Of a stretch of 45,120 nt of DNA, positions 1 to 45,120 are shown in pieces. The notes under the pieces were generated by a model. It worked only from the letters and a program-made list of their open reading frames with translations, searched no databases and was not told the origin of the DNA. Numbering within the stretch: position 1 is the first letter of the stretch; every line of letters starts with the position of its first letter. The stretch lies in NCBI GenBank assembly GCA_016934575.1, contig JAFGSN010000098.1:1-45120 (forward strand), read 5' to 3'. Made by a program: the position numbers and the translations under genes. The stretch comes from Vicinamibacteria bacterium (GTDB lineage Bacteria; Acidobacteriota; Vicinamibacteria; Fen-336).

Positions 1-1
1 G

Positions 2-676
2 CAATCTCTCTTGAATTTCGCCGTACTCCTTCCAATTTTCATCTCATGCGAGTTGATTGCCGATCGCACGCCGGCCAGTCTTCGGCGCCAGGCAAGCCTG
101 CTTGTCGCCGCCGTGCTCGGCGGGATCCTGTCCTTGGCGATTTTTTACCACAGGTATATGCCCGTCGCTCTTCACATCCACAAGGGGACGCCGATGCCCG
201 AGGCTGAGATCAAGGCCGAAAAAGATCGGATACGCGCCGCCAGTCTCAGTCCCGAGGATCTGGCTCCCGAGAACGACGATCCCGACGCGGGTCCGGATCT
301 CGATCTCTGGCGCGGCCTCCGCAAAGGCGCACGACGCATGTACCGCTTCTACGGCCCATTCTCTCCGGTCATTCCGGTCGGCCTGGTCCTGGTCCTGCGA
401 TGCGTCACTGGTTCGCGACGGCGTTTCGTCTTGGCCTGGGCTTCCACCTACGTTGTTCTAAACCTCGCCTCGGGAGGTCTGCCAGGGCCGAATCTTGTTC
501 GTTATAACAAGGATCTGGAAATCGTCGCTCCCCTGGCCTGCCTGTGTCTCGGCATGATCGGACAGCGGCTCTGGCGCCGAACGCGTCTGCTCGGCGCCGT
601 GTACATGCTCGCCTTCTTCTTGTTCGGCATGTTTCGCGCGTATGCGGCCTTGACCGAAAAATTCATGGGGTCATGA
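2..676 (+). CDS. C-terminal part of a multi-pass membrane protein, GT-C glycosyltransferase-like (5' end outside window)
   Basis: The frame is open to the left edge, so the gene begins upstream and only the last ~225 residues are here. They contain hydrophobic helices near both ends around a polar loop rich in Asp/Glu/Pro. The string NLVRYNKDLEIVAPLACL before a late membrane helix resembles the end of GT-C-fold polyprenyl-phosphate sugar transferases, but the catalytic N-terminal loop that would prove this is not in the window. It ends ATGA-style into non-coding sequence and probably precedes the small membrane protein at 733. The GT-C assignment is inference from hydropathy and general look. 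Confidence 0.6.
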   Translation, partial: QSLLNFAVLLPIFISCELIADRTPASLRRQASLLVAAVLGGILSLAIFYHRYMPVALHIHKGTPMPEAEIKAEKDRIRAASLSPEDLAPENDDPDAGPDLDLWRGLRKGARRMYRFYGPFSPVIPVGLVLVLRCVTGSRRRFVLAWASTYVVLNLASGGLPGPNLVRYNKDLEIVAPLACLCLGMIGQRLWRRTRLLGAVYMLAFFLFGMFRAYAALTEKFMGS

Positions 677-732
677 TTCATGGATGACGAAACGCGCATG
701 GCATCCGGCCCTTTTGTACTCCACGTCTATGT

Positions 733-975
733 GTGGTAGATCTTCTCGGACGCATGGTGGCCTTTTTCCTTGCCGCCACGGTGGTGACGCTGTCTCAGTA
801 TCTGCGGCTGCACGACAGGCGTCTTCTTCCGCTGGCGGTTCAGTTCGCGCTCACGGCAACCGCTCATTTCGTGGCGGAGGGCGGCTTCATGTCATGGCCG
901 CTGCACGTAGCCGCCGGAGGCGCAGGTCTTGTGTTGCTTTACATGTTGTCGCCCAGACGTCCGGCTTCTCGTTAA
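733..975 (+). CDS. small hydrophobic membrane protein, unknown function
   Basis: An 80-residue product with two or three hydrophobic stretches (about residues 8-20, 31-45 and 57-70) and a basic C-terminus (PRRPASR), consistent with a small inner-membrane protein. The start is GTG, with a possible in-frame ATG seven codons in (at 754). No Shine-Dalgarno site is obvious. A longer overlapping frame at 684-1010 encodes an Arg/Ser-rich, composition-driven peptide and looks like a shadow. I do not recognise the family. It sits 56 bp after the preceding membrane protein gene and may be co-transcribed with it. Confidence 0.5.
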   Translation: MVDLLGRMVAFFLAATVVTLSQYLRLHDRRLLPLAVQFALTATAHFVAEGGFMSWPLHVAAGGAGLVLLYMLSPRRPASR

Positions 976-1022
976 GCCGTCCGAGAGCGACGGAGAAATT
1001 AAGATCGTGAATTTTCTCCCTT

Positions 1023-1028
1023 GGAGGG
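1023..1028 (+). promoter_or_regulatory. Shine-Dalgarno site fixing the start of the cyclase/cold-shock fusion
   Basis: GGAGGG lies 4-7 nt before two consecutive ATG codons (1033 and 1036). The upstream in-frame TTG at 1021 overlaps this ribosome binding site, so it cannot be the real start. Confidence 0.7.
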
Positions 1029-1035
1029 AGCGATG

Positions 1036-2235
1036 ATGAATTTAGCCCACAAACTGACTTCACCTGAATCGAAGGTGCACCGTGTCGTTCTGACGCTTGT
1101 CTTGAAGGATCTGGCGTCCACGAAGCAAAAGGATTCGGAAGCCTCGTGGATTGCTCTGATCGGTCGTTTTCTTGACGTCGTTCTCGAATCCACGGATTGC
1201 GGGGCGCGAGAATCCGTGCGATGTCTTCCGTCGGGCGCGCGCGTGGTCTTCGGCGAGGACGAGGCTGTCGCCGCGGTCAACGCGGCGATTCATGTCCAGG
1301 AAGCTCTCTCCGAGGCGCCAGAAGACGACCGGCCTGCATTGCCCGTCTCCGCCGGAATCGCCTCGGGCGAGATCGCTCGCGTTGATCTGCCGGGCGCCGA
1401 CGCCCAGGATCTCGGGGCTGTCGTGGATCGCTCGCTTGGCATGGCCGAAGCGGCGGCGCGCCGCGCCGTCGTCGTCGATCGTCCGACGCTGGCTCTTCTT
1501 CGCAACGGCGGCTTCTCCTCCCGCGCCGGTGAGAACCAGACTCCTCGTCGCACGGCGGATGAATATGAGGGTCCCGCCAGTCAAGTCAAGCTTCCGCTCT
1601 GCGTCGAGGAAGTCGAATACCGCGAAATCTTCTGGGACACACAGCTCCACGGCCTTGACTCTCCCACGCCTCCGGCAATCGAGATTCAAGAAGCCGCGGC
1701 TGCTCCCCCTCCGAACGGCGGCGCTCCGGAGCGTCTCATCGGCACGGTTCGACGTTGGTCCCGCGAACGCGGCCAGGGATTGATTCTTTCGAATCAAGGC
1801 GAATCCTTCTACGTCGATCGCCGTTACATCGTCGGCGGAGCGCCTCTGGAACCGGGTTCAAGGACATTCTTCGTTCCTCGCCCCTCCTTGATTCCCGGCA
1901 AAAACCGCGTCGCTGCCTGCGTCGTGGCGCTGGGCTCGACTCTCACTGGCAAGGTGGTCCGTGTCGGCAGTCGCGGCTTCGGTTTTCTCGAGGTCAATGA
2001 TTCCTCCGGGATCAATCAACGTCTCTTCATGTTGCTGGGGGACAGTCATGAGCGATTCGCCGTCTCCGATTCCGTCACGTTCGTCGTCGCCGAGAACGAT
2101 CGCGGCCCCATCGCGCGCAATCCCCGACGCGGCGATCCTGAGCATCGACAAAGAAGCGCGTCAAGAACCCGATCGCGACGACCGTCGCCTTCGCCTCAAA
2201 CTCCGAGCTCGACGGAAGCCCAGGAAGCATCCTAA
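1036..2235 (+). CDS. degenerate class III nucleotidyl-cyclase domain fused to two cold-shock-like domains
   Basis: The product has 399 residues. Residues ~15-165 have the layout of a class III adenylate/guanylate cyclase: a first metal-Asp position kept in VLKDLAST (D25), then a strand ending VVFGEDEAVAAVNAAI, then LPVSAGIASGE. Where active enzymes have Gly-Asp for the second metal, this protein reads Pro-Ser (P65-S66), and the usual NxxxR catalytic pair is not visible, so it is probably inactive. After a Pro/Ala linker come two nucleic-acid-binding-like OB folds. The first starts at G236 (IGTVRRWSRERGQGLI). The second carries an RNP1-like RGFGFLEV at ~313-320. The last ~38 residues are Arg/Ser/Pro-rich and look disordered. 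A role as an RNA-binding regulator that senses a nucleotide is inference. Confidence 0.65.
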   Translation: MNLAHKLTSPESKVHRVVLTLVLKDLASTKQKDSEASWIALIGRFLDVVLESTDCGARESVRCLPSGARVVFGEDEAVAAVNAAIHVQEALSEAPEDDRPALPVSAGIASGEIARVDLPGADAQDLGAVVDRSLGMAEAAARRAVVVDRPTLALLRNGGFSSRAGENQTPRRTADEYEGPASQVKLPLCVEEVEYREIFWDTQLHGLDSPTPPAIEIQEAAAAPPPNGGAPERLIGTVRRWSRERGQGLILSNQGESFYVDRRYIVGGAPLEPGSRTFFVPRPSLIPGKNRVAACVVALGSTLTGKVVRVGSRGFGFLEVNDSSGINQRLFMLLGDSHERFAVSDSVTFVVAENDRGPIARNPRRGDPEHRQRSASRTRSRRPSPSPQTPSSTEAQEAS

Positions 2236-2240
2236 ACGCC

Positions 2241-2531
2241 ATGCCTGAAGTGCTTGAAGTAATCTGTCCGTGTTGCGGATCAGCTCTGAAGATCGATCCT
2301 GAAACGGGAGCGATCGTATGGGCGGATCAGAAAAAGGCGCCTCCCAAGGACTTCGACGACCTCGTCCAGCGCGTCCATAGCCAGAAAAGCGCTCTCGACG
2401 AGAAATTCGAGCGTTCAGTGAACCAGACGAAGCACCAACGCGACATACTGGAGAAAAAATTCGAGGAGGCGCGCAAGCGAGCCGCGGCCGATCCCAACGT
2501 ACGTCCGCCGAATCCTTTCGACAACGAGTGA
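2241..2531 (+). CDS. small zinc-ribbon / coiled-coil protein
   Basis: A 96-residue protein. It opens with one CPCCGS knuckle (residues 9-14), then a strand pair, then a strongly charged helical segment (about 40-85) rich in Lys/Glu with heptad spacing, and ends in PPNPFDNE. A single Cys pair suggests zinc binding only on dimerisation, or use as a half-ribbon. It begins 5 nt after the cyclase/cold-shock gene and is surely in the same transcript, so an accessory role to that RNA-binding protein is possible. No named family is assigned. Confidence 0.65.
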   Translation: MPEVLEVICPCCGSALKIDPETGAIVWADQKKAPPKDFDDLVQRVHSQKSALDEKFERSVNQTKHQRDILEKKFEEARKRAAADPNVRPPNPFDNE

Positions 2532-2587
2532 GAAGGTGCGCGTACTCGGCCGGCGCTGCTCGCGCATCGTCTCGACAAACCGGCCGG

Positions 2588-2616
2588 AGACCCGAGATGG
2601 CATCGATCCCGGGTCT
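2588..2616. terminator. candidate bidirectional stem-loop between convergent genes
   Basis: AGACCCG (2588-2594) pairs with CGGGTCT (2610-2616) around a 15-nt loop, followed by TCCC on the plus strand. It lies between the convergent zinc-ribbon and lipoprotein genes. The stem is short and the U-tract poor, so this is weak. Confidence 0.3.
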
Positions 2617-2633
2617 TCCCGACCGAGCACGAA

Positions 2634-3131
2634 TCAAAACTCGGCTGGACGGCACGTCTCGCTGTAGGCACGGATGCGATTGACCCCGTTGAAGCTCGTC
2701 AGGATGAAATAGGTTTCGGAATACTCGTTGTTTTCTTTGACGCTCAAGGCATTTTCATTGTACCAATGCCGCACAGCCCTGTATTGCGGCCGAGCGTCGA
2801 TTTTTTCAACCACCGTCTGCACGAAACGGCCGGGCCGTATTGTTATGATCCAACCGGGCATGCTTTCGTAATCGAAGATGTCGGGTCGTTCTTCTCGGAT
2901 CTCATCGATGACTTCAGTCACCAGATCGCTGAAGACGGGCTCTGATTCGACGCAGACGGCCGTTCCATTCGGGGGCGGGACGTATGGCGTCGCCGTGGCC
3001 GTCGGCGTCGGCGCCGGCGTCGGCGTCGCGGCTGGCGGCGAGGAATTGACCGGATTCGAGGCCGAATCACCGCATCCGATCACAAGCGCGCAACTGAGCA
3101 TCAACAGACATACCGTCCTGTAAATCGACAT
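2634..3131 (-). CDS. lipoprotein of unknown function
   Basis: A 165-residue product. The N-terminus is a lipoprotein signal peptide with lipobox VIGC, giving a lipidated Cys20 followed by Gly-Asp. A Pro/Thr/Ala linker of low complexity (about 28-55: repeats of TPTPAP and TATATP type) spaces the folded part from the membrane. The C-terminal ~105 residues form a mixed alpha/beta domain with Cys60 and Cys160 that could be disulfide-linked. AAGGAGAG lies 11 nt before the ATG. I do not recognise the domain. It probably follows hppA in the same direction, with a 55-bp gap. Confidence 0.65.
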   Translation of the reverse strand: MSIYRTVCLLMLSCALVIGCGDSASNPVNSSPPAATPTPAPTPTATATPYVPPPNGTAVCVESEPVFSDLVTEVIDEIREERPDIFDYESMPGWIITIRPGRFVQTVVEKIDARPQYRAVRHWYNENALSVKENNEYSETYFILTSFNGVNRIRAYSETCRPAEF

Positions 3132-3186
3132 CGATGCAGACTCTCCTTATTCTTGACGCATTGAAAGGTTTTCGAGATCCTTCACA

Positions 3187-5670
3187 TCACGATGCGGCTT
3201 GCCGGTCTTCCGGTATTCGCATCGCGTAGAAAGAGCGGTACACGAACACGAGCGCGACGAGCAGGAACGCCGCTCCCAGAGCCATCTTGAGATCCGTGTT
3301 CCGCATCGTGACCGCGATCTCCACGGCGAGCAGGCCGAACAGCGTCGTGAACTTGATGACCGGATTCAGGGCAACGGACGACGTGTCCTTGAACGGATCA
3401 CCGACCGTGTCGCCGACGATGGTCGCTTCGTGTAGCGGCGTGTTTTTAGCTCGCAGGTCGACTTCGACGATCTTCTTCGCGTTATCCCACGCGCCCCCCG
3501 CGTTGGCCATGAACAACGCCTGGAACAATCCGAAAAAGGCGATCGCGATCAGGTAGCCGATGAAAAGATACGGATCGAAGAAGGGGAGCGCCAGCGCCAG
3601 GCTGAAGATGACCACGAAGATGTTGAGCATGCCTTTCTGCGCGTATAGCGTGCAGATGCGCACGACTTCCTTCGAGTCTTGAATCGATGCGTGCTCGGCG
3701 TCGAGCTTGATCTTGTCTTTGATATACACGACCGCGCGATAGGCGCCGGTGACGACCGCCTGTGTCGAGGCGCCAGTGAACCAGTAAATGACCGCTCCGC
3801 CGATGATCAATCCGAAGATCACTTCCGGCCGAACGATACTGAGCATCGCGATGACGTCGAATTGCCCTGAAACCGCCTTCGCGGCGACTTCGCCCACATG
3901 TTGGAGCAGCAGGATGATCCCAAAGATCATTGTCGTGGCGCCGACAACCGCGGTTCCGATGAGCACCGGCTTGGCCGTCGCCTTGAATGTGTTGCCCGCG
4001 CCGTCGTTCTTTTCCAGGAAATCCTTGGCGTTTTCGAAATCGGGCGTGAAGCCGAATTTGTCCTTGATCTCTTGCTTGACGTCCGGCAACGACTCGATTC
4101 TGGACAGCTCGTACACGGACTGCGCGTTGTCCGATACCGGACCGAAGCAGTCGACGGCGATCGTCACCGGACCCATGCCGAGAAAGCCGAATGCGACCAA
4201 TCCGAACGCGAAAACCGAGGATGCGACGGGAAATTCCGGCGGCATGAGGCTCACTAACGCCGTGTTCTGCGAAAGCAAGAACGATACGAACATCAAAACC
4301 ACCATTAGCATTCCCAGCCAAAATGCCGCGAAATTCCCGGCCACGAATCCCGAGAGGATGTCGAGCGAGGCGCCGCCTTGTCGCGCCGAAATCACGACTT
4401 CCTTGACGTGGCGCGATTTCGTCGACGTGAAGATCTTTGTGAATTCCGGTATCAAGGCGCCGGCCGCCGTTCCACAACTGATGATCACGGCCAGAACCCA
4501 CCAGAGGTCGCCGTACGTCGCGGCCGGCAAGAGTACCGAGCTCGCGCCGAATGTCACTAGTATCGATACGATCGAGGTGATCCAAACCAAGTGCGTGAGC
4601 GGTTTCTCGGCGTCGAAGTCCGCACCGGCGCCACGATAGATCCGCTTGGTGATCGCGTCATTGAGGAAAAACGAGAACAACGAGGTCAGGATCATCAAGA
4701 TTCGCATCACGAAGATCCATATGATGAGCTGACCGCAGACAATCGGATTGCTCGCCAGCGCCAGCGCCAGGAACGCGATCAAAGCGACGCCTGTCACGCC
4801 GTAGGTCTCGAAGCCGTCCGCCGTCGGTCCGACGCTGTCACCGGCGTTGTCGCCCGTGCAGTCGGCGATGACGCCGGGATTCTTCGGATCATCCTCGGGA
4901 AGATGGAACACGATCTTCATCAGGTCGGATCCGATGTCGGCGATCTTCGTGAAAATCCCGCCGGCGATTCGCAGCGCCGATGCTCCGAGCGATTCGCCGA
5001 TGGCGAAGCCTATAAAGCACGGACCCACAAGCTCTTTCGGGAGGAAAGACAGAATGCAGATCATAAAGAACAGCTCGACGCAAACAAGCAGCAATCCGAC
5101 GCTCATGCCCGACTTCATGGGAATGAGCATGGGCGCCAGCGGTGATCCCTTCAACGCGGAAAATGCGGAGCGCGAGTTGGCTTTTGTATTGATTCGTATG
5201 CCGAACCACGCGACGCCGTATGATCCGAGTATGCCCAGAACGGAGCTGCCGAGGATCCACAGGATCTGATAGACGGGCTTGTGTTGCAAAGCGCCGAAAT
5301 AGTACAGGATACAAGCTCCGATCAGGATCCAGAGCAACCCGAGAAACTTGCCTTGCTGAATCAAATAAGTCTTGCAGGTCTCCCAGATGATCTCCGATAC
5401 GTTGCCCATCGAAGCGTGCACCGGCAGTCTTTTGATCTGGCCGTACTGGACCAGACCGAACACCAGGCCGATCAAACACACCAGCAAGCCGCCGTACATG
5501 AGTGTGAGACCGGCGACCGGCATCCCGAAAATCTCAAAAGAGACATGGCTCAAATCGGGCAGGTTGATGTCCGCCTCGCCGGCCAAGGCGCTCGACCCGA
5601 GTCCGAAGAAAGCCGAAAACGCCGTCAATCCGCTCCAAAACGCGAGTGATCTCGTTACTTTTCTGGTCAT
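3187..5670 (-). CDS. hppA: membrane-bound ion-translocating pyrophosphatase (K+-independent type)
   Basis: An 827-residue, ~16-helix membrane protein that hydrolyses cytosolic PPi to pump H+ and/or Na+. The catalytic loop EDDPKNPGVIADCTGDNAGD, followed by SVGPTADGFETYG, lies at about residues 260-295. The K+-selectivity motif reads GNTFKA with Lys at ~563, the residue that replaces K+ in potassium-independent enzymes; the usual Thr/Gly three positions later is Ala. The variant CTGDNAGDSVGPTADGFETYGVTG differs from the common NVGDNVGDCAGMAAD form and is seen in a divergent branch of the family. An apparent cleavable signal peptide (residues 1-30, ending SSALA) precedes the first core helix. 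The transported ion cannot be decided by eye. It is a single-gene transcript with a long leader. Confidence 0.95.
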   Translation of the reverse strand: MTRKVTRSLAFWSGLTAFSAFFGLGSSALAGEADINLPDLSHVSFEIFGMPVAGLTLMYGGLLVCLIGLVFGLVQYGQIKRLPVHASMGNVSEIIWETCKTYLIQQGKFLGLLWILIGACILYYFGALQHKPVYQILWILGSSVLGILGSYGVAWFGIRINTKANSRSAFSALKGSPLAPMLIPMKSGMSVGLLLVCVELFFMICILSFLPKELVGPCFIGFAIGESLGASALRIAGGIFTKIADIGSDLMKIVFHLPEDDPKNPGVIADCTGDNAGDSVGPTADGFETYGVTGVALIAFLALALASNPIVCGQLIIWIFVMRILMILTSLFSFFLNDAITKRIYRGAGADFDAEKPLTHLVWITSIVSILVTFGASSVLLPAATYGDLWWVLAVIISCGTAAGALIPEFTKIFTSTKSRHVKEVVISARQGGASLDILSGFVAGNFAAFWLGMLMVVLMFVSFLLSQNTALVSLMPPEFPVASSVFAFGLVAFGFLGMGPVTIAVDCFGPVSDNAQSVYELSRIESLPDVKQEIKDKFGFTPDFENAKDFLEKNDGAGNTFKATAKPVLIGTAVVGATTMIFGIILLLQHVGEVAAKAVSGQFDVIAMLSIVRPEVIFGLIIGGAVIYWFTGASTQAVVTGAYRAVVYIKDKIKLDAEHASIQDSKEVVRICTLYAQKGMLNIFVVIFSLALALPFFDPYLFIGYLIAIAFFGLFQALFMANAGGAWDNAKKIVEVDLRAKNTPLHEATIVGDTVGDPFKDTSSVALNPVIKFTTLFGLLAVEIAVTMRNTDLKMALGAAFLLVALVFVYRSFYAMRIPEDRQAAS

Positions 5671-6005
5671 AGCACGTTGTTCCTAATCCTCTGGTATCGA
5701 TCGATTCTTGGGCTTGAACACTGGTCTTGCCGAATGCAACGCTGGCTGCCGGTTACTGCGTTCCCCGCGGACAATCCCGACCACGCCCTGCTCAACGCCG
5801 GTTTTAGATACGGCGCTTTTCGTCGGGAAATGAACATATTCACGGTTAGCAACGGGGTCACGCTCCGTTACCAATCGTAAAACGAACGCGTTTCTGGGCT
5901 TGCGACTCCGCAAAACGCCTGATCAGATTATACGAACAGGTTCATTCCGTCAAGCCTTTGGTCCTGATCGAAGATCTCGCTCCGAGTGCTTTTCAGGTTC
6001 ACTCC
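5671..6005. other. intergenic region with hppA promoter and ~250-nt hppA leader
   Basis: This gap separates divergently transcribed hppA and the unknown gene at 6006. It holds the minus-strand promoter at 5927-5953, and so a leader of about 250 nt before hppA. The leader contains a possible hairpin (5844-5872 region: AACGG/CCGTT core closed by GGT/ACC). I did not recognise a known riboswitch. TAGGA lies 10 nt before the hppA ATG. Confidence 0.5.
5927..5953 (-). promoter_or_regulatory. sigma-70-type promoter for hppA
   Basis: On the minus strand, TTGACG (5953-5948) is followed after 15 nt by a perfect TATAAT (5932-5927). The spacer is short, but both boxes are strong. It also argues against the TTG at 5958 being a start for the plus-strand neighbour. 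Confidence 0.6.
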
Positions 6006-6515
6006 ATGGTAGATTTCAAGGCGGGTTTGAACGCGTCTCCGTGGTTTTTCGAGATCGAAATGGGACGATTAGCTGAGTTGTGCGCGACGATCGCCGCCGA
6101 GGCTGAAGAGGGGCCGTCTGGAATGGACCTCACGGCAGTTTCATGGAATCGCCTTCGCAATGAAGAGTGGTCGGACTCCGACATCGGGGACGCGCTCGGC
6201 ATCGTGCGCGACTGCCTCCTGCAGAGCGAGCTTTTCGACGCGGCGGATAGCTTGAGCGCACGCCTGGTCGATATCCTGAGCGAGTTCGCCGGACGCCAGG
6301 CGTTCGATCGCCTCACCGTCCATGGCGCGACGATCCCGATCGAAGTCGTCGCGCAGCTCGTTCGTCGTGTGACTCATCTGGATGAGATTCTCGATGCTTA
6401 TCGCGAGGGCTCGACGGTTGATCGCCGACGTTTCGACGAGTTGCGCGGCCGTCTGGAAAATGTCGGCATCGAAGACACGATGAATCCGGGAATCAGCCGA
6501 GACGAAGATGAGTGA
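6006..6515 (+). CDS. acidic helical protein, unknown function
   Basis: A 169-residue acidic protein from the ATG at 6006. An in-frame TTG at 5958 would add 16 residues but lies beside the -35 box of the divergent hppA promoter, so I prefer the ATG; neither start has a clear ribosome binding site. The protein is predicted mostly alpha-helical, without signal peptide, Cys clusters or nucleotide-binding motifs. It reads WFFEIEMGRLAEL near the N-terminus and ends in an acidic tail (ISRDEDE). It converges on the bactofilin gene with a 6-bp gap. No family recognised. Confidence 0.55.
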   Translation: MVDFKAGLNASPWFFEIEMGRLAELCATIAAEAEEGPSGMDLTAVSWNRLRNEEWSDSDIGDALGIVRDCLLQSELFDAADSLSARLVDILSEFAGRQAFDRLTVHGATIPIEVVAQLVRRVTHLDEILDAYREGSTVDRRRFDELRGRLENVGIEDTMNPGISRDEDE

Positions 6516-6521
6516 CGTCCG

Positions 6522-6989
6522 TCAGGGGATTTGCTCTTCCACGCCGGCCGGCTGGCCCGCGCGACGCTTCTCGAAAAAGGACGTCTTTCCGGAGTTGGTC
6601 CGCATCTGGATTCGGCCGTCGAAGAACGCTCCTTCGGCGATCGCCACACTTTCCGCGCTGATGTCCGCCCGAACGTGCGCTTTCGAACGTAACTCGACTC
6701 TCTGGCGGGCCGAGATCTTGCCCTCCAGCCGCCCCGAGACGATGACGTGATGCGCCGTAACCCTGCCCTGCACGCGACCGCTTTCCCGCACGTGGCAGTA
6801 CCCTCTCACGGCGACGTTGCCGTCCATTGAACCATCGATCGCGATCGAGTCGAAACCGGTGATCTCTCCTCGAAGCTTGACGTTTTCGGCCAGAACCGAC
6901 GTGGGATCCCCGAGCGTGTCCGTGAAACGTCGACTGGGGGCGGGCGCCGCAGGCTGTTCCTCGGATTCTCTTCGCCTCCTCCAAAACAC
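6522..6989 (-). CDS. bactofilin (polymer-forming cytoskeletal protein)
   Basis: A 155-residue protein with a basic N-terminal tail (MFWRRRRE), a proline-rich linker, then the bactofilin beta-helix at about 32-130. That region has hexapeptide-like hydrophobic periodicity: VKLRGEITGFDSIAIDGSMD, GNVAVRG, VQGRVTAHHVIVSGRLEGKI, VRADISAESVAI. Bactofilins form non-polar filaments at the membrane and organise cell-wall or envelope machinery. The GTG start is supported by GAGGAG 7 nt upstream. The Arg-rich tail may bind membrane or DNA; that is inference. A second, membrane-embedded polymer-forming protein is encoded at 8873. Confidence 0.88.
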   Translation of the reverse strand: MFWRRRRESEEQPAAPAPSRRFTDTLGDPTSVLAENVKLRGEITGFDSIAIDGSMDGNVAVRGYCHVRESGRVQGRVTAHHVIVSGRLEGKISARQRVELRSKAHVRADISAESVAIAEGAFFDGRIQMRTNSGKTSFFEKRRAGQPAGVEEQIP

Positions 6990-7320
6990 CTTTTAACTCC
7001 TCTGGAGTCCCGGATGCGGATCCTACCACAAATGCGATGGCTCACGATCAGCTCGCTCGTCGGCGTGTCGGCGTCGTGCGGGGCATGCACTTGCGTCCCG
7101 TACTCGAGTATGGCATGAGTAATCCATGCGAGGCGGCATATCGCGACGGCGGGCCACGATCATCGCGGGAACGATGGAGCGATTCTAGTAGCCAAGCGCC
7201 CGTGAAATCGGGTATAAAGACGCTACGGAGAATTTCACGCCGATAAGCAAACTGGTCCACGAACGAATAACCCGAAACACAAGGAGTCGGCAACGCCTTC
7301 AGCCAGAGGGCTGATTCACC
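6990..7320. other. intergenic region between bactofilin and creatininase-like gene
   Basis: No convincing gene. It holds the bactofilin ribosome binding site, an 8-bp inverted repeat around a TATAAA box (listed separately), and a hairpin just before the 7321 ATG (TCAGCC 7299-7304 / GGCTGA 7309-7314) whose 4-nt loop and 3' arm hold the only SD-like GAGGG. That placement could dampen translation; this is inference. Confidence 0.4.
7201..7239 (+). promoter_or_regulatory. inverted repeat flanking a -10-like box upstream of the creatininase-like operon
   Basis: CGTGAAAT (7201-7208) and ATTTCACG (7232-7239) are perfect inverted half-sites separated by 23 nt. TATAAA (7213-7218) lies between them. 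No good -35 box is visible, so this could be an activator-dependent promoter, a repressor site or a chance hairpin. Confidence 0.35.
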
Positions 7321-8073
7321 ATGACTGAAAATGATCTGATCGCGGAAATGAGCTGGACGGAAATCGACGAGGCGCTCAAGGATCGCCCAGTCGCCATGCT
7401 ACCGATAGGATCCATGCAAGCGCATGGACCGCACCTCCCCGTGTCCACGCACACCATCATCGCTTTGGAGGTGTCGCGCCGAGCCGCCGCCAGACTTCGC
7501 GGCAAACGCATCGCCGCGCTCGTCCTTCCTCCCCTTCCCTACTCTGTGTCCGAAATGAGCGCGGATTTCGCGGGCACAGTTACTCTTTCTTCCGAGACCC
7601 TCAAGGCGCTCCTGTCGGATATCTGCGGTTCCTCCGCCAAACGTTTCCGCGCCATCGTTCTCGTGTGTCTTCAAATCGAGCCCCGGCAGGTCGAAGGCGT
7701 CAAGAGCGCCGCGGAGACGCTCAAGAAAGCCGGCATGAGCGTCTGCTGGACTGACTTGACCAAGAAGCGCTGGATCGAGCTGCTTGGCGACACCTTCGCT
7801 AGCGGAGACCACGCGGGGGCTTTCGCGACATCAATCATCATGGCGGCCTGCCCCGAACGCGTGCGCGATTCCGTTCGCCGCAGTCTTCCTCCCGTGGACG
7901 GCCTGTTCGCCGGCATCAAAAAAGGCGCCAAGACGTTTATCGACGCCGGCGGCGAGGATGGTTACTTCGGCGATCCCACGGCCGCTTCGGCCGAGGACGG
8001 CGAGAGCAACCTCGACACGCTCGCCGAAATCGTCACCGTGACGACCATGGAGCTCCTCGGTAGCAAAGCTTAG
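7321..8073 (+). CDS. creatininase-family protein with altered metal-binding residues
   Basis: A 250-residue protein of the creatininase / mycofactocin-MftE fold. The family signature (normally GSxEQHGPHLPLxTD) reads GSMQAHGPHLPVSTHT at residues 30-45: the first ligand Glu is Gln33, His35 is kept, and the bridging Asp is His44. The conserved NGHGGN/GHxE segment is CLQIEP (117-121 region: Gln118, Glu120). The later HAGExET is HAGAFATS (164-171). Active members bind two divalent metals and cleave C-N bonds in ring amides or peptides. Here most ligands differ, so a changed metal, a changed reaction or loss of catalysis is likely. It is the first gene of a pair with the HAD phosphatase 15 bp downstream. 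Confidence 0.8.
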   Translation: MTENDLIAEMSWTEIDEALKDRPVAMLPIGSMQAHGPHLPVSTHTIIALEVSRRAAARLRGKRIAALVLPPLPYSVSEMSADFAGTVTLSSETLKALLSDICGSSAKRFRAIVLVCLQIEPRQVEGVKSAAETLKKAGMSVCWTDLTKKRWIELLGDTFASGDHAGAFATSIIMAACPERVRDSVRRSLPPVDGLFAGIKKGAKTFIDAGGEDGYFGDPTAASAEDGESNLDTLAEIVTVTTMELLGSKA

Positions 8074-8088
8074 AGCCCGTCCTAATCC

Positions 8089-8871
8089 ATGTCGATTCTG
8101 CCCGAGCGACAGACGCCCCACAGGTCGTTCGGTCGTTTGCGCGCGGTTCTTTTCGACTGGGACGGCACTCTCGTGGATTCGGCGGAGTCGAGTTACCGCT
8201 GCTATCGACTTCTCTTCCAAGGCTTCGGCATCGACTTCGACCGCGATCTTTTCGAGCGGGCTTACTCGCCGGACTGGTACGCCACTTATCGCATCGTCGG
8301 ATTGCCAGAGTCCCGTTGGGAGGAAGCGGACGCCCGCTGGCTCGATCTATACGCGCAAACGCCGAGCGCGCTTGTTTACGGAGCGCATGACGTCCTTGGA
8401 CGCCTCGTCAAGGCCGGATTGCGTCTCGGGCTCGTGACCAGTGGCGACCGCTGCCGTGTTCTTCGCGAGGCCACGGCGCTCGGCGTTCTAGCCTTCTTGG
8501 ACGTCGTGATCTGCGCCCACGACGCTCCATGTCCCAAACCCGCCCCCGATCCGTTGCTGCGCGCTCTATCGCTTCTCACGATCCCGGCATCGGATGCTCT
8601 GTATGTCGGCGACAGTCCGGAAGACGTCTTCATGGCGCGCGCCGCCGGCGTTTTTGCTATCGGCGTTCCTGGCGGTTTCCCGAACCGCGAGGCGCTCCGG
8701 ATTTCACGGCCTGACTATCTGGCGCCCGACCTGTCCGATGCCGTGTCATATATCATCGAGCATGAGATGGCCGTCCGTACGTCGGAAGAATCCTCGAAGA
8801 AAACGCCCTCGGAGAGTATGTGCTCTTCCCCCGAGGGCGTTTCCAACAATTCAGGCGAACTTCGTCGTTAG
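8089..8871 (+). CDS. HAD-superfamily phosphatase, phosphoglycolate-phosphatase-like
   Basis: A 260-residue HAD hydrolase with all four motifs: nucleophile and acid/base Asp in FDWDGTLVD, Ser/Thr motif II in LVTSGD, the motif III Lys in PKPAPDP, and acidic motif IV in VGDSPEDV. The helical cap inserted after motif I fits subclass C1 (Gph/PpaX type). The substrate is probably a small phosphorylated metabolite and cannot be named. The last ~30 residues (from about SEESSKK) are translated from the stem-loop between the convergent genes and are unlike HAD proteins, so they are a non-conserved extension. No Shine-Dalgarno site is clear; coupling to the gene 15 bp upstream is likely. Confidence 0.85.
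   Translation: MSILPERQTPHRSFGRLRAVLFDWDGTLVDSAESSYRCYRLLFQGFGIDFDRDLFERAYSPDWYATYRIVGLPESRWEEADARWLDLYAQTPSALVYGAHDVLGRLVKAGLRLGLVTSGDRCRVLREATALGVLAFLDVVICAHDAPCPKPAPDPLLRALSLLTIPASDALYVGDSPEDVFMARAAGVFAIGVPGGFPNREALRISRPDYLAPDLSDAVSYIIEHEMAVRTSEESSKKTPSESMCSSPEGVSNNSGELRR
8801..8842. terminator. strong bidirectional terminator hairpin inside the 3' end of the HAD gene
   Basis: AAACGCCCTCGG (8801-8812) is perfectly complementary to CCGAGGGCGTTT (8831-8842), with an inner AGAG/CTCT extension. A-rich and T-rich flanks on both sides suit factor-independent termination for both convergent genes. It lies before the HAD stop codon at 8869-8871. Confidence 0.75.
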
Positions 8872-8872
8872 C

Positions 8873-10057
8873 CTACGGAGCTTCGACTCGAGGCGCGCTA
8901 TCGTCGTTTCGTTTTCGAGCCGTTTGGCTCTCGGCGAGCGTTCGCTTGCCGAAACGTGAATAAACCACCGCGCCCAGTCCAATCGTCGCCGCGCCAAGAA
9001 AAATGACCTGGCCGCACGCGTCAAACACGACGCCTATCGTCTGGAATGTCCCGCCCGGCAAAGCGATCAGATTCCCCAGAATGGACGCGCCTTGAAGAAG
9101 CAAGAGTCCCGCGAAAATCTGCGCCATTTCATGACTTGCTCCGAGAAGACGCTGACCGAGCACATGACCGAAGGCAATATATCCCAACGTTCCCGTCACG
9201 ACGACGGCGAGCGCGAGCAACGGGAGAAACGGAATCCCTATGCATGTAACGAGAAGCACGGCGGCCATGACAGGCACAAGAATCATCATGCCCACTCCGA
9301 GCAACGCTGAGCGCGGGAAGTCCTGCGCAAGATGCTCCTTGATCCGATCCATCTGTCGCGGCAGAAAGACGGTCGTCAGAAAGCCGACGAAAAGCATGAA
9401 GAGCAAGAGAACGACCTCGGACACGAGCTCGACAAAGCGTTCTCCCAGATCGAACGACCACGCGGCGTGATGCGGCCTCCTTCGATCCCACCCCTTGAGA
9501 TGGCGCAAGATCTTGAAAGGGCCGACATTCAATCCTCCGACGGCGACCTTCTGCCCCTTGATATAGGCGTCGGGGTCGACCTCGGAGATCCCGCCGACAG
9601 TCACGAGCTCTCCGCATACGACGGCTTCGGGACCGACCTGCATACGCCCGCCGACGCAGACAGCGTCACCGACGATGGATCCATGAACCTTGAGGTTGCC
9701 TCCGACGACGACGGCATCCCCCGAAACGACTTCTCCCGCCTTGATCGTTCGGCTTGCGCCGATCGTGACCGCGTCTTTCTTCCTTGTCCGATCGCGCTCG
9801 AGCTGCTCACACTTCATTCTGCCGATCGCGTCGACGTTTGCGTCCTCCGGCGTCTTTACGGACGTTTCATCTTCAACGTCACTCGACCGTGACGCGTCTT
9901 CGCCCTGATCGCCGCCTTCATCCGTTTCCTGGACCTCCAGACCGACTTGCGCGGATCGAGCGCGGTCTTCTTCATCGGTCTCGCTGGAAACGCCCAGAAC
10001 AGGAAGCGCCAGCATCAACGATCCTGCCAATGCCCTTGAGATCCATTTTCGACACAT
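8873..10057 (-). CDS. polymer-forming (bactofilin-like) membrane protein, third gene of the ECF operon
   Basis: 394 residues from the ATG at 10057, chosen because GGAGGT lies 5 nt before it; an ATG pair 15 nt upstream overlaps that site. Order: signal peptide (1-25), acidic low-complexity linker (25-75), a short beta-solenoid of GDAVVVGGNLKVHGSIVGDA-type repeats (about 105-170), then at least four membrane helices (about 205-385). The beta part should face the periplasm. Similar proteins often sit beside ECF sigma and zinc-finger anti-sigma genes and may act as envelope structural or sensing components. The gene begins 11 nt after the anti-sigma stop. Confidence 0.8.
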   Translation of the reverse strand: MCRKWISRALAGSLMLALPVLGVSSETDEEDRARSAQVGLEVQETDEGGDQGEDASRSSDVEDETSVKTPEDANVDAIGRMKCEQLERDRTRKKDAVTIGASRTIKAGEVVSGDAVVVGGNLKVHGSIVGDAVCVGGRMQVGPEAVVCGELVTVGGISEVDPDAYIKGQKVAVGGLNVGPFKILRHLKGWDRRRPHHAAWSFDLGERFVELVSEVVLLLFMLFVGFLTTVFLPRQMDRIKEHLAQDFPRSALLGVGMMILVPVMAAVLLVTCIGIPFLPLLALAVVVTGTLGYIAFGHVLGQRLLGASHEMAQIFAGLLLLQGASILGNLIALPGGTFQTIGVVFDACGQVIFLGAATIGLGAVVYSRFGKRTLAESQTARKRNDDSAPRVEAP

Positions 10058-10068
10058 GGTTACCTCCA

Positions 10069-10659
10069 TCATACGCAGAGCATGCTCGCGCCGTAGCGCC
10101 GCCGAGCGTTCCTGGTCAGCGACGCGGCGATCAAGATGATCGTAAGCGTGAGCACATAAACATATAGCGCATAGCTCGCGCCGCTCCGTCCGAGCGTCAG
10201 CGCCGTCTCGAAGAACGCGCGAAGAAGCGCGGATAACGCGCCGATCAGCGTCAGCGACGGTCCGAGTACGCGCGATCCCTTGACGAGCATGACCAGTCCG
10301 TCACTCATCGTCGATACGATTGCGGGCAACATCCATTCGCTCCATCCGACGACGACGCAGGCCGAGGCAGCAACGACCATCGTGACCGTGACCCAAGAAG
10401 CCTTCCTTCGCGCCTCCTCCCCTTGTGCTTGACGCGCGCGATTCACCCGCGCCATGACGTTGGCCGTGAAAGAAGCTCCGGATTCTACCGAGGGCAGGCG
10501 CGCAAGAAGGTTGACAGCCCGAAGAAGCCGCTCGAACTCCACCCGGCAGTCTCCGCATACGAGCCGATGCCGCTCGAACGCCTCCCGCTCCTTCGCCGAA
10601 AGCTCACCGTCGATCGCGAATCGACTCCACCGTCTGAACCGTGAGCAACGAACCCGCAT
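10069..10659 (-). CDS. zinc-finger anti-sigma factor, membrane-anchored
   Basis: About 196 residues. The N-terminal ~60 residues form a ZAS/zf-HC2 anti-sigma domain: Cys5, then H..., then HRLVCGDC (HxxxCxxC). A membrane helix follows at about 85-110 and further hydrophobic segments occupy the C-terminal half. It should hold the ECF sigma factor encoded just upstream at the membrane until an envelope signal releases it. The ATG at 10659 has GGAGGG 8 nt upstream. The earlier GTG at 10674 overlaps the sigma stop codon and the SD site. Confidence 0.85.
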   Translation of the reverse strand: MRVRCSRFRRWSRFAIDGELSAKEREAFERHRLVCGDCRVEFERLLRAVNLLARLPSVESGASFTANVMARVNRARQAQGEEARRKASWVTVTMVVAASACVVVGWSEWMLPAIVSTMSDGLVMLVKGSRVLGPSLTLIGALSALLRAFFETALTLGRSGASYALYVYVLTLTIILIAASLTRNARRRYGASMLCV

Positions 10660-10673
10660 CTTTCCGCCCTCCA

Positions 10674-11258
10674 CTAGAGATTTACGAAATCGCGAAGCTC
10701 TTGTTGCAGCTTCTCGCGACCGCGATGGATCCGAGCCTTGACTGTCCCCATGGGCAATCCCAGGGCTTCGGCGATTTCCTCATAGGACAACTCCTCGACA
10801 TGCCGCATCACCAGCACGCTCCGATACCGGGGCGGCACGGCGGCAAGCGCTTTCTCGACGGCTTCCAATAACTCGCCACGCAGCACCTCTTCCTCTGGCG
10901 TCGGCCGCGCATCGGGCAACTGCACGGTCGGCTGATCGTCATCCTCCGTCCTCGTCAAAGTCTGCATCTGAGGTCTTCTCGTCCGCAGCCAGTCGAGGCA
11001 ACGGTTATGGGCGATTCTGAACAAATAGGACACCACGGCTTTCCGTGTGTCGATTCGCGGAAGAGCCTGATAAAACCTGACAAAGACCTCCTGCGCCAGG
11101 TCCTCGGCAAGGCTTTCGTGTCGGACCATCCGATGACAATATGTCAAGACACGCCGGCGATAACGGTCGACGATCGTCTCGAAGGCAGTTTCGTTCCCCG
11201 TCTTGGACTGCTCGATCAGGGTAATGTCCAATTCGGCGTTGTCGTACTGCTCGTTCAT
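10674..11258 (-). CDS. ECF-family RNA polymerase sigma factor (RpoE-like)
   Basis: 194 residues from the ATG at 11258 (a GTG at 11279 is possible). Region 2 spans about 20-90 (core-binding YRRRVLTYCHRMV, then AEDLAQEVFVRFYQALPRI, then SYLFRIAHNRCLDWLRTR). After an acidic linker, region 4 spans about 135-190 (PPRYRSVLVMRHVEELSYEE, then IAEALGLPMGTVKARIHRG). Regions 1 and 3 are absent, as in all ECF factors. It probably controls its own operon with the anti-sigma factor and the polymer-forming protein. I could not find a convincing ECF -35/-10 pair upstream. Confidence 0.92.
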   Translation of the reverse strand: MNEQYDNAELDITLIEQSKTGNETAFETIVDRYRRRVLTYCHRMVRHESLAEDLAQEVFVRFYQALPRIDTRKAVVSYLFRIAHNRCLDWLRTRRPQMQTLTRTEDDDQPTVQLPDARPTPEEEVLRGELLEAVEKALAAVPPRYRSVLVMRHVEELSYEEIAEALGLPMGTVKARIHRGREKLQQELRDFVNL

Positions 11259-11461
11259 CGAACTTTGAATGTACAACACCCTGCGGGTCCTTGACGCCCA
11301 TTAATACGTGTTCAGCCGGCTATTTGTTGCGCTCGATCCCGGTCCGTACTGAAAGGCACGGGTGTCACGACGCCCACCGACCGTCGTAACGCTTGATTTT
11401 TCCGTTAGTTACGTCGGCTTGGCCAAACCGATGACGTTGCCGCGCAGCAAAGACGCAGGTT

Positions 11462-13444
11462 TCAGCGCGCCATGGGATGAGGGCGATCACGCCAATTGAC
11501 ATCGAGCTTGAAATGCACGAACGTTCCAAGACAACGTTCCTCGGGATCGTGCACGACGGCGCCACGTTGAGACTTGAAACGCACGATATGAATGAACGTG
11601 TCATAGTGCTTGAAGCCGCCGGCCGTGTCGATCGCGAAACGCGATGTCTGCCCGGCCGCAAGATCGATACGTCGCGACACGCTGCCCAGTCGCACCGCAA
11701 CGACGTCACCCGCGGGCCCTCCCGTCATCGAGAAGAGAACGCGGCGCACAGGCTCGAGTGCCCGTAGAACAACCTCGGCTTCCCTGCCCCCATGAAGCCA
11801 GAAACCCTCCGCCATGCCGATGACTTCCTTGCCGTAAGCGCCGTTGTCCGGGAAATACAGAAAATATGCCGTAGGCTCGGCCGGCCAGTGCTTGTGCGTA
11901 TCGCCCATGTCTCCAAACGGCCTTTTCTTCCGCCATTTTTCCGTAAAGATCGACAGATCGTTGAGCATCGTCAACTCGATCGGAAAACGCCGGAACGGTT
12001 CGCGCAGGGAGTGCCGTCCCTCATGCAGCGAATGCCACATCGGAAAGGCCAGGATCGGGGCGACAAACGCAAGACCAAGGGCTCCCCCGACAAGCGCGAC
12101 GATCAGCTCCCGCCCGCGTGGGATGAAAAACACGACCAATGGCAAGAGATTGATGAAGTAGCGGTTGCCGATTGTGCCGCTTCCTCCGTACCAGTTGTCG
12201 GGAATCTGACGTATGTAAAACAAGTAGGAAATGAGAAGAGCCAGGAGAGCAAGCCAACCGGCCTTTCGCCGTGGGCCCAGTATGAAAAACGCGAGCATGG
12301 CGACGACAACGGGCGTAAAGTACCAGACAGCGCCGCCAAAACGACCGATCCAAAAATACCCCAAGTTCCTCCAAAACGCGTGTGCGTACTCACCTGCTGA
12401 ACGGGCCGGTCCTGCCGCCTTTACATGATGTGGCGCCTCGTTCTTGTCACCTTTAGCATCAGTCCAATCAGGGAAAAAGCTTCGAACCGTCCGGGACAAC
12501 CATCCTTCCGTCTGACTCTCAACGCGCGGTCCCAGCTCGATCGTCGTCATCCACTCGCCGCTGTTCCCGAACGTCACGTCACGTGTCTCGAGCGGGAAGT
12601 ATTTCTGATGGAAGGTCTTACGCTCACCCCCCTGATAATTGAATTCTCCCGTTACCGCTTTGTTGAGATAGAAAAGAGACACTATCGTCACGGCCAAAAG
12701 CAATCCGTTACGAAGGGATACGAGAAAACGCCGTCCAAAGCCGCCGAGCTTGGCGTCAAGCAACGGTTGCAGACCGAGAGGTATCGCGAGAAAGAGATTG
12801 TAAGGTTTGGAATAGGTGGCGATCCCGAGCAGGATCGCCGCCAACCATCCTCTTCCGCGGCTCCAGCTCACGAGCCCGGCGGTGATGATTCCCAGATTGA
12901 AGACCTCCGGTGTTTGCCAGAGCACGTACACCGGAGTGACGCTTGCGCTGAAAAGCGCGAGAGACGTTACGAGCGCACGCGCCCGGGTGGTTTGACGCTC
13001 CAGCTCGGAAAAGACGAGGCAAAGCGCCAACGCGAAGAATGCGACGTTGGTGAGCAACAGCCCCCGCGTGCCGAAGAGACGGACAAGGGGAGCCGCGGCG
13101 ACGGGATAGATGAACGCTTTGGCGAAATAGATCCTTGGCGCCCCGGCAGGCACGGTTGAAAGCCATGGAAATCCGCCGGAAAGCGCCCAACAAAGGCCAC
13201 CGCTGGCGCGCTTGAGGAAGATGCCTTGAGGACCCGCCGGATACTCGCGTCGTACTCGGAAAATATCCCGCGTCTCGTACTCCAGGTCGCCGTCCGCGGC
13301 CAGACTCCAGGCCATGCTGTAATATGTCGCGCCGTCGCTCCAGAAACGGGCGCCGCCCAGACGCACCGGATCCGTCAGGAAGATCCCCGAGATCATGACG
13401 GCGATGATAACGACGAGAACCATCCACGCGCTTCGCCGGCTCAC
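11462..13444 (-). CDS. GT-C-fold membrane protein, probable polyprenyl-phosphate-sugar glycosyltransferase
   Basis: 660 residues from the GTG at 13444, which overlaps the upstream epimerase stop by 4 bp (GTGA). A first membrane helix is followed by an acidic periplasmic loop (FWSDGATYYSMAWSLAADGD), the position where GT-C transferases carry their catalytic acid. About ten further helices and a soluble C-terminal beta-rich domain (about 510-660) follow. The layout fits the ArnT/PMT superfamily, which transfers sugars from lipid carriers on the outer face of the membrane. The acceptor and sugar are unknown. Coupling to a sugar-nucleotide epimerase supports a glycan role. Confidence 0.65.
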   Translation of the reverse strand: MSRRSAWMVLVVIIAVMISGIFLTDPVRLGGARFWSDGATYYSMAWSLAADGDLEYETRDIFRVRREYPAGPQGIFLKRASGGLCWALSGGFPWLSTVPAGAPRIYFAKAFIYPVAAAPLVRLFGTRGLLLTNVAFFALALCLVFSELERQTTRARALVTSLALFSASVTPVYVLWQTPEVFNLGIITAGLVSWSRGRGWLAAILLGIATYSKPYNLFLAIPLGLQPLLDAKLGGFGRRFLVSLRNGLLLAVTIVSLFYLNKAVTGEFNYQGGERKTFHQKYFPLETRDVTFGNSGEWMTTIELGPRVESQTEGWLSRTVRSFFPDWTDAKGDKNEAPHHVKAAGPARSAGEYAHAFWRNLGYFWIGRFGGAVWYFTPVVVAMLAFFILGPRRKAGWLALLALLISYLFYIRQIPDNWYGGSGTIGNRYFINLLPLVVFFIPRGRELIVALVGGALGLAFVAPILAFPMWHSLHEGRHSLREPFRRFPIELTMLNDLSIFTEKWRKKRPFGDMGDTHKHWPAEPTAYFLYFPDNGAYGKEVIGMAEGFWLHGGREAEVVLRALEPVRRVLFSMTGGPAGDVVAVRLGSVSRRIDLAAGQTSRFAIDTAGGFKHYDTFIHIVRFKSQRGAVVHDPEERCLGTFVHFKLDVNWRDRPHPMAR

Positions 13445-14421
13445 AACCACCCCGCATTACGATACCAGGCCGCCGTGCGCGCGATGCCCTCCTCCACGTC
13501 GATCTGAGGAGAGTAACCAAGAATCTGCCGCGCCTTTTCGATCGAAAACGCCCTGTTATTGATCCAGAAATCCACCCGCCTTCGATGAAGCGGCGGCTCG
13601 ATACGAAGCGGAACGCAAACGGCCTCGCAAACGGCGCCGATCATTCGAATCGGAAGAGCAGGTATCCGAAAGGGCAACACGCGCCCGCCCGTGCTTCTCG
13701 CAATGATCGCCGCCAGCTCGGACTGGCTGACATATCGCGGCCCGGCGATGATGAATGTCTCTCCGATCGCGCGGGGGTGTTCAAGCGCCAGCAAGAATCC
13801 CTGAATCAAGTCGTCGATGTAAACGGGATGGTAATACGGTCGGCCCGAACCGACAATGGCGTATCTCCCGCGCGCAATCGCGCGGAAGAGCTTGAGAAGC
13901 CTCGTTTCTCCCGGACCATAGATCGCCGCCGGACGCACGACGGCAACGGGCAGGCCTCGGCGATGATGGAATTCCAGCGCCAGAGCTTCGGCCTCGGCCT
14001 TCGTGGCCTGATAAACGTCGCTGGGAACGATAGGAGACGATTCGTCCGCCGGAACCTGCCGAACGTCGCCGTGAACTCCCACGGTCGACGTATGGACGAA
14101 TCGCATGACTCCCTTCCTCGCGGCGGCCTCGAGCAGGCGATTGGTTCCGCCAACATTGACATCCTGATAATACGAGTCGGGATGTCCGGCCGTGCGATAA
14201 ACCGCGGCGACGTGCACGACGGCCTGCGCTTCACTCACGAGCTGATCGATCGCCGTCTCGCTCGCCAGATCGCCCTCCACGATCCGCGCGCCGCTGTTCC
14301 GGAGACTCGGCGTCATGGAAGCGGGACGCACGAGAGCCGTGACGTCGTGCTTCCGCGCGATAAGCGTTTCAAGCAAACGACCTCCCGTGTACCCGGAGAC
14401 CCCGGTCAACGCCACTTTCAT
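13441..14421 (-). CDS. NAD-dependent epimerase/dehydratase (extended SDR)
   Basis: A 326-residue extended short-chain dehydrogenase. The N-terminal Rossmann fold shows the glycine motif TGVSGYTGG (residues 6-14), the acidic GDL turn and a VVHVAA strand. The active site has Thr-Ser in VHTSTVG and YQATK (Y-x-x-x-K). PVYIDDL is typical of sugar-nucleotide epimerases/reductases, and the HpnA-like subgroup is similar. It probably acts on a nucleotide sugar or a prenol-linked sugar, but the substrate is not clear. The downstream GT-C gene overlaps its stop codon, so the two are translationally coupled. Confidence 0.88.
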   Translation of the reverse strand: MKVALTGVSGYTGGRLLETLIARKHDVTALVRPASMTPSLRNSGARIVEGDLASETAIDQLVSEAQAVVHVAAVYRTAGHPDSYYQDVNVGGTNRLLEAAARKGVMRFVHTSTVGVHGDVRQVPADESSPIVPSDVYQATKAEAEALALEFHHRRGLPVAVVRPAAIYGPGETRLLKLFRAIARGRYAIVGSGRPYYHPVYIDDLIQGFLLALEHPRAIGETFIIAGPRYVSQSELAAIIARSTGGRVLPFRIPALPIRMIGAVCEAVCVPLRIEPPLHRRRVDFWINNRAFSIEKARQILGYSPQIDVEEGIARTAAWYRNAGWL

Positions 14422-14632
14422 GATTGCCGCTCCTCACGCCATGACCGACTGGAAATCGAGACGTTTGCACGCCGACTCGCGCGGCAGTTTATCCCACTTC
14501 GCCGCGAGAAGCCGAATCATGAAGACGCCTTGACTCGTCCGAGATCCACACGTACTGTTGCCACGACAGACATCGATCGGTCACGGGACCGTCGCTGCAC
14601 GGATCCGACAAGGAGGATCGGCGGATAGGACG

Positions 14633-15799
14633 ATGATCAGGAAACGTTATCGTTTCGACACTCACTTCCTGACCCTCGCCTTTTTCGTCATCATGCCGCT
14701 CGTCACGTTCGGCGCTTTTTTCGTCATCTCCATCGCGAAGGACAAGCTGCAGACGACGGTCGGCCGGAGCCTCGAACAACAAGCGCTCGAGACCAAAATC
14801 GTTCTCGAGCGCTACATCGGGGACCGTATCGTCCATTTGCGTCTCCTGTCGCAGAATCCCATGGTGATGAACGCCGTGCTCGATCGATCGCATCTCTCTC
14901 CGAATCAGATGAGTCGGCTCGAAAGCGCCTGGCAAAACGGCAGGCCCTTGGAGCTGACGGCTCCGTTTCTCGCCACGCCGCTGGCCGCTCGCTTGCGCGA
15001 GACGACGAGTCTGCTGCCCGCGATCAGGCTGCTACAAGTCGTGAACGCCGACGGCCTGCTCGTTTCTTCGTCGGCTCGGTCGGGACGTCTTGATCTGCGC
15101 GATCGAACTTGGTTCGCCGCAATGGCGCGTGAAGAGTTCAACGGCGCATATGTCGGGGAGATTCAGCGCACGACGACCCGCGCGCCGGGTTATCTCGAGA
15201 TCGCATATCCCGTTTTTCATCCGCAAGCCGGGTATTGGATCGGCGCCGTCTGCGGCGTCATCAGCGCCGGCGACCTCTACGCCGTGCTGGCGCCGGTCCG
15301 GATCGGTTATACGGGTCGCGCGTTGCTTCTGCGCGCTTCGGACGGCATGATTCTCGCCTCCGACGAGACGGAGCGCGTGTTACGCGACACTTTCAGCGGC
15401 TTCTCGTCCATTCGCACCAGCATGCAAGCACGCCAAGGATACTGGATCGTGCCTCGTCAGAGCGAGTGGAGTCGATCATCAGGCGTCTCATACACCGAAC
15501 CGGCGCGTCTGATCGGATTCACGCTCGTGGATCAACTCCCCGGAGTCCGCTGGATCGTCGTCGTGGAGCAGTCGCTGGACGAGGCGACTGCGCCGGTTCG
15601 CGATGTCACACGATACCTGTGGATCCATTTCCTCGGCGCTCTCGCGGCCGTCGCGCTTTTGTCGACTTTTCTCTCGCTGCGACAGGAGCGACCGATCATT
15701 GAAGAAGCGCTTCACATCCATGAGGATCACGTTCCTCCAAGCATGCAAGCCGGACCTTCCCAGAACAAGCGCGACAAGAATCCCGCCCCGAAGCGCTGA
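14633..15799 (+). CDS. dCache sensor protein without a cytoplasmic output domain
   Basis: 388 residues from the ATG at 14633 (a TTG at 14558 would add 25 poorly conserved residues). A short basic N-terminus is followed by a membrane helix (about 10-32), a ~290-residue periplasmic region of the dCache_1 type (helix to ~110, then paired PAS-like folds; RTW at 158-160 resembles the RxW ligand motif), and a second helix at about 327-347. Only ~40 cytoplasmic residues remain and no HAMP, kinase, GGDEF or methyl-accepting domain follows. It may work through a separate partner or be a trimmed receptor. The downstream neighbour is convergent. Confidence 0.75.
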   Translation: MIRKRYRFDTHFLTLAFFVIMPLVTFGAFFVISIAKDKLQTTVGRSLEQQALETKIVLERYIGDRIVHLRLLSQNPMVMNAVLDRSHLSPNQMSRLESAWQNGRPLELTAPFLATPLAARLRETTSLLPAIRLLQVVNADGLLVSSSARSGRLDLRDRTWFAAMAREEFNGAYVGEIQRTTTRAPGYLEIAYPVFHPQAGYWIGAVCGVISAGDLYAVLAPVRIGYTGRALLLRASDGMILASDETERVLRDTFSGFSSIRTSMQARQGYWIVPRQSEWSRSSGVSYTEPARLIGFTLVDQLPGVRWIVVVEQSLDEATAPVRDVTRYLWIHFLGALAAVALLSTFLSLRQERPIIEEALHIHEDHVPPSMQAGPSQNKRDKNPAPKR

Positions 15800-15903
15800 T
15801 CTCGGCATTCCGAAGATACGACAACTTGCAGGCAAGAATGGCGGAGACTCTTAGCTGCGGTGGCGCGAAGGAAATTGTCTCGCGCGACTCTTCATGGCGC
15901 TGT

Positions 15904-17052
15904 TCACGATCGAGGCGTCAATCGTACGACGAGATCAAGCCGGCGTCCTTCTCGTAGCACGGTGACCGTGACGTTGTCGCCGATCTTACGCTTTTCGAGC
16001 AAATCGGAAACGTCATATGGATTCTCGACCGCTTCGCCGTCAATGTCCGTGATCGAGTCGCCCAAATGAATCCGCCCGAAAGCATCACGCGTCGTGGGTC
16101 GAATCCCCGCGCTTTCCGCGGCGCTTCCCGGCGTGACTTCGATCACGAGCACGCCCTGCACGCCGCGATGCTTCGCCAGCCGGACGCCAAGCTCTGGACG
16201 AACGGCTTTGCCGTGACTGATGATCTGCGGAACGATCTTGTTCACCGTGTCGACGGGAACCGCGAAACCGATGCCGATGTAGGTGCCGACGTTGCGCGGG
16301 CTGAAAATCGCAGTGTTGACGCCAATCAATCGGCCGGCGCTGTCCAGAAGCGGTCCGCCCGAGTTGCCCGGATTGATCACGGCGTCGGTTTGAATGACGT
16401 CCTTGATGGGACGCCCGGTAACCGAACGAATCTCCCGTCCCAATGCGCTGATGATCCCCGTCGTGAGCGTCTGGTCGAGGCCGAATGGATTGCCGATGGC
16501 AAAGACCTTCTGACCCACTCGGAGGTCGTGCGAGGAGCCAATGAGTATCGGATGCAGTTGCTCGGGCGGCGCCTCGATCCTCAAAACCGCGAGATCCTTG
16601 TCCGCCTCGATGCCGGCCAGTCGCGCGCTCCAACTCGAGTGATCCGCCAACGTCACTTCCGCCGCCTGTGCGCCCTGTATGACATGAAAATTCGTGACGA
16701 CGTATCCTTGCGTGTCCCAGACGAATCCCGATCCCGTGCCTTGCGGCACCTCGAGCACGTTGAGCCCCAATAAGTCGCGACGAATCTTGAGATTCGTGAT
16801 GTAGACGACGGATGGCGCCGTTCGCTCGAACAGCTCCACTGTTCCCTTCTCGTCTTCCGCCAGATCTCCGCGCGCCGCGATCGAACGCGGCTCCGCCGGC
16901 TGGTGCACGTACGTGCGACCGCCCGTGAGTATCCACATCGCCACTCCGACGAGCGCGGGCAACAGCACCAACCATAGAAGCAACGGCACGATTCTGACGT
17001 GCGTCGATCGTCGCTGACGCCGCTCCGGAAGGTCGTCGATCTCTTCGTCCAT
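15904..17052 (-). CDS. membrane-anchored HtrA/DegS-like serine protease with one PDZ domain
   Basis: 382 residues. The cytoplasmic head is acidic then basic, followed by one membrane helix (about 21-43). The trypsin-like domain at about 75-275 has an intact triad: His123 in TNFHVI, Asp153 in DKDLAVL and Ser231 in NPGNSGGP. A single PDZ domain at about 285-375 reads GVLVIEVTPGSAAESAGI. The tether and single PDZ match DegS-type envelope-stress proteases, which trim anti-sigma factors or misfolded envelope proteins. A link to the zinc-finger anti-sigma at 10069 is possible but unproven. A second, two-PDZ HtrA is encoded at 31507. Confidence 0.9.
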   Translation of the reverse strand: MDEEIDDLPERRQRRSTHVRIVPLLLWLVLLPALVGVAMWILTGGRTYVHQPAEPRSIAARGDLAEDEKGTVELFERTAPSVVYITNLKIRRDLLGLNVLEVPQGTGSGFVWDTQGYVVTNFHVIQGAQAAEVTLADHSSWSARLAGIEADKDLAVLRIEAPPEQLHPILIGSSHDLRVGQKVFAIGNPFGLDQTLTTGIISALGREIRSVTGRPIKDVIQTDAVINPGNSGGPLLDSAGRLIGVNTAIFSPRNVGTYIGIGFAVPVDTVNKIVPQIISHGKAVRPELGVRLAKHRGVQGVLVIEVTPGSAAESAGIRPTTRDAFGRIHLGDSITDIDGEAVENPYDVSDLLEKRKIGDNVTVTVLREGRRLDLVVRLTPRS

Positions 17053-17363
17053 GCGCCCCTCACATCCACGCGACGAGCCGGCGATACTCCCCGATCATCC
17101 CGATCACCGAGCCTCTCGCGTTGTTCCGCTGTCAATCCTGCATGTTTAATCGCTGAAGCCTGCTGAATTCTACACGAATGCGCGAAAAATCCCTTTGCTG
17201 GCAAATGCTTGACGCCAGATTCCACTTGGCTGTGAGCCGACAGGTCGAAACCCCGGAACGGCGCACCCTCCGGCGCTTCAGAAATGTGACGGGACGCGCG
17301 CCCGGAGCGGCTTTTTCATCCAAGCGTTCTTCGCGCTTCGCAGCGCCTCGGTCGTCGATCAGC
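17053..17363. other. intergenic region upstream of the anchored HtrA gene
   Basis: No gene or clear promoter pair found. A TTGACA on the minus strand (around 17135-17130) lacks a matching -10 box at normal spacing. I saw no tRNA-like cloverleaf or clear intrinsic terminator. Confidence 0.4.
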
Positions 17364-18182
17364 TCAGCTACGACATGATTCCCGCCCGCGTCGGGCGACC
17401 GATCTCTCGGCGATCGTCTCTCGTTTTCCCAGGACGGCCACTCGCTTGCCGCTTTGTCGTTGCTCGCGGAAATCGTGTCCTTCCATCGGGACAACCAGGC
17501 ACATCTCCATCAGTCGGGAACGCAATCTGTGTCCGATACGTTCCACGAGATATTCCTGTCGTTTCATCGAATCGTCCAGCAAGGCTTCCCTGGGCCGAGC
17601 GTCGGAATAGTTGGTTGTAATTAGCGTCACGCGGTTGTTCATGTATCGGCTATTGAGGACGAAGAACAGCGTGTCGTGCATCCAGTCCGTGATCTTCCAT
17701 GCGCCCAGATCGTCGAGCAGCAGCACATCCGTATCGATGACCGGCTGAAGAACCTGCAACTCCGTCATGCGCACGTCGTGATTGTAACTGTTCCTGATCT
17801 CGCGAAGCAGCTCGTTGAAATCCCAGTACTGACCGCGCGCCCTGTTTCCGGTGACGAGTTCACGAAGCACGCTCACCGCGAGATGCGTCTTGCCGACGCC
17901 GGGGCCGCCGGTGAAGATCAGGCCCAGCCCTTCGTCGGGCTCCGCGAAAGGATACCCTTGGCAAAAGCTCATCGCCCGCTCGAGAGCCGCCCGCAACGAC
18001 GGATTGCCCGGCTCGAACGTCCCCAGATTGCAGTGCGCGTAACGCGGCGGAATTCGGCATGCAATCGAAAGATCGTCTTCATTATCCCCGCGTGCACTAC
18101 GACAAATACAGGGTCGCGCGTACTCACGATCCTCGCTGATCACGATCTCGAACCCGGTGCCGTCGCATCGTTCACAGATCAA
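17364..18182 (-). CDS. DnaC/IstB-like AAA+ ATPase with N-terminal zinc motif
   Basis: 272 residues. The N-terminus has two Cys pairs (CERC at 3-6, CIC about 25-27) that could bind zinc. The AAA+ core has Walker A GGPGVGKTH (about 91-99), Walker B LLLDDLG, and a sensor-type TLITTN. This is the DnaC helicase-loader / IstB family. No IstA transposase or terminal repeats are nearby, so a replication or recombination accessory ATPase is more likely than a transposon part. Its TTG start overlaps the stop of the upstream sigma-factor gene (TTGA), so it is translated from the same mRNA by coupling. The C-terminal ~25 residues are Arg/Ser-rich and unlike the family. Confidence 0.8.
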   Translation of the reverse strand: MICERCDGTGFEIVISEDREYARPCICRSARGDNEDDLSIACRIPPRYAHCNLGTFEPGNPSLRAALERAMSFCQGYPFAEPDEGLGLIFTGGPGVGKTHLAVSVLRELVTGNRARGQYWDFNELLREIRNSYNHDVRMTELQVLQPVIDTDVLLLDDLGAWKITDWMHDTLFFVLNSRYMNNRVTLITTNYSDARPREALLDDSMKRQEYLVERIGHRLRSRLMEMCLVVPMEGHDFREQRQSGKRVAVLGKRETIAERSVARRGRESCRS

Positions 18183-19075
18183 TTGAGATACCCCCGCAAT
18201 CCGTCAGCCGCCTTGAGGCGGCGCAACCTCTCTTTGGCGCGGCTCTCGATCTGCCGGACGCGCTCGCGCGTGAGCTGCAATCGATCGCCGATCTCTTGGA
18301 GCGTACGCGGCTCATCGCCATCCAGACCAAACCGCAAGCTGATGACCTCACGCTCTCGGGCGTCGAGACCGTCGAGCAACGCGCGGACCTGGTGCGCAAG
18401 CGATTCACGGATCAGCTCCTCTTCGACCGTGGGGATCGACTCCTGCTCAAGAGTGTCTTCCAGCATGAAGCTGCCGTCATCCGCAATGGCCGTCGATAGC
18501 GAAATCTCAGATCCCGTAATGGCACGCAACGTCGCAATCTCCCGCCGACTGAGCTTGGTCGCTTCTGCGATCTCGTCCTCCGTCGGTAAATGATCCAGCT
18601 CCGCCGCCAGACGATCCTCGGCGAAGCGGAGTCTGTGCATCTTTCCGGTGACCTTGTGCGGAAGTCGAAACGGACGTGCCTGCAGCGACAGCGCGTTCAG
18701 GATCGCTTGCCGTATCCACCAGACGGCATACGAGATGAAGCGTACGTTGCGCTCCGGGTCGAATCTCCGCGCGGCTTCGATCAAACCGAGATTCCCTTCA
18801 TGAATCAAATCGACGAACGCGAGCCCATACCCGCGATAGCGTTTGGCGTACGAGACGACGAAACGAAGATTGGTTTCGACCAGCCGATTCAGCGCGTCGC
18901 GATTCCCCGCTCTGATGCTTCGGCCGACTTCCTTCTCCTGCTCCGGCGTCAGTTGCGGGAAACGGGATATGGCATGCAGATATGCCTGAAGACTGTCGCC
19001 GGACGCATCTGACTCCGTTCGCGAGGCACCGAGCCCTCGTTTCTGATCGGCGCGATTCTTGTTGCGGGAAGGCAT
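18179..19075 (-). CDS. group-2 sigma-70 factor (RpoD/RpoS-like, no region 1.1)
   Basis: 298 residues from the ATG at 19075, placed just downstream of a minus-strand TATAAT at 19108-19103; a longer frame would start upstream of that promoter. Region 1.2 begins DSLQAYLHAIS. Region 2 reads NLRFVVSYAKRYRG, then LIHEGNLGLIEAARRFD, with the promoter-melting RFISYAVWWIRQAI. Region 3 and region 4 (REREVISLRFGLDG, then LQLTRERVRQIE) follow. The absence of region 1.1 and the short length mark an alternative, not housekeeping, sigma. Directly following dnaJ-hspR suggests a stress role; that is inference. Confidence 0.9.
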   Translation of the reverse strand: MPSRNKNRADQKRGLGASRTESDASGDSLQAYLHAISRFPQLTPEQEKEVGRSIRAGNRDALNRLVETNLRFVVSYAKRYRGYGLAFVDLIHEGNLGLIEAARRFDPERNVRFISYAVWWIRQAILNALSLQARPFRLPHKVTGKMHRLRFAEDRLAAELDHLPTEDEIAEATKLSRREIATLRAITGSEISLSTAIADDGSFMLEDTLEQESIPTVEEELIRESLAHQVRALLDGLDAREREVISLRFGLDGDEPRTLQEIGDRLQLTRERVRQIESRAKERLRRLKAADGLRGYLN

Positions 19076-19102
19076 AGTCGGCGCGTCAAGCAAAGACGAT
19101 CG

Positions 19103-19108
19103 ATTATA
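19103..19108 (-). promoter_or_regulatory. -10 box for the sigma-factor/ATPase operon
   Basis: Perfect TATAAT on the minus strand, 28 nt before the chosen sigma-factor ATG. No good -35 box at 16-18 nt, so the promoter may need an activator or alternative holoenzyme. Confidence 0.45.
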
Positions 19109-19137
19109 ATGCATCCGCTCTCGAACACGTGGAGCAT

Positions 19138-19554
19138 TCACAAAGACTCGGAAGGCTTCGGCACGATTTGTCGCGGCGGCAGTTTTACGAGCGCTTGCTC
19201 GAAGCGTTCCTTCCAACCATCGCGGTTCGCGCGCGCCAGCTCTTCCTGAACATAAGCGACGAACTCAGTGATCTCGGCCTGCATGCGCTCCATCTTGGCG
19301 CGCATGTTGAGGACGACTTCGACGCCGGCCAAGTTCACTCCCAGATCACGCGTCAGGTTGAGTATCGTCTCGAGCTGCCACAAGTCTTCTTCCGAGTATA
19401 GGCGCGTATTTCCTTCCGTACGCGAAGGCTTGAGCAAACCCTCGCGCTCGTATAGACGCAGCGTCTGTGGATGTATGCCAAAACGCTTGGCCACGACGCT
19501 GATCATGTAGTAACGACCTTCGCCAGTCTTCGTGCGACTCGCTCGACGCGCCAT
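19138..19554 (-). CDS. hspR: heat-shock repressor HspR (MerR family)
   Basis: 138 residues. An N-terminal MerR-type winged helix: VVAKRFGIHPQTLRLYEREG recognition region, then LKPSRTEGNTRLYSEEDL, and LTRDLGVNLAGVEVVLNMR leading to the dimerising helix. HspR normally represses dnaK, dnaJ, clpB and lon operons until unfolded protein titrates DnaK. The gene starts 3 nt after the dnaJ stop with GGGAG upstream, the classic dnaJ-hspR order, so it is probably autoregulated. I found no canonical HAIR operator upstream of dnaJ or dnaK. Confidence 0.92.
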   Translation of the reverse strand: MARRASRTKTGEGRYYMISVVAKRFGIHPQTLRLYEREGLLKPSRTEGNTRLYSEEDLWQLETILNLTRDLGVNLAGVEVVLNMRAKMERMQAEITEFVAYVQEELARANRDGWKERFEQALVKLPPRQIVPKPSESL

Positions 19555-19557
19555 TTT

Positions 19558-20688
19558 TCACTCCCGCCTTTCACGCGTGCGATCGACGCCGGCTTCGCTC
19601 GGCGCAATCGCGGCGTTAACAAGCGCTCCGCGGGGATTCATGGGATTACGTTCTGCGACTTGACGCAGAAGCTCGCGGCTGTGATCGTCGCTGATCGTCG
19701 GCACAACAACTTGAATCACGACGTAGAGATCCGCGCGACTCTTCTTTCCTATCCGCGGCGCTCCTCGCCCGCGCAGCCGAAAACGCTGCCCCGCCTGCGT
19801 GCCCGTGGGAAGCTCGATCGTCACCGGGCCGTCCGGCGTGGGAACCTCGATATGACCGCCGATCGCCGCCTCCACGATCGTCACCGGCACGGTGCATACG
19901 AGATCCTCTCCCTCCCAGCGATAAAACTCATGCGGCTCCACTTCGATCGTCAATATCAGATCTCCCGATGCTCCGCCGCGACTTCCGGCGTTGCCGGCGC
20001 CGGGGATCCGCAACTGACTGCCGTCACGGACGCCTTTGGGAATCTCGACGTCCAGCCACTCGCTCTGAGTCAGGCGGCCGTCTCCACGGCATCGGTCGCA
20101 GCGACGAAACGCGATAACGCCGCTGCCGGAGCAATCCGGGCAAGCACGAGCGAATACCATGTGGCCTCGACGCGCCTTGATGATCCCGGCGCCCTGGCAG
20201 CTCTTGCAAGCGATGCCGTCGCGCGCCACAACTCCCGCCCCCGCGCACACGGGGCAGTGATCCAATCGAACGAGGTGAACACGCCGTTTTGTTCCAGAAA
20301 AAATCTCGTCAAGACCCACGCGTGCGGTGAGCTGCAAGTCCTCGCCCACGGTGTTTTCAACAGCAAATCGGTCCAATGTCGATCCGAAGATCTCTTTGAA
20401 ACCTACGCTCTCCTGAATCGCCTCGGCCGAGAAATCGAAGCCCTCGAAACCAATGCGAGACGTGTCGTCAGAACCGGAGGCAATGACGTCTCCACGATCG
20501 TATGCCGCGCGCCGCTCGGGGTCCGAAAGCACCTCGAAGGCTTGAGCAATCGCTTCGAAGCGTGAAGCGGCGATCTTGTCTCCCGGATTGAGGGCAGGAT
20601 GCAGCATGCGAGCACAACGTCGATACGCACGTCGAATCTCGGCCGCTGTCGCCTTAGGGGGAATTCCCAATTTATCGTAGAAATCCAT
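19558..20688 (-). CDS. dnaJ: DnaJ-type co-chaperone with HPA instead of HPD
   Basis: 376 residues. J-domain at 1-70, short Gly/Phe region, zinc-binding domain at about 145-220 with four CxxCxGxG repeats (CPVCAGAG, CKSCQGAG, CPDCSGSG, CDRCRGDG), then the two C-terminal substrate-binding beta domains. The canonical His-Pro-Asp loop that triggers DnaK ATP hydrolysis reads His30-Pro31-Ala32 (codon at 20593-20595). Asp is required for DnaK stimulation in known J-proteins, so this copy may bind substrate but poorly activate DnaK, or use a different contact. It is co-transcribed with hspR and shares promoter 20729-20756. Another standard DnaJ probably exists elsewhere in the genome. Confidence 0.92.
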   Translation of the reverse strand: MDFYDKLGIPPKATAAEIRRAYRRCARMLHPALNPGDKIAASRFEAIAQAFEVLSDPERRAAYDRGDVIASGSDDTSRIGFEGFDFSAEAIQESVGFKEIFGSTLDRFAVENTVGEDLQLTARVGLDEIFSGTKRRVHLVRLDHCPVCAGAGVVARDGIACKSCQGAGIIKARRGHMVFARACPDCSGSGVIAFRRCDRCRGDGRLTQSEWLDVEIPKGVRDGSQLRIPGAGNAGSRGGASGDLILTIEVEPHEFYRWEGEDLVCTVPVTIVEAAIGGHIEVPTPDGPVTIELPTGTQAGQRFRLRGRGAPRIGKKSRADLYVVIQVVVPTISDDHSRELLRQVAERNPMNPRGALVNAAIAPSEAGVDRTRERRE

Positions 20689-20728
20689 CGCAAACCTTCT
20701 GTAAATCTCGATCGACTCTCAGGTGCAG

Positions 20729-20756
20729 AATATAGACGTGAGCGCCCAATAGTCAA
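20729..20756 (-). promoter_or_regulatory. sigma-70-type promoter for dnaJ-hspR
   Basis: On the minus strand, TTGACT (20756-20751), 16-nt spacer, TATATT (20734-20729), about 40 nt before the dnaJ ATG. The -10 sequence is the same as in the dnaK promoter. Confidence 0.65.
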
Positions 20757-20846
20757 CTTTTCGACATCTCCAGAAAGCGAGCCCGTCTTGAGCGCGCCTA
20801 TAAAGAGATTGGCGGGTGCAAATCGACGTGCGCGACGACAGCGTCT

Positions 20847-22184
20847 TCAAACCGACGGCGTTCTGCCGCAACACTTTTTGTAGATACGGCCACTTCCGCA
20901 TGGACAAGGCGATTCTCGCCTCGGCTTCCCGCCGCTAACGGCGGGTCGCTCCCGCTGTCGCGCCCAGGCCATGACGTTTGCCGGCGGTCTATGACACGAC
21001 AGTTCGTCCGCCATGAAACGCATGTAGGGATCAATATGCCGGAAGAACATCTGAAACGCCGGGCACAGGTAACTGATCGGGGGCTCGCTATCGCCCGTCG
21101 ACACGAACCGGTGCTTGGGGCATCCTCCGCTGCAGGCGAAGAGCACGTCGCATTCTCGACAACGCCGCGGAAGATCCGCCTTGGACTGACCGAAGCGTCT
21201 CTGGTCCGCCGACAGAGCCATCGCGCCCAGCGACGCCTGCAACACATTGCCGAGACGATGCTCGGGAAATACAAAGTGATCGCAGGAGTAGACGTCCCCG
21301 TTATGCTCGATGACCATCGCGTCGCCGCAGACCGCTCGCGCTGTGCACAAGCTCGGCTCGCGTCCCATCCAGCATTCGAGCGCGACGTCGAAGGCTTGAA
21401 CGTAGCTTCGTCCGACGTCCCTGCGCACCCAGTCATCGAAGACGGCGCACAGGAACCTCCCATACTGCTCAGGTCCGACGGACCATTCGGCGATTCGAGC
21501 CTGACCCCGATACGCCGGCGGAACAATCGCCAGACCCACAGGCGTCGGCTTCGCGGCGATCCTCTCGACAATGGGGATGAACTGCATGAAACGGCTTCCC
21601 GCCTCACGTAAGAATCGATAGATTTCGAGCGGTCGTTCCCCGTTGTCCCGATGTACGGCGGTCAGAGTGTTGAATTCGACGCCCTGTCGTCGCAAGAGCA
21701 TGATCGCGCGTTTCACGCGATCAAAGGTCGGCTGACCGCCGCGGTCGATACGATGACGGTCATGGTATTCCCTTGGTCCATCGATCGATACGCCTACCAG
21801 AAAACGATTCTCGGCAAGGAAGGCGGCCCACGACTCGTCGAGCAGCAAGGCATTGGTCTGGATGGCGTTTTCGATACGCTTGCCCTGCGCGTATCTACGC
21901 TGAAGCGCGACGACGCGCCTGTAGAAGTCCAGTCCAGGAAGAGTCGGCTCGCCCCCTTGCCAGACGAAGTTTACGACGGGCGCGTCTTGTTCTTCGATAT
22001 ACTGGCGAATGAACTCCTCGAGCACTTCAGCCGGCATCGTCCATCTCGAGGCGTCCGGAAACAGACGCGTTTTTTCAAGATAGAAGCAATACGTGCATTT
22101 GAGATTACAGAAAGGCCCCGTCGGCTTGGCAAGAACGTGAAAAGCCCGCGCGCGTCTCGCAGAACCCGGCGCTCGACCGGTCAT
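20847..22184 (-). CDS. radical SAM/SPASM sulfatase-maturase-like enzyme with SEC-C tail
   Basis: 445 residues. The radical SAM cluster CNLKCTYC (Cys26, 30, 33) and the following FYLEK are diagnostic for anaerobic sulfatase-maturating enzymes, which oxidise Cys or Ser in sulfatases to formylglycine. WQGGEPTL and VSIDGP match the SAM-binding strands. A Cys-rich SPASM region (about 290-375: CGDAMVIEHNGDVYSCDHF, then CRECDVLFACSGGCPKHR) binds two auxiliary Fe-S clusters. The extreme C-terminus adds a SEC-C zinc motif (CPCGSGRIYKKCCG). No sulfatase is in the window, so the partner is elsewhere, or the enzyme matures another peptide. Confidence 0.88.
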   Translation of the reverse strand: MTGRAPGSARRARAFHVLAKPTGPFCNLKCTYCFYLEKTRLFPDASRWTMPAEVLEEFIRQYIEEQDAPVVNFVWQGGEPTLPGLDFYRRVVALQRRYAQGKRIENAIQTNALLLDESWAAFLAENRFLVGVSIDGPREYHDRHRIDRGGQPTFDRVKRAIMLLRRQGVEFNTLTAVHRDNGERPLEIYRFLREAGSRFMQFIPIVERIAAKPTPVGLAIVPPAYRGQARIAEWSVGPEQYGRFLCAVFDDWVRRDVGRSYVQAFDVALECWMGREPSLCTARAVCGDAMVIEHNGDVYSCDHFVFPEHRLGNVLQASLGAMALSADQRRFGQSKADLPRRCRECDVLFACSGGCPKHRFVSTGDSEPPISYLCPAFQMFFRHIDPYMRFMADELSCHRPPANVMAWARQRERPAVSGGKPRRESPCPCGSGRIYKKCCGRTPSV

Positions 22185-22211
22185 GAGCCGATGGCGCGGA
22201 CTATCGCCGGC

Positions 22212-22655
22212 TCAGATGAACAGATGCTCGTCTCCGACGTATCGACGCGCGTCGCCTTTCCGCTCGTGATCAACCGTTCCCAGCCGTCTGTAGACCTCGA
22301 TCCCACGGCGCACGCCTTTGATCAACGCCGCTAAATCGGCCAACGGCGCCAGAGGTCGCAGAATGAGCGCCTGGGCCGTATGAATAGTCTCTTCAAGGGA
22401 ATCGAGCGCACCCGCGACGACCGCGGACAAGCGTCGGGCCTGATCACGTGCGATATCCGAGATCTCAACGACGCTCTCGCTGGCGCGCGTCAGATTTCGC
22501 AGCCCAGGACGAATTTCATCGTCTATCCGCCTCTGGATCTCATCCAGACGACGAGCCAGACGGCGACCGTTCAGCGCCAAGCCGATGAGAAACCCGGTCT
22601 GCATCAGCGAACTCAGCGCAATGACCCCCAGGAATGCAACAACCCAGGATTCCAT
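22212..22655 (-). CDS. single-pass membrane protein with coiled coil, DUF948-like
   Basis: 147 residues. One N-terminal membrane helix (about 5-27) is followed by a long amphipathic helix (about 30-105; RRLARRLDEIQRRIDDEI then RNLTRASESVVEISDIARD) and a short polar tail. This matches the general shape of DUF948/YoxC-like proteins. GAGGGGG lies just before the ATG. It stands between the radical SAM gene and a YtxH-like gene in the same direction; such pairs are often stress-induced envelope proteins. The function is not known. Confidence 0.65.
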   Translation of the reverse strand: MESWVVAFLGVIALSSLMQTGFLIGLALNGRRLARRLDEIQRRIDDEIRPGLRNLTRASESVVEISDIARDQARRLSAVVAGALDSLEETIHTAQALILRPLAPLADLAALIKGVRRGIEVYRRLGTVDHERKGDARRYVGDEHLFI

Positions 22656-22707
22656 GCCCCCTCTTCACATGATGAACATCATCATCAGCCCGCACATCGC
22701 TCGACGA

Positions 22708-23034
22708 TCAACCCTGCTTCCCTCGTTCGGTCTTGAACGCTTGACGTCCGGCTTCAACGGCCGCCGCCAGCCGATCCCGACCGTCCTTGATCGTCTCCTT
22801 CTGCTTGTCGACGAACTCGCCGGCATCTTGAACCAACTCGCGGCTTTTCGAGACGGCCTTCTCTTTGTAGTCCCGCCCTCGATCAACTCCTTCCCGGATC
22901 TTCTCTCCGAGAAACTCGCGAGTTTCTCGCCCTGATCGCGGAGCGAAGAGCACGGCCAGAGCGGCACCGCTCAACGCGCCCACGATGAATGAGAGCAGGA
23001 TTCCGCCAGCGTTGTTTCTCTGATCGTCGCTCAT
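22708..23034 (-). CDS. YtxH-like small membrane protein
   Basis: 108 residues from the ATG at 23034, which has GGAGG 5 nt upstream; an earlier in-frame start lies upstream of the promoter. One glycine-rich membrane helix (about 9-31: GGILLSFIVGALSGAALAVL) is directly followed by FAPRSGRETR, the hallmark of YtxH/gas-vesicle-protein-like stress proteins. A charged amphipathic helix with KAVSKSRELVQDAG and KQKETIKDGRDRL follows. The family is often general-stress regulated; no biochemical role is established. Confidence 0.8.
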   Translation of the reverse strand: MSDDQRNNAGGILLSFIVGALSGAALAVLFAPRSGRETREFLGEKIREGVDRGRDYKEKAVSKSRELVQDAGEFVDKQKETIKDGRDRLAAAVEAGRQAFKTERGKQG

Positions 23035-23068
23035 CACGCCCTCCTTCTCGTCCGTTGTCGAGATGAGC

Positions 23069-23097
23069 ATTATATTCCGCGCAGGTCCGCGTCGCAA
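23069..23097 (-). promoter_or_regulatory. sigma-70-type promoter for the YtxH-like operon
   Basis: On the minus strand, TTGCGA (23097-23092), a 17-nt spacer and TATAAT (23074-23069), ~35 nt before the YtxH ATG. Probably drives the YtxH, DUF948-like and radical SAM genes. Confidence 0.6.
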
Positions 23098-23205
23098 GCA
23101 AATCATCTGCACTGAACAACAGAGGTCAATTCCTACAGCGCCGATCCGTGCCGTTCACGAACGACCGCGAGCCCTTCCGATTCGCTTCAGGCCGTTTGGC
23201 GGGCC

Positions 23206-23233
23206 TTGCCGCATGACCCACCGCCGCTGTAAT
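23206..23233 (+). promoter_or_regulatory. candidate promoter giving a near-leaderless PBP1A mRNA
   Basis: TTGCCG (23206-23211), 16-nt spacer, TGTAAT (23228-23233). The predicted start site would be about at the ATG (23242), and no Shine-Dalgarno site is visible. Weak boxes. Confidence 0.35.
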
Positions 23234-23241
23234 CTGAACGC

Positions 23242-25506
23242 ATGGTGAACGGACGGTTACAGCTCCTCGACGCGCGTCGCTTGGCCGTCAGCGCGACCTT
23301 CGCCGCCGCGATCTTCGGCGGCGCCTTGATCGGAGTGATCCTCGCGCTTGAAAGCGATCTGCCGCAGGTTTCCTCGCTCGAGGACTTTCGTCCCAATACG
23401 ATCACGCAGGTTTTCGCGCGGGACGGCAGCCTCGTCGGACAGTTCGCCATAGAAAGGCGGGTCATCGTCGGCTTCAATGACATCCCGCCCGTCCTGCGCA
23501 ACGCCATCGTCGCAGTCGAGGACGCCGACTTCTGGAAGCATCTCGGCGTCAATCCCTGGACCATTCCCGGCGCCGCGCTCGCCAACTTGCGGAGCGGACG
23601 CATCGCCCGAGGTTTTTCAACGTTGACGATGCAGCTTTCACGCTTGCTTTTCCTGACGCCTGAAAAAACATACGAACGTAAAATCAAGGAAAGCATCCTC
23701 GCCTTTCAGATCGAAAAGCGTTTCACCAAGGAGGAGATCTTCACGCTGTACTGCAATCAGGTGTATTTCGGGCACGGTCGCTACGGCGTCGAAGCCGCCA
23801 GTCAATTCTTTCTCGGCAAATCGGTCCGTGATCTTGATCTTCCCGACGCCGCCTTGCTCGCCGGGCTGATCCAGAATCCGCCGCGACTCTCGCCTGTCGA
23901 GCACCCCGATCGCGCCGTTCAGAGGCGCAACATCGTGCTTGAGCGTATGCAGCAAGAGAAATACATCTCCCAGGACGAAGCGGACCGCGCCAAGCTCGCC
24001 GCCCTCAATCTCCAATTGAAAAAGGAACCTTCCTCGATCGCGCCGCATTTTCTCGAGGAAGTTCGTAGATTCCTTGAAAAGGAATACGGCAGCCAGCGCA
24101 TTTATCAGGGCGGCCTGCGCGTCCACACAACGCTTGACGTCGGGATGCAACGCGCGGCGGTCGCCGCGATGCGAGAAGGACTGAGGCGGCTGGACCGTCA
24201 GGCGCGCGGTTACGTGCCGTGCAGCGCGTCAATCCTTCACAACGGCGATCCGCCGGATCTTCTGGCGCTCGACGACTGGAGCACGTCCTTCGGCGTCGGC
24301 GACGTGGTGAAAGGCGTTGTGCTTCAATCCGAGCGCCATTCCGCCACGGTGAGGATCGGCGAATACCGGGCCCACGTCACGCCCGAGGACGTGGCCTGGG
24401 CCGGGCGACGTCGCGTCGACCTCGTCTTGCCCCGCGGATGCGTCGCTCCTTTTCGTATTCGCGCGCTGAGCGATACATTGACGCGCACCGCGCGAGTCGA
24501 GCTGGAACAAGAACCGCTGATCGAGGGCGCGCTTGTCGCGCTTGACGTTCGGACCGGCGCCATCCGTGCCATGGTCGGCGGCTTCGACTTCGAACGCAGC
24601 AAGTTCAATCGGGCCACGCAAGCGTATCGTCAGGTCGGCTCGGCGTTCAAACCGATTCTCTACACCGCCGCCATCGAGCACGCCGGATGGACTCCAGCCA
24701 GCATCATCATCGACGCCCCGATATCCTTTCCCAACCCTGCGACGAATCAGATCTGGACGCCGCACAATTATGATCGCAATTACCTGGGGCCCATCACGCT
24801 GAGACATGCGATCGAGAAGAGCCGGAATATCCCCGCCATCAAGACGCTGCAGGCCATCGGAGTCGAGGCCGGCATCAGGTATGCGAAAAAGATGGGATTG
24901 AGTCGCGAGATGCCGCCGTATCTTCCCATCGCTATCGGCGCCGGCGAGGCGACTCCACTGGAATTGACGGCCGCGTTCGCCACATACGCCAACCAGGGTT
25001 TGCGAATGGAGCCGTTCATGATCGAGCGAGTCACGGACCAGAGAAACAACGTCATCGAGGAAAGACGTCCGCGTGCCATCGACGCCATTCGCGCCGACAC
25101 CGCCTATCTGATAACGAGCCTTTTACGAGGCGTCGTCGAGCGCGGAACCGCCACGCGCGCACGGTCGCTGAAGCGTCCGATAGCCGGCAAGACGGGGACG
25201 ACAAACGACTGGACGGACGGCTGGTTCGTCGGTTACGAGCCCAGCCTTGCCGCGGGCGTCTGGGTCGGTTTCGACGAACCGACTCACAGCCTTGGACGCG
25301 GACAAGACGGCGCCAGAACGGCCCTGCCGATCTGGATGGATTTCTGGAAGAAAGCCATGCAGAACGAGCCGATCGAGGAATATCCGATTCCGGGCAATAT
25401 CGTGTTCATTCCCGTTGATTCCATGGGTCACCCGGCTCGTCCAGGAGAGCCGGGAGTCTACATGGAGGCTTTCATCGCCGGATCGAAAGCCGCGGGCATG
25501 CTATAA
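23242..25506 (+). CDS. mrcA: bifunctional class A penicillin-binding protein (PBP1A)
   Basis: 754 residues. Signal-anchor helix at about 12-37. GT51 glycosyltransferase domain at about 55-235 with catalytic Glu93 in AVEDADFW and FSTLTMQLSR. An OB-like insert (about 320-420), then the transpeptidase with Ser467 in SAFK, SRN (527-529) and KTGTT (650-654). It polymerises lipid II and cross-links peptidoglycan at the outer face of the inner membrane. Length and the OB insert fit PBP1A of Gram-negative bacteria. It is monocistronic: the upstream neighbour diverges and the downstream neighbour is convergent. Confidence 0.95.
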   Translation: MVNGRLQLLDARRLAVSATFAAAIFGGALIGVILALESDLPQVSSLEDFRPNTITQVFARDGSLVGQFAIERRVIVGFNDIPPVLRNAIVAVEDADFWKHLGVNPWTIPGAALANLRSGRIARGFSTLTMQLSRLLFLTPEKTYERKIKESILAFQIEKRFTKEEIFTLYCNQVYFGHGRYGVEAASQFFLGKSVRDLDLPDAALLAGLIQNPPRLSPVEHPDRAVQRRNIVLERMQQEKYISQDEADRAKLAALNLQLKKEPSSIAPHFLEEVRRFLEKEYGSQRIYQGGLRVHTTLDVGMQRAAVAAMREGLRRLDRQARGYVPCSASILHNGDPPDLLALDDWSTSFGVGDVVKGVVLQSERHSATVRIGEYRAHVTPEDVAWAGRRRVDLVLPRGCVAPFRIRALSDTLTRTARVELEQEPLIEGALVALDVRTGAIRAMVGGFDFERSKFNRATQAYRQVGSAFKPILYTAAIEHAGWTPASIIIDAPISFPNPATNQIWTPHNYDRNYLGPITLRHAIEKSRNIPAIKTLQAIGVEAGIRYAKKMGLSREMPPYLPIAIGAGEATPLELTAAFATYANQGLRMEPFMIERVTDQRNNVIEERRPRAIDAIRADTAYLITSLLRGVVERGTATRARSLKRPIAGKTGTTNDWTDGWFVGYEPSLAAGVWVGFDEPTHSLGRGQDGARTALPIWMDFWKKAMQNEPIEEYPIPGNIVFIPVDSMGHPARPGEPGVYMEAFIAGSKAAGML

Positions 25507-25548
25507 CGCTCCAACCACCTTGTTAGCGGCGCCGAATGGAAAACCATC

Positions 25549-26322
25549 CTATCTCAGACGTGATTGAATTTGCTTCAGGGTCGTGAGCAGGCTCTGTTGC
25601 GTCATGTCCAGGCGTCGCGTGTTGAATTCCGTCGCCTCGCGGCCCTCCAGTGTCTCTCTCGCGCGCGCCATGAGCTTACGGCATGTCTGCAGGAGGATGT
25701 CGTCTGTTTTACCCTTCTCTCTGAGTTGCTCCAATCCTTTCGATATGTCGATGCTGATGCGCTCGATCTCCAGTATTCGCACTCGCAGCTCGGGATCGAG
25801 CGGATACATCACCTCTTCCGGAAGCGGTTCGAAATCCCGCGCCGCTGCCCGCTGAACCGTCTCCATCGCGGCCTTCTCCGCTCTCTGCTGTTTAAGCTCC
25901 ACCCACGCCTGGGAGAACAGAAACGGGTAGACGTTGTTCGCCGCCTCGATCTCCTTCTTGCTCGTCTCGTCCTTTGTCTCGTGGTAGTGACGGATCAGGC
26001 TCTTGATCCGATTGATCTGACGTCGCTCCTTGTCCTCGATGATGTCTCGCGCGATCGCAACCAGTTCTCCGATCTTCCCCTGAATGATCTGGTTATACTC
26101 GTGCGTTCGGCGGTCTTCGAAATCGTAGTCATGACTGTAAATAATCCTCGTATTCGGCTCTCCATAATTGGCGTACACGATCATGTTGACGCGACGGACG
26201 CTGCTTTCGGTGATGCGATCAAGGGTCGGGCCCACGTCTTCGACCTGGATGTGATACGCAGTGCCCGAGTTGGAGCTGTAGTTCTGGTTGGCGCCTCCAA
26301 CACGACAACGATCACGATCCAT
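25549..26322 (-). CDS. helical protein of unknown function beside dnaK
   Basis: 257 residues from the ATG at 26322 (a GTG at 26370 adds 16 residues). An N-terminal, probably beta, segment reads AYHIQVEDVGPTLDRITE and RRVNMIVYANYGEPN. This is followed by charged, largely alpha-helical sequence to the end, with long Arg/Glu/Lys stretches and no Cys clusters, signal peptide or nucleotide-binding motif. AAGGTG lies 9 nt before the ATG. The N-terminal block looks conserved (dense aromatic and glycine positions) while the rest looks like coiled coil. It diverges from dnaK across 366 bp. Confidence 0.55.
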   Translation of the reverse strand: MDRDRCRVGGANQNYSSNSGTAYHIQVEDVGPTLDRITESSVRRVNMIVYANYGEPNTRIIYSHDYDFEDRRTHEYNQIIQGKIGELVAIARDIIEDKERRQINRIKSLIRHYHETKDETSKKEIEAANNVYPFLFSQAWVELKQQRAEKAAMETVQRAAARDFEPLPEEVMYPLDPELRVRILEIERISIDISKGLEQLREKGKTDDILLQTCRKLMARARETLEGREATEFNTRRLDMTQQSLLTTLKQIQSRLR

Positions 26323-26516
26323 CAACTCGCTCACCTTGTATCCTTGCTTGCAGCCTTTCAATGATGGCACATAAAGTCCGCGATTCCCGACGACCTTCGA
26401 TTCTAGCGATCCCTTTCAAAACGGGCAAGGATGACGGAGTCACCGGCGCACCTCGAATCGGGTCAACTATCCTGATGTCTCCTCCACGTATATGAGTCCC
26501 CTTTGATCAATTTTAA

Positions 26517-26529
26517 TGCTTGACAAGCA
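26517..26529. promoter_or_regulatory. palindrome overlapping the dnaK -35 box (candidate operator)
   Basis: TGCTTGACAAGCA is a 6-bp perfect inverted repeat around one base, covering the -35 hexamer. CTTG/CAAG cores are like HspR HAIR half-sites (CTTGAGT-N7-ACTCAAG) but without the 7-bp spacing. Confidence 0.45.
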
Positions 26530-26548
26530 CTAAATATCGGCGTATATT
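26520..26548 (+). promoter_or_regulatory. near-consensus sigma-70 promoter for the dnaK run
   Basis: TTGACA (26520-26525), 17-nt spacer, TATATT (26543-26548). Predicted start near 26555, giving ~135 nt of leader. Confidence 0.8.
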
Positions 26549-26688
26549 CATTACGGGATGTGAAGAATGGCTCGACTCTCGGTGGTGTTAATGATATTTA
26601 CGGCAAGCCAAGACCGAAGTCGGCAACTACAGGCGCCCCTCCAGAGGGCCGTCGAGACGCTGTGGAATCGCAGGGAGGGTTCAAGAAA

Positions 26689-28572
<1,884 letters not shown>

Positions 28573-28622
28573 TCGGCGCGGACCTTGTCGGTCCCCGCAC
28601 GAAGTCTCGAAAGGAGGAGACC

Positions 28623-29084
28623 ATGGCGATCGTAAAGTGGGAACCTTTTCGTGATTGGCTGAGTCTGCAAGAGCGTATGAATCGTCTGTTCGACGAGTCC
28701 TTCCGCGGCGTCTCTCGATCCGCGTCTGAGGACGATTGGGCGTTGGGCGGCTCGTGGGCTCCGGCGGTGGATATCTACGAGCAGGAAGGCAATCTCGTCC
28801 TGAAGGCCGAGTTGCCTGGCGTTGATCCCAAAAGCGTCGACGTCCGGATCGAAAACAACGTCTTGACTCTACGCGGCGAGCGCAAATTCGAGAACGAGAT
28901 CAAGCGCGAGAATTGCCATCGCATCGAACGCGCGTACGGCACTTTCACGCGCTCGTTCACGCTTCCGACCGTCGTCAACCAGGAAAAGATCCAGGCGGAT
29001 TACCAAGACGGCGTTCTCAAAGTCGTTCTGCCCAAACGCGATGAGGCCAAGCCGAAGCAGATCACTATCAACGTCGGCAAGTGA
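28623..29084 (+). CDS. small heat-shock protein Hsp20 (alpha-crystallin family)
   Basis: 153 residues. The N-terminal arm has WEPFRDWLSLQERMNRLFDE. The alpha-crystallin domain at about 45-140 has APAVDIYEQEGNLVLKAELPG and the signature LPGVDPKSVDVRIENN, NVLTLRGER and FTRSFTLP. The C-terminal extension contains ITI, an I-x-I oligomer anchor. It holds unfolding proteins for DnaK/GroEL. It starts 50 nt after dnaK with AAGGAGGAG upstream. Confidence 0.95.
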   Translation: MAIVKWEPFRDWLSLQERMNRLFDESFRGVSRSASEDDWALGGSWAPAVDIYEQEGNLVLKAELPGVDPKSVDVRIENNVLTLRGERKFENEIKRENCHRIERAYGTFTRSFTLPTVVNQEKIQADYQDGVLKVVLPKRDEAKPKQITINVGK

Positions 29085-29102
29085 CGTTAAAAGCACCCGA
29101 AC

Positions 29103-29127
29103 GGCGCCGTCCCAGACAGACGGCGCC
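29103..29127 (+). terminator. GC-rich stem-loop between hsp20 and groES
   Basis: GGCGCCGTC (29103-29111) pairs perfectly with GACGGCGCC (29119-29127), 7-nt loop. No U-tract follows, so it may be an RNA-processing or stabilising stem rather than a full terminator. Confidence 0.45.
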
Positions 29128-29170
29128 GCCAGCCGTAAGAGTCGCTCTGAAACAGAAACAGGAGGAAGGC

Positions 29171-31154
<1,984 letters not shown>

Positions 31155-31167
31155 TCCGTCCACGTTC

Positions 31168-31206
31168 CCGTGACCGATTCCGGACATGTCCCGGAATCGG
31201 TCACGG
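31168..31206 (+). terminator. strong hairpin after groEL
   Basis: A perfect 16-bp stem, CCGTGACCGATTCCGG (31168-31183) with its complement at 31191-31206, 7-nt loop. There is no U-tract, so it could terminate with a factor, or protect the 3' end of the groE message. Confidence 0.65.
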
Positions 31207-31382
31207 ATAGTCGCAAATCGCTTGTGTCGACAATTCGGACATACGCCAGACATATTTGAAGAATTATAATCACAGAGCAAGCGATTCACGAAGCAACCTT
31301 TTCAGCGTCTCAACGTTCTAACTAGTTGGTGAACGAACGGGTTACGACGCATCTTCACTTGAGGGTTCATGTTGACCATAAC

Positions 31383-31391
31383 TGGTATAAT
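31383..31391 (+). promoter_or_regulatory. extended -10 promoter for htrA-dksA-lon
   Basis: TGGTATAAT: TG-N extension plus perfect TATAAT. TTGACC at 31372 is too close (8 nt) to be its -35. Leader to the chosen htrA ATG is ~110 nt. Confidence 0.6.
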
Positions 31392-31506
31392 TCTTGCTAA
31401 AGTGCGCCGCTGGACGAGGAGTTCATCGACAGCGTGCGTTCGCGACGTATATATGGATGACAGCGTTTGGACTCCCCATCTGGAGGCCGGCGTCTCGGAG
31501 GCCGAA

Positions 31507-32970
31507 ATGAATCGACGAACACGCACCTTCGCTTCTCTCATCACCGTCGCGACCGGCGCCATGATCACAATCGGCCTGATCGCGTTTCACTTGCGGAAGC
31601 CCGATGCCGCACAAGCGCAAGCGCCCCCGGCGACGACTTCGCAGAGCGCCTTGCTGGGCATCGAGACGTTCAAAGACATCGCCAAGAAACTCGGCCCTGG
31701 CGTCGCCAACATCAACACCGCCAAGATCATCGAGCGGCGAGCCATCGATCCCTTCTGGAATTTCTTCGGCATGGATCCCTTCTCTCAACAACAGAGTCGG
31801 CCGCAACGCCAGACCGTCACCAACCTGGGTTCAGGGCTCGTCATTTCCTCCGATGGCTACATTCTCACGAACCGACACGTCGTGGATGGCGCCGACGAGA
31901 TTCGCGTCAGTCTGGAGAACGGCAAGAAGGGCTATGACGCCAAGCTGGTGGGCAAGGACGCGAGAACGGACGTCGCTCTCCTCAAGATCGAGCCCAAGGA
32001 TCCTTTGACCGTCTTGCCGCTCGGAGACTCGGACCTCGCGGAAGTCGGCGACTGGGTGATGGCCATCGGCAGCCCGTTCGGACTGGGTAACAGCGTGACT
32101 GTCGGAGTGATTTCATTCAAGGGACGTCCGGTGTATCTCAGGGAAGGCATGTCTATGGACATGCTCCAGACCGACGCCTCGATCAATCCTGGCAATTCCG
32201 GCGGACCGCTCATCAACACGCGCGGGGAGGTGATCGGCATCAATACGCTCATCATCTCCGGCGGCGTCGCGCAATCCGCGGGCGTGGGCTTTGCGGTTCC
32301 CGTCAACGTCGCGAAGCAAATTCTGCCGCAACTCAGGGAAAAGGGACACGTCGTGCGCGGATGGCTCGGCGTCGTCATTCGCGACATGAGCGAGGACTTG
32401 GCGAAGACATACGGCTTGACCGATGTCGTGGGCGCGGTCGTCATGGAAGTAACGTCAGGAAGCCCGGCTGAAGAGGCTGGGATCGAACCCGAAGACGTCG
32501 TTCTACGCGTCGACGGACGTGAAATCCAGGACAGCAGCGGTCTCTCATCCTATATCGCCTTAAAAACGCCGGGAACGACCGTGCGTCTTGACATACATCG
32601 CGGCCGGAACGTGCGATCGGTCACTGTCAAGCTGGGGACATTTCCGGATGAGGACGAAAACGCCTCGGAAGAGGAGAAAGGCAACGCTCGTCTCGGCATG
32701 CGAGTCGAGGAGTTGACCCCTCGACTCGCACAGCGGCTCGATCTGCCTCGGTCGGCGGCGGGTCTCGTCGTCATGGACGTCGAGGCGGGCGGTGCGGCCG
32801 AGAACGCCGGCCTGCGTGCGGGCGATCTCATCGTCAGCGTTAACGGCGTTTCGGTCGAGAACGCCTCGGAATTCGAGCGATTGATCGCGCGTGCGCGTCA
32901 ATCAGGAGTGGCGCGCTTAAGAGTACGCAGAGGCGATGGATATCGGCTGGCGGTCCTGAAGCTTGAATGA
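31507..32970 (+). CDS. htrA: periplasmic HtrA/DegP-type serine protease with two PDZ domains
   Basis: 487 residues from the ATG at 31507, which has GGAGG 5 nt upstream; in-frame ATGs at 31369 and 31453 lack this. Signal-anchor/signal peptide at about 5-25. Protease domain with His124 (LTNRHVVD), Asp155 (RTDVALL) and Ser231 (NPGNSGGP), then PDZ1 (about 285-375) and PDZ2 (about 400-485), both with GLxxxDxIxxVNG-like core strands. DegP/DegQ/MucD-like oligomeric quality control of the envelope. It is likely the first gene of an htrA-dksA-lon transcript. Confidence 0.93.
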   Translation: MNRRTRTFASLITVATGAMITIGLIAFHLRKPDAAQAQAPPATTSQSALLGIETFKDIAKKLGPGVANINTAKIIERRAIDPFWNFFGMDPFSQQQSRPQRQTVTNLGSGLVISSDGYILTNRHVVDGADEIRVSLENGKKGYDAKLVGKDARTDVALLKIEPKDPLTVLPLGDSDLAEVGDWVMAIGSPFGLGNSVTVGVISFKGRPVYLREGMSMDMLQTDASINPGNSGGPLINTRGEVIGINTLIISGGVAQSAGVGFAVPVNVAKQILPQLREKGHVVRGWLGVVIRDMSEDLAKTYGLTDVVGAVVMEVTSGSPAEEAGIEPEDVVLRVDGREIQDSSGLSSYIALKTPGTTVRLDIHRGRNVRSVTVKLGTFPDEDENASEEEKGNARLGMRVEELTPRLAQRLDLPRSAAGLVVMDVEAGGAAENAGLRAGDLIVSVNGVSVENASEFERLIARARQSGVARLRVRRGDGYRLAVLKLE

Positions 32971-33001
32971 TCCAGGGGCGGAAAGCCCCGGGGAGGGAAC
33001 G

Positions 33002-33436
33002 ATGCGAAAAAACCAAAGCCGTCTCAAGGACGAACGCTATATTCTGCTCAAGAGCATGCTGGAGGAGCGAAGAAGCGACATCACAGAAAAGCTGCGTTCA
33101 CTGAGAGAATCCCTCCCCACCGAATCCGGAGAAGTCCGCGACGCCGAAGAACAGAGCGTCGACGACTTCGTGCAGGACGTCGACCTCACGCTCATGCAAA
33201 TGAAGGCCGAAACCTTGCGTAAAATCGACGAGGCCCTCCAGCGTCTGGAGAACGGCACCTATGGATTGTGCACAGAGTGCCGCAAGGAGCTGCCCGCGGC
33301 GCGCTTGAGGGCGCTGCCGTTCGCGGCCCTGTGCCGTGACTGTCAGGCGTTTCAGGAAGAACGCGAGACGGAGTCCCGCGACACACACGACCTCGAGAAC
33401 CGCCTGGGACGGCTGGCGGCTATACCGGCTCGCTGA
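33002..33436 (+). CDS. DksA/TraR-family zinc-finger protein
   Basis: 144 residues from the ATG at 33002 (GGGAGGG just upstream); an earlier in-frame ATG overlaps the htrA stop. A long helical hairpin (about 5-85) is followed by a C4 zinc finger CTEC ... CRDC (about 93-117) as in DksA/TraR. Such proteins enter the RNA polymerase secondary channel and tune stress promoters with ppGpp. The tip lacks the DxxDxA seen in E. coli DksA (here VDDFVQDVD), so it could be a TraR/YocK-like member. Lies 31 nt after htrA and 8 nt before lon. Confidence 0.85.
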   Translation: MRKNQSRLKDERYILLKSMLEERRSDITEKLRSLRESLPTESGEVRDAEEQSVDDFVQDVDLTLMQMKAETLRKIDEALQRLENGTYGLCTECRKELPAARLRALPFAALCRDCQAFQEERETESRDTHDLENRLGRLAAIPAR

Positions 33437-33444
33437 GCGCCAGG

Positions 33445-35892
<2,448 letters not shown>

Positions 35893-35948
35893 CATCATCG
35901 CGGCGTGTATCGGCGTGGATCGATCACCGGTCATATTGATGTGCGCGT

Positions 35949-35973
35949 GGAGCGCCGTGCGTCCCGGCGCTCC
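35949..35973 (+). terminator. candidate stem-loop terminator after lon
   Basis: GGAGCGCCG (35949-35957) pairs with CGGCGCTCC (35965-35973), 7-nt loop, 57 nt after the lon stop. No U-tract. Confidence 0.45.
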
Positions 35974-36109
35974 GTAGAAGGCGCGCCCGAGCCCCGCAGC
36001 GCGCTTCATTGGCGCGCGCGAGTCCCACCCGCGTCGAGACGCGCGCCGCGCATGCTTGCTCAGTCGATGTTTTTGACATCGAAATCCTCTTGGATCACCA
36101 TAATCGAAA

Positions 36110-37798
36110 ATGCAGTGCTCGGCATGTCGACGCACGAACTCCGAGTCGTTTGAAAACTGCAACCACTGCGGCGCGAGCCTGCGCATCGCCTCGCTCGAAG
36201 TGATCCGCGGCGTCCTCCCGGAGCGACTGCATTTCCTCAAACCACGGTCATATTCTCTCGGACGATCTCGTCAGAATGATCTCATCCTCACCGAGCCTTC
36301 GGTTTCCAAGTTTCACGCACAGATTCTTTACGAAGACGACGGCTATTTCATCGAGGATCGCGGCAGCCTCCATGGCGTGCACGTCAACGGCGTGCGCGTC
36401 CAGCGCTCCGAGCTGAGGGCCGGCGCCGAGATACAACTCGGTAACGTCATGCTGCGCTTTACCGCTCTCGGCAAGGAAGGCTCGACCAGCGAGATGGCCG
36501 CCCTGCCGTGGATCGAGCAACAACAATTGCTGCTCTCCATAATCCAGACCATCAACTCATCGCTGGTTCTGAGCGAAGTCCTCGAGCACGTGCTTGAGGC
36601 CGTGATTCGCATCACGCGCGCCGAGCGCGGCTTCCTGCTGCTTGCCGAGGACTCGTCCGAAGCGGAACAATACGAGACGATTGCCGGGCTGAAGCTGCGC
36701 CTTGGCCGTTGCGGCGACGGCTCTCCGATCCTACCCGGTTCCGGCGCGATATCGACGAGCGTCGTGACTCAGTCGATCGCAACCGGAGAGACGGTCGCCA
36801 CCGGCGACGCCTTGTCCGACCCGGCCTGGGCCAAGGCCGAGAACGTCATCGCACGCCACTTGAGGACGATCGTCTGCATCCCGATACTGTCGCCTCGGTT
36901 TGACGCGGAGAGCAGCGGCGCCGACCTCCGTCCCATCGTCACCGGCGCGCTGTATGTCGACAATCAGCGTACCTCGAATCCTTTCAGCGTCGAGAGCCTG
37001 AAAGGCGCCGAGGCTCTGGCCCGTCATGCGGCGCTGGCGATCGAGAATGCCAGGTTTTTCGAGCGAGAAAAGCGCACGATTCTCGAGTTACGCTCCACGC
37101 AGAAACAACTGCTGCAATCGGAGAAACTCGCCACGATCGGGATGATGGCCGCAGGCATCGCCCACGAGCTGAACACCCCCCTTACCTATATTCTCGGGAA
37201 TCTGGAGCTGCTCTTCATGCAGAATCCGGAGCCGGAGCAACGCGAGCTGCTTGATTCGGTATCTCGCGGCACCCAGAGACTGCAGGGTCTCGCTCAAAGC
37301 CTGCTCGCGTTCAGCCGCCCGACGCTCGAGCAGCGCTCGATCGTGTGCGTGAACGAGGTCATCGAACGCTGTCTCGAAATGTGCCGTTATCAGATCGCAA
37401 AGAAATCGATTCGGGTGGAGAGGCGCCTCGCAAGCGACCTCCCCAAGATTAGCATCAATCCGACCCAGATCGAGACCGCCATCATCAACCTGTTGATCAA
37501 CGCCGTCCATGCCATGGATGCCGGAGGATGCCTCACCGCCGAATCGACGCCGTTTAACTCCGGAGTGAGGATCTCCATATCGGATACCGGCAAAGGCGTC
37601 TCGCCGACGATCCGGGACCGTATCTTCGAACCGTTCGTGACATCGAAAACCGAAGGCGAGGGCACCGGTCTCGGACTCTCCACCACCTTGATGGTGATCG
37701 AGCATCACCAGGGCGAGATCAACTTCGTAACGCAGGAAGGCGCGGGAACGACCTTTCGTATCTGGCTGCCGTCGGCTCTCGACGCCACGACGTCATGA
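36110..37798 (+). CDS. zinc-ribbon/FHA/GAF sensor histidine kinase
   Basis: 562 residues, soluble. Order: zinc ribbon with two CxxC pairs (CSAC 3-6, CNHC 17-20), FHA domain (about 45-118; GRSRQNDLI, SVSKFHAQI), GAF domain (about 145-315), HisKA dimerisation helix with His352 in GIAHELNTPL, and HATPase with N-box LLINAVHAM, DTGKGV and GTGLGL. FHA domains bind phospho-Thr, so the kinase may be tuned by a Ser/Thr kinase. No response regulator or receiver domain is nearby: an orphan kinase. No SD site before the ATG, and a TTGACA/CATAAT pair with long 20-nt spacing would make the mRNA nearly leaderless. Confidence 0.92.
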   Translation: MQCSACRRTNSESFENCNHCGASLRIASLEVIRGVLPERLHFLKPRSYSLGRSRQNDLILTEPSVSKFHAQILYEDDGYFIEDRGSLHGVHVNGVRVQRSELRAGAEIQLGNVMLRFTALGKEGSTSEMAALPWIEQQQLLLSIIQTINSSLVLSEVLEHVLEAVIRITRAERGFLLLAEDSSEAEQYETIAGLKLRLGRCGDGSPILPGSGAISTSVVTQSIATGETVATGDALSDPAWAKAENVIARHLRTIVCIPILSPRFDAESSGADLRPIVTGALYVDNQRTSNPFSVESLKGAEALARHAALAIENARFFEREKRTILELRSTQKQLLQSEKLATIGMMAAGIAHELNTPLTYILGNLELLFMQNPEPEQRELLDSVSRGTQRLQGLAQSLLAFSRPTLEQRSIVCVNEVIERCLEMCRYQIAKKSIRVERRLASDLPKISINPTQIETAIINLLINAVHAMDAGGCLTAESTPFNSGVRISISDTGKGVSPTIRDRIFEPFVTSKTEGEGTGLGLSTTLMVIEHHQGEINFVTQEGAGTTFRIWLPSALDATTS

Positions 37799-37823
37799 AC
37801 GCCCGCGACCGTGCCGACCAACC

Positions 37824-40031
37824 CTATCTGCGACGACCGGGGCGGTCGGATCCCGAACGATGCTCGCGACGATGTCCTTCATGACGTTGCGCTCCCGCCG
37901 ATGAATCGTCCGACTTCTGGCCGCTTGACTGCGTCCCGCCCGGTTGCGCCTCGGCGAGAAGCGCCTTGCGCGAAAGACGTATCTTGCCGGACGGATCGAT
38001 ATTCACGACCTTGACCAGAACCTCGTCGCCTTCCTTGACTTCGCTCCTGACGTCGTTCACGCGGTGATTCGCCATCTCGGAGACATGCAAGAGGCCGTCG
38101 GTGCCGGGCAGAATCTCGACGAATGCGCCGAACTCGACGACGCGAACGACGCGTCCAAGATAGGACTTGTTCAGCTCCGGCATCGCAGTCAGTTCCTCGA
38201 TGATGGCCACGGCCTGCCGCGCGGCTTCCTCGTCGACGGACGCGATGCAGACGCGCCCGTCGTCTTCGACATCGATCTTGCAGTTCGTTCGCTCGACTAT
38301 CGAGCGAATCATCTTGCCGCCGGGACCGATGACGTCGCGGATCTTCTCGACGGGTATCCGAATGGTCAGAATACGCGGAGCGTAGACGGAGATGCTGGGC
38401 CGCGGCTCGGCGAGAGATTCGGCCATGCGATCCAGAATTGTCAGCCGTCCGATGCGCGCTTGTTCGAGAGCTTCCGCCATGATCTCGGAAGTGATCCCCG
38501 CAACCTTGATGTCCATCTGCAACGCGGTGATGCCGTTCCGCGTCCCGGCGACCTTGAAATCCATGTCGCCGTGGTGATCTTCTTCACCGGCGATATCGGA
38601 GAGCACGGCGTAACGATCGCCCTCCTTGATCAATCCCATGGCGACTCCCGCCACGGACCTGGCAAGCGGCACGCCGGCGTCTAGAAGCGCTAGCGTTCCT
38701 CCGCAAATGCTGGCCATCGAAGAAGACCCATTGGATTCGAGAATGTCCGAAACGATGCGAACCGTGTAAGGAAAGGCGTCCTCATCGGGAAGCATCTCAC
38801 GCAGCGACCGCTCGGCCAACGCGCCATGCCCGATCTCGCGCCGCGCCGGCCCTCGTAGAAACCGCACTTCACCCACGGAAAAAGGCGGGAAATTGTAGTG
38901 CAGCATGAAACGCTTTTTATAATCCGGTTCCTGCACCGTGTCGATGATCTGGGAATCCTCGGACGTCCCGAGAGTGACCGTGACGAGAGCCTGCGTCTCT
39001 CCGCGCGTGAACAGCGCCGATCCATGAGTTCGCGGCAACACTCCGACCTCGCAATCGATATGTCGAATCTCGTCAAAGCGCCGACCGTCCAGTCGCTTGC
39101 GGTTTTCTAACACTTCCCATCGCAGAAGCTTGGCGCGAAGACTCTCATAAGTCTTCTTCACCGCATCGCGCTTTTCGAGGTCGGTGTCGGGAATCGTGGC
39201 GAGAAAGTCGTCCCTGACGGCCTTCATGCGCTTGTAAGACTCGATCTTGCCGGGCGTCCGCATCGCCTGAAGCAACGGCTCGCGCAGAGCGCGTTCCGTT
39301 TCATCGACCAATGACGCGTCGATCGTCGGGACGACGAACGACCGCTTGGATCTGCCGGCGGCCTCTCGCAGCTTTTTCTGAAGGGCGACGATCCGCCGAA
39401 TCGCTTCGTGTCCAGTGCTCAACGCCTGAATCATCTCGGCTTCGCTCACTTCCCGCGCGACGCACTCGACCATGACGATGGCCTCTTCCGTGCCCGCCAC
39501 GAGCAAGTTGAGGCGGCTGTTCGTCCGCAAGTTTGTGGACGACGGATTCACGACATACTGTCCGTCCCAGAATCCCACTCGCACCGCGGCGACAGGCGTA
39601 TCAAAGGCGATATCCGAGATCAGAAGCGCGGTTGATGCGCCGATGATCGAGAGCGTGTCGGAATCGTTCTCCAGGTCGGCGGAAAGCAGCAATCCGATGA
39701 CCTGCGTTTCACAACGATAGCCCTTGGGGAAAAGCGGCCGGAGCGGGCGGTCGATCATTCGCGACGTCAGCACTTCCTTTTCGCTCGGCCGTCCTTCGCG
39801 TTTGAAGAATCCCCCTGGTATCTTCCCCGCGGCGTACGTGTTCTCGCGGTAGTCGACGGTCAGGGGCAGGAAGTCAATCCCGGACTTCGGCTCCTTTTGA
39901 GAGCAGGCGGTCGCCAGCACGATCGTGTCACCCAACTGCACGATGACCGCGCCGTCCGCCTGTTTGGCCATCCAACCGGATTCCAGAGAGAGCGTGTGCT
40001 GCCCTAAGGGCATCTCCACTCGTTGTCTCAT
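37824..40031 (-). CDS. pnp: polynucleotide phosphorylase
   Basis: 735 residues. Two RNase-PH-like cores (about 10-150 and 315-545), with catalytic-core RFLRGPARREIGHGALAERSL replaced in part by the family-typical GRREIGHG loop, an alpha-helical linker, KH domain (about 555-615; VIGPGGKMIRSI) and S1 domain (about 625-695; GFxG-like FGAFVEILPG and GLLHVSEM). Processive 3'-5' phosphorolysis of RNA. The C-terminal tail is Ser/Arg-rich and disordered. GAGG 8 nt before the ATG. Last gene of the infB operon, after a stem-loop. Confidence 0.97.
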   Translation of the reverse strand: MRQRVEMPLGQHTLSLESGWMAKQADGAVIVQLGDTIVLATACSQKEPKSGIDFLPLTVDYRENTYAAGKIPGGFFKREGRPSEKEVLTSRMIDRPLRPLFPKGYRCETQVIGLLLSADLENDSDTLSIIGASTALLISDIAFDTPVAAVRVGFWDGQYVVNPSSTNLRTNSRLNLLVAGTEEAIVMVECVAREVSEAEMIQALSTGHEAIRRIVALQKKLREAAGRSKRSFVVPTIDASLVDETERALREPLLQAMRTPGKIESYKRMKAVRDDFLATIPDTDLEKRDAVKKTYESLRAKLLRWEVLENRKRLDGRRFDEIRHIDCEVGVLPRTHGSALFTRGETQALVTVTLGTSEDSQIIDTVQEPDYKKRFMLHYNFPPFSVGEVRFLRGPARREIGHGALAERSLREMLPDEDAFPYTVRIVSDILESNGSSSMASICGGTLALLDAGVPLARSVAGVAMGLIKEGDRYAVLSDIAGEEDHHGDMDFKVAGTRNGITALQMDIKVAGITSEIMAEALEQARIGRLTILDRMAESLAEPRPSISVYAPRILTIRIPVEKIRDVIGPGGKMIRSIVERTNCKIDVEDDGRVCIASVDEEAARQAVAIIEELTAMPELNKSYLGRVVRVVEFGAFVEILPGTDGLLHVSEMANHRVNDVRSEVKEGDEVLVKVVNIDPSGKIRLSRKALLAEAQPGGTQSSGQKSDDSSAGAQRHEGHRREHRSGSDRPGRRR

Positions 40032-40154
40032 TGTTTGCCTCGCATGCGATGACTTCCAGCGATCGTCTGGCTGTCATCGCTCATGAATACTCTGTTTAGC
40101 TCCGGGAGGAAGGCGCGCGAAATCCCACGATCCGTGAGAAAGTGGACAAACGTA

Positions 40155-40194
40155 TAGAGCACCGCTTGGGGGTTTCCTCTGGCGTGATGCTCTA
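40155..40194 (-). terminator. stem-loop between rpsO and pnp
   Basis: TAGAGCA (minus strand from 40194, beginning at the rpsO stop codon) pairs with TGCTCTA ending at 40155, with an inner CGC/GCG pairing. A short T-rich run follows. It is comparable in place to the attenuator/RNase E site between rpsO and pnp in E. coli. Confidence 0.5.
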
Positions 40195-40461
40195 CTTTCG
40201 AATACCGAGCCTCTCTATGAGACTGCGGTATCTCTGCGGATCCCGCCGCTTCAAGTAGTCGAGCAAGCGACGTCGCTGCCCGACGAGCTTCATCAATCCA
40301 CGTCTCGAATGGTGGTCTTTCGTGTGGGTCTTGAAGTGTTCGGTGAGATAGGCGATACGCTCGCTGAGCAACGCGACCTGAACCTCGGGCGACCCGGTAT
40401 CGCTCGCATGCGTCCGAAAGCCTTCAACGATCGATGTCTTCTTCATCACGGTGAGAGTCAC
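40192..40461 (-). CDS. rpsO: 30S ribosomal protein S15
   Basis: 89 residues from the GTG at 40461, the same length as E. coli S15 and with AGGAGG 8-9 nt upstream; the ATG five codons later has no SD site. [41 protein letters not shown] and [13 protein letters not shown] are diagnostic. Binds 16S rRNA helices 20-22. A 165-bp gap upstream may hold its own promoter or autoregulatory leader. Confidence 0.98.
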
Positions 40462-40626
40462 CCGTCTTCCCTCCTCTTACTCCTCATATACAAGACGGTA
40501 ATTTATCATGAATTCACACGGCCGCCAAACTGTGCGGTCTTTTCCAATTGTATCGATTCGCGTCCCATGATGAATCCGGCCATGTCACTCTGGCACAAAT
40601 GCGTCAATCTCCTGGCGACAATCCAA

Positions 40627-41610
40627 TCAACGCCGGGACCCGGCCGCAAGCACGATCTCGGGATGAAGACGGGGCTCCACCGGCAATTCATCGCTTTTTA
40701 GGCCAAAACCGGCGGGACGCACGATTGCCAGCAAGCGGCCGCTCCGATCGACGGCGCGTAGTCGCTCGGGCGGATCCAGCGGGAATCCCTCGATTGTCAT
40801 CGATCGCTCGATGGCGCGCCCGTGACCGAGATCGACGGCTCCCTGCTCTCCCACCGTGACAGACGGCCAGTGGGCCAAAAGGCGCGACAACGGAATCACG
40901 CGATCGACGACCCGCGCGCCGATTTCGGCCCAGGATACGGCCTGCTCGATATCGAACTCGCCGCTTCTCAAGCGACGGAGCGCGGTCAGATGGCCTCCCG
41001 TGCCCAGCATGTCTCCCAGATCTCTGGCCAACGCCCTCACGTACGTCCCCGGCGAGCATGTGACCAGCAAGTCGATCGTCCCGTCATGCATGCTCTCAAG
41101 ACGCAGATCCTCGATCGTCACATCGACCGCCGCCGGCGAAACGGGCTCTCCTCGTCGCGCAAGCGCATAGGCGCGCCGTCCATCGACACGTTTGGCCGAA
41201 AACGCCGGCGGTACCTGTTTCAAGGACCCCGTGAGCGCGCGGCAGGCGGATTCGACCTCGTCTTGTCGAAGACTCACGGAGCGAGGATCACCGATCGGCT
41301 CGCCCTGACAATCGTCAGTGGTCGTCGAGACTCCCAGCCGTATCCGAGCACGATACACTTTCGGCCCGGCGCTCAAGAAGCGTGCGAGACGCGTCGCGCT
41401 TCCGATGCAGACGGCGAGAACTCCCGTCGCGAACGGATCGAGAGTGCCCGTGTGCCCGACGCGCCGCGTGCCGCAGATCTCCCGCACTCGATCGACGACG
41501 TCATGCGACGTCGGTCCAGCCGGTTTGTCGATGACGAGCGCTCCCTCCCACGCCCCGATCTTCACGAGGCTCTCGTCGATCCGACTCGGCAGGCCCGACT
41601 CGCCGGTCAC
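40627..41610 (-). CDS. truB: tRNA pseudouridine(55) synthase TruB
   Basis: 327 residues. Converts U55 of the tRNA T-loop to pseudouridine. Catalytic Asp in GHTGTLDPFATG (about residue 58), VYRARIRLGVSTTTDD, PPAFSAKRVDGRRAY, and SPGTYVRALARDLG. The C-terminal PUA-like region follows. The GTG start overlaps the rbfA stop (GTGA), so the two are coupled. Confidence 0.97.
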   Translation of the reverse strand: MTGESGLPSRIDESLVKIGAWEGALVIDKPAGPTSHDVVDRVREICGTRRVGHTGTLDPFATGVLAVCIGSATRLARFLSAGPKVYRARIRLGVSTTTDDCQGEPIGDPRSVSLRQDEVESACRALTGSLKQVPPAFSAKRVDGRRAYALARRGEPVSPAAVDVTIEDLRLESMHDGTIDLLVTCSPGTYVRALARDLGDMLGTGGHLTALRRLRSGEFDIEQAVSWAEIGARVVDRVIPLSRLLAHWPSVTVGEQGAVDLGHGRAIERSMTIEGFPLDPPERLRAVDRSGRLLAIVRPAGFGLKSDELPVEPRLHPEIVLAAGSRR

Positions 41611-41972
41611 GACTCGTCGTCCTGCTCGGACGACTCTTCGCGGGCTTTCTCCAGAAGCTCGGCCACGCGCGCCGCGGCGTCCACGCCCGCGTCATATTCA
41701 AAGCGCAACTCGGGCGAATGACGCAGCCTGATCCTGTTGCTAAGCCTCCTTCGAATGAATCCAGACGCCTGTCTCATGGCCGAAAGGGAACGCCGGCGCT
41801 GGGCGTCGTCTCCGAGCACGCTGACATGAACGCGCGCGAGCTTCAGGTCGGGCGTCGCCTCGACACGCGTCACGGTGACGAAGCCGAGGCGCGGATCCTT
41901 GACCTCGCCGCCCAGAATCCGGGCCACCTCCTCGCGTATCTCCTCCGCCACCCGTTCCATGCGCCGGGTCAT
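41607..41972 (-). CDS. rbfA: 30S ribosome-binding factor RbfA
   Basis: 121 residues from the ATG at 41972, which overlaps the preceding stop (ATGA). KH-like fold: RMERVAEEIREEVARIL, DPRLGFVTVTRVEATPDL, ARVHVSVLG, RHSPELRFEYD. Late 16S rRNA maturation and cold adaptation. C-terminal acidic tail of Glu/Asp/Ser. A longer frame to 42107 is not supported, since it runs through the DUF503 gene. Confidence 0.97.
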   Translation of the reverse strand: MTRRMERVAEEIREEVARILGGEVKDPRLGFVTVTRVEATPDLKLARVHVSVLGDDAQRRRSLSAMRQASGFIRRRLSNRIRLRHSPELRFEYDAGVDAAARVAELLEKAREESSEQDDES

Positions 41973-42250
41973 AGAATCTCCACGCTGTCGTCGAGCACCG
42001 TCAACGATCGATCGCCTTCGGCTTGCGCGGACGCAGCGCGGAGCGTCGTCAAGAGATGCTCGCGATCCGAATTGACCGATACGACGGCCAGACGCGCTCT
42101 CTGCCACAGATCTTGATGCTCGACTTCGGCGACCGCCACGTTGAAACGATTACGCAGTCTTGTCATGAGACTGCGTAAGATCTGGCGTTTCTCTTTGAGC
42201 GAATGCACGCTCTGCAGATGCAGATCGAGATGAAGCAGGCCGACGATCAT
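41969..42250 (-). CDS. DUF503 family protein
   Basis: 93 residues from the ATG at 42250. MIVGLLHLDLHLQSVHSLKE, then KRQILRSLMTRLRNRFNVAVAEVEH is the DUF503 signature (YlxP-like). Ferredoxin-like small protein, usually in the infB-rbfA operon, probably linked to ribosome or tRNA maturation; no proven role. 4-bp overlap with rbfA and 29 bp after infB. Confidence 0.9.
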   Translation of the reverse strand: MIVGLLHLDLHLQSVHSLKEKRQILRSLMTRLRNRFNVAVAEVEHQDLWQRARLAVVSVNSDREHLLTTLRAASAQAEGDRSLTVLDDSVEIL

Positions 42251-42279
42251 CCGTTCGCTTGGTCCAAGCCACTGAAACG

Positions 42280-45054
42280 CTATTCGAGCGTCTCTTTCAC
42301 TTGCTCCGTGATGAACAGCTCGAAGATATCGCCCGGCTTGACGTCGCTGTAGCTGGCGAGTCCGATGCCGCATTCGAGGCCCGCCTTGACTTCCGAGGCG
42401 TCTTCCTTGAATCGTCTGAGCGACGCGATCTTTCCGGTGTGGATGACGACGTTATCGCGCAACAAACGCGCCTGCGCGGATCGCGTGATGCGGCCTTCCG
42501 AGACGTAACAGCCGGCGATCATTCCCACCTTGGTGATCTTGAAAACCTCGCGCACTTCCGCGGAACCGAGCCGTACCTCGCGAATGCTCGGCTCGAGCAA
42601 TCCTTCGAGCGCCTTGCGAATTTCTTCCACGGTGTCGTAAATCACCGTATGCAGCCGCACATCCACGCGATCGCGTTCAGCGATGTCCGCCGCCTTGCGT
42701 TCGGGACGCACATTGAAGCCGATGACGACGGCGTTCGAGGCCGCCGCCAATAGAATGTCGCCCTCCGTGATGGCGCCCACGCCGGCGCGAATGATGCGCA
42801 GCTTGATCTTCTCCTGTGGGATCTTCATGAGCTGATCGGCAAGCGCCTCGATCGAGCCCTGAACGTCGGTCTTGAGTATCAACGGCAGCTCCCGCAGCTT
42901 TCCGTCGGCGATGGCCTGACCCAGCTCTTCCAGCTTCAGCTTGCCCGACGCTGCCATGGCTTTCTCGCGCAGCTTGGCTTGACGAAAACTCACGATCGCC
43001 TGGGCCTTGAGTCCGTCGGTCAGTGTCAAAAGTTGGTCGCCCGGATCGGGCACGCTCCCCAGACCGAGAACCTCGACCGGCGTGGCCGGTCCCGCCGACT
43101 TGAGACGGTTGCCCTGATCGTCCACCAGCGCCCGAATCCTGCCGGCGACGGCGCCGGCAACGATCGTGTCTCCGACTCTGAGCGTCCCTTCCTCGACCAG
43201 CACGGTGGCGACCGCGCCGCGTCCCTTGTCAAGCCGCGCTTCGAGAACCGTCCCGATTGCCGGCCGCTTTGGATCGGCCTTGAGATCGAGCATGTCAGCG
43301 ACCAGCAGAATCATCTCGAGCAGCAGATTCAAGTTCTGTTTCTGTTTGGCCGACACGTCGACAAATACGGTGCTCCCCCCCCATTCCTCCGGCAGGAGTC
43401 CGCGGTCGGCGAGCTGCTGGCGCACACGCTCGGGATGCGCGTCGGGTTTGTCGATCTTGTTGACCGCCACGACGATCGGCACGTTCGCAGCGCGCGCGTG
43501 ATCAATCGCCTCTGCGGTCTGAGGCATGACGCCGTCGTCCGCGGCGACCACCAACACGACGACATCGGTCACCTTCGCCCCGCGAGCGCGCATGAGAGTA
43601 AACGCCTCATGTCCGGGCGTATCGAGGAAAACGACCTTTCGGTCGCCCACGTCCACATGGTATGCGCCGATGTGCTGTGTGATCCCACCGGCTTCTCCCG
43701 TCGCCACGCTGGACTCTCGAATCGCGTCGAGCAGAGAAGTCTTGCCGTGATCCACGTGGCCCATGACCGTTACGACAGGCGCGCGCGGCGCGAGATTTTC
43801 GGGATTGACGGTCAGTTTCTGATCCTGGACGATGGCTTCCTCGAACGTCTGAATGCCGGCCTCATAGCCGAACTCCTTGCAGATCTCGATCGCCAGCTTC
43901 GGATCGACGGATTGGTTTACCGTCACCATGACGCCGCGACCGATGAGCGACTTCAAAATGTCGGCGGTCTTGATGTCCGTCATCTTCTCGCTCAGCTCCT
44001 TGACCGTCACGCCTTCCGTGACGCTGATCTTTCGCGGCGGACCGGCGTAGACGGGCCGCTCGGATCTCGTCGGGGTCACATGTTCCTTGGCATGACGTCG
44101 CGCGGCGCGCTTCGAGGGCGTGCCGCCGACTCGATCAGGCGTCGCTTTGGCTCGCGCGGTCGCCGGAGCGATCGGCCGAGCAATGGCGGGCGTCGTTCGA
44201 GTAATCGGATGCGGAGAGCGCGGCAAAGAAGCGGCCGGACCGCCCGCGGCGACATGCGGGCTGGTTGGATGCGGACTCGTCGGGTGCGGGCCGCTCGGAC
44301 GCGCATGTCGCGCGGGAGCGATCGGACGCACGGGTCGAGCCGTGATTCTACGACTGGCGGGCGGGGCGACGACTTCCGTCGCTATGAGGCCGGATTTCTC
44401 CGCCGCTTTCTCGGCGACCAGGGGAACCTGCGGCATGATCGGACGCGCCGGTCCTGACAGTCGCGACGTGGTCACGTTCCGCGGCGCCGGCTGCGATTCC
44501 ATGACACTCGGTTGCGCGGCCACTGCGGGCGGCGCAGGCCGCGGCGGCGCTGGCGGCGCCGGCTCCTCATGCTCAAGCGTCTCATCCTCGCTCGCTTGCT
44601 CGGTGACGGTCTTCAAGGAGGGTGACACGGCGATACGAGGCGCCAGTCGAGGAGCGCCCGGAGGATGCACGAGCGCCGGCGGGGGCGCCTCGGTCGTGAC
44701 GGCTGGGGGCGGTTCGGACGCCTTTTTCCCCTTGCGCGCCTTGCGTTCAGCAGCCGCGCTTGCCGCAAGCGCCGCGGCTTTCTCTCTCGCTTCACGCTCC
44801 TCGGCGATCTTCCGCGCCTGTTGCTTCGCCGCGGCTTCCAGCTCCGCTTCGTCCTCCTCGCTGCCGTAAACGCGCCGGCGCTTGGCCGTCAAGGCGTCCA
44901 GTTTGAATGCGCGCTTGAGCTTGTCCGCGGTGTCTTCGTCGACCGAGGATGAAGCCGTTCGAACCTCCACGCCGAGCTGGCCGAGGCGTTTGACGATCTC
45001 CTGAGAGGTCGTTCCCAGATCGCGAGCGAGTTGAAAAACTCTAACGTTCGCCAT
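42280..45054 (-). CDS. infB: translation initiation factor IF-2
   Basis: 924 residues from the ATG at 45054 (GGAGAG upstream). N-terminal IF2_N helices ([14 protein letters not shown]), a long Ala/Pro/Arg disordered stretch (about 75-355) with a short tandem PHPTSP repeat, a second IF2_N (about 360-425), then the GTPase: GHVDHGKTS (about 427-435), [14 protein letters not shown]. Two beta-barrels and the fMet-tRNA-binding C2 domain follow. Brings initiator tRNA to the 30S subunit. Confidence 0.98.
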
Positions 45055-45120
45055 CGGGCTCTCCTTGCCGGTCGGAAGGACTGGCTTCTTCAACGACCGG
45101 CTTGGCCTCCTCGTCGACAA
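45041..45120 (-). CDS. C-terminal tail of the gene upstream of infB (probably nusA), partial
   Basis: An open frame enters from the right edge and ends with TAG at 45043-45041, 14 bp inside infB. The visible residues are acidic (VDEEAKPVVEEASPSDRQGE, then PDGER), like the acidic tail of NusA, which precedes infB in most bacteria. Only ~25 residues can be read, so the identity rests on gene order. Confidence 0.5.
   Translation of the reverse strand, partial: VDEEAKPVVEEASPSDRQGEPDGER

What the first reader, a model, noticed from the sequence alone, without database searches (positions are those of the whole stretch)
1036..2235. Pseudo-nucleotidyl-cyclase fused to tandem cold-shock-like domains
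The class III cyclase half keeps the first metal Asp (D25) but has Pro-Ser in place of the second metal Gly-Asp and no visible NxxxR pair. It is joined to two OB/cold-shock-like folds with RNP1-like motifs. That suggests an RNA-binding protein with a dead cyclase used as a ligand or dimer module, plus a zinc-ribbon partner 5 bp downstream. I do not know a described function for this architecture.
Basis: partly seen in the sequence, partly recalled or inferred. Interest (0 to 1): 0.6.

Follow-up and report, generated by a model that had tools for sequence, protein, structure and literature searches.

The report
Dead Pycsar-like cyclase with cold-shock domains
This gene encodes a signalling enzyme that has lost its catalytic residues but kept two cold-shock-type nucleic-acid-binding domains; its few relatives, on actinobacterial plasmids and chromosomes, keep the active site and in two Streptomyces sit beside an anti-phage effector gene, so the window protein looks like a disabled offshoot of a little-known phage-defence sensor.

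Summary
Observation confirmed and strengthened, with one correction. The 399-aa ORF (1036-2235, +) is a class III cyclase-like domain (about aa 14-202) followed by two cold-shock/OB domains (about aa 232-364). Full-length homologues (27-30% identity) occur in two Streptomyces, on Mycolicibacterium and Mycobacteroides plasmids, and in another actinobacterial genome. All five aligned keep both metal Asp and the catalytic Arg. The window protein has Val22, Pro65-Ser66 and Gly135 there, so both metals and the Arg are lost; D25 aligns with a Gly, not with the first metal Asp. It keeps 22 of 44 cyclase positions invariant in the intact proteins, but 11 of 13 OB positions. Relaxation is confined to the cyclase half. 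In both Streptomyces the next gene is PycTM, the Pycsar membrane effector, and the cyclase halves match PADLOC PycC models (E to 6e-16). The same tandem-OB module is fused to a TIR-like domain in another genome of the window's phylum. Best reading: a horizontally acquired, enzymatically dead member of a Pycsar-type cyclase + tandem-CSD family, now at most a nucleic-acid-binding or dimerising protein. The downstream 'zinc-ribbon partner' is an unrelated core-lineage gene with one CxxC. No confident structure model was obtained.

The parts
1023..1027 (+). Ribosome-binding site GGAGG, 5 nt before ATG 1033 and 8 nt before ATG 1036
   Evidence: read directly in the sequence
1036..2235 (+). Whole ORF, 399 aa: dead class III cyclase domain + tandem cold-shock/OB domains + R/S/P-rich tail (ATG 1033 also possible)
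   Evidence: full-length homologues
1075..1641 (+). Cyclase-like domain, aa 14-202
   Evidence: alignment A2; family profile hits Ma1120 E 5e-12
1099..1101 (+). V22, at the column of the first metal Asp (Asp in all five relatives)
1228..1233 (+). P65-S66 in place of Gly-Asp (second metal Asp)
1426..1440 (+). aa 131-135: D131 kept, G135 in place of the transition-state Arg (D-x-A-x-R in relatives)
1729..1938 (+). First cold-shock/OB domain, aa 232-301 (W241, RGQGLI)
   Evidence: profile match to 2k5n E 4e-7; two CSD stretches in L040 and L041
1939..2127 (+). Second cold-shock/OB domain, aa 302-364 (RNP1-like RGFGFLEV)
   Evidence: phmmer to CspB E 0.005; profile match E about 1e-6
2128..2232 (+). 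Arg/Ser/Pro-rich C-terminal tail, about 20 aa longer than in relatives
   Evidence: alignment A2
2241..2531 (+). Downstream gene, 96 aa, one CxxC + coiled coil; core gene of the lineage, probably only a passenger of the operon

Best explanation
The gene is a horizontally acquired, catalytically dead member of a rare family whose intact members are Pycsar-type class III nucleotide cyclases carrying a C-terminal pair of cold-shock/OB domains. In intact members I infer that the OB pair senses single-stranded RNA or DNA made during phage infection and switches on the cyclase, whose cyclic nucleotide opens a membrane effector (PycTM). In the window protein the signal-making step is lost: both metal ligands and the Arg are gone, so it can serve as neither half of a class III active site, even in a heterodimer. 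What is left under constraint is the OB pair, so its remaining activity, if any, is nucleic-acid binding by a protein whose cyclase fold probably dimerises it. Shown: domain make-up, family, loss of catalytic residues, uneven constraint, PycTM adjacency in two Streptomyces. Inferred: horizontal origin, trigger, dimerisation, binding.
For: Full-length homology to intact cyclase + tandem-OB proteins. PADLOC PycC hits for the intact cyclases, E 6e-16 to 1e-5. PycTM over cut-off directly downstream in L043 and L039. Catalytic columns V22, P65-S66, G135. Cyclase positions kept 22 of 44, OB 11 of 13; identity to L055 is 28% cyclase and 38% OB for the window protein against 48% and 29% for L043. Absent from 13 same-family genomes and 100 relatives; tandem-OB module in 2 of 396 genomes of the phylum. 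Neighbouring genes not syntenic in relatives.
Against: No PycTM over cut-off in the genome (one sub-threshold match) and no defence gene found beside it. Only two of the intact relatives' loci have PycTM, so the Pycsar link of the whole family is not general. No orthologue of the window protein itself is known, so purifying selection on it was not measured. The T statistic is clear against L055, L043 and L039 but its interval touches or crosses zero in three of four comparisons with the mycobacterial proteins. No confident structure model.
Confidence: 0.6

Rival explanations
1. It is a decaying remnant of an acquired defence gene with no present function; the OB half merely has not yet drifted as far.
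For: Dead active site, no effector nearby or in the genome over cut-off, no orthologue in relatives, contig end 1 kb upstream hides part of the context.
Against: The ORF is intact over 399 codons with a good ribosome-binding site, and the OB half keeps 11 of 13 family-invariant positions while the cyclase half keeps 22 of 44, which uniform decay would not give.
Confidence: 0.25
2. It is still a working part of a defence system: a pseudo-cyclase sensor that binds phage nucleic acid and controls, through dimerisation, another protein (an intact cyclase or the downstream 96-aa protein).
For: Family context is Pycsar-like; the same tandem-OB module is fused to a TIR-like domain in G192, so the module appears in more than one effector setting; 5-bp spacing to the downstream gene allows co-expression.
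Against: No effector identified in the window; the downstream gene is an old lineage gene without this neighbour elsewhere.
Confidence: 0.1
3. It is a host regulatory RNA chaperone unrelated to defence, with the cyclase fold as a small-molecule receptor.
For: Cold-shock domains are general RNA chaperones; pseudo-active sites can bind nucleotides.
Against: Patchy distribution and plasmid-borne relatives fit a mobile gene rather than a housekeeping regulator.
Confidence: 0.05

Closest known systems
Pycsar (PycC cyclase + PycTM or PycTIR effector)
   Same: Intact relatives match PycC models and two are followed by PycTM
   Different: Window protein has no catalytic residues, no match to PycC models by itself and no effector; the PADLOC PycC models match only the cyclase part, and the C-terminal tandem OB pair is extra
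Class III adenylate/guanylate cyclases (PF00211; Ma1120, 4wp8)
   Same: Homologous domain by family profile
   Different: Both metal Asp and the transition-state Arg are replaced
Cold-shock proteins (PF00313; CspB, 2k5n)
   Same: Two tandem CSD-like units, second with RNP1-like RGFGF
   Different: Below the Pfam cut-off in the window protein; embedded in a cyclase fusion, not a stand-alone Csp
CSD-bearing conflict systems (CoCoNuTs, PMC11090510; CSD_V of PADLOC)
   Same: CSD/OB domains joined to defence proteins as presumed RNA sensors; OB halves of L040, L041 match CSD_V
   Different: CoCoNuTs are GTPase/nuclease systems, not cyclases

Membership tests
Class III nucleotidyl cyclase (active) | Two metal-binding Asp | tested here: not met
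   V22 and S66 at the two columns; Asp in all five relatives
Class III nucleotidyl cyclase (active) | Transition-state Arg | tested here: not met
   G135
Class III nucleotidyl cyclase (fold family) | Homology of the domain | tested here: met
   Family profile E 5e-12 to Ma1120; BLASTP E 2e-45 and 3e-47 to intact relatives
Pycsar | PycC-type cyclase | tested here: not met
   Window protein: no PADLOC match even at E 1; intact relatives match
Pycsar | Adjacent PycTM or PycTIR effector | tested here: not met
   Only a sub-threshold PycTM match elsewhere in the genome; neighbours have no such domain. Met for L039 and L043
Pycsar | cUMP or cCMP synthesis and phage defence | not testable with these tools
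   needs biochemistry
Cold-shock domain proteins | CSD homology of both units | tested here: met
   Met at family-profile level; the window protein alone is below the Pfam cut-off
Cold-shock domain proteins | Five-stranded OB fold | tested here: inconclusive
   Models at pLDDT about 34-35 are not usable

The most novel reading that the evidence does not exclude
Cyclases with a C-terminal tandem cold-shock module form an undescribed Pycsar variant in which the OB pair is the phage nucleic-acid sensor; the same sensor module is reused on a TIR-like effector, and the window protein is a natural pseudo-enzyme version that works by binding alone.
Probability: 0.2. Interest if true: 0.75.

Novelty: new variant of a known kind. 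Interest (0 to 1): 0.45.

Why it matters
What activates Pycsar cyclases is, to my knowledge, not settled. A cyclase carrying its own tandem nucleic-acid-binding module next to PycTM would make that question directly testable, and the dead version offers a natural separation of binding from catalysis.

Tried and rejected
Two structure predictions (single sequence; window + L043) gave pLDDT 35.0 and 33.9, so no fold search was run. Viral contigs: three scans, no relative; phage records: no match. Genome-contig scan returned one locus only, its two peptide patterns being restrictive. Whole genome not available as a file. Rejected: the 2-TM ORF 733-975 as PycTM (no Pfam or PADLOC match); the 96-aa downstream gene as a dedicated partner; C130 of the genome as a PycTM (below cut-off). 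Literature searches for this fusion found nothing, in an open-access library that lacks the original Pycsar paper.

Full report
The finding. Window 1036-2235 (+) is an open frame of 399 aa with GGAGG at 1023-1027. It holds up when relatives are brought in.

Relatives. tblastn of plasmid records found four full-length homologues: Streptomyces sp. NBC_01445, Mycolicibacterium crocinum and two Mycobacteroides abscessus plasmids. A genome scan added Streptomyces fuscichromogenes, and an actinobacterial survey added G322 and a second sight of the M. crocinum plasmid (G318). The window protein aligns with them along nearly its whole length: 30-27% identity in alignment A2, BLASTP E 2e-45 to L043 and 3e-47 to L055. 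A profile of the six hits solved class III cyclases (E 5e-12) and, separately over each OB unit, solved cold-shock proteins (E 4e-7 and about 1e-6).

The active site. All five aligned relatives keep the first metal Asp, the Gly-Asp of the second and the Arg of D-x-A-x-R. The window protein has V22, P65-S66 and G135. A different gapping around this short stretch could put D25 at the Asp, as BLASTP against L055 uses other gaps here, but the second Asp and the Arg are lost in any case. Class III sites need the metal Asp from one subunit and the Arg from the other (established knowledge of the family), so this protein can serve as neither half.

Uneven constraint. Among intact members the cyclase half is the more conserved (L043 to L055: 48% against 29% for the OB pair). 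In the window protein the order is reversed (28% against 38%). Of 44 cyclase columns invariant in the five intact proteins it keeps 22; of 13 OB columns, 11. The bootstrap difference excludes zero against L055, L043 and L039 and for one of four comparisons with the mycobacterial proteins. This is what loss of catalysis with continued use of the OB pair predicts, though no close orthologue exists to measure selection directly.

Context of the intact family. In both Streptomyces the next gene down is PycTM (PF18967, E 1.2e-12 and 1.4e-9, over cut-off), and the cyclase halves match PADLOC PycC models. Pycsar cyclases make cUMP or cCMP that activate PycTM or PycTIR (PMC11224242). No PycTM was found for G322 or the mycobacterial plasmids. 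In G192, of the window's phylum, the same tandem-OB module follows a TIR-like domain (PADLOC TIR effector model, E 7e-9). Cold-shock OB folds are taken as RNA sensors in other conflict systems (PMC11090510).

Distribution and origin. No match to the whole protein among 100 relatives, 13 of the same family; the OB module occurs in 2 of 396 genomes of the phylum and 3 of 396 drawn around G280. Genes on either side are not syntenic in relatives. This patchiness, and plasmid-borne relatives, suggest horizontal acquisition (inference).

The 'partner'. The 96-aa gene 5 bp downstream is found in 79 of 100 relatives, has one conserved CxxC and a coiled coil, and has no cyclase beside it elsewhere. It is most likely a bystander that shares the transcript.

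Verdict. A catalytically dead, horizontally acquired member of a rare Pycsar-like cyclase + tandem cold-shock family. What was not shown: any binding, any structure, and whether the window gene is still used.

Noticed in passing
L045:427-1368 (-) and 1498-2370 (-), genome G192: A TIR/NDT-like protein fused to the tandem OB module is followed by a second protein with a related TIR/NDT-like domain; looks like a two-gene defence locus.
   Followed up: partly
L041, L042 (Mycobacteroides plasmids): The intact cyclase + CSD gene lies among ImmA/IrrE, Abi-family and recombinase genes; one neighbour matches PADLOC PD-T4-5.
   Followed up: partly
window 3187-5670 (-): 827-aa protein annotated by eye as a membrane pyrophosphatase (not run through Pfam here); same-family relatives have a 26%-identical version 3-5 kb downstream of the 96-aa gene.
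   Followed up: partly
window 10069-11279 (-): ECF sigma factor with adjacent zf-HC2 protein, a probable sigma/anti-sigma pair.
   Followed up: no
window 17364-18182 (-): IstB/IS21-like ATP-binding protein next to a sigma-70 gene (18179-19216).
   Followed up: no

Follow-up and report, generated by a model that had tools for sequence, protein, structure and literature searches.

The window (the whole stretch of DNA analysed, 45,120 nucleotides) contains a dnaJ gene followed by hspR and, on the opposite strand, a dnaK gene (Table 1). The DnaJ protein is composed of a J-domain, a short linker with some glycine and phenylalanine, four CxxCxGxG zinc repeats and a DnaJ_C domain. Its translation includes RRCARMLHPALNPGDK, and the loop after helix II reads HPALNPGD, confirming the alanine in place of the aspartate that a sequence-only reading of this DNA had noticed; the orthologues of two related genomes (G006 and G012) also carry HPA. 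That reading had described the zinc and substrate domains as complete, which is borne out by the eight zinc cysteines and by Pfam matches that are all above the cut-off: DnaJ (PF00226, residues 2-64, 74.8 bits against a cut-off of 27.8), the zinc domain (PF00684, residues 145-204, 39.0 against 32.7) and DnaJ_C (PF01556, residues 119-330, 150.3 against 26.6).

The N-terminal J-domain, the four CxxCxGxG repeats and DnaJ_C are those of a class-A J-protein, the His-Pro-Asp that a canonical J-protein carries between helices II and III is replaced by HPA, and a recognisable J-domain with a non-conservative HPD change is what characterises type IV; judged from its sequence, the protein is class-A by architecture and type IV by motif. 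It scores 309.5 bits against the NCBIfam equivalog DnaJ_bact (TIGR02349), below the cut-off of 377.2, a shortfall that need not stem from the aspartate. AlphaFold, run on three sequences, gave a poor whole model (mean pLDDT 62.4) in which the J-domain alone is usable, with helices at residues 3-7, 15-29, 38-55 and 57-64 (block pLDDT 70-86).

Table 1. Features of the dnaJ-hspR and dnaK regions of the window
Feature	Positions	Strand	Basis or remark
Sigma-70 family factor gene, 3' of hspR	18179..19216	-	Superfamily model above cut-off; RpoS and RpoD equivalogs below
hspR, MerR-family heat-shock repressor, 138 aa	19138..19554	-	Start 3 bases past the dnaJ stop codon
Clade-A dnaJ paralogue; product of 376 aa with class-A architecture	19558..20688	-	ORF translation, Pfam
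Glu45 (E. coli DnaJ counterpart Lys48)	20554..20556	-	Alignment of clade-A rows
His30-Pro31-Ala32 replacing His-Pro-Asp	20593..20601	-	Ala codon GCC
Sigma-70-like promoter TTGACT-16-TATATT before dnaJ-hspR	20729..20756	-	Consensus match only
Putative radical-SAM sulfatase-maturase gene	20847..22184	-	Named from translation
Inverted repeat TGCTTGACAAGCA	26517..26529		Read by eye, window only
Near-perfect sigma-70 promoter TTGACA-17-TATATT before dnaK	26520..26548	+	Read by eye
dnaK	26689..28572	+	ATG start; 6 kb from dnaJ, other strand

The position of dnaJ beside hspR, also part of the sequence-only reading, holds, the HspR protein just passing the NCBIfam HspR equivalog (NF047375, 105.5 bits against a cut-off of 105). 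The listed TTG start of the sigma-70 factor gene overlaps hspR, and a later start is likely; this gene is followed by one for a DnaI-like ATPase, all of whose family matches fall below the cut-off. Matches to a sigma-70-like promoter such as the one before dnaJ numbered four in the stretch scanned, with 1.8 expected by chance. The HAIR operator has the consensus CTTGAGT-N7-ACTCAAG; this sequence has no match with three or fewer mismatches in the whole window, and operators in this phylum may differ from it. The gene upstream of dnaJ codes for a putative radical-SAM sulfatase-maturase with a C-terminal SEC-C-like tail (CPCGSG...CCG) and occupies the place that dnaK has in most relatives.

The DnaK of the window has residues matching R167 and Q378 of E. 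coli DnaK, and its gene is followed by ORFs resembling hsp20, groES and groEL (names read from the translations). The inverted repeat TGCTTGACAAGCA covers the -35 element of the dnaK promoter and is a candidate operator, which could be the HspR operator of this lineage.

The genome, a draft of 247 contigs, codes for eight Pfam J-domains. The second, canonical dnaJ envisaged by the sequence-only reading is found on contig C130, within an hrcA-grpE-dnaK2-dnaJ locus; its product is a zinc DnaJ with HPDRNPGD that passes the DnaJ_bact equivalog with 418.3 bits. A CbpA-like protein with HPD is encoded on contig C23.

The hspR-linked paralogue and the recurrence of non-HPD motifs

Clade A is our name for the hspR-linked DnaJ paralogue of this acidobacterial class. 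The P0001 search, which covered 60 genomes including its own, returned a full-length, hspR-linked DnaJ set at 39-60% identity and a second DnaJ set at 31-40%. hspR lies directly downstream of the clade-A dnaJ in 121 of 122 loci (the exception, L115, is at a contig edge), and dnaK lies directly upstream in 104 of the 122, at gaps of -148 to 174 bases that leave no room for grpE; in several of the remaining 18 loci the upstream sequence is too short to judge. The dnaK-dnaJ-hspR order is on these counts probably ancestral, and the arrangement of the window, with dnaK 6 kb away, derived, the operon dnaK having probably been lost or moved in this genome. Two relatives, G006 (contigs C101 and C326) and G012 (C61 and C60), each have two dnaK genes close in sequence to that of the window: the one directly before the HPA dnaJ is 71-73% identical to it (partial matches) and the other 78-79%, identities that suggest that the window genome retained the second dnaK and lost the operon copy.

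The sequence-only reading had also stressed that this dnaJ is not next to dnaK. This is correct for adjacency in the window, although a dnaK is present in the same window and is the upstream neighbour in most orthologous loci, and the observation loses weight because dnaK is immediately upstream in 36 of 38 non-HPD genomes (33 of the 36 that are rows of the clade-A tree, plus G114, G064 and G186). Only the window genome and G094 depart from this, the latter having just 154 bases of contig upstream. The roughly 1.5 kb upstream of dnaJ likewise lack dnaK in five HPD relatives, three from the same family (G005, G011, G013) and two from the same order (G014, G015); being apart from dnaK and lacking the aspartate are therefore not coupled.

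The frequency of the altered motif was estimated by searching 193 genomes of the class for the pattern A-R-x-[Y/F/L/H/Q]-H-P-x-x-N-P-G-[D/E], which also accepts S at the second place and a stop at the fourth. With C, G or T as the middle base of the codon that replaces Asp, the pattern is present in 31 genomes (26 Gly, 3 Ala, 2 Arg), and with A as the middle base and a first base other than G in seven (all Asn). No genome is common to the two lists, and the total is therefore 38 of 193 (26 HPG, 7 HPN, 3 HPA and 2 HPR), a count that does not extend to HPE (codon GAR) and is a lower bound because copies off the flanking pattern are missed (for example those of clade A in family f3, which have HPD). 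The pattern with Asp was present in 143 of the 193, other J-proteins being counted too. The non-HPD genomes are spread over 10 of the 19 families of the class, and 36 of the 38 were placed in clade A by similarity, G064 (a fragment at a contig edge) and G186 (no locus) being placed by their position next to dnaK. Among 55 clade-A rows obtained from the homology search alone, free of any motif, eight are non-HPD.

The sequence-only reading had raised the question of whether hspR-linked orthologues share the variant. Across the class a non-HPD motif occurs in the 38 genomes just counted; within the same family 11 of the 13 other members have HPD and two (G006 and G012) have HPA; in several genera the non-HPD motif is consistent. 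A phylum-wide draw of 396 genomes was searched with two patterns, the HPD control and the one whose variable codon has C, G or T in the middle. The latter matched seven genomes, all within this class; none of the 350 genomes outside the class had it, and 173 of them had the HPD motif (the split was counted by hand).

The clade-A tree comprises 122 rows, of which 36 are non-HPD (the motif matches minus G064 and G186) and 86 are HPD (from the homology search and some of the Asp-motif matches listed), a set enriched for non-HPD forms whose proportions are not frequencies. It was built without the motif columns by a quick method with SH-aLRT values only and no bootstrap. At least 12 changes between Asp and non-Asp are needed on it, nine of them forced by well-supported (starred) branches, and 16 when all five residues are distinguished. 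The HPA of the window and that of G006 and G012 sit on different branches, a single origin still being conceivable. Asp is taken as the ancestral state from its predominance, the tree method giving no direction.

For the canonical paralogue the pattern search covered Asp and codons with C, G or T in the middle: HPDRNPGD was found in 105 of the 193 genomes and the other form in two, neither near a DnaJ. All 30 canonical copies retrieved from non-HPD genomes have Asp, 29 as HPD and one with the His masked. Non-HPD forms have thus arisen repeatedly in the hspR-linked paralogue, and none was found in the canonical one.

Constraint on the J-domain and on its DnaK partner

The eight zinc cysteines are present in all 36 non-HPD and all 86 HPD rows. 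All eight non-HPD rows that the homology search supplied, a small set, retain the loop His and Pro and the Asn after them; the presence of these residues in 36 of 36 is built into the motif search. The helix-II positive contacts are mostly retained in non-HPD rows, although at position 19 (E. coli R22) 11 of the 36 have Glu and three have Ser, and at position 23 (E. coli K26) eight have Leu; HPD rows have only K, R or Q at both positions. In several members of family f4 (e.g. L078, L080 and L076) helix II reads VERAYLRLARRYHP[GR] or IERAYLRLARRYHP[GR], with Glu and Leu at the residues matching R22 and K26, so that by its sequence the DnaK-docking surface of these members is changed as well as the trigger.

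In the window protein R19, R23 and R24 are retained (E. coli DnaJ positions are taken to be those of the window protein plus three). In the column of Glu45, 65 of the 86 HPD rows have Arg and one has Glu; among the 36 non-HPD rows, only the window protein has Glu there. The corresponding K48 of E. coli DnaJ is described as reaching D477 of DnaK (PMC8215388), and is thus a DnaK-contact residue.

The dN/dS of the J-domain lies between 0.048 and 0.239 in 11 of 12 non-HPD pairs (0.054-0.262 when the motif codons are omitted) and between 0.016 and 0.157 in 12 HPD pairs. The medians are 0.119 and 0.079 (p 0.08), and 0.146 and 0.087 without the motif codons (p 0.045); the L066/L067 pair, with almost no synonymous change, was excluded from both tests, and some pairs share a branch, L088 and L028 each entering two. 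Amino-acid distances between tree cherries show no clear J-domain excess in non-HPD copies. Values far below 1 are also found in f4 and f6, families of which every sampled member, or almost every one, is non-HPD. These ratios indicate that the non-HPD J-domain is under purifying selection, mildly relaxed. Two of the 38 non-HPD genes have broken frames in the assemblies: in that of G109 (L094) a TAG interrupts helix II immediately ahead of HPN, and that of G118 (L077) is split; they would be either pseudogenes or assembly errors.

On the side of DnaK, the equivalents of R167 and Q378 are retained in 30 of 30 DnaKs from non-HPD genomes and in 29 of 29 readable ones from HPD genomes. When the equivalents of R167, Q378, L391 and P419 were compared, no difference was seen between these 30 DnaKs and 30 dnaK loci of HPD genomes, which are a mix of operon and other DnaKs. 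A compensating DnaK suppressor of the R167H type was looked for and none is seen, the R167 equivalent being unchanged in all 30 DnaKs of non-HPD genomes.

A J-protein without the trigger aspartate

J-domains are described as docking first, the aspartate then perturbing, in a second and mechanistic step, the interaction network of a DnaK arginine; DnaJ carrying D35N does not function, a defect that DnaK R167H suppresses (PMC7289447). The change of Asp to Asn is reported to have abolished stimulation in every system tested (PMC8215388). HPN occurs naturally in seven genomes of the class, among them G109, where a stop codon stands just before it. Since Asp is what perturbs Arg167 of DnaK, the non-HPD clade-A protein, with its trigger gone and its body retained, would be unable to stimulate ATP hydrolysis by DnaK; this silence is not certain, because a designed J-like sequence without HPD is reported to stimulate Hsc70 (PMC13254874).

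The reading that we tentatively place first, at somewhat short of even confidence, makes it a type IV J-protein of class-A architecture that holds clients, perhaps HspR, without triggering DnaK, triggering being the task of the canonical DnaJ. It would still bind unfolded clients, perhaps HspR among them, and in many lineages could dock on DnaK through helix II, acting as an ATPase-silent client holder or a DnaK recruiter within an HspR feedback loop, with triggering left to the HPD DnaJ of the hrcA-grpE locus. In family f4 and genus g103 helix II is altered too and the contact with DnaK may itself be fading, which counts against docking there. The gene neighbourhood suggests HspR as the partner, by hspR adjacency and by analogy with the DnaK co-repressor of Streptomyces and with CbpA-HspR of Helicobacter pylori. 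A role of the window protein as an HspR-linked holdase or sensor, proposed by the sequence-only reading, is plausible as a hypothesis.

The closest rival, possible but less probable, is relaxed redundancy, in which the trigger residue drifts because a canonical DnaJ is present, and the protein goes on holding clients while what is left of its J-domain slowly fades. The replacements fit such drift (G, N and A are one base change from GAC or GAT, and R is one step from G), as do the higher dN/dS of the J-domain outside the motif in non-HPD pairs, the loss of helix-II contacts in f4 and g103 and the two broken genes of G109 and G118. However, dN/dS stays far below 1 even in f4 and f6, the loop His, Pro and Asn are kept in the small homology-found set, and the cherry distances lack a clear J-domain excess; the mild relaxation speaks for some drift, and the lasting constraint against plain decay.

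Alternatively, the J-domain might trigger its own DnaK in the absence of Asp, by means of different contacts adapted to that partner. In favour of this are the persisting constraint and the place of dnaK as the next gene in nearly all non-HPD genomes, which would make a private co-adaptation possible. Four chemically different residues replace the aspartate, however, and the four DnaK positions surveyed are the same in HPD and non-HPD genomes, so that the alternative DnaK contact put forward by the sequence-only reading finds no support and this explanation is improbable. An assembly error or pseudogene in a single draft genome would need one base to change Asp, in an assembly of many contigs, but it is a very remote explanation given the intact frame of 376 codons, the HPA of G006 and G012 and the HPG, HPN or HPR of 35 further genomes, which together make a sequencing error unlikely as the source of HPA; as a general cause, sequencing error or pseudogene formation is ruled out by recurrence and purifying selection.

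A stronger form of the client-holding reading, which we regard as unlikely, is that in this class selection has repeatedly converted the DnaJ of the HspR-linked dnaK unit into an ATPase-silent J-protein. Docked on DnaK, it would deliver HspR or shield it, and the complex of repressor and chaperone would last rather than be processed. If true, a regulatory J-protein would have been created by removing the trigger and keeping the handle, and this may be the first class-A and the first bacterial case of selected HPD loss; a literature search for non-HPD bacterial DnaJ found no such case described. The dozen or so changes within a single orthologous gene, many of which have a close HPD relative, amount to a natural replicate experiment that comes with an unchanged canonical paralogue and a fixed gene neighbourhood. 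Matched HPD/HPx pairs could be compared for stimulation of the ATPase, docking on DnaK, holding of clients and control of HspR. Whether HPD is lost by accident or selection, and whether type IV proteins act by competition with functional J-domains or by recruiting Hsp70, are questions posed in a review (PMC13254874), which such a matched set could answer.

Relation to known systems

The type IV J-proteins described in that review, such as Pam16 and human DNAJB13 (HPL), likewise have a recognisable J-domain with a non-conservative HPD change and are presumed unable to stimulate Hsp70 (PMC13254874). The examples given there are eukaryotic and of class B or C, in contrast to a bacterial class-A protein with a full zinc domain, and the clade-A orthologues show the change recurrently, with a minimum of 9-12 changes. 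With canonical bacterial DnaJ the window protein shares the J-domain, zinc domain and DnaJ_C, all above Pfam cut-offs, but it differs in the absence of HPD and in the DnaJ_bact score that the C130 paralogue exceeds.

CbpA of H. pylori lacks a zinc domain, which the window DnaJ has, and in the latter HspR binding is putative. In both, the gene of the J-protein comes immediately ahead of hspR within one operon, the gene order seen in all but one of the clade-A loci. H. pylori CbpA binds HspR and hinders its DNA binding, and preliminary results cited in the same source make it a DnaK co-chaperone (PMC6032397).

The dnaK, dnaJ and hspR genes also stand together in most relatives examined here, as in Streptomyces, whose dnaK operon includes hspR; the differences are the lack of space for grpE between dnaK and dnaJ and the non-HPD DnaJ of 38 of the 193 class genomes. 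DnaK is reported as the co-repressor of HspR in Streptomyces (PMC6032397). A natural change of the aspartate is also found in DjlB and DjlC of E. coli (HPE), which work with HscC. With Glu the charge is retained, and this is described as the sole change of Asp that is tolerated (PMC13254874), whereas the replacements in clade A, in a search made without HPE, are G, N, A and R.
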